Source: Candidatus Nanopelagicus limnes
GTDB lineage: Bacteria > Actinomycetota > Actinomycetes > Nanopelagicales > Nanopelagicaceae
Assembly (NCBI RefSeq): GCF_002287885.2
Contig: NZ_CP016768.2
Coordinates: forward strand, 434,001 to 498,000
Direction: 5' to 3'
Length of the DNA stretch: 64,000 nt
Numbering within the stretch: position 1 is the first letter of the stretch; every line of letters begins with the position of its first letter. The notes below the pieces were generated by a model. The model saw only the letters and a list, made by a program, of their open reading frames with translations, ran no database searches and was not told where the DNA came from. The position numbers and the translations under genes are program-made. Shown here one piece after another: positions 1-64,000 of the stretch.

Positions 1-1
1 T

Positions 2-637
2 CAGATTTTACAAGCGATGCGTCGTTCATACCGCAGGGAAAGATATTTAGGAATCATTGAAAAGGTGCGAGCAGCGATGCCAGAGGCAGCAATTACTACC
101 GACATTATTGTTGGTTTTCCTGGGGAAAGTGATGATGATTTTGCGCAAACTATTGATTTAGTTAAAGAAGCCAAATTTTCAGCAGCATATACATTTCAAT
201 ACTCAAAGCGTCCGGGTACACCTGCTGCCACCATGCCTAATCAAATTGCTGATGATGTAATGGCAGATCGGTATAACCAGCTGCATAAAATTCAACAAGA
301 GATTTCAAAGAGTGAAAATGAAAAACTCATAGGCAAAACTGTGGAGTTATTAGTTTCAGGCCATGAAGGCCGACATGATTTAGATCAAAATCGAATGAAT
401 GGTCGCAGCGCTGATTTTAGGCTTACTCATTTTGATAACTCAGCTGCAACTGCCAGACCTGGTGATCTAGTTAAGGTAAAAGTAGTCGAGGCTTTTGCAA
501 ACCATATTGTTGCTAGCGCGCCAATCTCAGTGACTAAAACTCGTGGCGGTGATGCTCATGCCAGTTGGATGGCAGAAAAAGGGGATAAGAAGATATTACT
601 TGGGATACCAACTTTGGCATCTTTAAAGTCTTTATGA
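2..637 (+). CDS. miaB: MiaB, tRNA-2-methylthio-N6-dimethylallyladenosine synthase (C-terminal part)
   Basis: The reading frame is open from the left edge (codons for QILQAM precede the first ATG at 17), so only the C-terminal 211 residues or so are present and the start lies outside. The remaining part holds the end of the radical SAM barrel (TTDIIVGFPGES) and the C-terminal TRAM RNA-binding domain (RMNGRSADFRLTHF region). MiaB adds a methylthio group to i6A37 of tRNAs reading UNN codons, acting after MiaA, whose gene follows with a 4-base ATGA overlap. The methylthiotransferase family is certain; MiaB rather than RimO follows from the miaA neighbour. The Fe-S cysteines are outside the window. 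Confidence 0.93.
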   Translation, partial: QILQAMRRSYRRERYLGIIEKVRAAMPEAAITTDIIVGFPGESDDDFAQTIDLVKEAKFSAAYTFQYSKRPGTPAATMPNQIADDVMADRYNQLHKIQQEISKSENEKLIGKTVELLVSGHEGRHDLDQNRMNGRSADFRLTHFDNSAATARPGDLVKVKVVEAFANHIVASAPISVTKTRGGDAHASWMAEKGDKKILLGIPTLASLKSL

Positions 638-1536
638 GTTTGATAATAATATGTGGTGCAACTGCTACTGGAAAAAGTGATTTAGCCTTAGCTGTTGCCA
701 AGGAAATAAATGCTGAAATTATTAATGCAGATTCAATGCAGGTTTATAAGGGCATGGATATTGGAACAGCTAAATTACCAATCTCAGAGCGAAATGAGAT
801 TCCACATCACCTTCTAGATTTACTTGAGGTCACACAGGAGGCAAATGTTTCCTGGTATCAAGGCCTAGCTAGAGAAAAAATTGATCAACTTCTTGGCACT
901 GGAAAATCAGTTGTAGTTGTTGGCGGAACTGGTCTTTATATCAAAGCCATTTTAGATGATCTAAATTTTCCAGATACAGACCCAATAGTGCGCCAACAAT
1001 TAACTGATGAGGCGCAAGTAGTTGGAAATGATCAAATGCATGAGCGGCTTGCAAAGTTAGATCCGGCAGCAGCTCTTGCAATTCCAAAAGAGAATATCCG
1101 CCGAGTCATTAGAGCACTTGAGGTAATCCAAATTACTGGTAAACCATTTACAGCTAATTTACCAAGGCAGGCAAGCAGTAAATATCCAGATGCAAAGCAG
1201 TTTGGTTTAGTTCTAGATCGTGAGAATTTAGATTCTAAAATCGATAAAAGAGTTGAAAATATGTGGGAGAAGGGATTCATCCGAGAGGTCATGCAACTTA
1301 TGACTAAAGGGTTGGAGCAAGCAACGACTGCCAAGATGGCTCTTGGTTATAGCCAGATAATGAATTATTTAAATGGTGAGTGTGATGAAGCATTTGCAAA
1401 AGAGGAGACTAAACGAGTTACTCGGGCATATGCCAGACGGCAAGAAACCTGGTTCTCGCGGGATGATCGAATCAAGTGGTTGGCGCCAGAAAGTAAGGCC
1501 GGCCAGTTAGAAAAACTGTTGGCTAGTATTAATTAA
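634..1536 (+). CDS. miaA: tRNA dimethylallyltransferase MiaA
   Basis: Transfers the dimethylallyl group from DMAPP to A37 of tRNAs, making the substrate of MiaB. The P-loop GATATGKS is at residues 8-15 and the substrate-binding DSMQVYKGMDIGTAK motif at about 33-47; 300 residues is the normal family length. The ATG at 634 overlaps the miaB stop (ATGA) and the stop overlaps the dapF start by one base, so miaB-miaA-dapF-hflX read as one translationally coupled operon. Nothing in the protein looks unusual. Confidence 0.97.
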   Translation: MSLIIICGATATGKSDLALAVAKEINAEIINADSMQVYKGMDIGTAKLPISERNEIPHHLLDLLEVTQEANVSWYQGLAREKIDQLLGTGKSVVVVGGTGLYIKAILDDLNFPDTDPIVRQQLTDEAQVVGNDQMHERLAKLDPAAALAIPKENIRRVIRALEVIQITGKPFTANLPRQASSKYPDAKQFGLVLDRENLDSKIDKRVENMWEKGFIREVMQLMTKGLEQATTAKMALGYSQIMNYLNGECDEAFAKEETKRVTRAYARRQETWFSRDDRIKWLAPESKAGQLEKLLASIN

Positions 1537-2330
1537 TGATAAAAGCTACCTACGGCCATGGCACACACAATGATTTTGTGCTGGTCTTTGATGAAGCAGA
1601 TCAGCTGAAATTTACATCAGAGCAGATAAAGAAAATTTGTGATCGAAGCACTGGTGTTGGTAGTGATGGATTTATAAAGATTGTTAAAAAAGATGGCCAG
1701 TGGTTTATGGATTACCTAAATGCCGATGGCAGTGTGGCTGAGATGTGTGGCAATGGAATTCGAGTAATGGCTCGCTACCTTACGCAGAATAATCATCAGG
1801 GTAGTGGCATCTATGCAATTAATACTAGAGATGGACGAAAATTTCTTTCAGTACCTGAAGAGGGTGATATCGCTGTGAATATGGGCCAGGTTGCACAAGT
1901 TCCTGGTGAAATAAAAGTGACTGTAAATGGCAATACTTTTCGAGGATTTAACATTGATATGGGTAATCCACACGCAGTGGTTTTTGTAGAAGACATGAGT
2001 TTAATTGGGGATCTGAAAACTCAGCCAGTGGTTGAACCAGCCTCGGAGTATCAAGATGGTGTAAATATTGAGTTTGTAAAGTTTTTAGAAAATGGTGAGT
2101 TACAAATGCGAGTCCATGAGCGAGGCGTGGGTGAAACTCAATCATGTGGGACTGGAACATGTGCTGTAGCACTTGCTGCCAGCATTGAAAAGAGAAAATC
2201 ACTTCCGACTAAATGGGTTATAAACCCACCGGGCGGCAGATTAATGGTTGAAATAGATGGCCACAGTAATGCGACCTTAACCGGGCCGGCAGTATTAGTT
2301 AAAGAGGTTGAGTTGGATAAGTATCTGTGA
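1536..2330 (+). CDS. dapF: Diaminopimelate epimerase DapF
   Basis: Interconverts LL- and meso-diaminopimelate, the last step before lysine and the source of the peptidoglycan cross-linking residue. Both catalytic cysteines are visible: Cys71 in EMCGNGIRV and Cys204 in SCGTGTCAVA, one in each half of the two-fold symmetric fold. Length is 264 residues, typical. It starts on an ATG sharing one base with the miaA stop and ends overlapping the GTG of hflX by four bases. The miaA-dapF-hflX order is standard in Actinobacteria. Confidence 0.96.
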   Translation: MIKATYGHGTHNDFVLVFDEADQLKFTSEQIKKICDRSTGVGSDGFIKIVKKDGQWFMDYLNADGSVAEMCGNGIRVMARYLTQNNHQGSGIYAINTRDGRKFLSVPEEGDIAVNMGQVAQVPGEIKVTVNGNTFRGFNIDMGNPHAVVFVEDMSLIGDLKTQPVVEPASEYQDGVNIEFVKFLENGELQMRVHERGVGETQSCGTGTCAVALAASIEKRKSLPTKWVINPPGGRLMVEIDGHSNATLTGPAVLVKEVELDKYL

Positions 2331-3781
2331 GTAAAAATAAGTTTGGTGAAGAAGATGGACTTGAGATAGATATTGATACATTAATTAGAGAAAACGCTCA
2401 AGCGGTTGCAGATTATGAATTACAGGATTCACCAGAAAGTGATAATCAAGATCTACAAGATCGACAAGCACTTCGCCGGGTAAGTGGCTTATCAACAGAG
2501 TTACAAGATGTTTCAGATGCTGAGTACCGTCAATTACGATTAGAAAAAGTTGTATTAGTTGGTGTGTGGACTGAAGGAAGTGCTAAGGATGCAGATAATT
2601 CAATTAAAGAGTTAGCAGCATTGGCGGAGACCGCTGGATCGCAGGTAATGGAGGCTTTAATCCAGCGCCGTGATAAACCAGATTCTGCAACTTTTATTGG
2701 CTCTGGAAAGGTTAAAGAGGTTCGAGATGCCGTAGTGGCAACTGGAGCTGACACAGTTGTTTGTGATGGTGAGCTATCTCCTGCACAACTTAGAACTTTG
2801 GAACAAAAAGTTAAAGTAAAGGTGATTGATCGAACCGCTTTAATTTTAGATATTTTTGCGCAACATGCCAAGAGTCGTGAAGGTAAAGCGCAGGTTGAGT
2901 TAGCACAAATGTCTTATATGTTGCCAAGACTTCGTGGCTGGGGTGAATCTTTATCAAGACAAGCAGGTGGAATTGGTGGACGTGGTCCTGGTGAAACTAA
3001 AATTGAAACAGATAGACGAAGAATTAATGACAAAATGTCTAAGTTGCGCCGTGAGATTAAAGAGATGAAGGTTTCTCGAGATACCAAGCGAAATGAACGT
3101 CGTAAAAACAATATTCCATCAGTTGCAATCGCAGGTTACACAAATGCTGGTAAATCATCCCTGCTAAATCGCCTAACAGGTGCTGATGTATTAGTTGAAA
3201 ACGCATTATTTGCTACCTTGGATCCAACTGTTAGAAAAACTCAAAGCAGTGATGGTCGGATTTATACACTGGTCGATACCGTCGGATTTGTAAGGCATTT
3301 GCCACACCAATTAGTCGAGGCTTTTAAATCGACCCTGGAAGAGGTTTCACAATCAGATTTGATCGTGCATGTTGTTGATGGCGCTCACCCAGATCCAACT
3401 GAACAATTACGCGCAGTTCGGGAGGTGATAACTGAAATTGGTGGCGGTGAGATTATGGAAATAATTGCAATTAACAAAGCAGATGTTGCCGCACCTGAGG
3501 TTTTGATGGAGCTGCTAAGGAAGGAAAGTAATGCTTATGCAATCTCAGCTCGAACTGGTTACGGTATTGAAACTTTGGTTAAAGCCATTGAATCTGCGCT
3601 ACCAAAACCAAAGGTGGAGGTTAATGCGGTAATTCCATTTAATCGAGGAGATTTAGTTAGTGCGGTGCATGAGCAAGGTGAAATTATTTCAGAAGAGTAT
3701 CTACCAGAGGGAACAAAACTTCATGCCATGGTGGGTGGCGCACTTGCTAGAAAAATAGAGTTATTGGCGGAGAAGTCTTAA
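2327..3781 (+). CDS. hflX: GTPase HflX
   Basis: Ribosome-associated GTPase that splits stalled 70S ribosomes. It has the N-terminal HflX domain (about residues 70-240, with the glycine-rich RQAGGIGGRGPGETKIE segment near 211-227), then the G domain with G1 GYTNAGKS at 270-277, G3 DTVG at 317-320 and the NKAD G4 motif. The GTG start overlaps the dapF stop (GTGA). It ends convergently with the hydroxyproline operon, sharing four bases with the last gene there. The acidic first 60 residues or so are poorly conserved in the family. Confidence 0.96.
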   Translation: MSKNKFGEEDGLEIDIDTLIRENAQAVADYELQDSPESDNQDLQDRQALRRVSGLSTELQDVSDAEYRQLRLEKVVLVGVWTEGSAKDADNSIKELAALAETAGSQVMEALIQRRDKPDSATFIGSGKVKEVRDAVVATGADTVVCDGELSPAQLRTLEQKVKVKVIDRTALILDIFAQHAKSREGKAQVELAQMSYMLPRLRGWGESLSRQAGGIGGRGPGETKIETDRRRINDKMSKLRREIKEMKVSRDTKRNERRKNNIPSVAIAGYTNAGKSSLLNRLTGADVLVENALFATLDPTVRKTQSSDGRIYTLVDTVGFVRHLPHQLVEAFKSTLEEVSQSDLIVHVVDGAHPDPTEQLRAVREVITEIGGGEIMEIIAINKADVAAPEVLMELLRKESNAYAISARTGYGIETLVKAIESALPKPKVEVNAVIPFNRGDLVSAVHEQGEIISEEYLPEGTKLHAMVGGALARKIELLAEKS

Positions 3782-4782
3782 ACTATAAATCCATTTGGGA
3801 ACGGATCTGATGGATCTAACAACCAAGTTGCCTCACCCATTACCCAGGCTCTACCTGTAACAGTTGGCACAATCGCATCTAGTCCTGCCACCTTTGTGTG
3901 CTCTTTAATTCTTCCTTCAAATTGAGAACCAATCCAAGATTCATTTATCAACACATCAGAGTCTTTAAATTCACCCCTTGCAACCATTTGAGCTAATCGG
4001 GCGCTAGTTCCAGTTCCACATGGAGACCTATCAAACCAGCCAGGATGAATTGCCATGGCATTTTTCCAATGTAATGAATTCTTACCTGGGGCTATGAAAT
4101 CAATGTGGTGACAAACTGCAATATCTGGATTCTCTGGATGGATAGGTCTGTTCTGTTGATTAATTGCATCACTAATTGCCAGACCTGCCGTTAAAAACTT
4201 CTGACCATTCTCTCTTTTGAAATCAATTCCAACACGATCAATGGGAATGATTGCATAAAAATTGCCACCAAATGCCATGTCATATTTAATTTTTCCATAT
4301 CCAGGAACTTCTACAGATTGATCTAATTGATAAGAAAATGATGGAACATTAGTTAAGGTAACTTTTTCCGCTTTACCTGCTTTGACTTGGACATCTACAA
4401 CAACTAAACCTGCTGGAGTATCAAGTCGGACTGTGGTGATTGGCTCAGTTACTGCAACTAATTTCTTTTCAACTAAAACCGTGGCAACTCCAATAGTTCC
4501 ATGACCACACATCGGTAAGCATCCTGAGACCTCTATGAAAATCACACCCCAGTCAGCATCAGCTCTGGTTGGTTTTTGCAGAATTGCCCCACTCATAGCT
4601 GGGTGACCACGAGGTTCATACATCAGCCACTGGCGGATGTAATCCATGTTAGCCATGAAGTGCAGGCGCTTTTCAAACATTGTTTTACCTGGGATTTCTT
4701 CAATCCCGCTAGTAACTACTCGGGTAGGCATTCCCTCAGTGTGCGATTCAACCGTGGTCACGGTACGCAGACTATTTTTCAT
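3778..4782 (-). CDS. 4-hydroxyproline 2-epimerase (proline racemase family)
   Basis: Proline racemase fold with both catalytic cysteines: Cys92 in PMCGHGTIG and Cys255 in SPCGTGTSARLA. Family members with two cysteines are racemases or epimerases, whereas trans-3-hydroxyproline dehydratases lack the second one. The neighbours (a D-amino-acid-type dehydrogenase complex and a DapA-like enzyme) point to conversion of trans-4-hydroxy-L-proline to cis-4-hydroxy-D-proline rather than proline racemisation. It is the last gene of the five-gene minus-strand operon, four bases after the DapA-like gene. Length 334 residues, normal. Corresponds to what is called LhpA or HypE in pseudomonads. Confidence 0.88.
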   Translation of the reverse strand: MKNSLRTVTTVESHTEGMPTRVVTSGIEEIPGKTMFEKRLHFMANMDYIRQWLMYEPRGHPAMSGAILQKPTRADADWGVIFIEVSGCLPMCGHGTIGVATVLVEKKLVAVTEPITTVRLDTPAGLVVVDVQVKAGKAEKVTLTNVPSFSYQLDQSVEVPGYGKIKYDMAFGGNFYAIIPIDRVGIDFKRENGQKFLTAGLAISDAINQQNRPIHPENPDIAVCHHIDFIAPGKNSLHWKNAMAIHPGWFDRSPCGTGTSARLAQMVARGEFKDSDVLINESWIGSQFEGRIKEHTKVAGLDAIVPTVTGRAWVMGEATWLLDPSDPFPNGFIV

Positions 4783-4786
4783 CTAA

Positions 4787-5689
4787 CTATTTTCTATTTT
4801 TATAGAAATCTAGTACTTGCTTAATATCTTTATTTAGCTGAGCCAAATCATTTGCTGGCAGTGGCAATCTAGGCAATCTTGTTGGTCCGCCATAGCGACC
4901 GACCGCTTCCATTGCTACTTTGATTGCAACAATGAACTCTTTTCGACTATCCCAATTAAACAAATTATGAACTGCAGCATAAATTGGCTTAGCTTCAGCA
5001 TATTTTCCAGCTAAGCAAAGATTATAAAGTTCAACAGACTCTTTAGGCAGCGCGTTTGGGAAACCGGCAATCCAGCCAACTACGCCTCCAGTTGATAACT
5101 CCAGCAATACATCATCAGCACCAACCAATACTTCAATTCTTGGGGCGTAGTGATGTAACTGCCAAACACGGCGCACATCTCCGGAAAACTCCTTGATTGC
5201 TACAACATTTTCTGCAGCCTCTGCAATTCGGCCAACTAATTGTGGAGTTAAATCAACCTTGGTATCAAAGGGATTGTTGTAAGCAATAATCGGTAATCCA
5301 ACTTTGCTCACCTCTTTGTAGTGAGCGATGATCTCTTCATCATTTGCACGGTAGGCGGTTGGGGGCAAAAGCATTACGCATTTTGCGCCCATCTCAGCTG
5401 CTTGTTCAGTCCATCTACGAGATTCAGCCGCGCCGTAAGCTGCAACACCTGGCACAACATTAAAACCAGCAGGAGCGGCATCTAGGGCGGTCTTTAAAAC
5501 TTTAGTGCGTTCCTCAGGAGTTAATACTTGGTACTCACCAAGTGAGCCATTTGGAATTGCGCCATGAACTCCATTTTCTGCTTGCCATTTAATGTGGTCG
5601 GCGTACTTATCAAAATCAATTGAAAGATCTGGTTTAAATGGAAGTGCGGTTGCAGTTAGAACTCCGTGCCATGGCTTTGAAGTTGTCAT
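4787..5689 (-). CDS. DapA-family lyase, probable pyrroline-4-hydroxy-2-carboxylate deaminase
   Basis: A 300-residue class I aldolase of the dihydrodipicolinate synthase/N-acetylneuraminate lyase family. The Schiff-base lysine is Lys166 (VVAIKEFSGD) and the conserved tyrosine Tyr137 (IIAYNNP). Its place between a hydroxyproline epimerase and a D-hydroxyproline-type dehydrogenase suggests the deaminase that turns Δ1-pyrroline-4-hydroxy-2-carboxylate into 2-oxoglutarate semialdehyde plus ammonia. Primary sequence alone does not distinguish this from other DapA paralogues. Spacing is 9 bases from the upstream gene and 4 to the downstream one. Confidence 0.82.
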   Translation of the reverse strand: MTTSKPWHGVLTATALPFKPDLSIDFDKYADHIKWQAENGVHGAIPNGSLGEYQVLTPEERTKVLKTALDAAPAGFNVVPGVAAYGAAESRRWTEQAAEMGAKCVMLLPPTAYRANDEEIIAHYKEVSKVGLPIIAYNNPFDTKVDLTPQLVGRIAEAAENVVAIKEFSGDVRRVWQLHHYAPRIEVLVGADDVLLELSTGGVVGWIAGFPNALPKESVELYNLCLAGKYAEAKPIYAAVHNLFNWDSRKEFIVAIKVAMEAVGRYGGPTRLPRLPLPANDLAQLNKDIKQVLDFYKNRK

Positions 5690-5698
5690 GGCTAAACC

Positions 5699-7084
5699 TT
5701 ATTCGCCCTTTGCTAAAACACCAAGTGGAATTGGTGAAATTATTGGTCGATTGGCAGCAGAAAATCGATCAGTATCAGAAGGTGAGATATTTAATTCTGC
5801 TGCCACCAGATCAACAACTGATCGGCCACATACTCTTCCTTGGCATAGACCCATACCGCATCTAGTTAGTAGCTTTGCAGTTCGCGAATCAGTTGCACCA
5901 AGTTCTTCAATTGCATACTTTAAATTATCAACCGTAACCTCTTCGCAGCGACAAACAATTGTTTGTCCGCTTAACCAAGTGATCCAGCCAGCTTTGACTG
6001 GATAAGACTTAATTAATGCATTTGCAAATCTTTGTTTCTTTGCTCGACGCTTTCGGTGGGCTTTAAGAACTTCTACTTTGCAGCCAACATATTTCGCAGC
6101 AGAGATTCCGGCAATTACGCCTTCAGCCATTGAAAGTTCAGAACCACCAATTCCAGTTATTTCACCAGCAACAAAAATTCCAGTAATTGAACTTTGCTGA
6201 TCCTGATCAGCAACTACCACCACACCACCATCTTTAGCCACAGATTGCTTACAACCTAAAGCGCCAGCGAGTGAGGTGTCTGCAGTAAAGCCCCAACCAA
6301 CTGCTGCGACATTACATTTAACATTTCGAATCTTCTTAATCTTAAATTTACGACCAATAGTTGCAACATCTACTGACTCTAAATTGCCATCACTTCCTTG
6401 ATGGGCAGCAACTACAGCTTGCCCAAACCTAGCCCGTAACTTCGCCTGGCTAATAGTTTTTATATAGTAAAAAGCCTCTTTAACTTTTCCTACATTTTCT
6501 AGGAGAACAAATGGTGAAAGTAGCCATCGATAAGATTTATTTGCTTCAAGCAACTCAACGACCTCACCACCTGCTTTAATCACCCCAGCAGCAACTGGTA
6601 ATAAAAATGGTCCGCTGCCTGCGACAACAACCTTTTTACCGGCTAATACGCCATGGCCTTTTAATAGTGATTGAACGCCACCAGGCGTCATCACTCCTGG
6701 GATATCCCAGCCAGGAAAGGGAAGTGCTCGATCATAAGCTCCAGTGCATAAGATCAAATTTCCAGTATTTATGATTTTTTCAACACCATTGTGAAGTACG
6801 CGCAAGGTATTAATACCATCCTTATGGGTAGCACTCCAGATTTGAGCACCGCTATAAATTTCAATCTCTTTGCGATCTTTAACTGCATTAATAAGTAACA
6901 AGCCAGTATCTAGATCAAAATGTTGATTATGTTGATCACCAAAGTTATCAGCCGGTAAACGCCAGTATTGCCCGCCAAGTCTTGGATTACTATCAATTAA
7001 CAACACTGGCGCACCAGCTGCAGCTGCTGCAATTGCCGCACTTAAGCCAGCCGGACCTGCGCCAACAATTACTACATTATGCAT
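5699..7084 (-). CDS. FAD/NAD-type oxidoreductase with BFD-like [2Fe-2S] domain, probable alpha subunit of D-hydroxyproline dehydrogenase
   Basis: Begins with a dinucleotide-binding motif (VIVGAGPAGLSAAI, residues 5-18) and has a second one near 150-160 (KVVVAGSGPFLLP). The C-terminus carries Cys378, Cys380, Cys409 and Cys414, the spacing of a BFD/HcnB-type Fe-S domain. It resembles the large subunit of HcnABC-type, opine oxidase and LhpBEF-type complexes, which pass electrons from an amino or imino acid to the respiratory chain. Starts eight bases inside the small ferredoxin-like gene upstream. Assignment to hydroxyproline comes from the operon. 461 residues. Confidence 0.82.
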   Translation of the reverse strand: MHNVVIVGAGPAGLSAAIAAAAAGAPVLLIDSNPRLGGQYWRLPADNFGDQHNQHFDLDTGLLLINAVKDRKEIEIYSGAQIWSATHKDGINTLRVLHNGVEKIINTGNLILCTGAYDRALPFPGWDIPGVMTPGGVQSLLKGHGVLAGKKVVVAGSGPFLLPVAAGVIKAGGEVVELLEANKSYRWLLSPFVLLENVGKVKEAFYYIKTISQAKLRARFGQAVVAAHQGSDGNLESVDVATIGRKFKIKKIRNVKCNVAAVGWGFTADTSLAGALGCKQSVAKDGGVVVVADQDQQSSITGIFVAGEITGIGGSELSMAEGVIAGISAAKYVGCKVEVLKAHRKRRAKKQRFANALIKSYPVKAGWITWLSGQTIVCRCEEVTVDNLKYAIEELGATDSRTAKLLTRCGMGLCQGRVCGRSVVDLVAAELNISPSDTDRFSAANRPIISPIPLGVLAKGE

Positions 7085-7343
7085 CGCTACCTACCTGTGT
7101 TTGAACCTTCATTCCAGGCTTTGCTTCAATCAAGCAAGCGCGCTGATTAGTAATGCCATCAATTACAACTAAGCAATCAAAACAAACGCCAATGCCACAA
7201 AATACGCCTCGATCGTTGTTATTAAATCTAGTTTTACGAAGTGCACGTTGGTTTGCTGCCAACAGGGCAGCAGCGACAGATTGCCCAGTAATTGCATTGA
7301 TGCTTTCACCATCGAATGTGAACTCAATATTAAATTGCGACAT
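7077..7343 (-). CDS. Small [2Fe-2S] ferredoxin-like subunit of the D-hydroxyproline dehydrogenase complex
   Basis: An 88-residue protein with cysteines 49, 54, 57 and 70 in C-x4-C-x2-C-x12-C spacing, the plant-type [2Fe-2S] arrangement also seen in HcnA and the N-terminus of sarcosine oxidase alpha. It sits between, and overlaps, the genes for the two flavoprotein subunits (14 and 8 bases), as expected for a stoichiometric heterotrimer. It probably carries electrons between the FAD centres of its partners. Confidence 0.82.
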   Translation of the reverse strand: MSQFNIEFTFDGESINAITGQSVAAALLAANQRALRKTRFNNNDRGVFCGIGVCFDCLVVIDGITNQRACLIEAKPGMKVQTQVGSDA

Positions 7344-8487
7344 TTGCAGCTTCCTTGAATCGTTTTGGCGAAAATGGTGTCGGGTCCATAAAAGTTTTTG
7401 TAGATGTAATTTGTGCTGTGATTAATTCACCAGTTGCAGGAGCTAAGCCAATTCCTGCCCCTTCATGACCTGCCGCATGCCAAAGCCCTTTTACATTGGC
7501 ATCTTCCCCAATTACTGGCAGATGATCTGGTGCGTATGGACGAAATCCTCGGTAAGCACGCAGTAGAGCAATATTTGAAAGAATTGGAAATAATGAGATG
7601 GCCTGTCTTGCTAACTGCCTTAGCACTGCCACATCTAAATCAGATTTAAATCCAACACGTTCACGGGATGCACCAATTAAAATTGTCCCACTTTCAGTTC
7701 CTTCCACCACTGCAGATGATTGCAAATCAGCATCACTGCTTGCCACATTTGCCACATAATCGGCGTCATAAACTTTGTGGTGAATTATTTTTGGAGCAGG
7801 TGCGGTAACTAAAATAAAACCACGCCTGGGCATAATTGGAAGGTAGGAGCCAGCCATCTTTGCAATTTCACCAGCCCATGTTCCAGTGGCATTAATTATG
7901 ATTGGGCAGGTGTAAGTGTTTTTCTCAGTGGTTAAGCCAACAACTTTTCCAGATTTAACGTTAATAGATTTAACATTTTCACCCTGAATAAACGCACCGC
8001 CTCGTTTTTTAACCGCTCGCATAATTTGGGCAGCAGCTAACATGGGTTGGCACTGAGCATCCTGCGGATAAAGAACGGCGTACTCAACACTGTCTGAGAT
8101 GTATGGCTCAATTTCTTTAATACCTTTGGCATCTAATTCCACTACCGCGATCCCATGCACAGCTTGCAGAGCTGATAATTTCTTTAAATCTGCAATTCCT
8201 TTTTCACTGCGCGAGACAACCACGCCACCCTTATCCTCTAACTCAAAACCGCCACCAATATCTGTGTTTATTTCAAACCAAGCATCCCGAGATCGAAGAG
8301 CTAGTGTTAACTCAGCACTTGGTTCTTTATCTGAAACTAAAATATTTCCTTCACCAGCTCCAGTTGTGCCACTTGCAACGGGGCCACGATCTAGAACTAA
8401 AACCCTTAATCCTGCATTTACTAATGAGAGTGCGCTGCAGGCACCAACTAACCCGGCACCGATGACAATCGCATCTGGGTTTTTCAT
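7330..8487 (-). CDS. DadA-like FAD-dependent amino acid dehydrogenase, probable catalytic beta subunit of D-hydroxyproline dehydrogenase
   Basis: A 385-residue DAO-family flavoprotein. The FAD-binding GAGLVG motif is at residues 10-15 and a GRL-like C-terminal segment (GHEGAGIGLAPATGEL) lies near 346-361. It is the first gene of the minus-strand operon, so the expected order of synthesis is catalytic subunit, ferredoxin, electron-transfer flavoprotein, deaminase, epimerase. Most likely oxidises cis-4-hydroxy-D-proline to the pyrroline carboxylate. Sarcosine, glycine or D-proline oxidation would be the alternatives if the context were ignored. The ATG at 8487 is preceded by a -10-like hexamer six bases upstream, so the mRNA may be leaderless. 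Confidence 0.82.
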   Translation of the reverse strand: MKNPDAIVIGAGLVGACSALSLVNAGLRVLVLDRGPVASGTTGAGEGNILVSDKEPSAELTLALRSRDAWFEINTDIGGGFELEDKGGVVVSRSEKGIADLKKLSALQAVHGIAVVELDAKGIKEIEPYISDSVEYAVLYPQDAQCQPMLAAAQIMRAVKKRGGAFIQGENVKSINVKSGKVVGLTTEKNTYTCPIIINATGTWAGEIAKMAGSYLPIMPRRGFILVTAPAPKIIHHKVYDADYVANVASSDADLQSSAVVEGTESGTILIGASRERVGFKSDLDVAVLRQLARQAISLFPILSNIALLRAYRGFRPYAPDHLPVIGEDANVKGLWHAAGHEGAGIGLAPATGELITAQITSTKTFMDPTPFSPKRFKEAANVAI

Positions 8488-8493
8488 GTGGCA

Positions 8494-8499
8494 AATCTA
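8494..8499 (-). promoter_or_regulatory. Putative -10 box, leaderless promoter of the hydroxyproline operon
   Basis: TAGATT ends six bases before the ATG at 8487, so transcription would begin at or next to the start codon. No Shine-Dalgarno sequence precedes the ATG. No convincing -35 element or operator was seen in the 71-base gap. Confidence 0.5.
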
Positions 8500-8558
8500 C
8501 TGTCAGTTGCACCTGTTTAACTATTGGTAGTGGGTAACCTCACCAAGAAAGGGCCAGC

Positions 8559-8807
8559 ATGAACACGATAAACCTAATTGCCATTCCATTTGTACTACTA
8601 CTGGCATGGGCAAAGGGGCGGGGATTATTCGGCTGGACAGTGATGGCCTATCTATTTGGATTTTGGTCATTTGTGCCTTTGTTTATGGTGAAAATCAAAC
8701 CAATACAGATCTATGAGATTCCTGAACCAATTAAGCAGTTTGTTACTACATATGTATTCAGAAGAGAACTAAAAGGCGTTATGTATCCAAAAGATCTACA
8801 AAAATAG
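8559..8807 (+). CDS. Small membrane protein of unknown function
   Basis: 82 residues, not recognised. Two hydrophobic segments (about 4-18 and 24-45) are followed by a polar tail with basic residues near 68-82, so it is probably a two-pass membrane protein. The ATG is preceded by AAAGGG at a good distance (five bases), which supports it as a real gene. It lies between the divergent hydroxyproline operon and comEA. No function can be given. Confidence 0.6.
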   Translation: MNTINLIAIPFVLLLAWAKGRGLFGWTVMAYLFGFWSFVPLFMVKIKPIQIYEIPEPIKQFVTTYVFRRELKGVMYPKDLQK

Positions 8808-8867
8808 TTCAAGGTTTTCCACAAATTTACTAAATCAGCAATTTGATCCTTCAAAATAATATTTGAT

Positions 8868-9455
8868 ATGCCCATGATTGATTTAAACATCACCAATGAG
8901 CAAAAGCGCGGTTTAGCAGTCCTCTTTGCTTTAAGTATTGGAATTGCCGGATTTTACTTTCTAAATTCAAGACCACAAAGTCAAATACCAGTAATTAGTG
9001 ATATGCCACCAATCATTGCCCAAGCAGAGCAAGCTAAGTTGATTATTAATGTGGCAGGCAAGGTTACAAACCCTGGGGTTTATCAACTACCTAGTGGCTC
9101 ACGCGTAATAGATGCAATTCAGGCAGCTGGAAATCAATTAAAGGGCGTTGATATAAGCGATATAAATCTAGCCAGAGTGTTAGTTGATGGTGAGCAAATT
9201 TTGGTTGGTGCAAGCAAATACTCAGGCGGGAAAGCGGTAGTTAAGAAGATATCTCCTGACAATCCACTTGATATAAACCGAGCCACCTTGTCTCAGTTAG
9301 ATACCTTGCCTGGGATTGGTCCAGTAACTGCCCAACGCATAATTGATTATCGAATCAAGGTTGGCCGAATTAACGCCCTAGATGAATTGAAGAAAATTTC
9401 AGGGTTAGGTGGCAAGAAATTCGAAGAGATCAAAGCGTTTCTGCGCGTTTTATAG
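8868..9455 (+). CDS. comEA: ComEA-like competence DNA-binding protein
   Basis: Membrane-anchored DNA receptor for natural transformation. One N-terminal transmembrane segment (about residues 14-31) is followed by an SLBB domain (about 57-110, INVAGKVTNPGVYQLPSGSR) and a C-terminal helix-hairpin-helix pair (about 133-195, LDINRATLSQLDTLPGIG). 195 residues. Two in-frame ATGs, at 8868 and 8874, are both possible. TAATAT ends five bases before the first, with no Shine-Dalgarno. comEC follows directly, the usual arrangement. Confidence 0.92.
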   Translation: MPMIDLNITNEQKRGLAVLFALSIGIAGFYFLNSRPQSQIPVISDMPPIIAQAEQAKLIINVAGKVTNPGVYQLPSGSRVIDAIQAAGNQLKGVDISDINLARVLVDGEQILVGASKYSGGKAVVKKISPDNPLDINRATLSQLDTLPGIGPVTAQRIIDYRIKVGRINALDELKKISGLGGKKFEEIKAFLRVL

Positions 9456-9535
9456 ATTACCGCCTACTTCTAATCAGTAGCACCCTCTGGATAAGTACTG
9501 CAATAAGTTGCTTTTGGCCAGGATCAAAAACGCTA

Positions 9536-11701
9536 TTGGCGCTTTCAGCATTTTTATTAGCAGTTGTGTATAGACGTACTGTTTTTTTAATCTTGGCAGT
9601 AACTGCGCTCGTTGGCCTATCTCTAGTTTCTTTTCGGCAGGCTGCTTTAAACAATCAATTTCTTCAAAGCAAAGTTGGCTCAGTCGTAAGACTAGAAGGT
9701 GTTATTGCAACTGATCCGGTACTAAAAGAAGGCTTGGTGATTGGCTCTTATCGAAAGCCTGATCAGTTAAGTGCATTATTCAAACTCACCTCCATCGATG
9801 GCACAAGAATTGATTTGCCACTGCGAATACGTTTTAACCCTGCAAGTGATGTTGAAATCGATCAAAATCTCATTGTGAATGCTCGGCTGGTTAAATCCAA
9901 AGAGCGCAAGGTTGCAGCTCTTGCTATTGCAACTGGTGAGATTACAAAGATTGGAAAACCACGCAATTTATTTAGATTTACCTCAAAGATTAGAGATGAT
10001 TTTCGAGCACTTGCTAGTGATAACAAAGCGGGGGCATTAATTCCAGGTTTGGTCTTGGGGGATACCTCCTTACAAAGCCAATCCTTCATCACTCAAATGC
10101 GCAGAGTTGGACTTTCGCACTTGACTGCAGTTAGCGGCGCTAATTTTGCGATGGTAGCGACATTCTTACTCTGGCTGCTTCAGTTTTTAGTCAAGAGATT
10201 ACGCAATCGGCTTTGGGTGGTTGGGATAATACTTATCTTATTTATTTTCCTAGTTCGCCCAACTCCATCGGTATTGCGGGCAGCGGTAATGAGCGCAGTT
10301 GTAATTCTGGCTAAGTACTTTGGTGAGCGTTCCTTTGGAGTTCCATCATTAGCTGCTGCAATTATGTTTTTATTGCTATTAGACCCCATTCAATCAACTG
10401 ATCCTGGTTTTGCCCTCTCCGTCTTGGCCACAGCAGGAATACTTCTACTCTCTCCAGTAATTGAAGATAGGTTGAGCAAGAAGATAAGGACAATCTGGAT
10501 TGTTCAATCAATAGCTATCCCAGTGAGTGCAACAATCTTTTGTTTGCCAGTAATAGCTTTGATATCAAATCAACTTTCATTAGTAACAGTTCCAGCAAAT
10601 ATTCTGGTTGCACCAGTTATTGCGCCCATCACATTACTTGGATTTGTTGCTGCAATTTTTGCACCCATTGCACCATTTTTCTCTAATTTTCTTTTACTCC
10701 TTGCCACACCCCTTGCTCATTGGATAGTAATCATCAGCCAATCTATGGCAAATCTGCCAGCAATTTCCTTCAATCGCATCTTTGCATTTTTTCTACTATT
10801 TGTCGCCATAATGATTGGCTTAATAAGTGGGCATAAATGGGTAATTTATCTAGCAATTTTGTTTCTATCTATGCAATTAATGATTGCACATTTTACTTGG
10901 CCTGGTAGCGGCTGGCAGATCGCCAATTGCGATGTTGGCCAAGGCGATGGCATGGTAGTGAATTTAGGAGAAGGAAATGCCATCGTGATTGATGTGGGGC
11001 CAGAGCCAGAAAAGATGGATCAATGTTTAAGACAATTAGGAATTAGTTCAATTCCACTTCTAATTTTGACTCATTTTCACTCTGATCATATTGGTGGTAT
11101 TTCTAAAGTCCTAGAAAGTAGGAGAATCTCACAAGTTTGGATTTCTAGTTTGGCCCAACCCGCAGCTGCCTATCAATCAACTATTAAGCAGCTAAATGGG
11201 ATTGATATAAAGATTGTGCAACAGGGTGAAAAATACCTTCTACCAAAGTTTGCAACTCAGGTTTTGGTACTTTGGCCTAAATTATCTCTGGGCCAAATGC
11301 CTACTCTTCCTGGGGATGGCTCAGAAGTTAACAACTCAAGTATTTCGGTGATCATTAAGACTAAAACTTTATCGATCTTTGCTGGCGGTGATATTGAACC
11401 GGCAGCACAAGAGTTGATTACTAGTTCTGGTTACTTATCTGAGGTTGATGTTTTGAAAGTTTCACACCATGGATCGGCTTACCAGTATTTACCTATGTTG
11501 GATCGACTAAATCCCAAGGTGGCCATTATCTCGGTTGGCAAAGGCAACTCATACGGTCATCCAGACCAACAATTCATAGCAGAGTTAAATTCTCGAAATA
11601 TCCAGGTTTGGCGCACAGATCTATCAGGTGGGATATCACTTGCTTCACCTAATAAGATCAGGGTAACTGGAAAAGAATGGTGGCAAATAAGGTGGGGTTA
11701 G
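9536..11701 (+). CDS. comEC: ComEC/Rec2 DNA internalisation channel
   Basis: Polytopic membrane channel that carries single-stranded DNA across the cytoplasmic membrane. It has an OB-like extracytoplasmic region (about 45-140), the competence domain with many membrane helices (about 165-450) and a C-terminal metallo-beta-lactamase-like domain with THFHSDHIGG near residue 511. The TTG at 9536 is only the first standard start. The frame stays open back to 9386 and reads like a ComEC N-terminus (DYRLL just after the comEA stop), so the true start is probably upstream at a non-standard codon around 9452-9473. Overlaps holA by 25 bases. Confidence 0.93.
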   Translation: MALSAFLLAVVYRRTVFLILAVTALVGLSLVSFRQAALNNQFLQSKVGSVVRLEGVIATDPVLKEGLVIGSYRKPDQLSALFKLTSIDGTRIDLPLRIRFNPASDVEIDQNLIVNARLVKSKERKVAALAIATGEITKIGKPRNLFRFTSKIRDDFRALASDNKAGALIPGLVLGDTSLQSQSFITQMRRVGLSHLTAVSGANFAMVATFLLWLLQFLVKRLRNRLWVVGIILILFIFLVRPTPSVLRAAVMSAVVILAKYFGERSFGVPSLAAAIMFLLLLDPIQSTDPGFALSVLATAGILLLSPVIEDRLSKKIRTIWIVQSIAIPVSATIFCLPVIALISNQLSLVTVPANILVAPVIAPITLLGFVAAIFAPIAPFFSNFLLLLATPLAHWIVIISQSMANLPAISFNRIFAFFLLFVAIMIGLISGHKWVIYLAILFLSMQLMIAHFTWPGSGWQIANCDVGQGDGMVVNLGEGNAIVIDVGPEPEKMDQCLRQLGISSIPLLILTHFHSDHIGGISKVLESRRISQVWISSLAQPAAAYQSTIKQLNGIDIKIVQQGEKYLLPKFATQVLVLWPKLSLGQMPTLPGDGSEVNNSSISVIIKTKTLSIFAGGDIEPAAQELITSSGYLSEVDVLKVSHHGSAYQYLPMLDRLNPKVAIISVGKGNSYGHPDQQFIAELNSRNIQVWRTDLSGGISLASPNKIRVTGKEWWQIRWG

Positions 11702-12636
11702 TTTTAGTACAAGGGGCTGAAAGCTTGTTAGCTGATCGCGCCATCACACAAGTTATCGCCACTAACGCAGATGCCCAGGTAATTACGCTTTCATCAGATG
11801 AAATTGAGGTTGGCGTCATTACCGATAACTTGGCTCCATCACTTTTTGGAGATCAACGAGTTGTTGTTATTAAAGAGATTCAAGATTTAGATTTAGATTG
11901 CAGTGATGAGATCGCTACCTACTTAGAAAATCAAGATGAGAATTTAACCTTACTTCTTTGGCATAAGGGGGGAGTTAAAGGCAAGGCACTGGTAGATAAA
12001 ATTAAAAAAGCTGGGGCTCAGATAATCACCGCTGAAGCCGTGAAGAAAGAGAGTGAAAAATCAGAATTTGTTAGGGCAGAGTTCAAACGTTTAAATCGAA
12101 AAATAACTACCGAGGCAGTGCAAGCATTAATCGATTCCCTGGGAAGTGATTTACGTGAGCTCAGTGCTGCTTGCTCACAACTTGCATCCGATGTGGCCTT
12201 ACAAAAAACTATTGATGAAGAAGATGTGACTGCATACCAACAAGGCAGAGTTGAGAGCACAGGTTTTGATGTGGCTGATGCTGCCGTTGAAGGCAATACG
12301 CCAATTGCGATAATTAATTTAAGAAATGCTTTAGCAACTGGAACTGATCCAGTTTTAATTGTGAGCGCTCTTGCTTCATCTTTTCGGACCTTAGCTAAGG
12401 TTTCAGGAGCTTCCAGATCTGTTAAATCATTTGAACTAGCCCAGAGCATGGCAATTCCACCTTGGCAGATTGATAAAGCCCGTCGCCAACTTGTTGGCTG
12501 GAGTGAAAATGCAATGGCAAAAGCTGTGATCGCAATTGCAGCCGCTGATGCTGATATCAAAGGCGTGGCAGCCGATCCGATCTACGCCCTAGAACGGGCG
12601 ATAATGACCGTTTGTGCTGCTAGAGGATCTCGATAA
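11677..12636 (+). CDS. holA: DNA polymerase III delta subunit HolA
   Basis: Subunit of the clamp loader that opens the beta sliding clamp. 319 residues with the usual weak conservation: N-terminal AAA-like fold (VLVQGAESLLADRAI, about 8-22), the LLLWHKGG region near 90-97, and a C-terminal helical collar domain ending in LERAIM. It starts within the end of comEC. The comEA-comEC-holA-rpsT order is conserved in Actinobacteria and supports the assignment. Confidence 0.92.
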   Translation: MVANKVGLVLVQGAESLLADRAITQVIATNADAQVITLSSDEIEVGVITDNLAPSLFGDQRVVVIKEIQDLDLDCSDEIATYLENQDENLTLLLWHKGGVKGKALVDKIKKAGAQIITAEAVKKESEKSEFVRAEFKRLNRKITTEAVQALIDSLGSDLRELSAACSQLASDVALQKTIDEEDVTAYQQGRVESTGFDVADAAVEGNTPIAIINLRNALATGTDPVLIVSALASSFRTLAKVSGASRSVKSFELAQSMAIPPWQIDKARRQLVGWSENAMAKAVIAIAAADADIKGVAADPIYALERAIMTVCAARGSR

Positions 12637-12731
12637 ATAGGCTCAGTTTGAGCCGAACGGGTCTGCGCTGATACCCTTACGCTCTTATTAAATAAGTTTT
12701 TAAGACAATTAACGAGAAAAGGTAATTTCAA
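12637..12731 (+). promoter_or_regulatory. holA-rpsT intergenic region: hairpin plus candidate rpsT promoter
   Basis: Directly after the holA stop there is a perfect 6-bp hairpin (GGCTCA/TGAGCC, 12640-12654, 3-base loop) without a T tract. TTGAGC at 12648 and TACCCT at 12672 (18-base spacing) could form an rpsT promoter overlapping it; TACGCT at 12678 is an alternative -10. A GAAAAGG Shine-Dalgarno precedes the rpsT GTG. Role inferred from position only. Confidence 0.35.
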
Positions 12732-13001
12732 GTGGCAAATATTAAGTCCCAGATTAAACGCATTCGCACCAACAACAAGGCGCAGGATCGAAACAAGGCT
12801 TATCGTTCAGCTCTTCGTACTGCAATCCGTAAATTCCGCGATGCTGTTACAGCTGGCGATGCCGCAAAAATTAAAGCTGAGTTCACAGATGCTTCTCGTT
12901 CACTAGACATGGCTGTTTCAAAAGGCGTAATTCATGCCAACAATGCAGCTAACAAAAAGTCAGCTATGGCCAAATTGGCCAACAAAGCTGGCGTTCGTTA
13001 A
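12732..13001 (+). CDS. rpsT: 30S ribosomal protein S20
   Basis: 89 residues, strongly basic and helical, with the S20 signature [14 protein letters not shown] at the N-terminus and [20 protein letters not shown] at the C-terminus. Binds 16S rRNA early in small-subunit assembly. Starts on GTG at 12732 with GAAAAGG upstream. Lies between holA and lepA as in other Actinobacteria. Confidence 0.97.
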
Positions 13002-13026
13002 TTTTCTAGAAACTGCGAAGGCATAA

Positions 13027-14892
13027 ATGCCTGCCATCTCAATTGCAAAAGCACCCCAACCTGCTGCCACAAATCCGGCGCAGATAAGAAATTTCTGCAT
13101 CATTGCCCATATCGATCATGGTAAATCTACTTTGGCAGATCGAATGTTGGGAATTACTGGTGTTGTTGAAGACAGAAATATGCGTGCGCAATATCTGGAT
13201 CGAATGGACATCGAGCGCGAACGCGGCATAACTATTAAGAGCCAAGCGGTTCGTTTGCCATGGAAATCTGGAATTGATGGTCAAGATTACATTTTAAACA
13301 TGATCGATACACCTGGGCATGTGGATTTTACATATGAGGTTTCTCGATCCCTTGCAGCATGCGAAGGTGCAATATTGCTGGTGGATTGCGCTCAAGGAAT
13401 TGAGGCTCAAACCTTGGCAAACCTTTATCTTGCGATGGAGAATAACTTAACGATTATTCCGGTGCTAAATAAAATTGATTTACCTGCTGCGCAGCCAGAG
13501 AAATTTGCCGAAGAGTTAGCAAATCTAATTGGTTGCAAGCCTGAGGATTGCTTAAGGGTCTCTGGTAAAACAGGTGAGGGCGTTGAAGTTTTATTGGATC
13601 AAATTGTTAAACAATTACCACCTCCAGTTGGGGATCCAAAAGCACCAACTAGAGCACTAATTTTTGACTCAGTTTATGACTCATATCGCGGCGTGGTTAC
13701 ATATGTTCGAGTTGTTGATGGCCATCTTTCCCCACGAGATCAAATTCAAATGTATTCAACTGGTGTGCGACATGAAATGTTAGAAGTTGGCGTGATTTCA
13801 CCAGAACCCATTGCAAGCAAAGGTTTAGGAGTTGGTGAGGTTGGTTATTTGATAACCGGTGTGAAGGATGTTAGACAATCTCGAGTTGGCGACACAGTTA
13901 CTACCTATAACAACCCAGCAACAAAAGCCCTTGCAGGTTATGCAGATCCCAAGCCGATGGTGTTTTCTGGATTGTTTCCATTAGATGGCGCGGAATATCC
14001 AATGCTTCGAGAAGCGCTAGATAAATTGCAACTAAATGATGCCGCTCTAGTTTTTGAACCAGAATCTTCTGCTGCTCTTGGTTTTGGATTTCGATGTGGT
14101 TTCTTAGGTCTTTTGCATATGGAGATTGTGCGTGAAAGATTAGAGCGTGAAGCTGGTTTAACTTTAATTTCAACTGCGCCTAGTGTGGTTTATAACGTAT
14201 CACTAGAAGATGGAAAGAAATTAGTGGTTACTAATCCATCAGAGTATCCAGATGGAAAAATTCTAGAAGTGCATGAGCCAATTGTTAAGGCAACGATATT
14301 GGCACCAAGTGAGTTTATTGGCACCATTATGGAGCTTTGCCAACAGCGCAGAGGCGTACAGAAAGGCATGGATTACTTATCCGAGGATCGAATTGAGATT
14401 CGATACACCCTGCCATTGGCTGAAATAGTTTTTGATTTCTTTGATCAACTTAAGTCACGAACTCGTGGATATGCATCCCTTGATTATGAACCAATTGGGG
14501 AAGAGGCAGGTGATTTAGTTAAGGTCGATATCTTGCTACAGGGTGAAAAAGTTGATGCATTTAGTCAGATAGTTCACCGAGATAAGGCTTATACCTACGG
14601 AGTAAAGATGACTGAGAAGTTAAAGGAATTGATTCCTCGTCAACAGTTTGAGGTTCCAATTCAAGCAGCGATCGGTGCAAAAATTATTGCGAGAGAAAAC
14701 ATCCGAGCTATTCGTAAGGATGTGTTGGCTAAATGTTATGGCGGAGACATAACCAGAAAGCGCAAGCTGTTAGAGAAACAAAAAGAGGGTAAGAAGCGTA
14801 TGAAGATGGTTGGCAGAGTTGAAGTACCACAAGAAGCCTTTATTGCTGCCTTAACCACTGATTCAGATAAAGCGAGTGAAAAGAAGAAGTAA
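13027..14892 (+). CDS. lepA: Elongation factor 4 (LepA)
   Basis: Ribosome-dependent GTPase that affects translocation and initiation under stress. 621 residues: G domain with AHIDHGKST near 28-36, DTPGH near 96-100 and NKID near 150-153, domains II, III and V as in EF-G, and the LepA-specific C-terminal domain ending in a basic tail. An about 15-residue N-terminal extension precedes the conserved start. hemW begins at the base after the stop codon. Confidence 0.97.
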
Positions 14893-16038
14893 GTGAATCT
14901 TGCCTTTTATGTCCACATTCCTTATTGCGTCAAAAGGTGTGGCTATTGCGACTTCAATACTTACACTCCAAGTGAGTTAAAGATAACTGAAGGCTTGGCC
15001 CAAATTTCTAACTCATATATTGATTTACTGCTGATGGAAATCAAAGCGGCAAAGGTACAGGTTGGTCAGAGCGCCAATGTGCCATCAATTTTCTTTGGCG
15101 GAGGAACACCATCACTTATGCAACCAGATGACATTGGTCGGGTGATTTCTACGATTAAATCTGAATTCACGCTTTTACCTGATGCTGAAATCACCATGGA
15201 ATGTAATCCTGACACCGTAACTAAGGAAAGTCTGGCTGCCTTTAGAGCAATTGGTGTGAATCGAGTTTCATTTGGCATGCAATCAGCAGTTAAACATGTA
15301 CTAGCAACACTTGATCGAACTCATAACCCTGAGAATTTATTGCAGGTTACAACTTGGGCAAAAGAGGTTGGATTTTCTGAGATATCAGTTGATCTAATTT
15401 ATGGAACACCTGGGGAGTCTTTAGCGGATTGGCAAGCATCAATTGATGCAGCCCTTACTCTTCCAATCACACACATTTCAGCTTATGCATTAATCATTGA
15501 AGAGGGAACAAAACTAGCGGCTCAAATTAAACGTGGTGATGTGGCGCAAGTAGATGATGATTTAACTGCTGAAAAATACTTGGTTGCAGATAAAGCATTT
15601 ACAGCAGCTGGATTTGAATGGTATGAGTTGAGTAATTGGGCGAAATCTGGATCACTAAGTAAACATAACTTGGCATATTGGTTAGGTGATAATTGGTGGG
15701 GTGCTGGTCCTGGGGCGCATTCACATTTGAATGGAAAAAGATTTTGGAATGTTAAACACCCCAATTTGTATAAAGAAAGAGTTCTTTCAAATCAATCACC
15801 AGTTGCAGATTCTGAGATACTTGAAGAATTACAGATTGAAAGTGAAAAATTGATGTTGTCTCTAAGATTGCCAAGCGGCGTGGAGAAACAAAGTTTAAAT
15901 GAGATGCAACTGTCAGAGCTTTCAAGTTATGTTGAAAGTGGTCATCTAGATCTAGCAAATTGGAATCAAGGCCGAGCAACTTTAACCTTAGATGGTCGTC
16001 TAATCGCCGACCGAATACTAAGACAAATACTCTTGTAG
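14893..16038 (+). CDS. hemW: HemW, radical SAM heme chaperone
   Basis: A 381-residue radical SAM protein with Cys12, Cys16 and Cys19 (C-x3-C-x2-C) binding the [4Fe-4S] cluster and the FFGGGTPS SAM-binding motif near 68-75. It lacks the extra N-terminal cysteine region of coproporphyrinogen dehydrogenase HemN, and the lepA-hemW-hrcA order is that of HemW, which inserts heme into respiratory proteins. Starts on GTG abutting the lepA stop. Often annotated as an oxygen-independent coproporphyrinogen oxidase, which is less likely here. Confidence 0.92.
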   Translation: MNLAFYVHIPYCVKRCGYCDFNTYTPSELKITEGLAQISNSYIDLLLMEIKAAKVQVGQSANVPSIFFGGGTPSLMQPDDIGRVISTIKSEFTLLPDAEITMECNPDTVTKESLAAFRAIGVNRVSFGMQSAVKHVLATLDRTHNPENLLQVTTWAKEVGFSEISVDLIYGTPGESLADWQASIDAALTLPITHISAYALIIEEGTKLAAQIKRGDVAQVDDDLTAEKYLVADKAFTAAGFEWYELSNWAKSGSLSKHNLAYWLGDNWWGAGPGAHSHLNGKRFWNVKHPNLYKERVLSNQSPVADSEILEELQIESEKLMLSLRLPSGVEKQSLNEMQLSELSSYVESGHLDLANWNQGRATLTLDGRLIADRILRQILL

Positions 16039-16044
16039 TAGCGT
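16039..16044 (+). promoter_or_regulatory. Putative -10 box, leaderless promoter of hrcA
   Basis: TAGCGT ends six bases before the hrcA ATG at 16051, with no Shine-Dalgarno in between. No CIRCE inverted repeat was found near it. Confidence 0.45.
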
Positions 16045-16050
16045 TGGCTT

Positions 16051-17064
16051 ATGAGTAATGCGATGCCAGGTCGGCAACTTGAGATCCTCAAAGCGATTGT
16101 GGATGAGTATGTTGCGACCGAAGAACCAGTTGGTTCAAAAACTCTTGCCACGCGTGCGGGATTAGGCGTTTCACCAGCAACAATTAGAAATGAGATGGCT
16201 TTACTTGAGGATGCCGGCTTAATAACTCAACCTCACACTAGTGCTGGCCGAATTCCTACAAATAAAGGTTATCGAGTATTTGTTGATCAACTAGCCAAGG
16301 TAAAACCTTTATCCTCGGCCGAACGAAAAGCGATTGAGAACTTTTTAGATGGCGCAACAGATTTAGATGATGTTATTTCCCGAACAGTTAGATTATTAGC
16401 CCAGGTGACAAAACAAGTCGCAGTAGTCCAGTACCCATCATTAATTAAAGCAAAGGTCCGACACATTGAATTGGTCTTATTAAACCCAAGTCGCGTAATG
16501 ATTGTCTTGATTACCGACGCTGGTCGAGTTGAACAACGAATGGTTGAATTAGCAATTGAAATCACCGAAGGCGCTCTCTCTGACCTTCACAAAAAGGTGA
16601 ATTCCCTTATCGCTACGCAATCACTTTCAAATGTGGCTAGTAAATTAGAAAGTCTGTCTACTAATTATCGTGGTAGCGACAAATCGAATATCGTCGTGAT
16701 CATTACAACTTTAATTGAAATGGCAATTGAGCAGCCGGAGGAGAAAGTCGTATTAGCTGGTGCTTCAAATCTTGCAAGAGCAAATCAAGATTTATCTAGC
16801 AGCATTCATCCAATTTTAGAGGCGTTGGAGGAGCAGGTAGTTTTACTGAGATTGCTCTCCGGCACAGATTCTTCAGTTAAAGTCGAAATTGGCGATGAAC
16901 AAAGTGAAAAGAGTTTAAGAAAAACCAGCTTAGTAAAGGTTGGTTATGCCGATATAGGAGCACTTGGAATTTTAGGTCCAACCCGAATGGATTACGCCTC
17001 ATCTATATCAGCTGTTAATGCTGTTGCGAATTACGTTGGCAGATTTTTAACGGAGAATAAATAA
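16051..17064 (+). CDS. hrcA: Heat-inducible transcription repressor HrcA
   Basis: Represses chaperone genes by binding the CIRCE inverted repeat; GroEL assists its folding. 337 residues: N-terminal winged helix (RQLEILKAIVDEYVATEEPVG region, about 8-28, and SPATIRNEMALLEDAGLI near 46-63), the inserted dimerisation domain and a GAF-like domain. Starts at ATG 16051 behind a -10-like hexamer. dnaJ follows three bases after the stop, the actinobacterial hrcA-dnaJ2 pair. No CIRCE lies upstream, so its targets must be elsewhere. Confidence 0.96.
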   Translation: MSNAMPGRQLEILKAIVDEYVATEEPVGSKTLATRAGLGVSPATIRNEMALLEDAGLITQPHTSAGRIPTNKGYRVFVDQLAKVKPLSSAERKAIENFLDGATDLDDVISRTVRLLAQVTKQVAVVQYPSLIKAKVRHIELVLLNPSRVMIVLITDAGRVEQRMVELAIEITEGALSDLHKKVNSLIATQSLSNVASKLESLSTNYRGSDKSNIVVIITTLIEMAIEQPEEKVVLAGASNLARANQDLSSSIHPILEALEEQVVLLRLLSGTDSSVKVEIGDEQSEKSLRKTSLVKVGYADIGALGILGPTRMDYASSISAVNAVANYVGRFLTENK

Positions 17065-17067
17065 GAG

Positions 17068-18174
17068 ATGGCTGATCTTTATGAAACTCTTGGCGTTGAT
17101 CGGGATGCAAGTTTTGATGAAATAAAAAAAGCTTATCGAAAACTAGCACGTAGTTATCACCCAGATGTAAACCCTGATCCAAAGATGGCTGATAAGTTCA
17201 AAGAGATTACTGCTGCATATGAAGTTCTAAGTGATCCTGATAAGCGTCAAAATTATGATGTTGGTGGAAGTGGTTTTGGTGGCGGATTTTCTAATGCAGG
17301 CTTTGGTTTTGGCGACATCATGGATGCGTTTTTTGGTGGTGGACAGCAACGAGGCCCAAGGCCACGAACAAGGCCAGGACAAGATGCGTTAATTAGAGTT
17401 GAAGTAGATCTTAAGGAAGCAACCTTTGGATGTGAGCGAGATCTAAATGTTGATACAGCTGTTGTTTGCGCTAAGTGCGGTGGCAGTGGTTGTGCTAATA
17501 ATTCTCGTTCGCGCACCTGTGATATTTGTAAAGGACGTGGAGAAACACAACAAGTAGCACGATCGATATTAGGACAAGTAATGACTAGCCGTCCTTGTGC
17601 GAGCTGCCAAGGTTTTGGTTCAGTAATTTCTGATCCCTGTACAGAGTGTGCTGGCGATGGACGTGTTCGTTCTAGAAAAAGCATTCCAATAAAAATTCCA
17701 GCGGGCGTTGAGACTGGAAATCGAATTCAATTAAGTGGACAAGGTGAGGTTGGCCCTGGCGGTGGCAATGCTGGTGATTTATATGTAGAAATTGTTGAAA
17801 TTGCTCATGAGTATTTGATTAGAGAAGAGAATAATCTTCACATTTCAATTGCAATCCCAATGACATCAGCTGCTTTAGGTACAACAGTGACTATTGAAAC
17901 ATTTGATGGCGATCAAAAAGTTGAAATCAAAGAGGGAACACAAAGTGGTTCAACGGTCCTCCTTAAAGGATTGGGAGTAACTAAGTTGCGAGGAAGTGGG
18001 CGGGGTGACTTAATCGTTCATATCGAGGTAGTAATTCCAGGCAAGCTCAATAAGGAGCAAAGCGAGTTACTTCGTAAATTTGCAGAATCAAGAAATGAAG
18101 ATGGTAGCAAGGTCGTAATCCATAAAAATAGCGATCAGGGATTCTTTAGCAAAGTTAGAAGTGCTTTCCGGTAG
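17068..18174 (+). CDS. dnaJ: Chaperone DnaJ
   Basis: Hsp40 co-chaperone stimulating the DnaK ATPase. The J domain has HPD at 31-33, followed by a Gly/Phe-rich linker (about 66-95), four zinc-binding CxxCxGxG-type repeats at 134-141, 151-158, 177-184 and 191-198, and the C-terminal substrate-binding domains. 368 residues. It is the hrcA-linked copy (DnaJ2 type). The stop shares one base with the rsmE GTG start. Confidence 0.97.
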
Positions 18175-18890
18175 TGCTCACTCTATTTTTTACTGACCAA
18201 ATCAATGATGGCAGCACTCAAACTTTAGGTAAAGACGAAGCGCATCACGCAATTAAGGTTTTAAGGTTGAATCTTGGCGAAGTTATAAAGATTTCAGATG
18301 GCGTAAAGAAGTGGGTATCTGGTCCAATCATTGAAATATCGAAGAAAGAATTGACGATATCGGTTTCAGAAAAAGGTGAGTTTGAAGAGAAGAAGCCTGA
18401 ACTAGTTTTGGTACAAGCGGTTACAAAATCAGACAGAAACAAAGAGATGCTTGAACTGGCGATTGAGGCTGGCGTCGATCGAATAATTCCATGGCAAGCA
18501 GAGCGATCTATTAGTAAGTGGCAATCTGACTCTGCACAAAAATGGGAGATTGGGATCAAAGAGGCGTGTAAACAGGCCAGACAAATCAGGTTACCCAAAC
18601 TTATGCCATTGTTAACGACTGCTGGCGTGGTTCAATTATTAAGCAAAGATGCTCAGGCAATCGTGTTTCATGAATCGGCAGGTGAAAAATTTGCTCAACT
18701 GCAATTAGCGCAATCACTTACTTCTATATTTCTAATTATCGGACCTGAAGGTGGAATAAGTCCTAGTGAGCTATCGATGTTTGAAAACGGGGGCGGTAAA
18801 ATAGTTAGGTTGGGAGAAACTGTTCTTCGATCAGCACATGCCGGATTTGCCGCAATCTCTGCAGTTCAAACTAAGTTAGGACGGTGGTAG
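18174..18890 (+). CDS. rsmE: 16S rRNA m3U1498 methyltransferase RsmE
   Basis: SPOUT-family methyltransferase of 238 residues that methylates N3 of U1498 in 16S rRNA. N-terminal PUA-like domain (about 1-70, GKDEAHHAIKVLRL), then the knotted SAM-binding domain with LIIGPEGGISPSEL near 184-197 and LGETVLRSAHAG near 212-223. GTG start overlapping the dnaJ stop by one base, inside the conserved hrcA-dnaJ-rsmE-HIT-phoH series. Confidence 0.96.
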   Translation: MLTLFFTDQINDGSTQTLGKDEAHHAIKVLRLNLGEVIKISDGVKKWVSGPIIEISKKELTISVSEKGEFEEKKPELVLVQAVTKSDRNKEMLELAIEAGVDRIIPWQAERSISKWQSDSAQKWEIGIKEACKQARQIRLPKLMPLLTTAGVVQLLSKDAQAIVFHESAGEKFAQLQLAQSLTSIFLIIGPEGGISPSELSMFENGGGKIVRLGETVLRSAHAGFAAISAVQTKLGRW

Positions 18891-19228
18891 AAGTGGATTG
18901 TTTATTTTGTAAGATAGTTGACGGAACAATACCTGCGAAAATCGTGAAGAAGAGTGAGTTATTTACCGCATTCAACGACATAACTCCCCAAGCTCCAACT
19001 CATATTTTAATTATTCCAAATAAACACTTTACAAATATGGCAGAGGTTGCGAACTCTGATCCCGCTTTAGCTGGAGAGATTTTTAGGGCAGCAGGGGAGA
19101 TTGCGAGTGAGAATGGTTTAGAGAGTTATCGAATGAATGTAAACACTGGCGCTGCTGCTGGCCAATCTGTATTTCACGCTCACTTACACCTTCTGGCAGG
19201 CAGGTCATTCGCATGGCCGCCAGGTTAA
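18884..19228 (+). CDS. HIT-family nucleotide-binding protein
   Basis: 114-residue histidine-triad protein, probably a purine nucleoside phosphoramidase of the HinT group. It has the LFCKIVDGTIPA N-terminal signature and the HAHLHLL triad near 98-104. The GTG at 18884 overlaps rsmE by seven bases; a second GTG at 18893 (VDCLFCKIV) is an equally plausible start. The substrate in the cell is unknown for most bacterial members. Confidence 0.94.
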   Translation: MVEVDCLFCKIVDGTIPAKIVKKSELFTAFNDITPQAPTHILIIPNKHFTNMAEVANSDPALAGEIFRAAGEIASENGLESYRMNVNTGAAAGQSVFHAHLHLLAGRSFAWPPG

Positions 19229-19231
19229 ATA

Positions 19232-19237
19232 TAGAAT
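19232..19237 (+). promoter_or_regulatory. Putative -10 box, internal leaderless promoter of phoH
   Basis: TAGAAT ends seven bases before the phoH ATG at 19245, just after the stop of the HIT gene. No Shine-Dalgarno follows it. Confidence 0.4.
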
Positions 19238-19244
19238 TGAAGTA

Positions 19245-20243
19245 ATGGACCCGATCTCGATAAAAGTACCAGCTGCATTTCCCATGGTCACATTAGTAGG
19301 CCCCGGAGATTCAAATCTTAGAATTTTAGAAAATCAGTTCCCTCAGTTAGCAATTACTGTGCGAGGTAATGAAATTTATGTCAAGGGTGAATTAGAGCAA
19401 TCAAAGCAATTCGTAGGTTTAGTTGAAGAGTTAATTGCGATTTTACGTAGTGGTCAAAATCTAACCTCCGATATGGTGCGCAGATCTATTGGCATGATTA
19501 AACAAGATCCTGCAGAGCACCCAGCTGAGGTTTTATCACTAAATATATTAAGTAATCGTGGTAAAACAATTAGACCAAAAACTTCAAATCAAAAGAAGTA
19601 CGTAGATGCGATCGATACAAATACCATCACATTTGGAATAGGACCGGCTGGATCAGGCAAGACATATCTTGCAATGGCTAAGGCCATCCAATCACTACAG
19701 GCAAAACAAGTTAATCGGATCATTTTAACTAGACCTGCAGTAGAAGCTGGTGAGCGATTGGGATTTTTACCAGGAACACTGCACGAAAAAATTGATCCGT
19801 ATCTACGTCCACTATTTGATGCCTTACATGACATGATTGATCAAGATGCAATTCCACGGTTAATGAACTCAGGCGTAATTGAGGTAGCACCCCTTGCTTA
19901 TATGCGAGGTCGCACTTTAAATGATGCTTTTATCATTTTAGATGAAGCTCAAAATACAACAGGTGAACAAATGAAAATGTTTTTAACCCGTCTAGGGTTT
20001 GGTTCAAAGATGGTCGTAACTGGTGATGTTACGCAGGTTGATTTGCCTAACAACTCTCAATCTGGATTAAAAATTGTGCAAGATATCTTGAAAGATGTTG
20101 AGGATATTTCTTTTATGTACTTAAATGCTGAAGATGTGGTCCGCAATAGATTAGTCGGCGATATCGTCACTGCTTATGGGCACTGGGATGAAAACATTTC
20201 AAAAAGCACATTTCCAATTCGAAGCGGAAAAGGTGATCGATAA
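19245..20243 (+). CDS. phoH: PhoH-like ATPase
   Basis: 332-residue cytoplasmic P-loop ATPase. An N-terminal KH-like region (about 15-65) is followed by the PhoH domain with Walker A GPAGSGKT at 133-140 and Walker B IILDEAQ near 229-235. Genomic pairing with ybeY, which follows here, links it to RNA or ribosome maturation, though the biochemical role is unsettled. The name PhoH is historical and does not imply phosphate regulation. Confidence 0.94.
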   Translation: MDPISIKVPAAFPMVTLVGPGDSNLRILENQFPQLAITVRGNEIYVKGELEQSKQFVGLVEELIAILRSGQNLTSDMVRRSIGMIKQDPAEHPAEVLSLNILSNRGKTIRPKTSNQKKYVDAIDTNTITFGIGPAGSGKTYLAMAKAIQSLQAKQVNRIILTRPAVEAGERLGFLPGTLHEKIDPYLRPLFDALHDMIDQDAIPRLMNSGVIEVAPLAYMRGRTLNDAFIILDEAQNTTGEQMKMFLTRLGFGSKMVVTGDVTQVDLPNNSQSGLKIVQDILKDVEDISFMYLNAEDVVRNRLVGDIVTAYGHWDENISKSTFPIRSGKGDR

Positions 20244-20274
20244 TCGATTCAAGTAGTTTCTTGAATTAATCGCC

Positions 20275-20712
20275 ATGAAAATAGATTTAGTTAATAACTC
20301 CTCCGTTAAATGCAATGAGTCTGCCATCGCATCAGTATCAGAATTTGCGCTAAAGAGAATGGGCATTCATCAAGATTCAGAGCTCGGGATTAGATTTGTA
20401 AATGAGGATGAAATGTCGCAGTTGCATGTTAAATGGATGGATCTTGCTGGTCCAACAGATGTGCTTTCATTTCCCATGGATGAGCTAAAGCCAAACTCAG
20501 CGGCCAATGGACCAGGAGTAATTGGCGATATTGTTTTGTGCCCTTCCTATGCTGAGAAAAATGGTAAGCAATCATTAGAGAAGGAATTGGAACTGCTAAC
20601 AGTTCACGGCGTACTGCATCTTTTAGGATTTGATCATGAGGAAATCGATGATGAAAAGAAGATGTTTGCATTGCAAGAGGAAATACTAAAAGAGTGGAGA
20701 TTATTAGTATGA
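20275..20712 (+). CDS. ybeY: Endoribonuclease YbeY
   Basis: 145-residue zinc-dependent RNase for 16S rRNA 3'-end maturation and ribosome quality control. The HGVLHLLGFDHE motif supplies His111, His115 and His121 as metal ligands, and the conserved arginine segment is at 38-41 (GIRFVN). It ends with an ATGA overlap onto the CorC-like gene, the usual phoH-ybeY-corC order. Confidence 0.96.
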   Translation: MKIDLVNNSSVKCNESAIASVSEFALKRMGIHQDSELGIRFVNEDEMSQLHVKWMDLAGPTDVLSFPMDELKPNSAANGPGVIGDIVLCPSYAEKNGKQSLEKELELLTVHGVLHLLGFDHEEIDDEKKMFALQEEILKEWRLLV

Positions 20713-22004
20713 GCCTTTCAACATTGTTCTTAGTTATCTTTCTACTCCTATTCGCAGGGCTTCTTGCAGGATGTGAGTCCGCGCTAACTTCTCTTTCTAG
20801 GTTGCTGATAGAAGAGTTGGTTGAGAAGTACCCGAAATACAAAAAGCGATTTGATAGATTTGTTGAAAATCCTGCCCGCTACTTAAATGTACTTTTACTA
20901 GTGCGCAAGAGCTGTGAATTAACAGCAACAGGCTTAGTTGCAACATCTTTTGTGGAAAATGCATCAAATAAGAGTTTGGCCTTAGCTGAAGCAATAGTTT
21001 TAATGGTTGCAATTTCCTATGTAATCGTTGGAGTTGGCCCACGAACTTTGGGAAAGCAACATGCCCCAAAATGGTCTAAGCCTGCAATAACCATTGCGTA
21101 CTTTCTTTCTCAAGTTTTAGGTCCACTCACAAATTTGTTAATCAAAATTGGAAATGCCATTACGCCCGGAAAGGGATTTAAATCTGGCCCCTTTTCTACT
21201 GAGGCCGAATTTAGAGATTTAGTAGATCAGGCAAGTGAGAGTGGATTTGTAGAAGAGTCAGAGCGAGAAATGATCCATTCAGTTTTCGATCTAGGCGAAA
21301 CAATGGTTAGAGAGTTGATGATTCCTAGAACAGAAATGGTTTGGATTGAGTCTGGCAAAAATCTACGACAAGCACTTTCATTGGCTCTTCGATCAGGATT
21401 TACTCGAATTCCAGTTATCTCTGAAAATTTAGATAATGTGGTTGGAATTGCTTACGTTAAGGATCTGGCAAAGCGGGTTCATGAAAATAGAGATGCTGAA
21501 CAAAATGAGTTTGTGGAGGAGCATTTAAGAAAAGCAACCTTCATTCCAGAGACTAAAACTGCTGATGAGCTGTTAAAGCAGATGCAACGAGATCAAATCC
21601 ATATGGCAGTAGTTGTTGATGAGTATGGTGGCACGGCAGGTTTGATTACGATTGAAGATATTTTAGAAGAAATCGTTGGCGAGATTGCAGATGAGTATGA
21701 CGATGATGAAACAGTTGAGATTGAATGGCTTACTGATGCAAAAGCTAGAGTCTCTGCTCGATTACATGTTGAGGATTTTGCCGAAAAATTTGATACCGAG
21801 TTCACACCAGAAGAGATTGAGGATGTTGACAGCATTGGTGGATTAATTGCGAAGCATTTAGGTCGAATTCCAATTCCTGGAAGCACAATTACTGTTCCCG
21901 GATGGAAGTTAACTGCAGAACGCCCAGCAGGTAGGCGCCATCGAATTGCTACCGTACTAGTTGAGAAAATTGCCGAAGCGAGTCAAATAACCGATCAGTT
22001 GTAA
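20709..22004 (+). CDS. CorC/HlyC-type membrane protein (CNNM plus CBS domains)
   Basis: 431 residues from the ATG that overlaps the ybeY stop by four bases; an ATG 15 bases earlier is less likely because that overlap is the normal coupling. N-terminal CNNM/DUF21 membrane domain with about three helices (first at 5-22), a CBS pair (about 190-320, MIPRTEMVWIE at its start) and a C-terminal CorC_HlyC domain (about 335-425). The family is implicated in Mg2+/Co2+ efflux; the older name hemolysin is misleading. era usually follows this gene but here lies at 49455. Confidence 0.9.
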   Translation: MSLSTLFLVIFLLLFAGLLAGCESALTSLSRLLIEELVEKYPKYKKRFDRFVENPARYLNVLLLVRKSCELTATGLVATSFVENASNKSLALAEAIVLMVAISYVIVGVGPRTLGKQHAPKWSKPAITIAYFLSQVLGPLTNLLIKIGNAITPGKGFKSGPFSTEAEFRDLVDQASESGFVEESEREMIHSVFDLGETMVRELMIPRTEMVWIESGKNLRQALSLALRSGFTRIPVISENLDNVVGIAYVKDLAKRVHENRDAEQNEFVEEHLRKATFIPETKTADELLKQMQRDQIHMAVVVDEYGGTAGLITIEDILEEIVGEIADEYDDDETVEIEWLTDAKARVSARLHVEDFAEKFDTEFTPEEIEDVDSIGGLIAKHLGRIPIPGSTITVPGWKLTAERPAGRRHRIATVLVEKIAEASQITDQL

Positions 22005-22007
22005 GAT
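22002..22007 (+). promoter_or_regulatory. Putative -10 box, leaderless promoter of the FAH-gltX unit
   Basis: TAAGAT ends six bases before the ATG at 22014 and overlaps the stop of the CorC-like gene. No Shine-Dalgarno is present. Confidence 0.45.
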
Positions 22008-22013
22008 GATCTA

Positions 22014-22805
22014 ATGCGTATCGTTAGATTTACCGCACCAGTGGAGTTAGGTGTTGGAAGTGAACCATTATTTGGAGTTCTAAACGATAAAGATTCAATT
22101 TTAGTTTTACGGGGTGATCCAATTTATGCTGGGATCGTTCCTCAAGATAAGACTTTGAAATTAAGTGATGTAAAGCTATTAGCTCCTGTTATTCCTAGAA
22201 GTAAAGTTGTATGTATTGGTAAGAATTATGCCGACCATGCTGCAGAGATGGATTCAGTTGTACCGAGTGAGCCAATTATTTTTATCAAGCCAAATACTTC
22301 AGTGATTGGTCCAAATGACACAATTGTTTGGCCTCGCATGAGTGAGCGAGTTGATCACGAAGCAGAACTTGCCATTGTTATTGGCCGGATTTGCAAAGAG
22401 GTGCCAGCTGCTAAATATAAAGATGTAATTTTTGGGTATACCTTGGCAAATGATGTAACCGCCCGAGATTTACAAAAAAAGGATGGCCAGTGGAGCCGCG
22501 CTAAAGGCTTTGACACCTTTTGCCCGCTAGGACCGTGGATTGAAACCGAGTTTGTTCCAGCAGACCAAGGGATTACAGCAACTTTAAATGGTGAGGTAAA
22601 GCAGTCATCAAATCTTTCAGAAATGATCTTTAAGATTCCACAGATTATTGAGTTTGTTACCAATGTTATGACCTTGCTGCCGGGGGATGTAATTCTGACT
22701 GGAACTCCTGCTGGAATTTCAGCCATGCCGGCTGGATCAACTATCTCGGTATCAATTGATGGTTTAGGCACTCTTACTAATAAAGTTTCCTCTCGTGTCC
22801 AATAA
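22014..22805 (+). CDS. Fumarylacetoacetate hydrolase family protein
   Basis: 263-residue FAH-fold hydrolase or isomerase. Visible motifs are KVVCIGKNYADHAAE near 63-77 and VDHEAELAIVIG near 111-122, whose acidic residues bind the divalent metal. The family includes acylpyruvases and oxaloacetate tautomerases/decarboxylases; the substrate cannot be told from sequence. It overlaps gltX by 11 bases. A FAH protein upstream of gltX is common in Actinobacteria. Confidence 0.88.
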   Translation: MRIVRFTAPVELGVGSEPLFGVLNDKDSILVLRGDPIYAGIVPQDKTLKLSDVKLLAPVIPRSKVVCIGKNYADHAAEMDSVVPSEPIIFIKPNTSVIGPNDTIVWPRMSERVDHEAELAIVIGRICKEVPAAKYKDVIFGYTLANDVTARDLQKKDGQWSRAKGFDTFCPLGPWIETEFVPADQGITATLNGEVKQSSNLSEMIFKIPQIIEFVTNVMTLLPGDVILTGTPAGISAMPAGSTISVSIDGLGTLTNKVSSRVQ

Positions 22806-24258
22806 ATCAGAAGTTCGAGTTAGATTCGCCCCGTCGCCAACAGGTGATCTGCATGTTGGAAACATTAGAACCGCATTATTTGATTGGGCTTATGCCAGAC
22901 ATACCGGTGGCAAATTAATTTTTCGAATTGAAGATACCGATACTGAACGAGTAACTGATCAATACATACAAGCTGCAATTGATACTTTGAAATGGCTTGG
23001 TTTGAATTGGGATGAAGGACCTGAAGTTGGCGGGGAGTATGGGCCTTATTTGCAATCCCAACGATTAGAAATTTATGCAACATGGGCACAGAAATTTTTA
23101 GATCAAGGCGATGCCTATCATTGCTATTGCAGCGCAGAAGAGTTGGAAGAGCGACGTTCGGCGCAGATGAAGAACAATCAAGCACCTGGATATGACGGTA
23201 AATGCCGAGATTTATCAGCTGAACAAGTTAGCCAATATAAATCTTTAGGCAGAAAACCAGTGGTCAGAATGAGAATGCCAGATGGTGAAACAGTGTTTGT
23301 AGATGCAATTAGAGGTGAAGTTAAGTTTGAGCACAAGTATGTGCCAGATTTTGTATTAGCAAGAGCTGATGGCTCACCGCTTTATACCTTGGCAGTTGCA
23401 GTTGATGATGTGCTGATGAAGATAACTCATGTTTTAAGAGGAGAAGATTTGTTATCTTCAACTCCAAGACAAATTCGAGTTTATCAAGCTATGGGCGTGG
23501 CTGAATCTGAGTATCCAATCTTTGCCCACCTGCCCTTTGTAATGGGACAAGATAATGCCAAGTTATCTAAGCGAAATGGTGAAGTTTCAATCGCTTGGTA
23601 TCGTGAGCAAGGCTTCTTGCCTGAGGCAATTTGTAATTATTTAGCACTGCTTGGTTGGTCACCCGGGGATGATAAAGAAAACATCACAATGCAAGAATTA
23701 GTTGATCTCTTTACGGTAGAAAGAGTAAATAGCAGCCCTGCTCGATTTGATATGAAAAAACTTGAGGCTATTAATGGCGACAAGATTCGCGCTCTTACTT
23801 TAGATAAGTTTCTTGAGTGGTCGCTACCTTTTTTGATTAATGCCAAGGTGATTACTGGAAATCCACAAGAGATAGAGGTTGTTAAATCTGCCCTGCCGAT
23901 AATTCAAGAGCGCATAATAAAGTTGGCTGAGATCCCAGCCATGCTTAAATTCCTATTTGTGAAGGATTTTAAGGTTGAAGCTGAGGAGCTAGGTAAATTA
24001 ACTGATGAGGCTTCCCAAAATGTTTTAAAGGTGGCATTGGCAAAAGTAGAGCCATTGCAATCTTGGGATCACGCTGGCATTGAAGCGGTATTGCGAAGTG
24101 CGCTAATCGATGAGCTTGGCTTAAAACCTCGCATTGCCTTTAGTGCATTGCGTATTGCAGTAACTGGTTCTCATATCTCACCACCATTATTTGAATCACT
24201 TGAATTATTAGGTAAGGAGCGCTCGATCGCTCGAATTAAGGCGGTAATTTCCAAATAA
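22795..24258 (+). CDS. gltX: Glutamyl-tRNA synthetase
   Basis: Class I aminoacyl-tRNA synthetase of 487 residues. The FAPSPTGDLHVGN segment at 11-23 contains the HIGH equivalent and KLSKR near 255-259 the KMSKS loop; the C-terminal anticodon-binding helical domain follows. Starts on GTG inside the end of the FAH gene. Two tRNA genes, Gln(CUG) and Glu(CUC), follow. In Actinobacteria tRNA-Gln is usually made by this enzyme misacylating it, followed by GatCAB amidation. Confidence 0.96.
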   Translation: MSNKSEVRVRFAPSPTGDLHVGNIRTALFDWAYARHTGGKLIFRIEDTDTERVTDQYIQAAIDTLKWLGLNWDEGPEVGGEYGPYLQSQRLEIYATWAQKFLDQGDAYHCYCSAEELEERRSAQMKNNQAPGYDGKCRDLSAEQVSQYKSLGRKPVVRMRMPDGETVFVDAIRGEVKFEHKYVPDFVLARADGSPLYTLAVAVDDVLMKITHVLRGEDLLSSTPRQIRVYQAMGVAESEYPIFAHLPFVMGQDNAKLSKRNGEVSIAWYREQGFLPEAICNYLALLGWSPGDDKENITMQELVDLFTVERVNSSPARFDMKKLEAINGDKIRALTLDKFLEWSLPFLINAKVITGNPQEIEVVKSALPIIQERIIKLAEIPAMLKFLFVKDFKVEAEELGKLTDEASQNVLKVALAKVEPLQSWDHAGIEAVLRSALIDELGLKPRIAFSALRIAVTGSHISPPLFESLELLGKERSIARIKAVISK

Positions 24259-24264
24259 ATTGTG

Positions 24265-24288
24265 GTGCAGGGTATTCTTAGCCTGCAC
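24265..24288 (+). terminator. Hairpin after gltX, possible terminator
   Basis: Perfect 7-bp inverted repeat GTGCAGG/CCTGCAC with a 10-base loop, seven bases after the gltX stop. No T tract follows, so it would be a U-less terminator or a processing signal ahead of the tRNA genes. TATTCT in its loop could also be a -10 for the tRNAs. Confidence 0.4.
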
Positions 24289-24300
24289 GAAATTTACTAT

Positions 24301-24372
24301 TGGGGTATGGGGTAATTGGTAGCCCAGCTGATTCTGGTTCAGCCTGTCTAGGTTCGAGTCCTGGTACCCCAG
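24301..24372 (+). tRNA. tRNA-Gln (anticodon CUG)
   Basis: 72-base cloverleaf. Acceptor stem TGGGGTA pairs with TACCCCA, discriminator G. Anticodon stem GCTGA/TCAGC encloses the loop TTCTGGT, giving anticodon CTG (reads CAG). The T arm has TTCGAGT in its loop. CCA is not encoded. U1-A72 is typical of tRNA-Gln. Confidence 0.95.
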
Positions 24373-24396
24373 CGATAAAGTAAAGTTTTACCGTAC

Positions 24397-24469
24397 GGCT
24401 CCGTCGTCTAGTGGCCTAGGACTCTGGCTTCTCAAGCCAGCTACGGGGGTTCGAATCCCCTCGGAGCTA
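24397..24469 (+). tRNA. tRNA-Glu (anticodon CUC)
   Basis: 73-base cloverleaf. The anticodon stem CTGGC/GCCAG encloses TTCTCAA, anticodon CTC (reads GAG). T loop TTCGAAT. Acceptor GGCTCCG pairs with CGGAGCT, which leaves G1 opposite U72 as a wobble pair; discriminator A. CCA is not encoded. It ends six bases before the convergent ndgR stop. Confidence 0.95.
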
Positions 24470-24475
24470 CATTAA

Positions 24476-25198
24476 TTACTTACTGTTTTTAAGTAAGTAG
24501 TCACTTAATCTGGCAGCGGTAGCAACAACTGCTGCAGAGTGAATCCTGCCAGGTTGTCTGCTTAATCTTTCAATTGGTCCACTGATGCTAACTGCTGCGA
24601 TAACTTTATTGTTCGGCCCTCGGACAGGGGCTGAAACTGATGCAACACCAACCTCTCTTTCACCAACTGATTGCGCCCAACCACGACGCCTAACTGCTGA
24701 AAGATTTGCTGCAGTAAATTTTGCATTTACTAAACCGCGATGAAGTTTATCTGGATCTTGCCAAGCTAATAATATTTGCGCAGCCGAGCCAGCCTGCATG
24801 GTTAAGACAGTTCCAACCGGCACTGAATCTCGCAGTCCAGTTAATCTCTCGGCAGTTGCAACGCAGATTCTTAGATCACCTTGGCGTCGGTATAGCTGAG
24901 CACTCTCACTTGTCGCATCGCGCAGGGCGGTAAGGGCTGGAGAGGCAATGGCTAATAATTTATCTTCACCAGCAGCTGCAGCTAACTCAGCTGATCTGCT
25001 GCCAAGTACAAATCTTCCTGAAAAATCTCGACTTACTAATCGGTGGTGCTCCAGGGCTACGGCTAAGCGATGGGCGGTTGGCCGAGCAATTCCGGTTGCA
25101 GAAACTAAATCACTTAGTGATTGCGGGCCTGCCTCTAGCGCAGCGAGAATCTTCACCGCTTTATCTAATACACCAACTCCGCTATTCTTACCGTCCAC
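24476..25198 (-). CDS. ndgR: IclR-family regulator NdgR
   Basis: Regulator of leucine biosynthesis and amino-acid-dependent growth in Actinobacteria, divergent from leuCD as here. N-terminal winged helix (GVGVLDKAVKILAALE near 7-22, then IARPTAHRLAVALEHH) and a C-terminal IclR effector domain. I place the start at the GTG at 25198 because the product then begins MDGKNSGVGVLDKA, like known NdgR proteins. The TTG seven codons upstream would add a non-conserved MRWHYQS. 240 residues. A -10-like CATTAT lies six bases before this GTG. Confidence 0.88.
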   Translation of the reverse strand: MDGKNSGVGVLDKAVKILAALEAGPQSLSDLVSATGIARPTAHRLAVALEHHRLVSRDFSGRFVLGSRSAELAAAAGEDKLLAIASPALTALRDATSESAQLYRRQGDLRICVATAERLTGLRDSVPVGTVLTMQAGSAAQILLAWQDPDKLHRGLVNAKFTAANLSAVRRRGWAQSVGEREVGVASVSAPVRGPNNKVIAAVSISGPIERLSRQPGRIHSAAVVATAARLSDYLLKNSK

Positions 25199-25204
25199 AC
25201 TCTG

Positions 25205-25210
25205 ATAATG
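25205..25210 (-). promoter_or_regulatory. Putative -10 box, leaderless promoter of ndgR
   Basis: CATTAT (minus strand) ends six bases before the GTG at 25198, the same geometry as other genes in the window but with C in the first position. The ndgR-leuC gap also holds two direct GAGCTAG repeats at 25245 and 25267; the second overlaps the leuC Shine-Dalgarno. Confidence 0.35.
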
Positions 25211-25280
25211 CCATCTCAACTAGTGAGAAGCAAATCTAAGTGCAGAGCTAGAAAAATTCTTAAGGGGAGCTAGTTTTAAA

Positions 25281-26678
25281 ATGGGCAAGACATTAGCGGA
25301 GAAGATTTGGACAGAGCACATTGTCTCTGCCACTGCCGGTGAACCAGATTTACTTTATATCGATTTACACCTTATTCATGAGGTAACTAGCCCACAAGCA
25401 TTTGATGGCTTACGCCTGGCAAATCGTAAGGTGCGCAGGCCAGATCTGACCATTGCAACTGAAGACCACAATGTGCCAACCCTTAACATCGATAAGCCGA
25501 TTGCTGATCCAGTATCTAAATTACAGGTTGATACGCTGCGTAAAAATTGTGCAGAGTTTGGCGTTCGTCTTCATTCATTAGGTGATGTGGAGCAGGGAAT
25601 TGTCCATGTGGTTGGACCACAGTTAGGAATTACCCAACCCGGTATGACAATTGTTTGCGGTGATTCCCATACCTCAACTCATGGTGCTTTTGGTGCGCTC
25701 GCATTTGGTATTGGTACAAGTGAAGTCGAACATGTCTTAGCTACTCAAACTCTTCCGCTGGTACGGCCTAAAACTATGGCAATTAATGTTGAAGGTAAGT
25801 TAAAACCTGGTGTGACTAGTAAAGACATTATCTTGGCAGTAATTGCCAAAATTGGAACTGGTGGCGGACAAGGCTACATTCTTGAATATCGGGGAAGTGC
25901 TATCCGGGATTTATCCATGGAAGCTCGTATGACAATTTGCAACATGTCTATTGAAGCCGGTGCCAGAGCTGGATTAATTGCCCCAGATCAGATCACTATC
26001 GATTATGTTCAAGGAAAACCACACGCACCTACTGGTACTGAGTGGGATGCAGCCGTTGCTTATTGGAAGACATTAACAACTGATGCTGATGCGAAATTTG
26101 ATAAAGAGGTTGATCTAAATGCTGATGAATTAGCACCATTTGTTACATGGGGAACAAATCCAGGACAAGGATTGCCGTTGAGTGCGACAGTTCCAAACCC
26201 AGCAGATTTTACTAATGCTGAAGACCGTGGCGCAGCTGAGCGAGCACTTGAATACATGGATTTAAAACCAGGTACACCACTTAAATCAATCAAGGTCGAC
26301 ACAGTTTTCTTAGGCTCATGTACAAATGGACGAATTGAAGATTTAAGGTCTGCTGCCTCAATTATTAAGGGTAAGAAAATTGCATCTTCACTTCGATTAC
26401 TAGTTGTTCCAGGATCAGCTCGAGTTAGATTACAAGCTGAATCTGAAGGGCTTGATAAAGTGTTTTTAGATGCCGGCGCTGAGTGGCGAAGTGCTGGCTG
26501 TTCAATGTGTTTGGGAATGAACCCTGATCAGTTAAAGCCAGGAGAGCGCGCTGCCTCCACAAGCAATAGAAACTTTGAAGGACGACAAGGTAAAGGTGGA
26601 CGTACTCATTTGGTTAGCCCACTTGTAGCTGCTGCAACTGCATTAAAGGGCACATTAGCCTCACCGGCGGATTTGTAA
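25281..26678 (+). CDS. leuC: 3-isopropylmalate dehydratase large subunit
   Basis: Aconitase-family large subunit; with LeuD it isomerises 2- to 3-isopropylmalate in leucine synthesis. 465 residues. [4Fe-4S] ligands are in GSCTNGR near 345-351 and CSMC near 407-410; [18 protein letters not shown] (about 130-147) binds substrate. AAGGGGAG lies 11 bases before the ATG. Divergent from ndgR, its likely regulator. leuD starts one base after the stop. Confidence 0.97.
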
Positions 26679-26679
26679 T

Positions 26680-27276
26680 ATGGAAAAATTCATAAAGCAC
26701 TCCGGCAGCGCCCTGCCGCTAAGAAGAAGCAATGTTGATACTGATCAAATAATCCCAGCCGTTTACTTAAAGCGGATCACAAAAAGTGGTTTTGAAGATG
26801 GCTTATTTGCAGCCTGGCGAAATGATCCTGCCTTTGAGTTAAACCAACCACAGTATAAAAAAGCAACTATCTTGGTTGCTGGTCCTGATTTTGGAACTGG
26901 CTCATCCAGAGAACATGCGGTTTGGGCGTTGCAAAATTATGGATTCAAGGTTGTTTTATCTAGCCGATTTGCTGACATCTTTCGGGGCAACTCCCAAAAG
27001 ATGGGTCTACTAACGGTAATTTTGAGCCAAGATGAGATTGAAAAGATTTGGCAAGCAGTGGAAAGTAAGCCAGATACCCAAATAACTGTTGATCTTGAGA
27101 GCAAAACTGTTTCCTATGAGGGCAAAACCTTGAGCTTTGCAATTGATGATTACACCCGCTGGCGTTTAATGGAGGGGCTAGATGACATTGGCCTTACATT
27201 CACAAAGATTGATTCAGTAAGTAAGTTTGAAGAAAAAAGAGTGAGTTTTAAGCCTAAAACACTGCCAATTAAGTAA
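26680..27276 (+). CDS. leuD: 3-isopropylmalate dehydratase small subunit
   Basis: Swivelling-domain partner of LeuC, 198 residues, with [18 protein letters not shown] near 14-31 and the [14 protein letters not shown] signature near 71-84. Starts one base after the leuC stop. A perfect 8-bp inverted repeat follows the gene. Confidence 0.97.
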
Positions 27277-27280
27277 TCTT

Positions 27281-27307
27281 AAACTCTAAAGTAATTATCT
27301 AGAGTTT
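27281..27307 (+). terminator. Inverted repeat after leuD, possible terminator
   Basis: AAACTCTA (27281-27288) and TAGAGTTT (27300-27307) form an 8-bp A+T-rich stem with an 11-base loop, four bases after the leuD stop. No T tract follows. It separates leuCD from hupB but could also be an operator. Confidence 0.4.
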
Positions 27308-27395
27308 GGAATAATTGCTTAAAAACCTTGATTTACAATAAGAATTTGCTTGCGACACACCCAATAAATACATCAAAGTATTACTACTCACCCCA

Positions 27396-27449
27396 TAGAT
27401 TAACCCTTAGTTAAGCGAATGCTTAATGTTTACGCGTAAAAATAAGGGG
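27396..27449 (+). promoter_or_regulatory. hupB promoter/leader with two palindromes
   Basis: TAGATT at 27396-27401 is a plausible -10. Just downstream lie TTAAGC-GAAT-GCTTAA (27411-27426, 6-bp stem, 4-base loop) and the perfect 12-bp palindrome TTTACGCGTAAA (27429-27440), then the Shine-Dalgarno AAGGGG at 27444-27449. The palindromes would be in the 5' leader, placed for an operator or for translational control. The rest of the 178-base gap shows no gene. Confidence 0.45.
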
Positions 27450-27454
27450 ATCAA

Positions 27455-27859
27455 ATGAACAAGGCCCAGTTCATCGCTTATCTAGCACCACAATTTGGTG
27501 ATAGTAAGAAGGAAGCTGCTCGCGCCGTAGAGGTTGTTTTTGATGCGATTGTTCGCAACATCTCTAAGGGTGATGATGTAATGATTAATGATTTCGGTAA
27601 GTTTAAGAAAGTAGATCGTCCAGCACGTAAGGGACGTAATCCATTTACCGGAGAGTCAATCCAAATTAAAGCAAGCAAGAAAGTTCGCTTTTTGCCTGCA
27701 AAGGGTTTGAAAGAGGTAATCTCTGGCGCCCGCAAATTAGGTGCAGCACCAACACCTCCAGCTAAGGCAGCACCTGCAAAGGCTGTTAAGAAAGTTGGTA
27801 AGGCAAAGAAGGTTGCTCGCAAAGTAGTAAAGAAAGCGAAGAAGTCAAAGCGTCGCTAA
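27455..27859 (+). CDS. hupB: HU-family nucleoid protein HupB with histone H1-like tail
   Basis: DNA-bending nucleoid protein. Residues 1-90 are the HU domain, with the DNA-arm signature GKFKKVDRPARKGRNPFTGE. Residues from about 91 to 134 form a Lys/Ala/Pro-rich tail (repeated KKV and KKA units), the architecture of actinobacterial HupB. Strong Shine-Dalgarno AAGGGG. Monocistronic: its own leader upstream and an intrinsic terminator downstream. Confidence 0.96.
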   Translation: MNKAQFIAYLAPQFGDSKKEAARAVEVVFDAIVRNISKGDDVMINDFGKFKKVDRPARKGRNPFTGESIQIKASKKVRFLPAKGLKEVISGARKLGAAPTPPAKAAPAKAVKKVGKAKKVARKVVKKAKKSKRR

Positions 27860-27871
27860 TTAAGTAATTAA

Positions 27872-27906
27872 AAAGCGGGATCTCATGCGTGGGATCCCGT
27901 TTTTTT
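27872..27906 (+). terminator. Rho-independent terminator of hupB
   Basis: CGGGATC (27876-27882) pairs with GATCCCG (27893-27899) around a 10-base loop, followed by seven T residues and preceded by A residues. This is the only textbook intrinsic terminator found in the window. Confidence 0.9.
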
Positions 27907-27939
27907 ACGCTCATTTATACCCATTTCCAGTATTGGTCG

Positions 27940-27945
27940 TAGAAT
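27940..27945 (+). promoter_or_regulatory. Putative -10 box, leaderless promoter of plsC-gpsA-ddl
   Basis: TAGAAT ends six bases before the GTG start at 27952; no Shine-Dalgarno sequence is present. Confidence 0.45.
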
Positions 27946-27951
27946 TACACA

Positions 27952-28734
27952 GTGTCAACTGATTTAAAGATTTCATACGCGCCTCCAACTGGAAAGCCAC
28001 TTGGTGTTACAGGTTGGTTTAGATTCGGCGCAACATTAGTTCGCCCACTACTAAATCTCATTGCAAAGCGAGATTGGCGGGGAGTTGAAAACCTTCCAAA
28101 GAGTGGGGCTGCGATTGTGGTCTGCAATCACATTTCATATGTTGACCCACTGCTCTTTACCCATTTTCTATATGACAATGGCAGAGCGCCAAGATATTTA
28201 GGCAAAGCTTCCTTATTCAAACTGCCAATCATTGGCAGAGTTTTACTTGGTGCTGGTCAAATTCCCGTTGAGCGCGAGAGCTCATCTGCCTCACAATCTT
28301 TACAACATGCAGTTGCTTTTTTAAAAGCTGGTCACTTACTAGGTGTTTACCCAGAAGGCACCCTAACTCGAGATGAAAATTACTGGCCAATGAAGGCAAA
28401 GACTGGAATCGCTCGCCTTGCCATTTTGTCGCAGGTGCCAGTTATTCCTTGCGCGCAATGGGGAGCACAAAAAATTCTGCCGGCCTATAGTAAAAAGCCG
28501 AAATTGTTTCCACGAACAAAAGTAATAGTTGTAGCTGGTGAGCCACTTAATTTTTCTAAATGGGCTGGTCGAGCTGAAGATCCAGTTGCATTGGAGGAGG
28601 CAACCGCTTATGTAATGAGTGCGGTAACTAAATTATTAGAAAATCTTCGAGGCGAAACTGCGCCGAGTGAAGTATTTGATCCAAAAAAATCAGCTTTGCC
28701 ACGAATTGGTAATTTTAAAAAGGAAGACAAATGA
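27952..28734 (+). CDS. plsC: 1-acylglycerol-3-phosphate acyltransferase (PlsC family)
   Basis: Acylates lysophosphatidic acid to phosphatidic acid at the membrane. 260 residues with the HX4D catalytic motif (His60, Asp65 in NHISYVD) and PEGTLTRD near 133-140, which binds the phosphate of the acceptor. GTG start. It is followed with an ATGA overlap by gpsA, which makes glycerol-3-phosphate, so this is a phospholipid synthesis pair. The family also contains acyltransferases for other acceptors. Confidence 0.9.
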   Translation: MSTDLKISYAPPTGKPLGVTGWFRFGATLVRPLLNLIAKRDWRGVENLPKSGAAIVVCNHISYVDPLLFTHFLYDNGRAPRYLGKASLFKLPIIGRVLLGAGQIPVERESSSASQSLQHAVAFLKAGHLLGVYPEGTLTRDENYWPMKAKTGIARLAILSQVPVIPCAQWGAQKILPAYSKKPKLFPRTKVIVVAGEPLNFSKWAGRAEDPVALEEATAYVMSAVTKLLENLRGETAPSEVFDPKKSALPRIGNFKKEDK

Positions 28735-29729
28735 AAAAAGTTGCCGTTCTTGGATCAGGTGCCTGGGGAACAACCCTAGGTCAGGTAATGGTGGACTCCG
28801 GACAACAGGTATTAATCTGGGGAAGAAATAAAAAAGTAGTGCGGGAAATTAACCGCCGTCACTCAAATCGAAAATTCTTAAAGGGAATTGATTTACCAAA
28901 AGAATTGAAGGCAACGACTGATATTAAAGCGGTGCTTGAGTTTGCTGATGTGATTTTGTTAGCAATTCCTTCCCAAACCTTGCGTGAGAATTTGGATTCA
29001 TGGAAGAGCTTTTTCCCTAGAGATTTACCAGTAATTAGTACTTTAAAGGGAATAGAAGTTCAAACTCAGCTTCGAATGACTGAGGTTGCCGGGGAAGTAC
29101 TTGGTATTGATAAATCTCAATTTGGACTTATCACAGGACCTAACTTGGCAAATGAAATCATTATGCGCCAGCCAGCTGGTGCGGTAGCGGCCTCTGAGAA
29201 TCCAGCAAATATTGAGATTATGCAGGAGATGTTTTCAACTAATTACTTCCGAATTTATCCATCAGATGACTTAGTTGGATGTGAATTTGCTGGCGCAGCA
29301 AAGAGCGTAATTGCACTAGCGGTTGGTATTGCAGTTGGTATGGGTTATGGCGAAAACACTCAGGGTTTAATGATTACTCGCGGTCTTTCTGAGGTGGCCC
29401 GGCTTGGTGGTGCCTACGGTGCTAATCCACTTACATTCTTAGGACTTGCTGGAATTGGTGACTTGGTAGCAAGTGCGCAATCTCCACTTTCAAGAAATAG
29501 AAGTTTTGGTGAGGTACTTGGTAAATCAGGTTCAATCGCAAAAGCTAGAGCGCAGGTAGTAAAAACAGTTGAAGGTGTTTATTCAGCTGGTGCGATGCTT
29601 GAACTAGCTCACCGTGTTGGTGTTGAGGTACCAATTATTGAAGCCGTCTCTGATGTTGTTGCAGGTACTTTGAGTCCAAAAGATGCAATGACTCGGATAA
29701 TGACTGTAAGCATTAAGGCTGAAATTTGA
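28731..29729 (+). CDS. gpsA: Glycerol-3-phosphate dehydrogenase [NAD(P)+]
   Basis: Reduces dihydroxyacetone phosphate to sn-glycerol-3-phosphate for phospholipids. 332 residues, N-terminal Rossmann motif GSGAWG at 8-13, and the GLAGIGDLVASAQSPLSRNR segment near 238-257 typical of GpsA. Starts with a 4-base overlap onto plsC; its stop shares one base with the ddl ATG. Confidence 0.96.
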   Translation: MKKVAVLGSGAWGTTLGQVMVDSGQQVLIWGRNKKVVREINRRHSNRKFLKGIDLPKELKATTDIKAVLEFADVILLAIPSQTLRENLDSWKSFFPRDLPVISTLKGIEVQTQLRMTEVAGEVLGIDKSQFGLITGPNLANEIIMRQPAGAVAASENPANIEIMQEMFSTNYFRIYPSDDLVGCEFAGAAKSVIALAVGIAVGMGYGENTQGLMITRGLSEVARLGGAYGANPLTFLGLAGIGDLVASAQSPLSRNRSFGEVLGKSGSIAKARAQVVKTVEGVYSAGAMLELAHRVGVEVPIIEAVSDVVAGTLSPKDAMTRIMTVSIKAEI

Positions 29730-30772
29730 TGATTAAACCAAGGGTTGCAATTATTTGTGGTGGCAAAAGTAGTGAGCATGAGATTTCATGTGTATCTGCA
29801 AATGGCATCTTAAACTCAATTGATCGAAATCTATTTGAGCCAGTATTAATTGGTATTACCAAGAGCGGTAAATGGTTATTTCTTCCAGACGATACAAATT
29901 TTGCAATTATCAATGGCGCACTTCCTACGGTGCCTGAATCCGGTGTGGAGATAAGCATTACTAGCCAAGGATTATTTTCAGGTGGTAAAGCTTTATCTAT
30001 CGATATTGCATTTCCTATCTTGCATGGTCCCTACGGTGAGGACGGAACAATCCAAGGATTATTTGAAATGATTGCAGTTTCCTACGTTGGCTCAGGTGTA
30101 CTTGCAAGTGCAGTCAGTATGGATAAATCTTATGCAAAGCCAATCTTCGCTGCTGCCAGTTTAAAGGTTGCACCAGGCATTGTGGTTACATCTAAAGATT
30201 TTGAACTTCCAAGTAATCTAACCTTTCCATTATTTGTTAAGCCAGCCCGAAGTGGCTCAAGCCGAGGTACAACAAAGGTTAAGCAGAAATCAGAGCTAGC
30301 AGCAGCGGTGAACATTGCTCTTGAATTTGATACCAAAGTAATTATTGAGCAAAGTGTGGTTGGAAAAGAGATTGAGTGTGCAGTTTTACAAGCTGATGGG
30401 AAGTTAACCGTTTCCCAAGTTGGCCAAATACTTCTGTCAGATAAGTTTGAGTTTTATGACTTTCAAGCAAAGTATTTAGATAATTCAATGCAACTAGTTG
30501 TGCCAGCAGATCTTCCAGCGGGGATAGAGGCAAAAATTCAACAAGCTGCTTTAACAGCATTTAAAGCTGCTGGTTGTGAAGGATTAGCACGGATTGATTT
30601 CTTTTATTCAGATCAAGGTGAAATTATCATTAATGAAATCAACACTATGCCTGGCTTTACACCAACCTCTGTTTATCCAAAGTTAATCGAGAAGAGTGGG
30701 ATTACATATCAGCAGTTAATTACAAAATTAATTCAAACTGCTCAAAATCGATCGCTTAGTATCACCCGTTAG
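29729..30772 (+). CDS. ddl: D-alanine--D-alanine ligase
   Basis: ATP-grasp ligase making the D-Ala-D-Ala terminus of peptidoglycan precursors. Begins MIKPRVAIICGGKSSEHEIS, with HGPYGEDGTIQGLFE near 93-107 and the metal-binding INEINTMPGFTPTS near 304-317. I use the ATG at 29729, which overlaps the gpsA stop by one base; a TTG one codon earlier is possible. 347 residues. Order plsC-gpsA-ddl...thiL is typical of Actinobacteria. Confidence 0.96.
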   Translation: MIKPRVAIICGGKSSEHEISCVSANGILNSIDRNLFEPVLIGITKSGKWLFLPDDTNFAIINGALPTVPESGVEISITSQGLFSGGKALSIDIAFPILHGPYGEDGTIQGLFEMIAVSYVGSGVLASAVSMDKSYAKPIFAAASLKVAPGIVVTSKDFELPSNLTFPLFVKPARSGSSRGTTKVKQKSELAAAVNIALEFDTKVIIEQSVVGKEIECAVLQADGKLTVSQVGQILLSDKFEFYDFQAKYLDNSMQLVVPADLPAGIEAKIQQAALTAFKAAGCEGLARIDFFYSDQGEIIINEINTMPGFTPTSVYPKLIEKSGITYQQLITKLIQTAQNRSLSITR

Positions 30773-30777
30773 TAATT

Positions 30778-31275
30778 ATGGATGGGGTACTAGAAAAATC
30801 AGCAGTTAAACGGGTAGTTGCTGCAAAGGAAAAGTTTGGCATTACCGGTCAAATTAAGGTATTAACTGAAACTGCAAAAAGTGCAGCAGAAGCTGCGGCA
30901 GGGCTAGGTATTGAAGTGGGACAAATTGCCTCCTCGATAATCTTTAAGTTGCCTGATAACTCACCATTATTAGTAATCACCTCTGGCAGACATCGTGTTG
31001 ATACTGAATTGGTTGCAAGTAAGTTAGGAATTGAAAAATTAGAACGAGTAGATGCTGATTATGTGAAAGAGAATTCAGGGTTTTCGATTGGTGGCGTGGC
31101 TCCAATTGGATGGATTAAAACGCCCTCAATAACTTTAATTGATGAAGCCTTAAATGATTACGAGGTTGTCTGGGCAGCTGCAGGACACCCACATGCGGTC
31201 TTTCCTACTAGTTACAGTGAACTATTGAGTTGTACAGAAGCAAAATCGATGATGGTTGGTATGGTGTCTAAATGA
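30778..31275 (+). CDS. YbaK/EbsC-type aminoacyl-tRNA deacylase
   Basis: 165-residue trans-editing domain that hydrolyses mischarged tRNA, Cys-tRNA(Pro) in the best-known members. Recognised by the IASSIIFKL segment, the VITSGRHRVDT region near 72-82, the GFSIGGVAPIG motif near 100-110 and the AAGHPHAVFP segment near 142-151. Substrate specificity cannot be read from sequence alone. It overlaps the next small gene by four bases. Confidence 0.88.
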   Translation: MDGVLEKSAVKRVVAAKEKFGITGQIKVLTETAKSAAEAAAGLGIEVGQIASSIIFKLPDNSPLLVITSGRHRVDTELVASKLGIEKLERVDADYVKENSGFSIGGVAPIGWIKTPSITLIDEALNDYEVVWAAAGHPHAVFPTSYSELLSCTEAKSMMVGMVSK

Positions 31276-31502
31276 AGTTAAGTAAGTCAAGGTTTTTTGA
31301 ATGGCTTGGCGTTATCACTGCAATTTTTTATTCCCTACTAGTTGCAGCCAATATTGGAGCTGAATTTATCGGCTTCACCCTCCTCTTGGCTTCATCTGCA
31401 TTTATTGGAATTTGGGCATTCTTAGGTAAGCACAAGGGAATACTTTTCCTGCAGTTTTTTTATGCAACTGCAGGAATTATCGGAATGATTCGTTGGTTTT
31501 AA
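31272..31502 (+). CDS. Three-helix membrane protein resembling half of PnuC
   Basis: 76 residues with three hydrophobic segments (about 11-29, 31-50, 56-74). The pattern WLGVITAIFYSLLVA ... QFFYATAGIIGMIRW mirrors one repeat unit of PnuC-family vitamin transporters, including the full PnuC-type protein at 60455 in this window, which have a SWEET-like fold built from three-helix bundles. Possibly a SemiSWEET-like unit working as an oligomer; ligand unknown. ATGA overlap with the YbaK gene supports it as real. The similarity is by eye and needs a profile search. Confidence 0.6.
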   Translation: MKLSKSRFFEWLGVITAIFYSLLVAANIGAEFIGFTLLLASSAFIGIWAFLGKHKGILFLQFFYATAGIIGMIRWF

Positions 31503-31506
31503 TTTT

Positions 31507-31743
31507 CTAGAAAGTAGTTACTGGACAGGTAAGAGTTCTAGTTATGCCAGGAACTCCTTGTACCTTTGCTAATACAGTTCGACCTAAATCTTCCATACTG
31601 GCAGATTCAGCTCGCATAATTACATCGTATGGGCCGGTAACTCCTTCAGCGATGGTTACCCCAGCAATGGCAGATACAGCTTTAGCAACACTTGAAGCCT
31701 TGCCAACTTCAGTTTGAATCAAAATATAAGCCTGGACGGACAT
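31507..31743 (-). CDS. Stand-alone Lrp/AsnC ligand-binding (RAM) domain protein
   Basis: 78 residues comprising only the C-terminal alpha-beta effector domain of Lrp/AsnC regulators (AYILIQTEVGKASSVAKAV ... GPYDVIMRAE), with no DNA-binding helix-turn-helix. Such single-domain proteins beside thiL are common in Actinobacteria. Function unclear; a small-molecule sensor or modulator of full-length Lrp proteins is the usual guess. AAAGG lies six bases before the ATG. Confidence 0.85.
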   Translation of the reverse strand: MSVQAYILIQTEVGKASSVAKAVSAIAGVTIAEGVTGPYDVIMRAESASMEDLGRTVLAKVQGVPGITRTLTCPVTTF

Positions 31744-31827
31744 TTGTAGCCTTTCAATTTACATTTACCAGTTCAACAATGAACGGTAGTGATATTAAAG
31801 GGTAGCCTATAGCGAGTTAATTGGGGA

Positions 31828-32763
31828 GTGCCATTGATTGAATCTGAAGCTGGGCTAATAGAGCGCTTGCGCGATCTATTTCATACCTCATTTGAAAATG
31901 GGGTAGAGGTTGGAATTGGTGATGATGGCGCGGTAATTGCTGCCAATAATAATAAATTAGTAGCAACGGTAGACATGGCGGTGGAGGAGATCCACTTTAA
32001 AAGAGAGTGGTCCACACCCTTTCAAATTGGTGCAAAGTTAACTACTGCAAATTTAGCTGATGTCTTTGCCATGGGAGCCACACCTAAATACTTACTTGTA
32101 GCCGCTGCAATAACCGAGGTTAATAACTCCCAAACTGTTACCGATCTTGCAAATGGGATTAGATCAGTTGCTGATAAGTTTAAAGTTTCTGTAATAGGCG
32201 GTGATTTAAGCAAATCTGAAAAAATGAGCCTAAGCATCACAGCGCTCGGTGAGCTATCTGGCAAAGCGATAACTAGGGATGGCGCAAAGGTTGGCGATCT
32301 GGTTTACCTAAGTGCGCTGCCAGGTTTATCCGCAGCAGGGCTAGCGATTTTAACTAGAGGACTTAACCGACCAAAGTATGTCGTTGAGGCGCACCTAAAT
32401 CCAAAATTAGTTGCTCCAAATAATTTAATGAAAGTTGCGAATTCGATGTGTGACATAAGTGATGGCTTAGTTAGCGATGCAGGAAATATTGCAAAAGCAT
32501 CTGGCGTGAATATAGATCTAAGCAAAGAGCTGCTGCAGAAATCAGATGATTACAAGGATCTTGCTGAACTTGCTAGCGAATTAGGTGAGGATGTTTTTGA
32601 TTGGATATTAACTGGCGGTGAAGATCATTTCTTCTTAGCAACAGTCTCTGCCGATAAGGCCAGTGATGATCTTGGCTTATTGGTTGGAAAAGTTGAAGCC
32701 GGAAGTGGTGTTGTGAATTTGGATGGTAAAGCGATTACAAAGGCTGGATACCAGCACTTTTAA
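31828..32763 (+). CDS. thiL: Thiamine-monophosphate kinase
   Basis: Phosphorylates thiamine monophosphate to the active diphosphate. 311 residues of the AIR synthase/ThiL fold, with VGIGDDGAVI near 28-37, VDMAVEEIHF near 48-57, GGDLSKSE near 128-135 and DISDGLVSDAGN near 209-220. The GTG at 31828 is used, but GGGGAG sits directly against it; the TTG two codons later would be better spaced. Ends exactly where the convergent rpmB gene ends. Relevant to the thiamine import system at 60-61 kb. Confidence 0.94.
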   Translation: MPLIESEAGLIERLRDLFHTSFENGVEVGIGDDGAVIAANNNKLVATVDMAVEEIHFKREWSTPFQIGAKLTTANLADVFAMGATPKYLLVAAAITEVNNSQTVTDLANGIRSVADKFKVSVIGGDLSKSEKMSLSITALGELSGKAITRDGAKVGDLVYLSALPGLSAAGLAILTRGLNRPKYVVEAHLNPKLVAPNNLMKVANSMCDISDGLVSDAGNIAKASGVNIDLSKELLQKSDDYKDLAELASELGEDVFDWILTGGEDHFFLATVSADKASDDLGLLVGKVEAGSGVVNLDGKAITKAGYQHF

Positions 32764-32949
32764 TTAACGAGAAACTTTTCCAGCCTTCAGGCAGGATGCG
32801 CAAACATTCTTACGCTTTGTTTGGCCATTGATGATGGTACGAATCTTTTGGATATTTGGATTCCAACGACGACGAGTAGCACGTTTTGAGTGTGAGACGT
32901 TATTGCCAAAGCTAGGTGCTTTGCCACAGATATCGCATACTGAAGACAC
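32764..32949 (-). CDS. rpmB: 50S ribosomal protein L28 (zinc-binding form)
   Basis: 61 residues. Cys5, Cys8, Cys50 and Cys53 form two CxxC pairs, the zinc-carrying (C+) version of L28. The basic core SKRATRRRWNPNIQKI is characteristic. GTG start with GGGAG eight bases upstream. Its stop codon abuts that of thiL, with no bases between the convergent genes. The order thiL-rpmB-recG is familiar in Actinobacteria. Confidence 0.96.
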   Translation of the reverse strand: MSSVCDICGKAPSFGNNVSHSKRATRRRWNPNIQKIRTIINGQTKRKNVCASCLKAGKVSR

Positions 32950-33066
32950 TTTACGTACTCCCTTGTAATTGGTTTAACTCACTTAATAGAGGCGAAAGAT
33001 TACCTTGCCAGGGTATTAATTGGCTAATCCAGTGGGTAATTACGCACAGATAGCCACCGGGCGTTA

Positions 33067-33072
33067 GATACT
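33067..33072 (+). promoter_or_regulatory. Putative -10 box of recG (leaderless type)
   Basis: GATACT ends six bases before the recG ATG at 33079; the first base departs from TANNNT. The 129-base rpmB-recG gap otherwise holds the rpmB leader with its GGGAG site and no gene. Confidence 0.3.
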
Positions 33073-33078
33073 TCCACT

Positions 33079-35265
33079 ATGGCCACTCTTTCAACCCGAT
33101 TAACAAATATCGTGGGCGACCGAACAGCGCAGGTCTTAGAGAAATCTTTTGGAATCACCACAATAAATGAATTACTTCGGCACTATCCCCGAAGGTATGT
33201 AGTACGTGGTGAATTAACTGATATTTCAACATTAGTTGCCGATGATGAGGTAACAATTTTGGCGGAGATTGAAGCGGTAAAGCTTCGACGAGCAAATGGT
33301 AAAAATATTCTTGAAGTAGTTGTCACCGATGGCAGCGCGAATTTGTCCCTAACATTCTTTAACCAAGCCTGGCGCGAGAAGGATTTAAGATCAGGAAGAG
33401 TTGGCTTATTTGCTGGAAAAGTTGGAGTATTTAAAGGCAGGCGCCAGTTGGCTCATCCAGATTACCAACTAATTCCAGATGGCGATGATGTAGATGCCGC
33501 CGTGGCTGAGTTTGCTGGGAAGTACTTACCTGTTTATCCAGCAACTGGAAAATTACCGTCTTGGAAGATCATGCAATGCATGAAATTAGCAATTGATTCC
33601 CTAGATGAATTGCCAGATTACTTACCATCGCAGATCACTGAGCAATTTAGGTATCCATCATTAAAAAAAGCATTTCTAGATATCCATCAACCACCTGATT
33701 TAGATAGTGCTGAAAATGCAAGACAGCGCCTTACCTTTGATGAAGCACTACTGTTGCAATTACTTTTAGTACAACGTCGTGCTGAGATAACCAAATTGAG
33801 CACTAAATCTAGAACTCCAAATACACCTAAATTAGTTGCAGCCTTTGAGAAGAAATTGCCATTTAAATACACAGCTGGGCAAATTGAGGTTAATTCTCAA
33901 ATTGAAAAAGATTTATCAAATAAGTACCCGATGCACCGCTTATTACAAGGTGAGGTTGGTTCTGGAAAAACTGTAGTTGCCCTTAGAGCAATGCTTTCAG
34001 TTGTTGATTCATCTGGCCAGGCGGCATTACTTGCGCCCACTGAAGTTTTAGCTCAACAGCACTATCGAACAATTACCAAAATTCTAGGAGAGCTAGCACA
34101 GGCCGGAACATTGCAGGCTGGTGAAATTGGTACCCAAGTTGAATTACTAACTGGATCATTATCTGCTGCTGAGAAAAAAGAGATCCATGCCAAATTGGCA
34201 ACAGGTCAAACAGGGATAGTAATTGGAACGCATGCACTAATTTCAGATGGTGTTGGTTTTGATGATCTTGGATTAGTAGTAGTTGATGAACAACATAGAT
34301 TTGGTGTTGAGCAACGAGATGCACTTCGGATGAAAGCAAAGCAGCCACCTCACTTGTTAGTTATGACTGCGACTCCAATTCCAAGAACAGTAGCAATGAC
34401 TGTCTTTGGTGATTTAGATATTTCAACCCTTAAGGAGTTGCCAAGTGGACGAGTTGCAATCACAACTCATGTAATTCCAGTACTAGAGAAACCACACTTC
34501 TTAGATCGCGCATGGCAACGAGTTAAAGAGGAGGTGGCTGAGGGCCATCAGGTTTATATCGTTGCACCAAGAATTGCTAATCCAAATAAGAAGTTAACTG
34601 AGCGAGAAATTGCTGCTGCGCTATTACTAGGTGAGGAGCTACTAGATAATGAAGAGATGGTCGCAGTTGAGGAGTTGGCACCACAATTATCAAGTGCCGC
34701 ACTTTCTGGTTTAAAGATCGCCGTCTTACACGGCAAACAATCAAGTGAAACTAAAGATCAAACAATGGCAGCCTTTGCTGCTGGGCAAATACAAGTTTTG
34801 ATTGCAACTACAGTCATTGAGGTGGGTGTTGATGTACCAAATGCTTCAATGATGGTAATCATGGATGCTGATCGATTTGGTGTATCTCAACTTCACCAGT
34901 TACGTGGTCGAGTTGGCCGAGGAAGTGCACCGGGTCTTTGTTTGTTGGTAAGTAGCGCGCAGGAGGATTCACCTGCCATGCAACGATTAAATTCAGTAGC
35001 TGCCACCCTAGATGGTTTTGAATTGGCCAGAATAGATTTAGAACAACGTAAGGAGGGTGATGTGCTTGGTAGATCTCAATCTGGCGGTAAATCCCACCTT
35101 CGCTTACTAAGAGTTTTACGTGATGAAAGTTTGATTGATCAAGCTCGAGAGGTAGCAGTGAAAATCTTGAAAACTGATCCAGATCTTAGTAACTTGCCTG
35201 AGTTAAATAGTGAAGTTGAAAAGCTTAAATTAGATGAGGCAGCAAGATTTATGGACAAATCATGA
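33079..35265 (+). CDS. recG: ATP-dependent DNA helicase RecG
   Basis: Helicase that remodels stalled replication forks and branched DNA. 728 residues: N-terminal wedge/OB domain (about 60-150), then two RecA-like lobes with Walker A GEVGSGKT near 294-301, DEQH (VVVDEQHRFG) near 401-410 and the QLRGRVGRG motif near 609-617. A DAK-type gene often sits between rpmB and recG in Actinobacteria and is absent here. Overlaps rsmD by four bases. Confidence 0.97.
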   Translation: MATLSTRLTNIVGDRTAQVLEKSFGITTINELLRHYPRRYVVRGELTDISTLVADDEVTILAEIEAVKLRRANGKNILEVVVTDGSANLSLTFFNQAWREKDLRSGRVGLFAGKVGVFKGRRQLAHPDYQLIPDGDDVDAAVAEFAGKYLPVYPATGKLPSWKIMQCMKLAIDSLDELPDYLPSQITEQFRYPSLKKAFLDIHQPPDLDSAENARQRLTFDEALLLQLLLVQRRAEITKLSTKSRTPNTPKLVAAFEKKLPFKYTAGQIEVNSQIEKDLSNKYPMHRLLQGEVGSGKTVVALRAMLSVVDSSGQAALLAPTEVLAQQHYRTITKILGELAQAGTLQAGEIGTQVELLTGSLSAAEKKEIHAKLATGQTGIVIGTHALISDGVGFDDLGLVVVDEQHRFGVEQRDALRMKAKQPPHLLVMTATPIPRTVAMTVFGDLDISTLKELPSGRVAITTHVIPVLEKPHFLDRAWQRVKEEVAEGHQVYIVAPRIANPNKKLTEREIAAALLLGEELLDNEEMVAVEELAPQLSSAALSGLKIAVLHGKQSSETKDQTMAAFAAGQIQVLIATTVIEVGVDVPNASMMVIMDADRFGVSQLHQLRGRVGRGSAPGLCLLVSSAQEDSPAMQRLNSVAATLDGFELARIDLEQRKEGDVLGRSQSGGKSHLRLLRVLRDESLIDQAREVAVKILKTDPDLSNLPELNSEVEKLKLDEAARFMDKS

Positions 35266-35858
35266 GCATGCGAATAATTGCTGGAATTGGTAAGGGTAGA
35301 AAATTGTTTTCACCTCCATCAATTACCAGGCCAACCTCAGATCGAGCCCGGGAAGGATTGTTTTCATCTTTAACTTCAACATTTTCAACATTAGATGGAT
35401 TACATTTTCTAGATCTTTATGCTGGTTCTGGCGCGGTCGGAGTAGAGGCACTTTCTAGAGGTGCGGCGCTTGTAGAGGCGATTGAGAGTAATTCAGTTAG
35501 CGCGCAAGTTTGTGAAGATAATTTCGCACTTATTTCTAAGCTAGAAGGAGTTGGTAAGTTTAAAGTCCATGCTAAAACAGTATTTGAATTCTTAAACCAC
35601 ACCGCCAGTAAGCCATATGAAATTATCTATATAGATCCGCCTTATGAGGTAGATAATGTTGAGGTCGAGAAGATACTTAAAAAGATTTTAACTCTTGGAT
35701 TACTTAGCAGATTTGGCCTGGTGGCAATTGAGCGAGATGCTAAGGCAAAAATTTTTACCTGGCCTGATGGATTATCTGAGTTAAAGGTTCGCTCTTATGG
35801 CGCCGGTGCTATTCACTATGGCGTCCTAACTGAGCGCATTGGCTCAGAAAATGGCTAA
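35262..35858 (+). CDS. rsmD: 16S rRNA m2G966 methyltransferase RsmD
   Basis: 198-residue N2-guanine methyltransferase. Begins MRIIAGIGKGRKL, has RPTSDRAREGLFS near 23-35, the SAM motif DLYAGSGAVG at 51-60 and catalytic DPPY at 125-128. ATG at 35262 overlaps the recG stop; an ATG two codons later is also possible. Followed by coaD, the common rsmD-coaD pair. Confidence 0.96.
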   Translation: MSMRIIAGIGKGRKLFSPPSITRPTSDRAREGLFSSLTSTFSTLDGLHFLDLYAGSGAVGVEALSRGAALVEAIESNSVSAQVCEDNFALISKLEGVGKFKVHAKTVFEFLNHTASKPYEIIYIDPPYEVDNVEVEKILKKILTLGLLSRFGLVAIERDAKAKIFTWPDGLSELKVRSYGAGAIHYGVLTERIGSENG

Positions 35859-35874
35859 CTGCGCAATAAGTTGC

Positions 35875-35880
35875 TAGCGT
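35875..35880 (+). promoter_or_regulatory. Putative -10 box, leaderless promoter of coaD
   Basis: TAGCGT ends seven bases before the coaD ATG at 35888; no Shine-Dalgarno is present. Confidence 0.4.
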
Positions 35881-35887
35881 TTTACTC

Positions 35888-36370
35888 ATGAGACGCGTTG
35901 TTTGTCCCGGTTCTTTTGATCCAATTACTAATGGACACCTAGATATTATCGCCAGAGCCTGCACCTTATTTGATGAAGTTGTTATTGCAGTATTAGTTAA
36001 TCAAACCAAAAGCTCACTATTCACAGTTGATGAGCGAATTGCCATGATTAAAGAGGTTACTGCTAGATACAGCAATGTGAAGGTTGATTCTTGGAGTGGT
36101 TTATTAGTTGATTACTGTCGAACAAATAAGATTCCAACAATAGTTAAAGGATTAAGAGCAGTAAGTGATTTTGATTATGAACTGCAGATGAGCCAAGTAA
36201 ATCTACAACTGCAAGGGGTTGAGACCTTATTTATGTCTACTGCTCCTTCGCACTCATTTTTGTCCTCCTCCTTGGTCAAGGAGATAGCAAGTTATGGTGG
36301 GGATGTTTCGGCGTATATGCCTGCTGCTATCGTCGATAAGTTAAAATCAAGAGTCAAGCGGAGGGATTAG
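35888..36370 (+). CDS. coaD: Phosphopantetheine adenylyltransferase
   Basis: Makes dephospho-CoA from 4'-phosphopantetheine and ATP. 160 residues; nucleotidyltransferase signature GSFDPITNGHLD at 8-19, with the ISSTx motif equivalent LSSSLVKEIA near 125-134. Followed two bases later by the SepIVA-like gene. Confidence 0.97.
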   Translation: MRRVVCPGSFDPITNGHLDIIARACTLFDEVVIAVLVNQTKSSLFTVDERIAMIKEVTARYSNVKVDSWSGLLVDYCRTNKIPTIVKGLRAVSDFDYELQMSQVNLQLQGVETLFMSTAPSHSFLSSSLVKEIASYGGDVSAYMPAAIVDKLKSRVKRRD

Positions 36371-36372
36371 TC

Positions 36373-36849
36373 ATGGATGTAGTTGAGAATTTAGAGGCAG
36401 CAATTGCTGCCGTAGAAGAGGCTCGATCTGTTCCGCTATCTGCTTCCTGTGTTTTGAACCGTGGGGAGATGTTGCAGTTACTAGATCAAATTAAAGTTTC
36501 TTTTCCAAATGATCTAGCGAAGGCGATCTCAATTTTAAGAGATAAAGATATGATTTTAGAAAATGCTCATACCCAAGCTGATGGAATCATTGCCCAAGCC
36601 AGGGATGAGGTCGCACGTTTGGTTGAACAAACCACCATTGTTTCTAATGCCCGAAAAGAGGCAACTCGAATTCTTGCTGAAGCCAATGAAGATGGTAAGA
36701 GGAATCGTGAAGAAATTGATGAGTATGTAGATGCCAGGTTGGCAACGCTTGAGGTTATTTTGAATAAAACCTTAGATGTTATTAGCAAAGGTAGAGATCA
36801 ATTAGGTGGAGTTGAAACTAAACACGCACTCTCTGATCTAAACAAGTAG
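36373..36849 (+). CDS. SepIVA-like coiled-coil protein (DivIVA-related)
   Basis: 158 residues, largely helical, with a predicted coiled coil at about 55-140 rich in Glu, Arg and Ala (heptad-like ARDEVARLVEQTTIVSNARK). Its position immediately before DUF177-rpmF-rnc-mutM matches the mycobacterial gene for SepIVA, a septum-associated regulator of cell division and envelope growth. I infer homology from this synteny and the coiled-coil character; sequence identity was not measured. An ATP synthase b-like annotation would be an artefact of the coiled coil. Confidence 0.7.
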   Translation: MDVVENLEAAIAAVEEARSVPLSASCVLNRGEMLQLLDQIKVSFPNDLAKAISILRDKDMILENAHTQADGIIAQARDEVARLVEQTTIVSNARKEATRILAEANEDGKRNREEIDEYVDARLATLEVILNKTLDVISKGRDQLGGVETKHALSDLNK

Positions 36850-36853
36850 TCCA

Positions 36854-37423
36854 ATGGCACGTTCAATTTATATCTTTAATACCCATGACCTGCCTCATCG
36901 GGCCGGTGAAATGCGTGAGCATCAGTTAGATCTAAAGATTCCAGAGCCAGTTGGTGTTGATCTGCTGTCCGTAAAACCGGGGGAAGTTATTGAAGTTGAC
37001 CTGCGCCTGCAATCAGTTGATGAAGGAGTTCTTGCTAGCGCCCGAGTAATGGCTACAGCCACTGGGGAGTGCACAAGATGTCTAAAGCCAATTACCTGGC
37101 CAATTGATGAAAACTTTACTGAGCTCTACTACTACGAGATTGCCGCTGGTAAGCGGGGAACTAAATCAAAGTCTGGCAAGGATGAGGAGATTGATTTAGA
37201 GGAAGATGATTTAAGTTTTATGGTTGGTGATGATATTGATCTAGAACCGGCAATTCGCGATGCTGTTATTTTAAATTTGGCGGTTAACCCACTTTGCACT
37301 GAGGATTGCCCAGGTCTTGAAGAAAAGCAGGGGCAGAGTTGGGCGTATTTGTCAGCAGAGCAATCGCAAACCCCTGCCGATCAAAGATGGGCTGCCCTGA
37401 AGGATTTCCCGCTTAAAAACTAA
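36854..37423 (+). CDS. DUF177 (YceD) protein
   Basis: 189 residues. Carries the DUF177 signature: Cys73 and Cys76 in GECTRCLKPI and a second cysteine pair near 148-152 (CTEDC) ahead of LAVNPLC-like residues, probably a metal site. YceD is found next to rpmF across bacteria and is linked to 23S rRNA or ribosome maturation. Between the SepIVA-like gene (four-base gap) and rpmF. Confidence 0.9.
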   Translation: MARSIYIFNTHDLPHRAGEMREHQLDLKIPEPVGVDLLSVKPGEVIEVDLRLQSVDEGVLASARVMATATGECTRCLKPITWPIDENFTELYYYEIAAGKRGTKSKSGKDEEIDLEEDDLSFMVGDDIDLEPAIRDAVILNLAVNPLCTEDCPGLEEKQGQSWAYLSAEQSQTPADQRWAALKDFPLKN

Positions 37424-37428
37424 TCGTT

Positions 37429-37457
37429 TTTACAAGATCGAACTTTTCGTAGATAAT
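37429..37457 (+). promoter_or_regulatory. rpmF promoter
   Basis: TTTACA (37429-37434) and GATAAT (37452-37457) with 17-base spacing match the housekeeping -35/-10 consensus at five of six positions each. A small hairpin TGCGC-AAA-GCGCA and the Shine-Dalgarno AAGGAG follow before the rpmF ATG. Confidence 0.6.
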
Positions 37458-37499
37458 TCTCATCTTGCGCAAAGCGCAGTTATATAAGGAGTAATGATC

Positions 37500-37673
37500 A
37501 TGCCAGTACCAAAGCGAAAAATGTCGCGAGCACGCACTCGCTCTCGTCGTAGCATGTGGAAGACAACTCCTGCTCACTTGGCAACATGTGAACAATGCCA
37601 ACAACCAAAGTTGCAACACACTGCCTGTCCAACCTGCGGAACTTATAACCGTCGCCAGGTTCTAGAGGTCTGA
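37500..37673 (+). CDS. rpmF: 50S ribosomal protein L32
   Basis: 57 residues beginning MPVPKRKMSRARTRSRR, the L32 signature, followed by a zinc ribbon with Cys30, Cys33, Cys43 and Cys46. The ATG at 37500 is preceded by AAGGAG at eight bases; an in-frame ATG two codons earlier (37494) would add MI and is less likely. It has its own promoter although it follows DUF177, and rnc begins almost directly after its stop. Confidence 0.96.
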   Translation: MPVPKRKMSRARTRSRRSMWKTTPAHLATCEQCQQPKLQHTACPTCGTYNRRQVLEV

Positions 37674-37674
37674 T

Positions 37675-38361
37675 CTGTACTCTGACCTAACCGAGCAACT
37701 CGGAATATCGGTTAAGGAAGAGTTGCTTGAACTTGCATTAACCCATCGCTCCTTTTCATATGAAGCAGGTGGCATTCCAACTAATGAACGATTAGAGTTT
37801 TTAGGCGATTCAGTTTTAGGTTTAGTAGTTACCGATGAACTTTATAAAAGATTTCCTGATTTAGATGAAAGTAGATTAAGTCCACTTAGATCTGGCGTAG
37901 TGAACATGCGAGCACTTGCTCAAATTGCCCGAGATTTAAAATTGGGAGAGCACCTTCGAATTGGTAAGGGTGAAGAAGCTACAAATGGTCGCGATAAAAA
38001 CTCGATACTTGCTGATTCATTAGAAGCTTTAGTGGGTGCAATTTATCTTCAATATGATTACACAAAGACAGCTGAAATAGTTTTAAAGTGGATGCAACCA
38101 GCATTAAGTTCAGTTTCTACTTTAGGTGCAGCGCTCGATGGCAAAACCGCATTACAGGAAATTGCAGCTACTTTGAATTTGTCAGCACCTGAATATGAAA
38201 TTACCGAATCTGGTCCAGATCACGATAAAAGTTTTATTGCCATAGCAATTGTTGGCGGTGAGAAATTTCCAAGCGGCGATGGTAAGAGTAAACGCGAGGC
38301 TGAACAATCTGCAGCTAAGTTAGCCCATGAAGCATTAAGTAGCAGAGTTAACAAGAAGTAA
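37675..38361 (+). CDS. rnc: Ribonuclease III
   Basis: Cleaves double-stranded RNA in rRNA and mRNA processing. Catalytic signature NERLEFLGDS lies near 37-46 and the C-terminal dsRNA-binding domain near 160-228. The first standard start, TTG at 37723, would begin inside the conserved first helix (ELALTHRS). The frame is open upstream to the base after the rpmF stop and encodes a normal N-terminus (YSDLTEQLGISVKEELL), so I place the start at CTG 37675. If CTG is not used, the gene is 37723-38361. Confidence 0.88.
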   Translation: MYSDLTEQLGISVKEELLELALTHRSFSYEAGGIPTNERLEFLGDSVLGLVVTDELYKRFPDLDESRLSPLRSGVVNMRALAQIARDLKLGEHLRIGKGEEATNGRDKNSILADSLEALVGAIYLQYDYTKTAEIVLKWMQPALSSVSTLGAALDGKTALQEIAATLNLSAPEYEITESGPDHDKSFIAIAIVGGEKFPSGDGKSKREAEQSAAKLAHEALSSRVNKK

Positions 38362-38376
38362 AAATCTGAGCGTGTA

Positions 38377-39213
38377 ATGCCAGAGTTGCCTGAGGTTGAA
38401 ACAGTTCGAAGCGGACTTGAAAAATATGTGGTTGGAAAGAGAATATCTACTGCGCAGACCTTTCACCCACGAACAGTTAAGCCAGGTTCAATTGCGCCAC
38501 TAGCTGCAGCAGTTGGCTCAAAGATTCAAGCAGTTAAGCGTCGCGGAAAATTTTTATGGCTAGAACTAGATCGTGATTTCACTCTAGTGGCACACCTTGG
38601 CATGAGCGGTCAGTTACTTGTTCAACCAGCATCTGCGCCAATTCAGACCCATATGCGGGCGAGATTCTCATTAACTAGCAGGCTGGGTAGAGGAAGGGAT
38701 GAGATTAGATTTATTGACCAGCGAACCTTTGGCTGGCTTTCAATTGAAGAGCAAAATAACGGTATTCCCACGTGTGTTCAACACATAGCTTTTGATCCAT
38801 TTGAAAGTGAGTTTGATATCAAGCAGGTTGTTGCCAAAATTAAATCGAAAAAATGTGCAATTAAGCCAGCGATTCTTAATCAAGAGGTATTAAGTGGTGT
38901 TGGAAATATTTATGCAGATGAGGCGCTATGGCGAGCAAAAATACATCCGGAAATTATTTGTGAAGATTTATCAGAAGATGAGATTAAGAAAGTCATCACA
39001 TCTGCGATCTCGGTAATGAAATCTGCCATAAAAGCTGGTGGCACATCCTTTGATCAGCAGTATAAAAATGTTAATGGTGAAAGCGGATATTTCTCCAGAT
39101 CATTGAAGGTATATGGCCGTGAGGGTGAAAAATGTTCACGATGTGGCAGCGCTATCCACAGAATTGCCTTTGCTAATCGCTCATCCCATTTTTGCCCGCG
39201 TTGCCAAGGGTAA
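38377..39213 (+). CDS. mutM: Formamidopyrimidine-DNA glycosylase
   Basis: Removes oxidised purines such as 8-oxoguanine and nicks the strand. 278 residues. The N-terminal PELPEVETVR carries the catalytic Pro2 and Glu3, the H2TH domain follows, and the C-terminal zinc finger has CSRCGS and CPRC pairs near 247-276. rnc-mutM-smc-ftsY is the standard actinobacterial order. Confidence 0.97.
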   Translation: MPELPEVETVRSGLEKYVVGKRISTAQTFHPRTVKPGSIAPLAAAVGSKIQAVKRRGKFLWLELDRDFTLVAHLGMSGQLLVQPASAPIQTHMRARFSLTSRLGRGRDEIRFIDQRTFGWLSIEEQNNGIPTCVQHIAFDPFESEFDIKQVVAKIKSKKCAIKPAILNQEVLSGVGNIYADEALWRAKIHPEIICEDLSEDEIKKVITSAISVMKSAIKAGGTSFDQQYKNVNGESGYFSRSLKVYGREGEKCSRCGSAIHRIAFANRSSHFCPRCQG

Positions 39214-39268
39214 GTAGCCCAGATTTTCGGCAGTTTTTAGATAGGTTTGCGCCTATGAGGGCGAAGCC

Positions 39269-42200
39269 ATGTATCTAAAGAGTATGAACCTAAAAGGGTT
39301 CAAATCCTTTGCCTCCTCCACCACCTTAAATTTTGAACAGGGCATTACGTGCGTGGTCGGACCAAATGGATCTGGTAAATCAAACGTAGTCGACGCTCTG
39401 TCTTGGGTAATGGGTGAGCAGGGTGCTAAATCATTACGTGGTGGAAAGATGGAAGATGTAATTTTCGCTGGCACCTCTGGCCGTGCGCCACTAGGTCGTG
39501 CTGAAGTATCAGTAACAATTGATAACGCAGATGGCGTTCTTCCAATTGATTTTTCTGAAGTAACAATCACCCGTGTTTTATTTAGAAATGGTTCATCTGA
39601 ATATTTATTAAATGGGGAAACTACAAGATTATTAGACATTCAAGAGTTACTCAGTGATAGTGGTATTGGTCGGGAAATGCATGTAATCGTTGGACAAGGT
39701 CAGTTAGATGCAATCTTGCTGGCAAATCCAGAGGAACGGCGAGCATTTATTGAAGAAGCCGCTGGTGTCTTAAAGCACCGTAAGCGAAAAGAAAAAGCAA
39801 TTCGAAAATTAGACTCAATGCAAACTAACCTTGCTCGAATTCAAGATCTAACTGTTGAGCTACGCCGACAATTAAGACCGCTCGGTAAACAGGCAGAAGT
39901 GGCGAGAAAAGCCTCAGTAATTCAATCAGATGTTAGAGATTCAAAGCTTCGCTTACTAGCTGATGACCTAACTCGGATGAGATCTGAGATGGAGGTTGAA
40001 GTTGCTGATGAGAATGTTTTGCGTGAGCGAAAAGAGCAGGTAGAGCGAGAGCTAAACACTGCAAGAGCACGTGAGGTTGAGTTAGATGCAATTGCTGCAA
40101 GTGAGAATCCACAATTAATTGCAGCTCAAGAAAACTTTTATCGACTAACTGCCCAACGTGAGCAAATTCGTGGCGTTCAGAATTTATCCTCCGAGCGAGC
40201 CAGATTCTTAGCTGAGGAAGCAGAAGAAGCCAAAGCAATTGGCCGGGATCCAAAAGCACTAGAAGATGAAGCATTAGTTTTACGACAAGAAGAGTCAGCA
40301 CTGGCAACGCAGGTAAAAATCTCACAGGATCAGTTACAAGTTGATTCAAATTCATTAAAGGCAATTGAGCAACAACTAGCGTTAGAAGAAAACCGAGTAT
40401 CTGCTTCACTGCGTGCGATTGCAGATCAACGTGAAGGAACTGCAAGACAAGAAGGTCACATAAATGGACTTAGATCAAGAATTGATGCCACCACTGGTGA
40501 GATAACTCGATTAACTGCTGCTAAAGATTCAGCTGATGGCAGATTACGAGGTTACCGAGAAAGTTTTGCATTAATTGAAACACAAATATCATCGCTAACT
40601 GCAACAGAGCCAGGCTTAGATAATCAATTTAATAAATTAAAGGGAGATTTAAAATCTGCTGAAGCAGAATTAAAGGTTTTAACTGACAAACTGCAATCTA
40701 CTGAGAAATTACGAGCAGGTTCACTTGGAAGATTAACCGCATTCACAGAGATCACTGAGTTAGTGGCTGCCTCACAAAATGCCAATTTAATTGAGAAAAT
40801 TTCAGTATTAACATCTAATTGCGAGGCCGAAGTAGCAAAGGTGTCAGCAGATTGTGATCGCATTAAGTTTGAATTGACTGCCTCACAAAACCGTTTTGAT
40901 TCAATTAACCGCGAATATGAGGTAGCACTTTCTAAATTAAATGATTCAGATGCAGCCATGACTGGATTAGCTGAGCAATTAGCTGTGGCAGGCCAAAATG
41001 TTAAGAACACGGGTGAGGAGCTAGATCGTTTAATCGCAGCGTTAGATGCAGCAAATGAGCAGCGCACCTTTGACGAACGAGATTTAGCCGCTGCAATTGC
41101 GCAATTTGAATCACACCAAACTCCATTGGAGCCAGACTTAACTCATCTGGAGGATTTAAGGTCTCAAGTATCTGGTGCTCGTTCAAAAGAGGTTGAAGCA
41201 AGATTAAGTTTGCGCACAATTGAAGAACGTCGAGATGCAATTGCTCAACGTGCGATTGCATTAGAAAATCAAGCAAGCGCTGAACGAGATGCAGCCTCAA
41301 AATCTATTTCTCGCAGGGAAAATCGAGCTCAGGCTGCGGTGACTGCCCAAGAAATTGCAGACACTGCATATGAGGCATTAATTCAAATTGAATCATCAAT
41401 TTCAAAAGCTGGTGCAGAGCGTGCGCGACTTGAGAAATCACGATCTGACCGAGAAGGTGAGATTTTAAATCTAAGAACTGTTGGCAGGGAGTTGGCAATT
41501 GAGTTAGAAAGACTAACTTCTAGCGTTCATAAAGATGAGATCGCTCGCGCCGAGCAAAGATTGAGAATTGAGCAACTTGAAAGCAAAGCGGTGGAGGAGT
41601 TAGGTGTTGATGTTTCAACACTTCTAACTGAGTATGGCCCAAGTAATGATGTGCCGACATTTTATGAAAATGAGCAAGGTGAGTTTGTACCAGGAGACTT
41701 AATCCCATACCGCAGAGATCAGCAAGAAAAACGTTTAGCGCAGGCAGAGCGCTCACTAACTTTGCTGGGCAAGATCAATCCATTAGCACTTGAGGAGTAC
41801 TCATCACTTGAAGAACGACTACGTTATTTAGCCGAACAGTTAGAAGATTTAAAGAAAACTAAAAAGGATTTGTTGGACATAATCAAAGAGGTGGATGATC
41901 GGGTGCAACAGATCTTTACTCAAGCGTATGAAGATACTGCTCGTGAGTTTGAAATTGTCTTTGCTCGACTATTTCCAGGTGGTGATGGAAAGTTAATTCT
42001 TACCAACCCATCAGATATGTTGACATCAGGAGTTGATGTTGAGGCTCGGCCACCTGGCAAACGAGTTAAGCGATTATCACTTCTATCTGGAGGTGAGCGA
42101 TCACTAGTAGCGGTGGCTTTGTTAATTGCAATCTTTAAAGCAAGACCTTCACCATTTTATGTAATGGATGAGGTTGAAGCCGCACTGGACGATACAAACT

Positions 42201-42376
42201 TGGGAAGATTATTGGGCGTCTTTGAAGAGCTACGTGAAAAATCACAGCTGATTATTATTACCCACCAAAAGCGGACAATGGAGATTGCTGACGCGCTCTA
42301 TGGCGTAACAATGCGTGGTGATGGAGTCAGCGAAGTCATCTCGCAGCGAATTCGTGAAGTCGACGCAGTTTCTTAA
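39269..42376 (+). CDS. smc: Chromosome segregation protein Smc lacking a recognisable hinge domain
   Basis: Condensin ATPase subunit. N-terminal head with Walker A GPNGSGKS at 31-38 and the Q-loop QGQLD near 143-147; C-terminal head with signature LSGGERS at 939-945 and Walker B VMDEVEAALDD at 965-975. Coiled-coil arms run from about 170 to 485 and 515 to 820. At 1035 residues it is about 150 shorter than usual. Between the arms there is only SLGRLTAFTEITELVAASQN and a few more residues, with none of the conserved hinge features (no ALG or GG motifs). The frame is uninterrupted, so a sequencing frameshift is unlikely. In place between mutM and ftsY. Confidence 0.95.
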   Translation: MYLKSMNLKGFKSFASSTTLNFEQGITCVVGPNGSGKSNVVDALSWVMGEQGAKSLRGGKMEDVIFAGTSGRAPLGRAEVSVTIDNADGVLPIDFSEVTITRVLFRNGSSEYLLNGETTRLLDIQELLSDSGIGREMHVIVGQGQLDAILLANPEERRAFIEEAAGVLKHRKRKEKAIRKLDSMQTNLARIQDLTVELRRQLRPLGKQAEVARKASVIQSDVRDSKLRLLADDLTRMRSEMEVEVADENVLRERKEQVERELNTARAREVELDAIAASENPQLIAAQENFYRLTAQREQIRGVQNLSSERARFLAEEAEEAKAIGRDPKALEDEALVLRQEESALATQVKISQDQLQVDSNSLKAIEQQLALEENRVSASLRAIADQREGTARQEGHINGLRSRIDATTGEITRLTAAKDSADGRLRGYRESFALIETQISSLTATEPGLDNQFNKLKGDLKSAEAELKVLTDKLQSTEKLRAGSLGRLTAFTEITELVAASQNANLIEKISVLTSNCEAEVAKVSADCDRIKFELTASQNRFDSINREYEVALSKLNDSDAAMTGLAEQLAVAGQNVKNTGEELDRLIAALDAANEQRTFDERDLAAAIAQFESHQTPLEPDLTHLEDLRSQVSGARSKEVEARLSLRTIEERRDAIAQRAIALENQASAERDAASKSISRRENRAQAAVTAQEIADTAYEALIQIESSISKAGAERARLEKSRSDREGEILNLRTVGRELAIELERLTSSVHKDEIARAEQRLRIEQLESKAVEELGVDVSTLLTEYGPSNDVPTFYENEQGEFVPGDLIPYRRDQQEKRLAQAERSLTLLGKINPLALEEYSSLEERLRYLAEQLEDLKKTKKDLLDIIKEVDDRVQQIFTQAYEDTAREFEIVFARLFPGGDGKLILTNPSDMLTSGVDVEARPPGKRVKRLSLLSGGERSLVAVALLIAIFKARPSPFYVMDEVEAALDDTNLGRLLGVFEELREKSQLIIITHQKRTMEIADALYGVTMRGDGVSEVISQRIREVDAVS

Positions 42377-42383
42377 AAAGTAG

Positions 42384-43220
42384 ATGAGTTTATTTAAACG
42401 TTTATTTAATGCAGTTAGATCTGGCTCAGTTTCGAATGAGCAGTGGGATGATATTCGAAGTAATTTAATCTCAGCAGACCTTGGCGTAAAGCTAGTTGAT
42501 CAGGTTATTGCAGAGGCGAAGTCGGCAAAGCCTGAAAATGCACAGCAATCAATTACATATGTGATTAAGCAATGGCTAAGTAGTAAAGATAGGGCAATCG
42601 CTAAGAATTCAGATCGGGTAAGCACCATATTGGTCGTAGGGGTTAACGGAACTGGGAAAACGACCTCAACTGCAAAGTTAGCAAATTTGATTAAGAATGA
42701 GAAAAATACTGTTTTGTTAGCAGCAGCTGACACGTTTCGCGCAGCTGCCGTTGATCAGTTGCAAACTTGGGCAAGTCGAATTGATATTGAGGTTGTAAGC
42801 GGAGCAGCAAATGGTGATCCGGCTGCTGTTGCTTTTTCAGCAATCACTAAAGCCAAATCTGAAAACTACAACTATCTTCTTGTGGATACTGCCGGAAGAT
42901 TGCACACCAAAGAGAATTTGATGCAGGAATTAGGAAAAGTTATCAGAGTTATCGAAAAGCAGTCACCTGTTGATGAAATTTTATTGGTACTTGACGCTAC
43001 TACTGGTCAAAATGGAATTAATCAGGCAAAGGTTTTCATTGAAGCCGCCGGTGTGACGGGATTTATTCTCACTAAATTAGACGGTTCGGCAAAGGGTGGG
43101 GTAGGCCTTGCGATCGAGAAAGAGTTTGGATTGCCGATTAAATTTATAGGCACGGGGGAGCAGATTTCAGACTTAGCCCCCTTTGATCCAGAGCAGTACA
43201 TCGCATCTTTGTTTGATTAG
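42384..43220 (+). CDS. ftsY: Signal recognition particle receptor FtsY
   Basis: GTPase that docks SRP-ribosome complexes at the membrane. 278 residues comprise just the NG domain: N domain about 1-75, P-loop GVNGTGKTT at 86-94, DTAGR near 166-170, TKLDGSAKGG near 233-242. The acidic N-terminal A domain and any transmembrane segment are missing, so membrane contact must rely on the short N-terminal amphipathic stretch (SLFKRLFNAVR). Confidence 0.96.
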   Translation: MSLFKRLFNAVRSGSVSNEQWDDIRSNLISADLGVKLVDQVIAEAKSAKPENAQQSITYVIKQWLSSKDRAIAKNSDRVSTILVVGVNGTGKTTSTAKLANLIKNEKNTVLLAAADTFRAAAVDQLQTWASRIDIEVVSGAANGDPAAVAFSAITKAKSENYNYLLVDTAGRLHTKENLMQELGKVIRVIEKQSPVDEILLVLDATTGQNGINQAKVFIEAAGVTGFILTKLDGSAKGGVGLAIEKEFGLPIKFIGTGEQISDLAPFDPEQYIASLFD

Positions 43221-43251
43221 GTAACATACTTTTAACAATTGCTTTAAAACT

Positions 43252-43267
43252 GTCACCAGTTCGAAAC
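43252..43267 (+). promoter_or_regulatory. GlnR-type operator upstream of amtB-glnK
   Basis: GTCAC (43252-43256), six bases, GAAAC (43263-43267): an exact match to the actinobacterial GlnR half-site gTnAC-n6-GaAAC. A poorer copy, GTAAC-n6-TTAAC, lies at 43221-43236. The site is about 110 bases before amtB, upstream of TTGATT at 43280, a weak -35, as expected for an activator. GlnR itself is not in the window. Confidence 0.55.
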
Positions 43268-43341
43268 TTAAAAAACCACTTGATTTAACCCATTCAGGCC
43301 AGAGTATTGCCATCTCAAAGGCGAGGTTTCCCAACTATATG

Positions 43342-43362
43342 AATACTGCGAAAGCAGGTATT
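43342..43362 (+). promoter_or_regulatory. Leader hairpin with GAAA tetraloop before amtB
   Basis: AATACTGC-GAAA-GCAGGTATT can form an 8-bp stem with one bulged G and a GNRA tetraloop, ending seven bases before the amtB Shine-Dalgarno (GGAG at 43370). Function unknown; a stabilising or regulatory RNA element is possible. Confidence 0.4.
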
Positions 43363-43378
43363 GGTTATTGGAGATCAA

Positions 43379-44683
43379 ATGGCAGAAGTAGTTTTAAACA
43401 CTGGTGATACGGCTTGGGTTTTAGCAAGTACAGCATTGGTGCTTTTAATGACACCAGGATTGGCACTTTTCTACGGCGGCATGGTTCGTGCTAAAAGTGT
43501 TTTGAATATGATGTTAATGTCAATGGTAACAATTGGCATCGTTAGTGTGTTGTGGGTAATTTATGGATTCAAATTAGCCTTTGGCTATGAAGCAAACTCA
43601 CAGTGGTATGGAGAGATATCTCTATCTGGTTTGGGTAGTGCGGTAAACGAATTAACTAATAACGGTGGTGTTTATCCAATTCCATTACTAGCATTTGCTG
43701 CTTTCCAACTTATGTTTGCGATTATTACGCCAGCTTTAATATCAGGCGCTATTGCAGATAGAACTAAGTTCACAGCTTGGGCAGTTTTTGTAACAGTCTG
43801 GGTTACTTTGGTTTATTTCCCAGTTGCACACTGGGTCTTTGCCTTTGGAAATAAGGTTGGCGATAAGGTAACGGGGGCTGGATTCTTAGCAGCCAGAGGT
43901 GTGCAAGATTTTGCAGGTGGAACCGCTGTTCATATAAATGCTGGCGCAGCTGGTCTTGCAATGGCAATCATCCTTGGTAGGCGAGTGGGATGGCGACGAG
44001 AATCGATGCGACCACACTCACTGCCATTGGTGTTAATTGGTGCTGGTTTGCTTTGGTTTGGTTGGTTTGGATTTAATGCTGGATCTGCATTGGGAGCAAA
44101 TGGCACCGCAGCTTTAGCATTGTTAAACACTCAAGTAGCAACAGCGGCCGCAGCATTGGGGTGGCTAGTAGTAGAAAAACTAAGAGATGGTCATCCAACT
44201 TCACTCGGCGTTGCATCTGGTGCAGTCGCCGGCTTAGTTGCAATTACGCCAGCATGCGCATTTGTTGCCCCATGGGCAGCAGTTGTAATCGGTTTGATTG
44301 CTGGAATCTTATGCGCGCTTGCAGTTGGCCTTAAGTATCTATTCAACTTTGATGATTCACTAGATGTTGTTGGCGTTCACTTAGTTGGTGGATTATGGGG
44401 CTGCTTATCACTTGGCTTCTTTGGCAGTAGCGCAATCAATAGCCTTGGCTTAGATGGCATCTTCTATGGTGGTGGCGCCACTTTGCTTGGCAAGCAGGCA
44501 TTTGGAGCTTTCTTTGTTTTAACTTACTCCTTTATCGTCACCTTAATTATCGGCTTTGCTATCGATAAGACGATTGGACTTAGAGTTAAAGCGGAGGCTG
44601 AAATTTCTGGAATTGATTACGATCAACATGCAGAAACTGGATATGAATTAACTAATAGTTCAAGAGGAGGTTTTAGCTCATGA
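43379..44683 (+). CDS. amtB: Ammonium transporter Amt
   Basis: Eleven-helix membrane channel for ammonium. 434 residues from the ATG at 43379, which has GGAG five bases upstream; the TTG six codons earlier is rejected. The twin pore histidines are His185 (TAVHINAGAAG) and His334 (VGVHLVGGLWG), and FYGGMVRAKSVLN lies near 31-43. Coupled by ATGA to glnK, which blocks the channel when nitrogen is plentiful. Preceded by a GlnR-type site and a leader hairpin. ftsY-amtB-glnK-ffh is the actinobacterial order with glnD removed. Confidence 0.96.
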   Translation: MAEVVLNTGDTAWVLASTALVLLMTPGLALFYGGMVRAKSVLNMMLMSMVTIGIVSVLWVIYGFKLAFGYEANSQWYGEISLSGLGSAVNELTNNGGVYPIPLLAFAAFQLMFAIITPALISGAIADRTKFTAWAVFVTVWVTLVYFPVAHWVFAFGNKVGDKVTGAGFLAARGVQDFAGGTAVHINAGAAGLAMAIILGRRVGWRRESMRPHSLPLVLIGAGLLWFGWFGFNAGSALGANGTAALALLNTQVATAAAALGWLVVEKLRDGHPTSLGVASGAVAGLVAITPACAFVAPWAAVVIGLIAGILCALAVGLKYLFNFDDSLDVVGVHLVGGLWGCLSLGFFGSSAINSLGLDGIFYGGGATLLGKQAFGAFFVLTYSFIVTLIIGFAIDKTIGLRVKAEAEISGIDYDQHAETGYELTNSSRGGFSS

Positions 44684-45018
44684 AGTTAATTACCGCAATT
44701 ATTAAGCCACAAAAACTAGATGCAGTTAAAGAGGCGCTAGTTTCACAAGGCATAACTGGTATGACTGTTTCAGAAGCTAAAGGTTTCGGTCGCCAACTTG
44801 GCCTTACTGAGGTTTATCGTGGAACCCAATACAAGGTGGATCTCATACCGAAAATAAGATTGGAAGTATTGGTTAGTACTAAAACTGCAGATAAAGCAAT
44901 AGAAATTATTGTTAATGCTGCTAGGACCGGAAGCATTGGCGATGGCAAAGTATGGGCCACAGCAGTTGAATCAGTAACTCGGGTTCGAACCGGTGAGAGT
45001 GGTGAAGAAGCAATCTAA
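44680..45018 (+). CDS. glnK: Nitrogen regulatory protein PII
   Basis: 112-residue trimeric sensor of 2-oxoglutarate and ATP/ADP. Tyr51 (the residue modified by uridylylation or adenylylation) is present in the T loop (YRGTQYKVDLIPK, 46-58), as is the KIRLEVLV strand. Starts with ATGA overlap onto amtB. The modifying enzyme GlnD is usually encoded next and is not; ffh follows 20 bases later. Confidence 0.96.
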   Translation: MKLITAIIKPQKLDAVKEALVSQGITGMTVSEAKGFGRQLGLTEVYRGTQYKVDLIPKIRLEVLVSTKTADKAIEIIVNAARTGSIGDGKVWATAVESVTRVRTGESGEEAI

Positions 45019-45026
45019 ATAAAATG

Positions 45027-45032
45027 TAAGAT
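45027..45032 (+). promoter_or_regulatory. Putative -10 box, leaderless promoter of ffh
   Basis: TAAGAT ends six bases before the ffh ATG at 45039, in the 20-base gap after glnK. No Shine-Dalgarno. Confidence 0.45.
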
Positions 45033-45038
45033 GCTTCC

Positions 45039-46463
45039 ATGTTTGAAGCGCTAGGCCAGAGATTTACATCATTATTTTCTGGCCTGCGCGGTAAAGTTTC
45101 GCAGGCACAGTTAGTAGAATTTTCATCAGATATAAAAAATGCCCTCCTTGATTCAGATGTTGCCCTTTTAGTTGCTGATAAATTCTCAAAGCAGGTTTTA
45201 GAGGAATTTAACAATCAAGCGGAGTCAATCAATAAAAGTACAAACCCATCCCAGAAGATCTTTGAAATTGTAAACGCGCAGTTAACTCAAATATTAGGTG
45301 GATCAGAACGTCGGCTTAAGTTTGCAAAAGTAGCGCCAACAGTAATTTTGTTAATAGGTCTGCAAGGCGCAGGAAAAACTTCACTCGCTGGTAAATTAGC
45401 CAATTACTTAAAGCTCCAAGGGAATACACCACTGCTAGTTGCAGCAGATTTACAAAGACCTAACGCAGTTAATCAGCTTCAAGTAGTCGGTGAATCAACT
45501 AAAACTCCAGTTTTTGCACCAGAGCCTGGCAACGGTGTGGGCAATCCCATTTCAGTTGCGAAAGCAGGAGTTGAATTTGCAAAAGAGAAGTTACATAATT
45601 TTGTAATTATTGATACAGCTGGGCGAACTGGTATTGATCAAGAGTTGATGAATCAGGTCACTAGTATCCGTGACGCTGTTAAACCAGATGAAATTTTCTT
45701 TGTAGTTGATGCTATGACTGGTCAAGACGCAGCAGTAACAGCGAAAGCATTTGCAGATGGTGTTGGATTTGATGCAGTGGTATTAACCAAATTAGATGGT
45801 GACGCCAGAGGTGGCGCAGCGCTTTCAATTGTTGAAATTACGGGTAAGCCCATAATTTTTGCATCCACTGGAGAAAAAATTTCTGATTTTGATCTCTTTT
45901 ATCCAGATCGTATGGCTTCGCGAATTTTGGGAATGGGAGATGTTGCTTCCTTAGCTGAACAAGCCAAGCGGGCAATGCCGGAGGAGACTTCGAAAAAGCT
46001 AGAGGATAAATTTGTTAAGGGTGAGGAGTTTACATTTGAGGACTTCCTGTCTCAGTTAGAAGCGATGAAAAACATGGGCAGCATGAGTAAGTTAATGGGA
46101 TTACTGCCAGGTGCTGCAGGCATGAAGAAGCAAATAGAAAATTTTGATGAATCAGAATTAGTAAGAACTCGAGCAATAATTCAATCAATGACTCCAATGG
46201 AGCGTAATGATCCAAAAGTATTAAATGGTTCTAGGAGATCAAGAATTGCTCTCGGCAGCGGCCGAGCAGTTTCAGAGATCAACTCTTTAGTTGAAAGATT
46301 TTCCCAAGCTCAAAAAATGATGAAGCAAATGCGTGGAGGCAATATGCCAGCCGGATTACCAAATATTGGATCGATGCCAAAACCACAACAATCAAATAAC
46401 ATCCCAAAGAAGAAATCTCGATCTGGAAATCCCGCTAAGCGGGCGCTGGAAGAGGGTATTTAG
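45039..46463 (+). CDS. ffh: Signal recognition particle protein Ffh
   Basis: SRP GTPase that binds 4.5S RNA and signal peptides. 474 residues: N domain (about 1-95), P-loop GLQGAGKTS near 107-115, DTAGRTGID near 190-198, TKLDGDARGGAAL near 248-260, and the methionine-rich M domain from about 325 (MKNMGSMSKLMGLLPG), followed by a Lys/Pro-rich tail. Partner of FtsY encoded 2 kb upstream. Confidence 0.97.
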   Translation: MFEALGQRFTSLFSGLRGKVSQAQLVEFSSDIKNALLDSDVALLVADKFSKQVLEEFNNQAESINKSTNPSQKIFEIVNAQLTQILGGSERRLKFAKVAPTVILLIGLQGAGKTSLAGKLANYLKLQGNTPLLVAADLQRPNAVNQLQVVGESTKTPVFAPEPGNGVGNPISVAKAGVEFAKEKLHNFVIIDTAGRTGIDQELMNQVTSIRDAVKPDEIFFVVDAMTGQDAAVTAKAFADGVGFDAVVLTKLDGDARGGAALSIVEITGKPIIFASTGEKISDFDLFYPDRMASRILGMGDVASLAEQAKRAMPEETSKKLEDKFVKGEEFTFEDFLSQLEAMKNMGSMSKLMGLLPGAAGMKKQIENFDESELVRTRAIIQSMTPMERNDPKVLNGSRRSRIALGSGRAVSEINSLVERFSQAQKMMKQMRGGNMPAGLPNIGSMPKPQQSNNIPKKKSRSGNPAKRALEEGI

Positions 46464-46562
46464 GCCAATTTGGGTTTATCCCATCCTGCTGGCAAGATTA
46501 GCCTTCTGCTAACGGGACCCTCTAACCCATAGCAATTTTTATCCGCAAGGTTAGATCTGGAT

Positions 46563-46583
46563 GTAAACGCCCCCGCTGTTTAC
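46563..46583 (+). promoter_or_regulatory. Inverted repeat in the rpsP leader
   Basis: GTAAAC (46563-46568) and GTTTAC (46578-46583) form a 6-bp stem with a 9-base C-rich loop, 37 bases before the rpsP GTG; GGGAG (46612-46616) is the Shine-Dalgarno. The 157-base ffh-rpsP gap also contains TTAGC/GCTAA (46498-46512) and no gene. Operator or leader RNA element possible. Confidence 0.35.
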
Positions 46584-46620
46584 GAAAGAAAAAGCCGAAT
46601 AATTTTCTATAGGGAGTTTT

Positions 46621-47190
46621 GTGTCAGTAAAGATCAAGTTAATGCGTCTTGGAAAGATTCGTACACCACATTTTCGTATTGTGATTGCAGATTCTCGTTC
46701 CGCTAGAAATTCAAAAGCGATTGAAGAGATTGGCCGCTACTCACCAGCATCTGAGCCGTCTCTAATTGAAGTTAACACAGAGCGAGTTCAATATTGGTTA
46801 GGCGTTGGCGCACAGCCAACTGAGGCAGTAACTGCACTTCTTAAAATTACTGGTGATTACCAAAAAGCTCATGGCTTGCCAGGCAGCGAGGGATCACTTA
46901 AGCCACAGCCAGTGAAAATTGATAAGCGAGTTGCTTATGAAGCTGCTGTTAAAGAGGCAATGAATGAGCCAGCAGATGGCGCAACAACCCTGAAGAAGAA
47001 AGCTGCAGAGAAATTGGCTGCAAAGGCTGCTCCAGTAGTTGAAGAAGCACCTGTTGCACAAGAGGCTCCAGTTGCCGAAGAAACACCTGTAGCGCAAGAG
47101 GCTCCAGTTGTTGAAGAAGCAGCGGCAGTTGCTGAAGCTCCAGCTGAAGTTGTTGCCGAAGCGGTTGCTGAAGAAACTCCACAAGCTTAA
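46621..47190 (+). CDS. rpsP: 30S ribosomal protein S16 with long acidic C-terminal tail
   Basis: Residues 1-80 are canonical S16 ([33 protein letters not shown]). The protein continues to 189 residues; from about 138 it is a low-complexity Ala/Pro/Val/Glu tail with a 12-residue repeat ([12 protein letters not shown]-type), encoded by an imperfect 36-base DNA repeat. S16 is usually 80-150 residues, and Actinobacteria often carry modest extensions. The tail is in frame and probably surface exposed. GTG start. rimM, trmD and rplS, which normally follow, are absent and lepB comes next. Confidence 0.93.
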
Positions 47191-47204
47191 GCAAAGTAAA
47201 ACTT

Positions 47205-47882
47205 ATGCCTAAGAAGGGTTCGTTCCTTCGCGAACTACCTGTCATTGTTGTTTCTGCCTTAATTGTTTCAATTCTGGTTAAAACCTTTTTGTTGCATTTT
47301 TTCTACATTCCTTCTGGATCAATGGAAAATACACTTCAGGTAGGTGATCGAATTGCAGTAAATAAATTTGGAGCCCTGTTTAGCGAGATTAAACGAGGTG
47401 AGGTTGTTGTATTTGGTGATCCTGATAAGTGGTTAGGCCAGGTTTCAGAAGCTACCGATCCAAAGCCAATCGCAATGATTAAGTCAGGTTTGATTGCTGT
47501 TGGCGTGTTACCTGATCCGGCAAAACAATACTTAATCAAACGAGTAATTGGTGTCGGCGGTGACAACGTAACCTGCTGTGATTCTGATGGAAAAATACAA
47601 GTAAATGGTGTGGCAATTACTGAGCCATACATATATGCGGGCGATAAGCCAAGTGATACTAAATTTAATATTGATGTTCCTGCGGGCTTTATTTGGGTAA
47701 TGGGCGATCATAGATCTGCAAGTACTGACTCAAGATATCAACCAGATAGTGCCAATAATGGCTTGGTGCCACTGAGTAAAGTGGTGGGTCGAGCCACTTT
47801 CATAATCTGGCCATTTGGAAATATTGCAATACTTGATAAGGGTGAAGATTTAAAAAAGATTCCAGTAAAAGCTCAATCTTAG
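47205..47882 (+). CDS. lepB: Signal peptidase I
   Basis: Membrane-bound protease that removes signal peptides. 225 residues with one N-terminal transmembrane segment (about 11-34), nucleophile Ser39 in PSGSMENTL, general base Lys112 in YLIKRVIGVGGD, and the GDHRSASTDSR box near 167-177. Followed by rnhB four bases later, as in other Actinobacteria. Confidence 0.96.
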   Translation: MPKKGSFLRELPVIVVSALIVSILVKTFLLHFFYIPSGSMENTLQVGDRIAVNKFGALFSEIKRGEVVVFGDPDKWLGQVSEATDPKPIAMIKSGLIAVGVLPDPAKQYLIKRVIGVGGDNVTCCDSDGKIQVNGVAITEPYIYAGDKPSDTKFNIDVPAGFIWVMGDHRSASTDSRYQPDSANNGLVPLSKVVGRATFIIWPFGNIAILDKGEDLKKIPVKAQS

Positions 47883-47886
47883 TTTA

Positions 47887-48486
47887 ATGATTGAGCAAAC
47901 CCTGCTTAAAGCTGGACTTAAAAACATAGCAGGAGTCGATGAAGCAGGCCGGGGACCATGTGCTGGTCCATTAGTTGTTGCAGCGGTAATTTTAAAGGAT
48001 CCACTTTCACCAGCACTTAGCGAAGTAAAAGATTCAAAAGAACTTACTGAGTTAAAGCGAGAACAACTCTTTGATGTAGTAATTAACAATTCGATCACTT
48101 ACTCAATAATTGAAATCACCCCACAAGAGATTGATCAACTTGGACTGCATAAATGCAATATTGAGGGTATGCGTCGAGCGGTAAATGGATTAAAGAATCC
48201 GCCAGAGTATGTATTAACTGATGGCTATGCCATTCCGGGGCTTACCATCCCAAATCTTTCTGTTTGGAAAGGTGATCAAGTAGCAATATCCATTAGCGCT
48301 GCATCAATCTTGGCAAAGGTATATCGAGATCGAATAATGATTGCTTTGGATAAATCCTATCCAAATTATGGTTTGGCAAGTCACAAAGGGTATATAACAG
48401 CGCTACATACTGAAGCTATTAAGAAATTTGGAGTGCTACCCATACATAGAAAATCATTCGCAAACATTGCAGCACTTCTTAATTGA
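47887..48486 (+). CDS. rnhB: Ribonuclease HII
   Basis: Removes ribonucleotides from RNA-DNA hybrids. 199 residues with the GVDEAGRGPCAGPLV signature near 16-30 (catalytic Asp18 and Glu19) and a third acidic residue in VLTDGYAIPG near 112-121. Follows lepB. The usual yraN and comM (Mg-chelatase-like) genes between rnhB and dprA are missing. Confidence 0.96.
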   Translation: MIEQTLLKAGLKNIAGVDEAGRGPCAGPLVVAAVILKDPLSPALSEVKDSKELTELKREQLFDVVINNSITYSIIEITPQEIDQLGLHKCNIEGMRRAVNGLKNPPEYVLTDGYAIPGLTIPNLSVWKGDQVAISISAASILAKVYRDRIMIALDKSYPNYGLASHKGYITALHTEAIKKFGVLPIHRKSFANIAALLN

Positions 48487-48536
48487 CAATAATCCACAGT
48501 AGGGATTTATACCCCTTATCAGCTAAAGATCTTTGC

Positions 48537-48542
48537 TAAATT
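48537..48542 (+). promoter_or_regulatory. Putative -10 box, leaderless promoter of dprA
   Basis: TAAATT ends six bases before the dprA ATG at 48549. No Shine-Dalgarno is visible in the 62-base gap. Confidence 0.45.
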
Positions 48543-48548
48543 CACAAA

Positions 48549-49430
48549 ATGTTAGATGAAAAAACTGCCAAACTAATCCTATTCTCAGCAGTAGATCCAG
48601 TTGATACTTTCTGGCAATACGAGGTTTTAAGAAGCGGGGCGATTAATACCTACCAAAAGATAACAAGAGGCTCTGCGTATCTTAAGATTCCAGATTTTTC
48701 GCAGATTAGAAATAGAGTTTTAAGGGCAAATGTTGAGGATCTTAAGTCTGAAATTATGGCCGCAAATGCTGAGTTTATAAGTAGTGAAGATCTAGATTGG
48801 CCGGCCTCTTGTCAAGATCTTTCAGCGCCACCAATTGGATTAGTAATCAAGGGTGATCGAAAATTACTTGCGCAACTTGGCAACTCAATTTCAATTGTTG
48901 GAAGTCGTAGGCCAACAAACTATGGCTTAAATGTTGCAAATAAACTAGCTACTGATGCCGCTAAACAACAAATTGTGGTGATAAGTGGAGGTGCTTATGG
49001 AATTGATACTGCAGCACATAAGGCAGCAATAATTGCTGGCGGTAGAACTATCTCAGTTTTAGCCGGAGGAGTGAGTTGCCTCTACCCACTTGAAAATCGG
49101 GAGCTGTTTTCAGAAATTACCAAAGCCGGATTATTGATTTCAGAGGTTATGCCAAGTGTTAAAACCATGCCAGCTCGTTTTTTGATTCGAAATCGTTTAA
49201 TTGCAGCCTTATCTGTGGCCACCGTAGTAGTTGAAGCAGAGTTTGTTAGCGGTTCCATAAGAACAGCGCGTGATGCTGCTGAGATATTTAGGCCAGTTTT
49301 TGCGATTCCGGGCCAGATATCATCAAAGTTAAGCGATGGCTGTCACCGACTAATTGCCGAACGAGTCGCGGATATTGCAACTAGTTTGGATGAAATACTA
49401 GAAGTGATAAAACCCTTGCAATTGCGATAG
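48549..49430 (+). CDS. dprA: DNA processing protein DprA
   Basis: Loads RecA onto single-stranded DNA taken up in transformation. 293 residues with the Rossmann-like core: SIVGSRRPTNYG near 116-127, SGGAYGIDTAAHKAA near 149-163, and SVLAGGVSCLYP near 173-184. No C-terminal winged helix is evident, and the protein is on the short side. Together with comEA and comEC this suggests a working uptake route. Follows rnhB. Confidence 0.94.
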   Translation: MLDEKTAKLILFSAVDPVDTFWQYEVLRSGAINTYQKITRGSAYLKIPDFSQIRNRVLRANVEDLKSEIMAANAEFISSEDLDWPASCQDLSAPPIGLVIKGDRKLLAQLGNSISIVGSRRPTNYGLNVANKLATDAAKQQIVVISGGAYGIDTAAHKAAIIAGGRTISVLAGGVSCLYPLENRELFSEITKAGLLISEVMPSVKTMPARFLIRNRLIAALSVATVVVEAEFVSGSIRTARDAAEIFRPVFAIPGQISSKLSDGCHRLIAERVADIATSLDEILEVIKPLQLR

Positions 49431-49454
49431 CCAAAAGGTGAGAGAATAGGAGCA

Positions 49455-50372
49455 ATGGAAAACTTCAAAGCTGGTTTTGTGGCAATTGTCGGTCGCCCAA
49501 ATACCGGAAAATCTACCTTGGTAAATGCTCTGGTTGGAACAAAGATAGTTATTACATCTCACCATCCAAATACCACCAGAAATCCAATACGCGGCATAAT
49601 AAATCGCGAGAAATATCAAATGATTGTGGTTGATACTCCAGGAATGCATAAACCAAAAACTGCACTTGGCACGAGATTGAACTCCATGGTGAATGAAAAC
49701 ATGCAATCAAATGATGCTGTGCTTCTATGCTTGCCAGCAGATGAGGAAATAGGTGCTGGTGATGAGTACATTGCCAAGCAGATTAAAGGAAATCAGAAAG
49801 TTTTCTTAGTAGTGACCAAAGTTGATAAAATCTCAAAATCAGATTTAGCGGTTAGGTTAATGGCTGTAAATGAGTTTGCACTTAGATTAAATCTGCAAGA
49901 TGCTGAGATAATCCCAGTATCGGCTAAAAATCTAGATCAAACCGAACTTTTGCTTGAATTACTTTCAGTACATTTGCCGGAATCGCCAGCGCTTTATCCC
50001 ACCGATATAAATACTGATCAAGCGCAGGAGTTGATGTTTGCTGATCTGATTAGAGAGGCGGCGATCGAAGAGCTATATGAAGAGCTGCCACACTCGGTGA
50101 TGGTTACCATTGAAGAGATGGGCGAGCGGGATGATGGAAAGATATTTGATATCAGCGCCACATTACATGTTGAGCGCGATAGTCAAAAAGGAATAATTAT
50201 TGGACCACAAGGAAGTAAGTTAAAAGCCATTGGCAGTTTAGCTAGAAAATCTATCGAGAATCTTGTTGGCATGCAGGTCTTCCTGCAAATTCATGTAAAG
50301 GTTTCAAAAGAGTGGCAGAAAGATCCAAAACTATTAGCTAAATTAGGATTTACTGACGCACTTTCCGACTAG
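49455..50372 (+). CDS. era: GTPase Era
   Basis: Ribosome assembly GTPase binding the 3' end of 16S rRNA. 305 residues: G1 GRPNTGKS at 13-20, DTPGMH near 60-65, TKVDKISKS near 121-129, and the C-terminal KH domain (VERDSQKGIIIGPQGSKLKA near 231-250). AGGAG is six bases or so before the ATG. It is normally next to the CorC-like gene, which here is 27 kb away. Its 3' end overlaps the convergent EamA gene by 23 bases. Confidence 0.96.
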   Translation: MENFKAGFVAIVGRPNTGKSTLVNALVGTKIVITSHHPNTTRNPIRGIINREKYQMIVVDTPGMHKPKTALGTRLNSMVNENMQSNDAVLLCLPADEEIGAGDEYIAKQIKGNQKVFLVVTKVDKISKSDLAVRLMAVNEFALRLNLQDAEIIPVSAKNLDQTELLLELLSVHLPESPALYPTDINTDQAQELMFADLIREAAIEELYEELPHSVMVTIEEMGERDDGKIFDISATLHVERDSQKGIIIGPQGSKLKAIGSLARKSIENLVGMQVFLQIHVKVSKEWQKDPKLLAKLGFTDALSD

Positions 50373-51213
50373 CAAAGTAAGAACCAAGTAAGACCAATGG
50401 TAAGCCAAGCATAATTCCAAGAGTTAATGGTTCTCCCAGTAGAATTACTCCAAGCAATACCGCAACCGCTGTGTTTAAGTATGTAATAAGTGAAGCCCTT
50501 GGTGGGCCAACTTCGGCGAGTAACTTAAAGAATAAAATAAAGGCAATTGCAGTGCAGAAAACCCCAAGGGCAGCAACTGATGCAATTGCTTCAACCGAAG
50601 GAGTTTTAGTTGGCCAATGGGTGATGGCAAACGGGAAGTAGAAAATAGTAGTAATTATCATCGCCCAGGCATTAAGGGCAATTGCAGGAACTGTTGGGAT
50701 TTTTCGATTAATCATATTCACTGCGTAGGCGTAACCAATCGCAGCCAGAATAACCATACCAATAGATTTAATATCCTGGCGGCCACTTATGGATTCAATT
50801 CCAACAACTGCAACAACTCCAATGAAGCCGATGAGTAATCCAAATAATCTAGATTTATGCCAGACAGTGTGATCACCATTTAAAGAAGCAAAAATTGCCG
50901 CCCAAATTGGCACGGTAGCAACTAAGAGTCCAGCTAAGCCTGAGGATATTTTCTGTTCAGCATTTGTAATCAAATACCAAGGACCAATTAACTCTGCCAC
51001 GGTGTAGATAAGAACTATGTGCCAGTATTTTCTTGGTATGTAGATTGTTTTTTTGGATAAAGCAAGAGGCAGTAAAACCATCGCGCCAATTAGGACTCGA
51101 AAGAAAATTATTGTAGAAGGAGAGATTTCCTCTACTGCTACCTTTATAAAAAGATATGGAGTTCCCCAAAGAAAGCCCACCAGGGCAAATCTGCTCCAGC
51201 CAACCTTGGTCAA
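50350..51213 (-). CDS. EamA/DMT-family transporter
   Basis: 287 residues with about ten hydrophobic helices in two EamA repeats, as in drug/metabolite exporters such as RhaT or YdcZ relatives. Substrate unknown. Starts on TTG immediately after the stop of the esterase gene, so the two are co-transcribed. The end overlaps the convergent era gene. Confidence 0.88.
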   Translation of the reverse strand: MTKVGWSRFALVGFLWGTPYLFIKVAVEEISPSTIIFFRVLIGAMVLLPLALSKKTIYIPRKYWHIVLIYTVAELIGPWYLITNAEQKISSGLAGLLVATVPIWAAIFASLNGDHTVWHKSRLFGLLIGFIGVVAVVGIESISGRQDIKSIGMVILAAIGYAYAVNMINRKIPTVPAIALNAWAMIITTIFYFPFAITHWPTKTPSVEAIASVAALGVFCTAIAFILFFKLLAEVGPPRASLITYLNTAVAVLLGVILLGEPLTLGIMLGLPLVLLGSYFASRKVRQ

Positions 51214-52152
51214 TTAATTACGCCTTCCTAGAATTGCATTAATTTCTTTCGCAATCTCTGAGTATAGTGATTCGGCATCATCTGTTACTCCACTTAAATT
51301 AAAGAAACCATGAATCTGGCCAGCAAACTCGCGATATATTGCCGGAACTGAATCTTTTATCAATTTTTGATAGTAGTTTTTAACATCATCGGTTAGTGGA
51401 TCAAATTCAGCTGCAATCAAGATCGCAGGCGCAACACCACGAAGAGAGTTAGCCTTTGCAGGTACTGCATATGGATCATCCTTATCTGCAACTTTAGACA
51501 GGTACTGATCCCAAAACCATTTCATTGCTTGGGTTGTTAAGCCATAACCTTGTGAGAAATTAGTAGCCGATGGGTAATTCATCGTGGAGTCATTGCATGG
51601 ATAGATTAAAAGCTGAAAGGCTAGAGAGATTAACTTTTCATTACATGCTTTAAGGGCAACTGATGAAGCTAGATTTCCACCAGCACTATCACCGCCAACA
51701 CCAATTGCGGCTAGATCTATTCCTAGTTCTTCTGCATTTTCAATAACCCATTTAAGAGTTGCATAGCAATCATCAAGAGGTGCTGGATATGAATGTTCAG
51801 GAGCTTTTTGATACTCAACTGCAATAACTATGAAGTTAGCATTTTTTGCGATCTTGCGAAGAGCTGGTTCGTAAATATCTAAGAAGTTTAAAACCCATCC
51901 GCCGCCATGAAAAAATACTAACGCCGGTAGGTTATTTTCTTTGCTTGGTCGATAGATCCGGATGGGAAGAGCTGATGTTGGTCCAGTGATACTTCGGTGT
52001 TCAACTGTATCAATCTGCAGCAATGGCTGTTTTAATGCAATATGAAGTTTGGTGTTTTCTCTTATTTCAGCAAGTGGTGCTTGCCAGACTTGTGGCAGGC
52101 CAGTTGCTGCACGCTCTGCTAGGTAGGCAGCTATCTCGGGTTTAAGTCCCAT
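51214..52152 (-). CDS. Alpha/beta hydrolase, hormone-sensitive lipase type
   Basis: 312-residue esterase of the HSL family (fold 3). Oxyanion-hole HGGGW at 82-86, nucleophile Ser156 in GDSAGG, acid in EFDPLTDD near 241-248 and histidine in GQIHGFF near 274-280: the full catalytic triad is present. No signal peptide, so cytoplasmic. Natural substrate unknown. Adjacent to an exporter and divergent from pfkA. Confidence 0.9.
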   Translation of the reverse strand: MGLKPEIAAYLAERAATGLPQVWQAPLAEIRENTKLHIALKQPLLQIDTVEHRSITGPTSALPIRIYRPSKENNLPALVFFHGGGWVLNFLDIYEPALRKIAKNANFIVIAVEYQKAPEHSYPAPLDDCYATLKWVIENAEELGIDLAAIGVGGDSAGGNLASSVALKACNEKLISLAFQLLIYPCNDSTMNYPSATNFSQGYGLTTQAMKWFWDQYLSKVADKDDPYAVPAKANSLRGVAPAILIAAEFDPLTDDVKNYYQKLIKDSVPAIYREFAGQIHGFFNLSGVTDDAESLYSEIAKEINAILGRRN

Positions 52153-52158
52153 TGCGGC

Positions 52159-52164
52159 AGAGTA
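52159..52164 (-). promoter_or_regulatory. Putative -10 box, leaderless promoter of the esterase-EamA pair
   Basis: TACTCT (minus strand) ends six bases before the ATG at 52152. Confidence 0.4.
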
Positions 52165-52173
52165 GACTTAGCC

Positions 52174-52185
52174 GTCAACGTTGAC
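52174..52185. promoter_or_regulatory. Perfect 12-bp palindrome between the divergent esterase and pfkA genes
   Basis: GTCAACGTTGAC lies in the 73-base divergent gap, just upstream of the esterase -10 and about 40 bases before pfkA. It is the right size and place for a dimeric repressor or activator site; no regulator is known. Confidence 0.4.
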
Positions 52186-52225
52186 CAACTCTTATAACTA
52201 ATTCAAGGCTGGAGTTTTTGCAAAG

Positions 52226-53251
52226 ATGCGTATTGGTGTTTTAACAGGTGGCGGAGATTGCCCGGGCTTAAATGCTGTAATTCGCGCTGTTGTGCGCAAA
52301 GGTGTTAAAGAGTATGGCTATGAATTTATTGGATTTAAAGATGGTTGGCGCGGTCCACTTGAGGGATTAACCATGAAGTTAGATGTGCCAGCGACCCGCG
52401 GAATATTGCCAAAAGGTGGAACAATTCTAGGTTCCTCAAGAACTAACCCATTTAAGATTGAAAATGGTGTTGAGAAGATAAAAGAGAATTTAGCAAAAAT
52501 GAATGTGGATGCCTTGATTGCAATTGGCGGCGAAGACACATTGGGAGTTGCAACCAAACTTGATTCACTTGGCGTTAAAGTTATCGGTGTCCCAAAGACA
52601 ATTGATAACGACTTAAACAATACTGATTACACCTTTGGATTTGATACTGCAGTTAATATCGCAGTAGAGGCGATTGACCGATTACATACCACCGCAGAAT
52701 CACATCACCGAGCTTTAATAGTTGAGGTAATGGGCAGGCATGCTGGCTGGATTGCGTTGCATTCAGGATTAGCAGGTGGTGCATCTTGTATTTTGATCCC
52801 AGAGGTTAAGTTTTCATTAGATCAGGTCTGTAAATGGGTGGAATCTAGATTTGAACAAAGTTACTCACCAATTATTGTTATTGCAGAGGGTGCAATTCCA
52901 CAAGATGGAGATTTGATAACTAAAGATAAAACTTTGGACTCCTTTGGACATGTGAAGTTATCTGGTATTGGTGAGTGGCTGGCTAATCAGATAGAGGAAA
53001 AGACTGGCAAAGAGGCTCGCACCTCAGTATTAGGACATATCCAAAGAGGTGGCACTCCAACTGCATTTGATCGAGTTCTAGCAACTAGATTTGGTTTACA
53101 TGCCATCACAGCTGTTCATGATGGGGATTGGGGCAAGATGGTTGCCCTACATGGCACCAAAATTGAAAGAGTGCCCTTGGCCTCAGCAACAGAGAAGTTA
53201 AAAACTGTTGATCCTGACCTATATAAAGAAGCGGAGATCTTCTTCGGTTAA
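52226..53251 (+). CDS. pfkA: 6-phosphofructokinase, pyrophosphate-type active site
   Basis: Phosphorylates fructose 6-phosphate in glycolysis. 341 residues with TGGGDCPGLNAVIR at 7-20 and the PKTIDND motif. The residues that set the phosphoryl donor are Asp104 (GGEDT) and Lys124 (PKTIDND). ATP-dependent enzymes have Gly at both, whereas PPi-dependent enzymes have Asp and Lys. The sequence therefore predicts a reversible PPi-PFK, as in Amycolatopsis methanolica. A leader of about 30 bases with GGAG separates it from a divergent esterase promoter. Confidence 0.93.
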   Translation: MRIGVLTGGGDCPGLNAVIRAVVRKGVKEYGYEFIGFKDGWRGPLEGLTMKLDVPATRGILPKGGTILGSSRTNPFKIENGVEKIKENLAKMNVDALIAIGGEDTLGVATKLDSLGVKVIGVPKTIDNDLNNTDYTFGFDTAVNIAVEAIDRLHTTAESHHRALIVEVMGRHAGWIALHSGLAGGASCILIPEVKFSLDQVCKWVESRFEQSYSPIIVIAEGAIPQDGDLITKDKTLDSFGHVKLSGIGEWLANQIEEKTGKEARTSVLGHIQRGGTPTAFDRVLATRFGLHAITAVHDGDWGKMVALHGTKIERVPLASATEKLKTVDPDLYKEAEIFFG

Positions 53252-53294
53252 TTGATGCTGGCTTAATTAGCCACATCCTTAACTAAAGATTGCA

Positions 53295-53300
53295 TACCAT
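53295..53300 (+). promoter_or_regulatory. Putative -10 box, leaderless promoter of aroG
   Basis: TACCAT ends six bases before the ATG at 53307; no Shine-Dalgarno. Confidence 0.4.
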
Positions 53301-53306
53301 TATCTA

Positions 53307-54644
53307 ATGAACGCTAACTCGATATTTACCCCAGGCCTGGTGGCAGCCCAGCAACCAACCTGGCCAGATGCGGCTGCAGTAAAGGCGGCAGTAACTGAGT
53401 TAGAGAGTTTTCCACCCTTAGTTTTTGCTGGTGAATGTGACAATTTAAAGAAGCGAATTGGCGAAGCAGCATTAGGTAATGCCTTCTGGCTTCAAGGTGG
53501 TGATTGCGCTGAAACATTTGTAGCCGCAACTGCTGACTCAATTAGAAATCGAATTAAGACAATTTTGCAGATGGCAGCGGTACTTCAATACTTCTCATCA
53601 CTTCCGGTGGTTAAGGTGGGTCGAATGGCAGGCCAGTTTGCTAAGCCACGCAGTAATGACAATGAAACTCGGGATGGTCAAACTCTGCCTGCTTATCGCG
53701 GGGATGCTGTTAATGATCTTGAGTTCACGAAAGAGGCAAGAACTCCAGATCCAAAGCGATTAGTTCGGGTATATAACACCTCGTCTGCAACATTAAATTT
53801 AGTACGAGCCTTCACACAAGGTGGGTTTGCTGATCTGCGCCAGGTGCATAGTTGGAATAAGGGATTTGCAGCTGATGCCAGATTTAGCGCTCGCTATGAG
53901 GAAATGGCAAATGAAATTGGCCGAGCAATTCAGTTTATGCAATCAGCAGGTGTTGATCCAGAATCATTTAAATCTGTTGATTTCTACTCAAGCCATGAAG
54001 CTTTAATTCTTGAATACGAGAAGGCACTAACTCGAATCGATTCAAGAACGAATAATCCTTATGATGTATCAGCACATTTTGTTTGGATAGGTGAGCGCAC
54101 TCGTCAATTAGATGGTGCTCATATGGACTTTGCTTCAAAGATTCACAATCCAATTGGTGTAAAGCTTGGTCCGAAAAGCACGCCAGAGGAAGCTTTAGCT
54201 ATTATTAAAAAGCTAAATCCTGATAATGAACCAGGACGTCTAACATTTATAACCAGAATGGGTGCTGGAGTGATACGAGAAAAACTCCCAGCGCTAATTG
54301 ATGCAGTTACTAAATCTGGAGCCATCGTGCTTTGGGTATGCGACCCAATGCATGGCAATACATATGAAGCGCCAAGTGGGTATAAAACTAGAAAATTTGA
54401 TGATGTTATTGATGAAGTTAAGGGCTTCTTTGAGGTACACAAGAAATTAGGAACTCATCCTGGTGGAATACATATTGAGTTAACTGGAGATGATGTAACT
54501 GAGTGTGTTGGTGGTGGAGAAGCAATTAGTCACGAAGATTTATCTTCAAGATATGAAAGTGCTTGTGATCCAAGACTAAATCACACCCAATCTCTTGAAC
54601 TAGCCTTTTTGGTTGCAGAGATGCTTCGAGATCGCAGAAAGTAA
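53307..54644 (+). CDS. aroG: Class II 3-deoxy-7-phosphoheptulonate synthase
   Basis: First step of the shikimate pathway: PEP plus erythrose 4-phosphate to DAHP. 445 residues, plant/actinobacterial type II, with LQGGDCAETF near 62-71 (metal-binding cysteine), KVGRMAGQFAKPRS near 103-116, and WVCDPMHGNT near 343-352. Apparently a single-gene unit behind its own -10 element. Confidence 0.96.
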   Translation: MNANSIFTPGLVAAQQPTWPDAAAVKAAVTELESFPPLVFAGECDNLKKRIGEAALGNAFWLQGGDCAETFVAATADSIRNRIKTILQMAAVLQYFSSLPVVKVGRMAGQFAKPRSNDNETRDGQTLPAYRGDAVNDLEFTKEARTPDPKRLVRVYNTSSATLNLVRAFTQGGFADLRQVHSWNKGFAADARFSARYEEMANEIGRAIQFMQSAGVDPESFKSVDFYSSHEALILEYEKALTRIDSRTNNPYDVSAHFVWIGERTRQLDGAHMDFASKIHNPIGVKLGPKSTPEEALAIIKKLNPDNEPGRLTFITRMGAGVIREKLPALIDAVTKSGAIVLWVCDPMHGNTYEAPSGYKTRKFDDVIDEVKGFFEVHKKLGTHPGGIHIELTGDDVTECVGGGEAISHEDLSSRYESACDPRLNHTQSLELAFLVAEMLRDRRK

Positions 54645-54670
54645 CTCTTTTCTAATCTGTAGTTCTCAGT

Positions 54671-54676
54671 TAAAGT
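54671..54676 (+). promoter_or_regulatory. Putative -10 box, leaderless promoter of ogt
   Basis: TAAAGT ends six bases before the ATG at 54683. The intervening CTGAGG could alternatively be read as a weak Shine-Dalgarno. Confidence 0.4.
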
Positions 54677-54682
54677 CTGAGG

Positions 54683-55174
54683 ATGCTTCACAGTGCCACC
54701 CATAAAACTCCAATTGGAGATTTGAGTATCATCGTTGAAGAACATATTTTGCTTGCAGCAGGCTTTAAATCTTTAGAGAATTTGATAGATCGATTATCAC
54801 CAATCGATGCTAATAAAGAGATGAAACATATTGGCAAGATCCCAGTTATATCCGAATTGATTTCAGATTACTTTGACGGGGATTTAAACGCATTTAATCC
54901 AATTAAAGTAAGGCAACCAGGAGCAAAATTTTCGCAAGAAGTTTGGAAAGCTATGAGGAAAATTCCAGCTGGAAAAACTCTTTCTTATGCTGAACTAGCT
55001 AAGCGAGCAGGATCTGCTGATGCAATTAGGGCTGCTGGTACTGCTTGTGGCAACAATTTAATTGCACCAATAATCCCATGCCATCGAATAATCAAAAGTG
55101 GTGGCGCGTTGGGAAATTATGGTTACGGTATAAAAGTTAAAGAATGGTTACTTACGCACGAGGGCGCTTTTTAG
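54683..55174 (+). CDS. ogt: Methylated-DNA--protein-cysteine methyltransferase
   Basis: Suicide repair enzyme taking alkyl groups from O6-guanine. 163 residues with acceptor Cys133 in IIPCHRII, the upstream recognition helix AIRAAGTACGNNLIAPI and the FSQEVWKAMRKIPAGKTLSY segment near 83-102. Its last 27 bases overlap the convergent threonine aldolase gene. Confidence 0.95.
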   Translation: MLHSATHKTPIGDLSIIVEEHILLAAGFKSLENLIDRLSPIDANKEMKHIGKIPVISELISDYFDGDLNAFNPIKVRQPGAKFSQEVWKAMRKIPAGKTLSYAELAKRAGSADAIRAAGTACGNNLIAPIIPCHRIIKSGGALGNYGYGIKVKEWLLTHEGAF

Positions 55175-56206
55175 TATCTCTGGCAGGACTTGATTTACTA
55201 AGTTGATATCTGAATCATCCAGATCTAGATGAGTTACAAGTCTTAAATAATTCGGACCTAACGGACCAGTTAGTACGCCTTTTTCTTTAAGTTGAGCGGC
55301 TAACTCCGGGGCCGTGATATTTAAACTAGATAGATCTAAGCCCACAATATTTGTATCTACTAGCTCGGGTGTGATTACGGCCGGTGCAATTTTTGATACT
55401 TGCTCGGCAATTGATTTCGCCCGCAGATGATCATTTTTTAGGTACTTAATATTGTTCTCTAAGGCATAGTGGCCAGCAGCAGCAATAAGTCCTACTTGTC
55501 GCATTCCGCCACCGTAGCGTTTGCGCCACTGTCTTGCCTTACTGATCCTTTCCTTTGAAGAGATCATTAGTGAGCCAATTGGAGCTCCAAGACCTTTTGA
55601 TAGGCACACACTTAAGGTATCAAAGTGTTTTCCATAATCTTTTAAACTTACTCCAGTTGCAACATGTGCGTTCCAGATTCGTGCACCATCTAGATGCATT
55701 GAAATTCCAAGTTTTTGAGTTTCTTGGCGAAGTTTTTTTATTTCTTCAATTGGTTGCACAGTTCCACCACCAAAATTATGAGTATTCTCAATAGCAATTG
55801 CGGTAGTTGATACTAAATAAGGTCCAGAGTCGGGTCTTGCAATGTTTAATACATCTTCTGCCTTCAATAGGCCACGTTCTGCTAACCATGTCCTAGTAGT
55901 AATTCCACTAAAAACTGCACCTGCTCCTAGCTCTGCTCTAACAATGTGTGAATTTGTCTCAGTTAATAACTCTTCACCGGGTGCTACTAACATCCGGATT
56001 GCTAATTGATTTGCTAAAGAACCAGTTGGGCAAAAAAGAGCGGCTTCATGACCAAATAAATCTGCAACTCGTTCTTCAAGGGAATTAACAGTTGGATCTT
56101 CACCATAAACATCATCGCCAACCTCAGCAGAAACCATGAACTTTCGCATTTCATCTGAAGGCTTAGTTAAGGTGTCCGACCTAAGATCAACTACTTTATT
56201 TGCCAC
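55148..56206 (-). CDS. Low-specificity L-threonine aldolase (beta-eliminating lyase family)
   Basis: PLP enzyme of 352 residues that splits threonine or allo-threonine to glycine and acetaldehyde. Begins VVDLRSDTLTKPSDEMR, PLP-binding Lys204 in CLSKGLGAPIGS, Asp173 in MHLDGARIWN. GTG start overlapping the upstream EamA gene by 11 bases. Family members can act on other beta-hydroxy amino acids. The third gene of a minus-strand run nfo-EamA-threonine aldolase; an amino acid exporter role for the EamA partner is conceivable. Confidence 0.92.
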   Translation of the reverse strand: MANKVVDLRSDTLTKPSDEMRKFMVSAEVGDDVYGEDPTVNSLEERVADLFGHEAALFCPTGSLANQLAIRMLVAPGEELLTETNSHIVRAELGAGAVFSGITTRTWLAERGLLKAEDVLNIARPDSGPYLVSTTAIAIENTHNFGGGTVQPIEEIKKLRQETQKLGISMHLDGARIWNAHVATGVSLKDYGKHFDTLSVCLSKGLGAPIGSLMISSKERISKARQWRKRYGGGMRQVGLIAAAGHYALENNIKYLKNDHLRAKSIAEQVSKIAPAVITPELVDTNIVGLDLSSLNITAPELAAQLKEKGVLTGPLGPNYLRLVTHLDLDDSDINLVNQVLPEILKSALVRK

Positions 56207-57077
56207 TGTTATTTACTCCTGAGTTTGTGTGTTTTGAATCCGACCAAATTACCAGTGCCATGGCGATTAATACTAGGGTTCCACCAGAAATTATCCGCAA
56301 AGTTAGTGGATCATTATCAAAGTAGAGTCCAAAAAATAGTGCAAAAGGAGTTTCCATAGCTAGTAAAACTCCGGCAACGGTAGCGCTCATAATTGATTGG
56401 GCCTTGACTTGGATAAGGAATCCCAAAAATGTTGCAAAGAACGCGGTATAGAAAACTGCCGACCAAACTCCGTTATCTGGTGGCAGCTGAAAACCATCTT
56501 TTAACGACAGAGCAAAGAAAATTACTGCTGAAACTAAAATTTGTATCAATGTTAATGCGTAGGTGTTTTCTCCATCACTCCATTCACCTAAGGCAACAAT
56601 TTGTCCAGCAAAGAGTAAGGCAGAGATCAAAACTAAGATTTCTCCGATACCAAAAGAGATGCCATTAAATGAAATAAAGTAAAGACCAATTGTTGCCACA
56701 AGCACTGCTAGCCATTGAACCTTAAAAATTTCTCGCTTTAGAAGTATCCAAGAAATAAGGGGAGTAAAGACTAAGTAAAGACCTGTTATAAAACCGGTAT
56801 TAGAAACTGTTGTCTGGGTGAGTCCAAATGTTTGGAATATGAATCCACTGCAAAGGAGTAATCCAATCAGTACTGCCCGTTTAACAAATTTACGGTCTAA
56901 CCCAGTTAATGACTTTGGTTTGTAGAAGAACATAAAAGCAGCTGCCAGAATAAATCTACTGGCCAAAAAGGAGTAAACATCCTGACGCACTAGGGAATCC
57001 TTCATAACCAAGAAAGCACCACCCCAGACTGCAGTGGTAGCAAGCAGTCCTAGGTAGAGAAATACTTTAACTTTCAT
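56196..57077 (-). CDS. EamA/DMT-family transporter
   Basis: 293 residues, about ten helices in two EamA repeats (FGLTQTTVSNTGFITGLYLVF typifies the first). Probably an exporter of amino acids or other metabolites; substrate unknown. Starts directly after the nfo stop and overlaps the threonine aldolase gene, so all three are likely one transcript. Confidence 0.88.
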   Translation of the reverse strand: MKVKVFLYLGLLATTAVWGGAFLVMKDSLVRQDVYSFLASRFILAAAFMFFYKPKSLTGLDRKFVKRAVLIGLLLCSGFIFQTFGLTQTTVSNTGFITGLYLVFTPLISWILLKREIFKVQWLAVLVATIGLYFISFNGISFGIGEILVLISALLFAGQIVALGEWSDGENTYALTLIQILVSAVIFFALSLKDGFQLPPDNGVWSAVFYTAFFATFLGFLIQVKAQSIMSATVAGVLLAMETPFALFFGLYFDNDPLTLRIISGGTLVLIAMALVIWSDSKHTNSGVNNSGK

Positions 57078-57944
57078 TTATTTATCTCGCATCTTTTTTA
57101 ACATGGCAACTTCACTGCCATGCTCTGCTTCAGCCCCTGGGGTTTCCAGTATTAATGGTGCGTTTAAAACTGCTGGATGGGCCAATAACTCTATGAATGG
57201 TTTGCTGCCAATTTCACCCTTACCAATATTTTGATGACGATCTTTTAGATTACCGCAGATATCCATTGAATCATTTGCGTGAATTAATTGAATTCGCTCT
57301 AAGCCTGCAATCTTTACCAATAAATCCAAAGTTTCAGTCATGCCGCCAGGCTTTTTGATGTCATGACCAGCAGCAAAAACGTGACAGGTATCAAGACAAA
57401 CGCCAACTTTTGGGTGCCACTCCAGGGCTTCAAAATACTTAGTCAGATCATCTAATTTCTTTACTAAAGATTGGCCTTGGCCTGCAGTTGGCTCAAGCAG
57501 CAGCCATGGGTCATCATCTTTTAAGTTATTTAGGATTGGCATAACACCTTCATGAATTTGCTGCCAAGCCTTATCAACATGAGATTCATCAACAGCAGAG
57601 CCGGTATGGACAACTACACCTTTGGCACCGATTTCTTTTCCTCGCTTGAGAGAATATGCAGTTGCCGCTAATGAATTTTCATAAGTTGAAACTGTGGGCG
57701 AACCTAAATTAATTAAGAACGAAGCATGCACATAAGCTTCAATATTGTGCTCAGCAGTCTTGGCTTTAAAAGCCTCATCCATTGCTGGGTTGGGTGCTGA
57801 AGTTGCCCAAGTTCTAGGGCTTGATGCAAAAACTTGAATCGCTTCAGCTTTAATCGTTAATGCATACTCGATTGATCGTGTGGCCATGCCTCCAGAGGTC
57901 GGAACATGTGCTCCGATTTTTGGAAGTGATTTAGCTTTAGCCAT
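57078..57944 (-). CDS. nfo: Endonuclease IV (AP endonuclease)
   Basis: Cuts DNA at abasic sites in base excision repair. 288 residues, AP2 TIM barrel with three zinc ions; visible motifs are KIGAHVPTSGGM near 10-21, LLLEPTAGQG near 146-155, VGVCLDTCHVFAAGHD near 180-195 and LIHANDS near 219-225. Complements MutM encoded elsewhere in the window. Preceded by a -10-like hexamer six bases before the ATG. Confidence 0.95.
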   Translation of the reverse strand: MAKAKSLPKIGAHVPTSGGMATRSIEYALTIKAEAIQVFASSPRTWATSAPNPAMDEAFKAKTAEHNIEAYVHASFLINLGSPTVSTYENSLAATAYSLKRGKEIGAKGVVVHTGSAVDESHVDKAWQQIHEGVMPILNNLKDDDPWLLLEPTAGQGQSLVKKLDDLTKYFEALEWHPKVGVCLDTCHVFAAGHDIKKPGGMTETLDLLVKIAGLERIQLIHANDSMDICGNLKDRHQNIGKGEIGSKPFIELLAHPAVLNAPLILETPGAEAEHGSEVAMLKKMRDK

Positions 57945-57950
57945 CAGGGG

Positions 57951-57956
57951 AGCCTA
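57951..57956 (-). promoter_or_regulatory. Putative -10 box, leaderless promoter of nfo
   Basis: TAGGCT (minus strand) ends six bases before the ATG at 57944. The CCCCTG between cannot serve as a Shine-Dalgarno. Confidence 0.45.
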
Positions 57957-57978
57957 CCTGAGAGGTGGCTAATTTCAT

Positions 57979-59880
57979 CTATCTTAAAGTGAGCGTAATT
58001 ACAGCGCCTTGTTTAACTCTTGTACCAATTGCTGGTGAAATGTTATTTACTTTTCCAACGCCCTTGATTACAACTTTAAGTCCTAAATTCTCAATATCTA
58101 AGCTAGCGTCGTTTTTATTTTTACCTAAAACGTTTGGCACAAAAACAAACTCTGGTCCTTTAGATACAACTACTGCAATTTTGCTCCCCAATTCAATTGA
58201 ATCAGATTTGTCAGGAGTTTGAGAGATTACCTGACCTTTGAAAATGCTATCGCTAAATTTATATGTAACGTCCACATCGAAACCCTGATCAGTTAACTCT
58301 GATAATGCCTCGTCGCCACCTTTACCTACAAAAGATTTGAGAGAGATTTTTTCGATTCCCTTACTTACTTCAATATTTACAATTGACTTACGTTTAACTG
58401 CTTCGCCACTTTTTGGGTCAGACCGGACCACAAATCCTGAAGCTAGTTGCATATCAAATACTTCATTGATATCACCAACTGTTAATCCAAGCTCAGAAAG
58501 TTTTTGAGAAGCAACATCAGGTGTTAATCCTTTAAGATCTGGAATTTGAATCCGCTCTTGACCTTTGGAAATCACTAAGCCAACTGTGCCAGCGGGAGAA
58601 ACCTTTCCACCGCCACCAGGTTTTGATGAAATCACTTTACCTTTTTCAATATCTTCACTGAACACCTCTTCGGCAACTTCAGTTTCAAGCCCTAATTTTG
58701 AAAGTGTTGATTTAGCTTCAGATTGAGTCAGCCCAACTAATGAAGGTACAGAGATTTTTCCTACACCTAAGAATGTATACCCACCAAAAATCAATCCAGA
58801 TAGAAGCAAGAGAGCGATTATTCGATTACGCCTTACTCTTCTAGAAACCTTGCGTTTTTTAGTTCTCACTGAATCCTCTGGCTTAGAAACATTAATAGGC
58901 TTAGTAGAGATTAATTGAGAAGTTTTTTCTTTCAAGCCTCCAAAGGCAGAACCCACGGAAACTTTCTTTCGCTTACTAATTTTAGGCACTACTGGTGGCA
59001 AATCAAGTTCCAAACTTAATTGTCTGCGTTTTGGATCTAGTTTTGCTTGAATATCACGGACCTTATTAAGTAACTCTTCAGCATCTTTTGGTCTCTGATC
59101 AGGATTTGGTGCGGTTGCGTCAAATACTAGATCTGCAATTACCTCTGGAATATTGCTGTTTATCTGATTAATTCTTGGAATACGGTCATTGACATGGCGA
59201 TATGCAATTTGAATTGGTGTTTCACCATCGTATGGTTTCTTACCGATTAACATCTCAAACAAAACAATGCCAATTGCGTAAATATCACTACGGGCATCAG
59301 CAACACCTCGTTGCACCTGCTCCGGGGATAAATAAGAGACGCTACCAAGCACAACGCTTGATTCGGCAGTCATGGTTTGAGCCATGGAGGTGTTTCTAGC
59401 CAAACCAAAGTCAGCAACTTTTATTCGACCATCCTTTGAAATCAAAATGTTCTCAGGCTTAATATCTCGATGAATGATTCCAATTTTATGTGCTGCTGCT
59501 AGGGCGCTAAGGACTGGATTTATTATTTGAATAGTTTGCTCAGTATTAAGCACGCCATTTTCGTTTAGGAAATCCCTAAGGGTTGTGCCCTCAACTAATT
59601 CCATTACGAGAAATACTGCGGGTGGACCACCTTCATTCCAACCTTGATCTTGAATCGAAACTATATTTGGATGAGATAGCGCAGCAGTTGCCTTCGCCTC
59701 TTTAATGAATCTTGAAACAAATGCCTCATCATTAGCTAGATGGGCATGCATGATTTTTACCGCTACTGGCCGATCAAGCCGAGTGTCAATGCCGGCATAA
59801 ATTGTTGCCATTCCACCAGCTGCCAAACGCCGTTGAAGCAGATAGCGATTATCAATCAGCTCACCGGTTAGATCAGACAC
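57979..59880 (-). CDS. pknB: Serine/threonine protein kinase with four PASTA domains (PknB-like)
   Basis: Membrane receptor kinase that senses peptidoglycan or muropeptides and controls growth and division. 633 residues: kinase domain about 12-275 with Lys42 (VAVKIM), HRD at 137-139 and DFG at 157-159; basic juxtamembrane linker; one transmembrane helix at about 353-371; four PASTA repeats from about 376 to the end. GTG start behind a -10-like TAAACT. The usual companions (pknA, rodA, pbpA, pstP, FHA genes) are not beside it; neighbours are nfo and the thiamine genes. Confidence 0.94.
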   Translation of the reverse strand: MSDLTGELIDNRYLLQRRLAAGGMATIYAGIDTRLDRPVAVKIMHAHLANDEAFVSRFIKEAKATAALSHPNIVSIQDQGWNEGGPPAVFLVMELVEGTTLRDFLNENGVLNTEQTIQIINPVLSALAAAHKIGIIHRDIKPENILISKDGRIKVADFGLARNTSMAQTMTAESSVVLGSVSYLSPEQVQRGVADARSDIYAIGIVLFEMLIGKKPYDGETPIQIAYRHVNDRIPRINQINSNIPEVIADLVFDATAPNPDQRPKDAEELLNKVRDIQAKLDPKRRQLSLELDLPPVVPKISKRKKVSVGSAFGGLKEKTSQLISTKPINVSKPEDSVRTKKRKVSRRVRRNRIIALLLLSGLIFGGYTFLGVGKISVPSLVGLTQSEAKSTLSKLGLETEVAEEVFSEDIEKGKVISSKPGGGGKVSPAGTVGLVISKGQERIQIPDLKGLTPDVASQKLSELGLTVGDINEVFDMQLASGFVVRSDPKSGEAVKRKSIVNIEVSKGIEKISLKSFVGKGGDEALSELTDQGFDVDVTYKFSDSIFKGQVISQTPDKSDSIELGSKIAVVVSKGPEFVFVPNVLGKNKNDASLDIENLGLKVVIKGVGKVNNISPAIGTRVKQGAVITLTLR

Positions 59881-59886
59881 AACGAA

Positions 59887-59892
59887 AGTTTA
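59887..59892 (-). promoter_or_regulatory. Putative -10 box, leaderless promoter of pknB
   Basis: TAAACT (minus strand) ends six bases before the GTG at 59880, in the 36-base gap after the P-loop kinase gene. Confidence 0.45.
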
Positions 59893-59916
59893 GAGAGAAA
59901 GTTTGAAATTTATAGT

Positions 59917-60462
59917 TTAAGGCACGCCAGATATCGTGTAATCCGCAACTTTATCGGTTAATTCAGCAGAGAAATGTTTATTTTGGTCTTTTAAGAAATT
60001 TAGCATTTCTGTTTTAACCTTCTCGCCATCTCGAGCAATCACCCGTTCAAAACCAGACTCGGCATCAAATTCCACCCAAATGATTCTCGAAAGTATTTTA
60101 CGAAAAGCACTTTGCCCTGCCCCAACACCCTCCAGTAACAAAGTTTGAGTGGGGGCAACTTTTATGGCTTCATCAAAAACGTTTTGATGCCAATTAAATT
60201 TTTTATAAATAACTTCATGGCCCTTTAGAAAAGGATTAAGGATTTCATCACAAACTCGCCTAGTTAAATCCTGTGATAATGGATCCTTCCAGCCACTGTA
60301 TAAATCATCCATATGAACTACTTGGCAATCGGGTATGTCTGACTGCAACTGCAAAGCTAAAGTAGTTTTGCCTGAACCTGCAACGCCATCGATTGCAAAT
60401 ACTCGTGGGGAAGTGGTTTCAATTTTCGCTAGGTTATTAAGTAACGTTTGATAGTTAATCAA
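59917..60462 (-). CDS. P-loop kinase of uridine-kinase type, candidate thiamine-salvage kinase
   Basis: About 181 residues from a TTG at 60462, with Walker A GVAGSGKT at 26-33, an acidic HMDDLY motif in the position of the uridine kinase substrate-binding DSFY, and a LEGVGAGQ strand. An ATG 17 codons earlier would add a tail overlapping pnuT with no family resemblance. It overlaps the pnuT stop by eight bases, so both come under the TPP riboswitch. That context suggests it phosphorylates imported thiamine or a precursor, but family members act on nucleosides, nucleotides and other small alcohols, and the substrate is unproven. Confidence 0.75.
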   Translation of the reverse strand: MINYQTLLNNLAKIETTSPRVFAIDGVAGSGKTTLALQLQSDIPDCQVVHMDDLYSGWKDPLSQDLTRRVCDEILNPFLKGHEVIYKKFNWHQNVFDEAIKVAPTQTLLLEGVGAGQSAFRKILSRIIWVEFDAESGFERVIARDGEKVKTEMLNFLKDQNKHFSAELTDKVADYTISGVP

Positions 60463-61006
60463 TTTTGAATTTTTCAGACTCTTGGCGCCATCGCACCCAG
60501 CCCCAAATGGCAATACCTGTGAAGATTAAATACAAAAAGCCAGTTAAATACAATTCACCTTTAAAGTACTGATAGGTATAGGCAAGATCGACAATTACCC
60601 ACAATGGCCAAGCCTCATATCGTTGCCAAATCATTAGCAATTGGGCAATAACACTGCCGACAAATCCAAAGGATTCAATGGCAGAAGAAGTTGCTCCGAT
60701 ATTTATCAATAATGGCCAGATAGCAAGGGATGACACAATCAAAATTGCCACTAATGAGATTCGCTCTTTTGTGTGAGATTTTCTAGGTTTGACTCCTTTT
60801 GGTCCCCAGCCAAACCAACCCCAAATTCCGCCAGCTATAAAAATGAATTGAAGCGAGGCACTTGCATAGTATTGAGATTGAAAAAACAAGATTGCGTAGA
60901 GAAGAGAACTAACTCCCCACCAAGGCCATGTTATGCGTGGACCTAGCACACCAAGAATTACACCTGTTAGCGAAGTAATAAAAGCGAAAAATTCTAAAAT
61001 AGACAT
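60455..61006 (-). CDS. pnuT: PnuC-family vitamin transporter, probable thiamine transporter PnuT
   Basis: 183-residue membrane protein with about seven helices in the PnuC arrangement: WPWWGVSSLLYAILFFQSQ near 28-46, SLQFIFIAGGIWGWFGW near 51-67 and a matching WPLWVIVDLAYTYQYF half. I use the ATG at 61006, preceded by AAAGGGG at good spacing; the ORF extends 13 codons further but that region is riboswitch. PnuC imports nicotinamide riboside, PnuX riboflavin and PnuT thiamine; the upstream TPP riboswitch points to thiamine. Confidence 0.87.
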   Translation of the reverse strand: MSILEFFAFITSLTGVILGVLGPRITWPWWGVSSLLYAILFFQSQYYASASLQFIFIAGGIWGWFGWGPKGVKPRKSHTKERISLVAILIVSSLAIWPLLINIGATSSAIESFGFVGSVIAQLLMIWQRYEAWPLWVIVDLAYTYQYFKGELYLTGFLYLIFTGIAIWGWVRWRQESEKFKID

Positions 61007-61009
61007 GAT

Positions 61010-61100
61010 GAACCCCTTTCCAATTCGCATTATCGAACTGGTCAACCGGTCGGCCTGAATTTCAAGCCCTCTCAGCTAAATTTCTTAGCTCCCGTGTTAT
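61010..61100 (-). promoter_or_regulatory. TPP riboswitch (THI element) controlling pnuT
   Basis: On the minus strand the leader contains, in order, ACACGGGAGC, a GCTAA-TTAGC stem followed by CTGAGAG, and CGATAATGCG closing a long helix (CCAGTTCG/CGAATTGG), then AAAGGGG. These are the conserved elements of the thiamine pyrophosphate aptamer (CUGAGA loop and GAUAAUGC). The closing AAAGGGG is also the pnuT Shine-Dalgarno, so ligand binding would hide the ribosome site: translational repression when TPP is abundant. Confidence 0.9.
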
Positions 61101-61132
61101 TTATCTTAGCCTAAAAGAAAGTTGTCTATAGT
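61100..61132. promoter_or_regulatory. Overlapping divergent promoters of pnuT (minus) and crtYc (plus)
   Basis: For pnuT: TAGACA (61128-61123) and GATAAA (61105-61100) with 17-base spacing on the minus strand. For crtYc: TATAGT (61127-61132) on the plus strand, six bases before the GTG at 61139. The -35 of one overlaps the -10 of the other, so the two genes may compete for polymerase. Confidence 0.5.
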
Positions 61133-61138
61133 TAGCAA

Positions 61139-61468
61139 GTGTTGAAATTCGGTTACATGGCAATGATCCTATTCACAATCATTGGTTCCTTTTGGCTTGA
61201 GGTTGTTTTAAAGATAGGCGTCTTAAGGCGCGTCAAAAGATTAGTGTTGAGCATTTTGCCTGTTTCAGTATTTTTCCTGGCTTGGGATGCATATGCAATT
61301 GCCCAAGGACATTGGTATTTTGATAAGGAGCAAATACTAGGAATTTTTGGACCATTTGATATTCCTTTAGAAGAGTTTTTGTTTTTTACATTTATTCCGA
61401 TTGCAGCTGTTATGACAATTGAAGCTGTTCGAACTGTCAAAAAGCACTGGCCTGTGGGGGATGAGTGA
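61139..61468 (+). CDS. crtYc: Lycopene cyclase subunit CrtYc
   Basis: 109-residue membrane protein with three helices. HWYFD at 58-62 and PLEEFLFF at 76-83 are the motifs of the heterodimeric actinobacterial lycopene cyclase, which is also the archaeal/fungal type. Together with CrtYd it cyclises lycopene ends to beta-carotene (or related rings). GTG start, apparently leaderless behind TATAGT. Overlaps crtYd by four bases. Confidence 0.9.
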   Translation: MLKFGYMAMILFTIIGSFWLEVVLKIGVLRRVKRLVLSILPVSVFFLAWDAYAIAQGHWYFDKEQILGIFGPFDIPLEEFLFFTFIPIAAVMTIEAVRTVKKHWPVGDE

Positions 61469-61773
61469 TGGTTTATACCGATATTGCCGTTCTGGCATTT
61501 TTGTTCTCGATAGTTTTTGATCTGTTTATCATTAAGGCGAGGTTAATACGGCGCGCTGTGTTTTGGACGAGCTATGCAATCATTTTGCCATTTCAGCTAA
61601 TAACTAATTGGTGGCTTACATCAAGAAAAATAGTTATGTATAGCCCAGATGCAATTATTGGAACTCGTATTGCATCTGCTCCGGCTGAAGATCTACTTTT
61701 TGGATTTGCCCTAATTCTATGTGTTATGAATATGTGGATATTCTGGGGCAGAAAAGGTATACAGAAAAAATAG
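61465..61773 (+). CDS. crtYd: Lycopene cyclase subunit CrtYd
   Basis: 102-residue, three-helix partner of CrtYc, with the corresponding PAEDLLFGF motif at 72-80. Starts with ATGA overlap onto crtYc, as expected for equal amounts. The stop abuts the convergent crtB stop with no spacer. Ring type (beta versus epsilon) cannot be decided from sequence alone. Confidence 0.9.
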   Translation: MMVYTDIAVLAFLFSIVFDLFIIKARLIRRAVFWTSYAIILPFQLITNWWLTSRKIVMYSPDAIIGTRIASAPAEDLLFGFALILCVMNMWIFWGRKGIQKK

Positions 61774-62685
61774 TTATTTCTTAAATTTCGCTCGCATATA
61801 CGCAGGCCCTGCGACCTTTAATCTACGCCAACTAGAAGTTTTTGCCCGCTTGTTAAACACTTCATAATCAATTTTTTCTACCTCATCAACAATTCCACAG
61901 TAGAGCTCACTCGCTGCCAAAATACATTCACGGCTTCCTGGGGTTAGCAACTTTATTCCAGAGTCAGACTCCTCTTGCAGCTTCCTAACTCTGAGAATTT
62001 GCTCCTTAAGTGCATTCCTTATTGCAGGTGTAAGCACTTTGTCCTCCAACATCGATCGTGTAACGCCATGGGCCACAAATTCAGAAACTGGTAGGTAAAC
62101 TCTTCCTCTGTCTAAGTCTTCACCAACATCTCTAATAAAATTTGCAAGTTGAAAAGCAACACCTAATTTTTCTGCTGCAATTTTGGCTTCGTTTAAACTG
62201 GAAGGGGAAACCGTACCTAATACATGAACCATTTGTAAGCCAATTACGGCTGCAGATCCATAAACATACTCATAAAGATCTTGATATGTTTGATACTCAG
62301 TAACAGTTAGATCCATTTTCATTGAGTGTAAAAAAGCTTCAAAATAGGCAATCGGAATATCAAATTTCATAGCAGTATCAACTAGTGCAGCCGCAATTGG
62401 ATCCTGACTGCTGCCTGCTCGAAGATCGCGCAGTACTTGATCGCCCCACGAAATTAGCGCAGTCGCTTTTTCTTCATCCGTCAGTGTTGAGTTCAGATCA
62501 TCAACTATTTCATCTGCATATCTGGCAAAACCATAAAGCGCGTGAACAAATGGTCGCTTTTCTTTTGGCAGCAACAAAGTGGCAAGATAATACGTTTTTC
62601 CGTGGAGTGAATTCAGCCTTTTACATTCAGTATATGAAGCTCGAAGCCTAGGATCTGTTATCCCAGCTGCGGTTAATTCATCCAT
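61774..62685 (-). CDS. crtB: Phytoene synthase CrtB
   Basis: Condenses two geranylgeranyl diphosphates to phytoene. 303 residues with the two Mg2+-binding aspartate motifs: DEIVDD at 58-63 and FIRDVGEDLDRGRVYLP near 178-194. ATG start three bases after the crtI stop, so crtI-crtB is one transcript. Convergent with crtYcd. Confidence 0.95.
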   Translation of the reverse strand: MDELTAAGITDPRLRASYTECKRLNSLHGKTYYLATLLLPKEKRPFVHALYGFARYADEIVDDLNSTLTDEEKATALISWGDQVLRDLRAGSSQDPIAAALVDTAMKFDIPIAYFEAFLHSMKMDLTVTEYQTYQDLYEYVYGSAAVIGLQMVHVLGTVSPSSLNEAKIAAEKLGVAFQLANFIRDVGEDLDRGRVYLPVSEFVAHGVTRSMLEDKVLTPAIRNALKEQILRVRKLQEESDSGIKLLTPGSRECILAASELYCGIVDEVEKIDYEVFNKRAKTSSWRRLKVAGPAYMRAKFKK

Positions 62686-62688
62686 CGA

Positions 62689-64000
62689 TTACTTAACTGG
62701 CCCAACAATTCTCTCAGCAGCTAATCTGCCTGAGATCAACACCATTGGAACTCCAACTCCCGGTTGAGTGCCAGAACCTGCAAACACAATATTTTCATAT
62801 CCCTTAGCAAGATTTCTCGGACGAAACGGTCCAGTTTGGAAAAAGGTATGGGCGCTAGCAAATGGTGCACCTTGCTCCATTCCTTGTTTCTGCCAATCCA
62901 GAGGAGTTGTCAATTGTTCAACTTCAATTCCAGCACCAAATCCTTCATAGCCACGAGCTTCTAAAGCTCGAATCATTTCATCTCGGTATTTAGGCGCAGT
63001 TACTTTCCAATCAATGTTGGCACTTAAATTTGGAGTTGGGAATAAAACATAATAAGAAGATTTACCAGCTGGTGCTAGATCAGGATCATCTTTTGATGGA
63101 ACTGTAACTAAAATACTTGGGTCGCTCATAAGTGTTTTCTTCTTAATTAATTCATCAAAGACACCATCCCAAGATTTTCCAAAATGAATATTGTGATGAG
63201 CAAGGTGGTCATAACTCTTATTTGATCCAACTAACAAAGTTGCACAAGATGGAGAGTATTTCAGGCGCTTGACCGACCTTGGTTGCCCGCCTAAGAGATC
63301 CTGCCAAGCAACTGGTAAATCTGGATTTAACACAACTACATCACAAGGTATGCGTTGCCCATCATCGGTTATAACGGCAGTCGCCCTGCCATTGCTTCGC
63401 TCTAGTGAAGTCACTGTTGTGTTGTATTTAAAAACAACTCCGTGCTTTTCGGCGGCTCCGGCTAATGCTCTTGGAACTGCATGCATTCCACCTTTAGGGA
63501 AAAAGACTCCATTGACTGAATCCATGTAGGCAATAACTGCATAAATTGCTAATGCTTGTTGTGGGCTAACGCCGGCGTACATCGCTTGGAAAGAATAAAC
63601 TTTTTGAGTTCTTGGGTCCTTTAAGAATTGATTTACTTTTGGAGCCAAACGTCTAAAGCCACCTAAGGCGATAAGTCTAGCCAAATTTGGAGTTAACAAA
63701 TTCAAAGGTGAATCAATATTTCTATCTATAAAGTCATTCATTTCATATTTATATAATTTCGTTACAAAATCTACATATCGTCCATAACCAGCTGCTTCAG
63801 CCGGGCTAATACTCTTTGCAATCTCTTCCTGCATCTGATTGGTATCTGCGTGAACATCAAGTTGGGAACCGTCATGGTAAAAAGCACGATACAAAGGTTT
63901 AAGAGGAATTAGTTCTAGCCAATCTTTTAAATCCTCACCAACGCAAGCCAGTGCATCTGCAATCAAATCTGGCATGGTCAAAACTGATGGTCCAGTATCA
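62689..64000 (-). CDS. crtI: Phytoene desaturase CrtI (5' end outside the window)
   Basis: FAD-dependent phytoene desaturase making lycopene. The frame is open to the right edge and reads DTGPSVLTMPDL, which is the conserved region some 60-70 residues into CrtI, so the TTG at 63981 is not the start and the FAD-binding N-terminus lies beyond 64000. The C-terminal signature GSGTQPGVGVPMVLISGRLAAE is near the end, roughly 10 residues from the stop. With CrtB and CrtYcd it gives beta-carotene, which could feed retinal synthesis for a rhodopsin. Confidence 0.94.
   Translation of the reverse strand, partial: DTGPSVLTMPDLIADALACVGEDLKDWLELIPLKPLYRAFYHDGSQLDVHADTNQMQEEIAKSISPAEAAGYGRYVDFVTKLYKYEMNDFIDRNIDSPLNLLTPNLARLIALGGFRRLAPKVNQFLKDPRTQKVYSFQAMYAGVSPQQALAIYAVIAYMDSVNGVFFPKGGMHAVPRALAGAAEKHGVVFKYNTTVTSLERSNGRATAVITDDGQRIPCDVVVLNPDLPVAWQDLLGGQPRSVKRLKYSPSCATLLVGSNKSYDHLAHHNIHFGKSWDGVFDELIKKKTLMSDPSILVTVPSKDDPDLAPAGKSSYYVLFPTPNLSANIDWKVTAPKYRDEMIRALEARGYEGFGAGIEVEQLTTPLDWQKQGMEQGAPFASAHTFFQTGPFRPRNLAKGYENIVFAGSGTQPGVGVPMVLISGRLAAERIVGPVK

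Follow-up and report, generated by a model that had tools for sequence, protein, structure and literature searches.

The gap between ftsY and amtB in this genome very probably carries a GlnR-controlled promoter of the amtB-glnK operon, predicted from sequence comparison to have the three-box layout known from the amtB promoter of Streptomyces. Its status as an ordinary instance of a known promoter type is well supported. The adjacent hairpin in the amtB leader is also well supported, as a real RNA element of nitrogen genes. The host is an actinobacterium of the Nanopelagicales type, whose habitat is fresh water, and its genome of 1,238,108 bases forms a single contig from which the window, a stretch of 64,000 nucleotides (G000:C1:434001-498000), was taken. 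The genes of the locus, named by reading their translations, are arranged in the order ftsY, amtB, glnK and ffh (Table 1). The amtB product of 434 residues aligns end to end with those of near relatives, and shows 69-82% identity to AmtB proteins of Candidatus Nanopelagicaceae, Candidatus Nanopelagicales and unclassified Actinobacteria or Actinomycetota MAGs.

Table 1. Genes and putative regulatory elements around the amtB promoter, in coordinates of the window
Feature	Position	Strand	Remarks
ftsY	42384..43220	+	upstream neighbour; identified from translation; stop codon 43218-43220
Predicted distal GlnR box GTAAC-atactt-TTAAC (GTAACATACTTTTAAC)	43221..43236	+	position of Streptomyces box a3-b3; kept at exactly -31 from proximal box
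Predicted proximal GlnR box GTCAC-cagttc-GAAAC (GTCACCAGTTCGAAAC)	43252..43267	+	position of box a1-b1; exact consensus match
Degenerate site AACCA at +22	43274..43278	+	presumed counterpart, from 11-bp phasing, of the atypical Streptomyces amtB site a2
TTAAC at +33	43285..43289	+	position of b2; most family promoters have KTAAC or a similar sequence at +33/+34
-10-like element CAGAGT	43300..43305	+	aligned with CATAGT/CATATT of relatives
Leader hairpin CUC-AAAGGC-GAG	43314..43325	+	A1/G4 hexaloop
amtB, ammonium transporter	43379..44683	+	ATG start at 43379; GGAG at 43370-43373
glnK, PII protein	44680..45018	+	overlaps the end of amtB; identified from translation

Layout of the amtB-glnK promoter

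Two boxes are found in the ftsY-amtB gap with a start-to-start distance of 31 bp, the distal one beginning directly after the ftsY stop codon. The first-pass annotation had described a GTCAC-n6-GAAAC element fitting every fixed position of the consensus, together with a degenerate copy 31 bases upstream, and both observations hold, the match being exact and the copy reading GTAAC-ATACTT-TTAAC. Its term "half-site" has to be dropped, since GTCAC-n6-GAAAC is one whole GlnR box, which in the terms of the literature comprises an a site plus a b site and has the actinobacterial consensus gTnAc-n6-GaAAc (excerpts of PMC5826061 and PMC10704036).

According to excerpts of PMC5826061, the S. coelicolor amtB promoter contains boxes a3-b3, a1-b1 and a2-b2, of which a2 is atypical and dispensable while a3-b3 is required for activation, and boxes of this kind were footprinted with GlnR. 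The promoter described here resembles that of the S. coelicolor amtB-glnK-glnD operon in its GTCAC-n6-GAAAC proximal box, the distal box at -31, the poor a2 site, the b site at +33 and the presence of amtB-glnK downstream (same excerpts). It differs in the distal box, which is KTAAC-n6-KTAAC here and TTCAC-n6-GTAAC there (PMC5826061, in part), in the b2 site, which is KTAAC here, shifted by one base in some genera, and GAAAC there, in the gene following glnK, which is ffh here and glnD there, and in having a GC content of about 42%. The putative distal box and the candidate box upstream of glnA resemble the forms of the GlnR box in Mycobacterium smegmatis (t/gTAAC-n6-Gc/aAAC) and S. venezuelae (GTnAC-n6-GTnAC) given in excerpts of PMC10704036.

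The base spacing for Streptomyces was measured on other Streptomyces loci rather than taken from PMC5826061. GTSAC-n6-KWAAY is present in 16 of 18 such amtB loci, and each of these 16 promoters is unique, has GAAAC at +33 and shows a poor match at +22. The distal box at -31 accompanies the proximal one in 16/16 by a loose rule (at least 4 of the 5 scored letters) and in 7/16 by a stricter rule. Among 32 loci from other named genera the proximal pattern appears in just nine unique promoters, with the distal box at -31 in three and at 21 in five. An alternative layout with two GlnR-like boxes 21 bp apart is seen in amtB promoters of Micromonospora and Paractinoplanes (L254, L272, L277).

Alignment with the promoters of relatives suggests that transcription probably starts near 43312. 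Relative to this start the proximal box would span roughly -60 to -45 and the distal box roughly -91 to -76, with the TTAAC site at roughly -27 to -23. The scan of 43100-43500 returned no sigma-70-like promoter above its threshold, a result compatible with the "weak -35" of the first-pass annotation without proving it. A placement of the boxes upstream of, and overlapping, a poor -35 would fit activation by GlnR. Under nitrogen limitation, GlnR dimers would then occupy the distal and proximal boxes, a weaker GlnR site may extend to about 43289, and the bound GlnR would recruit RNA polymerase to the promoter with its poor -35.

Distribution of the boxes and of glnR

The prediction of GlnR-type nitrogen control had been accompanied by a call for a glnR gene, for the motif in related amtB promoters and for the motif before glnA. 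It is supported, at the level of sequence, on all three sides, by an encoded glnR ortholog, a conserved box pair and a glnA box, the last in a variant form. For the amtB promoters, 143 of the 151 family genomes searched had a match, and one upstream region each was obtained from 130 genomes. A KTNAC-n6-KWAAC box is found in 116 of these 130. Counts of box spacing were made on de-duplicated promoters, which are still drawn from related genomes and hence not independent: in 56 of the 62 unique promoters with GTSAC-n6-KWAAY the loose rule finds a further box at a distance of exactly 31 bp on the upstream side, and, when spacings of 17-59 were tried under the stricter rule, 31 was by far the commonest (54/63), followed by 23 with four. 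The fixed letters of the boxes are kept between genera while the spacer letters vary. At +33 the 62 unique promoters show GTAAC (27), TTAAC (6), GTAAT (4) or GAAAC (1), and in a further 20 a comparable site is displaced by one base (+33/+34). The sequence of the +22 site is conserved neither in the family nor in Streptomyces.

The genome encodes four OmpR-type regulators, with best PDB matches to GlnR, MtrA, RegX3 and PhoP respectively. The GlnR ortholog (G000:C1:109183-109887, minus strand) has 8hih as its best match (1e-83), followed by 8hig, 8hml, 4o1i and 4o1h; the last is named GlnR in PDB, and 8hih and 8hig, listed under generic names, are presumably also GlnR. Among chains that bear the name of a different regulator, regX3 (2oqr) matches best, at only 6e-26. 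The receiver domain of this protein is atypical in lacking the N-terminal acidic pair, its start reading LLLLTN in alignment with the similar starts of 8hih and 8hig, and its C-terminal domain is closely similar to theirs. An OmpR-type protein with an atypical receiver devoid of this acidic pair is the defining trait of GlnR. Downstream of glnR lies a gene for an acetyltransferase, which we take to be MshD-like. The remaining regulators are MtrA (L003; 2gwr, 1e-83), RegX3 (2oqr, 2e-103) and PhoP (L004; 9ji3 and 3r0j, 2e-87).

A glnR ortholog was found in 114 of the 151 family genomes; the other 37 were scored as negative by a best match with E above 1e-35, so that paralogs are left uncounted, and contig breaks can give false negatives among them. 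On the whole, the box is present in 99/104 promoters from glnR-positive genomes as against 17/26 from glnR-negative ones, figures which come from related genomes and do not represent independent events. Four of the five glnR-positive promoters without the regular-expression box belong to genus g8 and have GAAAC-n6-GTTAC. Within genus g6 the box occurs in 11/11 glnR-positive and 0/8 glnR-negative amtB promoters, a contrast in favour of the GlnR reading. In these glnR-negative genomes, three of which are 97-99% complete, amtB is still found at the ftsY-amtB locus. All 14 promoters from genera g11, g14, g15 and g16 in which glnR was not detected keep the boxes; the absence of the gene from these genera is uncertain because the assemblies are 81-94% complete and it may be unassembled, and a true absence would weaken the link between GlnR and the boxes. 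Within the genus of the host, the distal box at least survives in three of the four promoters from glnR-negative genomes; in G029 and G059, where glnR was not found, the proximal box is decayed and the distal one intact. An inexact proximal box is also seen in G017 and G077, which do have glnR. Seven g6 loci without glnR (L163, L170, L175-L179) encode an AmtB with an N-terminal extension. Instead of the GlnR boxes they have another conserved block upstream (GTTAAATT..CGCCGTTCGTAAGA in the majority of them), at which a substitute regulator might bind or a substitute promoter might lie.

The survival of the distal box in G029, G052 and G059, where no glnR was found, bears on the proposal that the boxes are mainly sites for MtrA (or PhoP), with GlnR a minor or absent occupant. 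Both of these regulators are encoded here, and excerpts of PMC9045223 describe an MtrA consensus highly similar to that of GlnR and binding of MtrA to amtB. Given the absence of the boxes from the glnR-lacking g6 genomes and the exact GlnR consensus in the proximal box, this proposal appears improbable. Sites of this kind are also used by MtrA and PhoP in Streptomyces (PMC9045223 and PMC5826061, in part), and here these two regulators may plausibly share the boxes with GlnR or compete for them.

The preferred reading, control by GlnR, would extend to glutamine synthetase. The glnA gene of the host has GAAACATAGATGTAAC at -116, a box of the form GAAAC-n6-GTAAC which lies outside the exact pattern given in the first-pass annotation, and a second glutamine-synthetase gene has TTAACATAGCCGTAAC upstream. 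Across the family the glnA box is found, in either orientation, in 25/27 usable loci of one set and 18/20 of another, with three loci (L060, L070, L083) dropped on account of an upstream stretch that is not at the gene start. These boxes, which precede a gene with a different upstream neighbour, along with the GlnR footprints on such boxes in S. coelicolor (PMC5826061, in part), render it highly improbable that the conserved block serves the core promoter or the ending of ftsY rather than a regulator, despite the distal box directly following the ftsY stop codon and the +33 TTAAC falling within the probable -35/-10 spacer.

The letters of the 16-mer taken alone are not significant because their counts do not exceed those of controls: exact GTNAC-n6-GNAAC has 2 matches in the window against 0.96 expected from shuffles, and 18 in the 1.24-Mb genome against 34 for the reversed pattern, making the genome-wide count uninformative as evidence. 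Of these 18 sites, 17 fall within mechanically listed ORFs of at least 70 codons on either strand, leaving only GTCACCAGTTCGAAAC upstream of amtB-glnK outside. A 47-bp composite, derived from the relatives and from this very site, has one fit with 0 mismatches in the window, against 0.04 expected at up to 3 mismatches. Hence, GTCACCAGTTCGAAAC is judged to be real on account of its conservation across the family and not of pattern counts. A functionless chance match in an AT-rich gap, with which the unexceptional pattern counts would agree, has next to no probability, being already contradicted by the comparative data, namely the retention of fixed letters and the 31-bp spacing across genera amid varying spacers.

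Leader hairpins of amtB, glnA and ald

The amtB leader hairpin of the host (CTCAAAGGCGAG) lies 47 bp downstream of the GlnR boxes. The corresponding pattern CTCA..G..GAG follows immediately after the -10-like element in all of the first 30 family promoters and in 119/130 of the whole set, the exceptions being all four of g8, both of g4, the single one of g13, two of g7 and two of g16. The hairpin persists in those g6 genomes where both glnR and the boxes are missing. Elsewhere the pattern is rare, with one occurrence in 18 Streptomyces amtB upstream regions and two in 20 from other families, one of these far upstream. A search of 14 genomes with CTCAAYGRYGAG gave 48 matches against 26 for a reversed control: nine just upstream of amtB, three of glnA and two of ald, with the other 34 inside mechanical ORFs. 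Two of the 14 upstream matches are also inside an ORF, which is spurious or extended.

In order to compare loops without fixing the stem, Watson-Crick hairpins with a six-base loop were sorted into 16 classes by the bases at loop positions 1 and 4. Leaders were de-duplicated for these counts, though relatives are not independent. Among amtB leaders A1/G4 is found in 123/129 at a stem of 3 or more, the next class having 19, and in 64 at a stem of 4 or more. For glnA the corresponding figures are 24/47 against 9, and 15 against 3. The ald leaders constitute a nearly held-out test, because just two of the pattern matches came from ald. Here, A1/G4 holds a slight lead at a stem of 3 or more (18/48, next class 14) and a clear one at 4 or more (13/48, next class 2; mean 1.05 and maximum 4 in shuffles of 49 leaders that keep base composition only, not dinucleotides). 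By the fixed pattern 7/50 ald leaders match, against 0.15 expected from shuffles that likewise keep base composition only, and a hairpin of this type is missing from the majority of ald leaders; a misplaced ald locus without a hairpin (L379) is included in the counts on 49 and 50 leaders and left out of that on 48. The 285 control leaders precede mechanically listed ORFs of at least 200 codons on either strand, not all of which are real genes; among them the A1/G4 class comes 15th of the 16 classes at stem 3, with 20 leaders, and sixth at stem 4, with 8.

The stems vary by gene and genus with pairing retained (CTC/GAG, GTC/GAC, TTC/GAA, TGAC/GTCA, TGC/GCA), and since these variants were selected for pairing, the loop-class comparison is the fair test. 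Covariation of the flanking pair in amtB is weak (66/91 paired, 56.2 expected), and the three core pairs are invariant in this set because the search pattern fixed them. The ald leader of the host (L398, G000:C1:813752-814152) has a perfect 8-bp stem, TACTAAAC-AGGGTG-GTTTAGTA, about 40 nt before the start, which ald of L400, from the same genus, retains with one changed pair. The glnA gene of the host has just a two-pair candidate, GC-AAAGTC-GC.

A reading of CTCAAYGGCGAG as a DNA operator is disfavoured, as its left half CTCAA is far better kept than the mirror half (T at offsets 7 and 8 in 0.11 and 0.24), in a count for which the selection pattern fixed CTCA and GAG, and as the stems of ald and glnA change in sequence without losing their pairing. 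Folding of the host leader in its entirety into a stable structure finds no support (z of -1.39, with 16/200 shuffles folding as well). Rfam gave a single match at 43100-43500, far below the gathering score. A further hexaloop candidate in the window, TTGGTT-ATTGGA-GATCAA at 43361-43378, has G-U pairs and covers the amtB Shine-Dalgarno; it is probably due to chance, downstream hairpins not being in excess among relatives. In another gap of the genome (L364, G000:C1:32373-32384), CTCAAAGGGGAG lies 17 nt before a 465-codon ORF and could be either chance or a further hairpin target.

The ANTAR protein as a possible reader of the hairpin

The signature reported for ANTAR targets is a six-base loop with A1 and G4 (excerpts of PMC3369931 and PMC8164766), and a single hexaloop has been argued to be the minimal motif (PMC8934654, in part). 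In other bacteria, ANTAR RNAs are located at genes for ammonium transporters, PII and glutamine synthetase (excerpts of PMC3369931), while the actinobacterial targets described in excerpts of PMC8164766 belong to carbohydrate, amino acid and lipid transport and metabolism and to transcription factors, nitrogen use being mentioned there just for other bacteria; in the part of its text that was searched, tables excluded, the words "ammonium" and "glutamine" are absent. The genome of the host encodes one ANTAR protein, which is similar to PdtaR/Rv1626 (1s8n, 5e-70). We take 1s8n to be Rv1626 itself. An ANTAR protein scores above the cut-off in 141/151 family genomes, including genera without the amtB hairpin; with the protein nearly universal, its presence does not discriminate as a test against presence of the hairpin.

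The elements described here resemble ANTAR-target RNAs in being small hexaloop hairpins with conserved A1 and G4, situated in leaders of nitrogen genes in a genome with one ANTAR protein (PMC3369931, PMC8164766 and PMC8934654, all in part). Unlike classical ANTAR targets, most amtB leaders here have one conserved hairpin rather than two, and, unlike the eut, nas and ami cases, there is no overlap with a terminator, none of the intrinsic type being found beside the hairpin at 43100-43500. Within the window, no tandem hexaloop hairpin lies at the distance of 2-25 nt from the amtB hairpin, and the amtB leaders of the family have no excess of a second one downstream of it. Upstream, a second hairpin is present in 23/113 leaders against 10.9 in composition-preserving shuffles (maximum 22), seven of the 23 proving on later inspection to be one repeated g6 hairpin; conservation of a second hexaloop hairpin across the family is thus unsupported by the scan. 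The repeated one, GCC-AGTGTC-GGC or GGT, is an A1/G4 hairpin 29 bases upstream of the amtB hairpin in seven of the eight glnR-lacking g6 genomes (L163, L170, L175-L179), and hints faintly, in these close relatives, at the two-hairpin form typical of ANTAR targets.

Given the above observations, we lean slightly towards the view that the A1/G4 leader hairpins of amtB, of many glnA genes and of part of the ald genes are read by the single PdtaR-type ANTAR protein, which we infer to be their reader, and that they provide control of nitrogen genes at the RNA level alongside GlnR, persisting where GlnR has been lost. Searches of the openly licensed literature on ANTAR or PdtaR with nitrogen gave, among the matches listed by title and abstract start, nothing describing such an element, and none were found on GlnR in Nanopelagicales or on the regulation of their ammonium transporter.

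At amtB, a streamlined genome of 1.2 Mb appears to keep the GlnR switch of soil actinomycetes down to the base spacing. The retention of the Streptomyces-type layout implies that data from Streptomyces are transferable to freshwater bacteria of the Nanopelagicales type, and in the glnR-negative g6 genomes nature provides a test of GlnR dependence, site by site. It is the adjacent hairpin that deserves to be pursued: its type, common to the leaders of amtB, glnA and some ald genes, represents a concrete, testable candidate for an RNA target of PdtaR-type ANTAR proteins.

Follow-up and report, generated by a model that had tools for sequence, protein, structure and literature searches.

In the acI lineage, a THI element in front of a PnuC/PnuT gene was published earlier: the strains lack nearly all enzymes of thiamine biosynthesis and salvage, and PnuT was proposed (PMC5301498). 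In Bacteroides thetaiotaomicron, pnuT is paired under a TPP riboswitch with Tnr3, an enzyme that makes TPP (PMC5613172). The locus analysed here lies in a 64,000-nucleotide stretch of the genome of Candidatus Nanopelagicus limnes (hereafter, the window) and has the same riboswitch, transporter, and lineage as the acI case. The acI account makes no mention of a kinase, whereas the operon in the window has one. Since the riboswitch and PnuT were previously published from the same lineage (PMC5301498), only the kinase is new here.

On comparative grounds, we consider it highly probable that the operon works as an import-and-trap module for thiamine, in which the kinase is a thiamine kinase of the uridine-kinase fold, a fold not known for such activity, and ThiL completes its product.

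The riboswitch-pnuT-kinase operon

The TPP riboswitch (61000..61105), pnuT (60455..61006), and the kinase gene (59917..60462) form one operon on the minus strand of the window; the host genome is complete, at 1,238,108 bases (1.24 Mb). The pnuT gene encodes a PnuC-family transporter of 183 amino acids. Its PF04973 match (126 bits against a cut-off of 27.3) upholds the PnuT-like assignment of the first-pass annotation, and the match to the PnuC structure 4qtn is weak (E = 0.022). We infer from the riboswitch that PnuT imports thiamine. The second gene encodes a P-loop protein of 181 amino acids, our candidate thiamine kinase, and runs from a TTG start at 60462 to a stop at 59917. With the pnuT stop at 60455, the two genes overlap by eight bases, just as the first-pass annotation had them. 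The same eight-base offset between pnuT and the kinase gene, with ATG, GTG, or TTG as the start codon, is also found at loci L002-L008 and L018.

That a TPP riboswitch stands ahead of the transporter and the kinase had also been claimed from the sequence, and the Rfam model RF00059 agrees: it matches the leader over its full length (minus strand, 61105-61000) with 41.5 bits (E = 4.8e-7). This is less than the Rfam gathering score of 54.3, and a default scan passes over it. When 23 homologous leaders are aligned, the aptamer cores CUGAGA and UAAUGC are invariant, and 10 out of 19 predicted pairs show two-sided changes that preserve pairing; almost all members of the home family (f1) also have an RF00059 match at the same place. 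The conserved cores, the covariation, and the recurring position establish that the sub-threshold riboswitch is real. It is the only TPP riboswitch that RF00059 finds in the whole genome. A Shine-Dalgarno-like AAAGGGG (61013..61019, minus strand) can be read where the aptamer match reaches its 3′ end, six bases before the pnuT ATG, which suggests that control may be exerted at the start of translation.

The window aptamer and the 22 other leaders make up a divergent TPP subgroup scoring about 29-50 bits, all below the 54.3 cut-off. Their P1 stem is poorly formed and adjoins the ribosome-binding site, and default annotation will miss members of this subgroup.

A probable source of thiamine phosphate for ThiL

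The window also encodes ThiL, the thiamine-phosphate kinase, on the plus strand at 31828..32763 and thus away from the operon; its TIGR01379 match (242 bits, cut-off 184) secures an assignment first made from the open reading frame alone. No match was found in the complete genome to ThiC (PF01964), ThiE (PF02581), or the catalytic domain of thiamine pyrophosphokinase (PF04263). ThiK (TIGR02721) likewise has no match in this genome at E = 1e-5 and none over the cut-off in 60 relatives. The first-pass annotation had proposed to check whether the genome lacks thiC, thiE, and any of the known thiamine kinases, and by these searches it does. ThiL is therefore left without a known source of thiamine phosphate other than the kinase, the gap being defined by the searches for ThiE, ThiC, thiamine pyrophosphokinase, and ThiK.

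ThiK has the aminoglycoside-phosphotransferase (APH) fold, and the window genome encodes three APH-fold proteins. The one examined as a possible hidden ThiK (G000:C1:287903) was rejected: the NCBIfam model that fits it best, at a score below the cut-off, is that of methylthioribose kinase, and TIGR02721 finds nothing.

Could the kinase instead be a pyrophosphokinase that makes TPP directly from thiamine and by-passes ThiL? The pairing of pnuT with the TPP-making Tnr3 in Bacteroides is a precedent for such an operon. However, the fold is that of uridine kinase and NRK, a family known to transfer single phosphate groups. ThiL, moreover, is found in 58 of the 60 relatives and in 18 of 20 tested genomes carrying either the pnuT operon or the ykoEDC operon described below; if a single step yielded TPP, there would be no point in keeping it. 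We regard the direct route as very improbable.

The thiamine kinase reading would work as follows. When TPP is scarce, the riboswitch would permit translation of pnuT and of the overlapping kinase gene. PnuT would admit thiamine by diffusion; the kinase would move phosphate from ATP to thiamine, trapping it as thiamine phosphate; and ThiL would convert thiamine phosphate to TPP. TPP would then close the riboswitch and presumably switch translation off. The first-pass annotation had put forward the kinase as a candidate new thiamine kinase feeding ThiL, and the comparative evidence supports that proposal, with thiamine as the probable substrate.

Outside the home family, the presence of the kinase is independent of ThiE (class-wide test, odds 1.05, P = 0.89), and we dropped complementarity of the kinase and ThiE profiles as an argument beyond f1. 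A salvage enzyme that is present in prototrophs should show such independence, which in itself lends no support. Some genomes with ThiL and without a detectable ThiE, such as G040, also have no kinase. The same combination of missing ThiE and missing kinase is seen in the genomes of family f34 and in a further actinobacterium (G068), which implies a further source of thiamine phosphate or TPP in these organisms. Canibacter oris (L104) has a kinase homolog without a thiamine transporter next to it, and neither ThiL nor ThiE was detected there.

Kinase genes behind two unrelated importers

Among the home-family members examined, almost all have the kinase gene next to pnuT. This adjacency is weak evidence on its own, since the flanking genes, crtB/crtY and pknB, are conserved there too. 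The trio of riboswitch, pnuT, and kinase gene is also present in a second family (f39), between different genes, on the kgd/SDR side. The riboswitches of the f39 trios score 32.7-37.8 bits, and the genomes that carry them have ThiL, with no ThiE found. The first-pass annotation had asked for a conserved gene pair in related genomes, and the pair is thus conserved in two families and two gene neighborhoods. At one locus with the f39 neighborhood (L056, 4001-4516), the kinase gene stands beside SDR and kgd without pnuT, in a genome with ThiL and no ThiE found.

These neighborhoods bear on whether the kinase gene simply belongs to the crtY-pknB region and had pnuT inserted in front of it by chance. 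Two genomes (G026 and G034) do have the kinase gene at the crtY-pknB place without pnuT. The f39 pair, however, lies in another neighborhood, and the same kinase family is found behind ykoEDC in other families, so that chance hitch-hiking appears extremely improbable.

The strongest support for the thiamine kinase reading comes from these other actinobacteria, in which homologous kinases lie directly behind the unrelated importer ykoEDC, with TPP riboswitches upstream. We scanned one genome per species (84,980 species) for homologs of the kinase and obtained 80 loci, with kinase homology as the sole criterion of selection. In six of the 80, the kinase gene comes immediately 3′ of pnuT, and in 17 it immediately follows ykoE-ykoD-ykoC on the same strand (two of these 17 are cut by contig ends and show ykoC alone); the other 57 have no thiamine transporter next door. 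The ykoEDC operons were recognized by reading loci singly, since wrong-strand open reading frames in high-GC genomes muddled the automatic clustering of neighbors. Their hosts are Mycolicibacterium, Mycobacterium, Corynebacterium, Cryobacterium, Agreia, Microcella, Aurantimicrobium, and Brevibacterium. YkoE was identified by PF09819 and by the structure 5edl, "HMP/thiamine permease protein YkoE" (E = 5e-26); the Bacillus subtilis YkoE binds thiamine and was crystallized with it (PMC5037267). A TPP riboswitch above the Rfam gathering score heads nine of the ykoEDC-kinase operons. The logic of the window genome recurs in Aurantimicrobium, with riboswitch, ykoEDC, and kinase gene in order, ThiL present, and no ThiE found. 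Since PnuT and YkoEDC are unrelated and have the kinase as a common partner, the arrangement points to a common cargo, thiamine. We found no report in the open-access literature of the kinase in actinobacterial ykoEDC or pnuT operons, or of a P-loop thiamine kinase; subscription papers and regulon databases may differ.

The cargo might also be a precursor or breakdown product of thiamine, HMP or hydroxyethylthiazole, brought in by the same transporter and phosphorylated by the kinase. Thiamine or a precursor has been suggested as the cargo of YkoEDC, and HMP transporters, too, can stand behind TPP riboswitches. An example of the latter is a home-family genome (G028) with two TPP riboswitches, one heading a CytX-like HMP transporter and the other the ThiE locus. 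Yet this genome, the sole family member to combine such a transporter with ThiE, has no kinase. Furthermore, without ThiE, for which YjbQ is a rarer substitute, phosphorylated precursors could probably not be joined to thiamine phosphate in the window genome or in Aurantimicrobium. In G026 and G034, which have the kinase, the TPP riboswitch heads ThiB/ThiP-like genes, and G026 has both ThiC and ThiE. The patterns in these three genomes indicate that the kinase goes with the import of thiamine and not of its precursors, and we judge a precursor substrate unlikely.

Fold and signature of the kinase and comparison with described enzymes

The first-pass annotation had called the kinase a P-loop protein of uridine-kinase type, and structure prediction agrees. 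The AlphaFold2 model (pLDDT 96.4) has uridine and uridine-cytidine kinases as its top Foldseek matches (3asz, TMq 0.76, probability 1.00), and a profile search adds phosphoribulokinase and NRK1 to the relatives; the protein thus has the fold of the uridine-kinase/NRK superfamily. The closest NCBIfam model, and the nearest named family, is NF005115/PRK06547, "hypothetical protein", which carries no assigned function. The window kinase scores 98 bits where the cut-off is 173, which makes it a divergent relative of this family and not a member; a mycolicibacterial kinase linked to ykoEDC is a full member (221.7 bits).

With uridine-cytidine kinase and nicotinamide riboside kinase, the window kinase has in common the fold, the P-loop, and the HxDD motif. 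It differs from them in its own DxxYxGW and DW motifs and in having no counterpart to the stretch NYDHPDAFD, as seen in a profile alignment to the Thermus thermophilus uridine kinase. In uridine kinases this stretch contains the ribose-binding Asp, and its absence argues against a nucleoside substrate. This matters for the possibility that the protein serves actinobacteria as a general kinase of nucleosides or nicotinamide riboside and just happens to adjoin transporters, as its nearest folds, uridine kinases and NRK1, would allow and as the many actinobacterial family members without thiamine neighbors might suggest. The missing stretch and the position of the kinase beside two unrelated importers under TPP riboswitches make this quite unlikely.

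In a tree of 155 rows, a wide distance separates the pnuT-linked from the ykoEDC-linked kinases, and kinases without a thiamine neighbor lie between them. Both linked groups nevertheless carry a YxGW...W signature. Y54, G56, W57, W90, and E110 are present in all rows of both, and D51 in 100% of the pnuT-linked and 94% of the ykoEDC-linked rows, one of the 17 rows counted as ykoEDC-linked (L100) being near ykoEDC on the opposite strand. Among unlinked kinases, Y54 is present in 49% and G56 in 59%. The unlinked Streptomyces-type branch, without YxGW, may have another role.

One kinase homolog, in a genome of family f3 (L045, 454-2559, minus strand), forms the N-terminal part of a 702-amino-acid protein and is fused there to a C-terminal chorismate-binding enzyme (PF00425, 280 bits). 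Its nearest neighbors in the tree are from Micrococcaceae.

Taken more widely, PRK06547 and its divergent relatives probably form an actinobacterial class of thiamine kinases, unrelated to ThiK, that has been coupled twice independently to importers under TPP riboswitches: to PnuT in freshwater bacteria of the Nanopelagicales type, and to YkoEDC in mycobacteria, corynebacteria, and Microbacteriaceae. If so, the class would fill a known hole between imported thiamine and TPP in thiamine-requiring actinobacteria that have only ThiL, a group that includes the most abundant bacteria of fresh water. A family at present listed as "hypothetical protein" would also receive a name and a reaction, and reconstructions of vitamin requirements in which these genomes count as devoid of thiamine salvage would be corrected.

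Among described systems, the operon may be likened to the pnuT-tnr3 operons of Bacteroidetes, which bring together a TPP riboswitch, PnuT, and a cytoplasmic enzyme that phosphorylates thiamine, the role we propose for the kinase (PMC5613172). The enzymes differ: Tnr3 belongs to another family and makes TPP (PMC5613172), whereas the window has a P-loop kinase and keeps ThiL. In its proposed reaction, the kinase would instead correspond to ThiK (YcfN, TIGR02721) of Escherichia coli, which converts thiamine to thiamine phosphate and so feeds ThiL.
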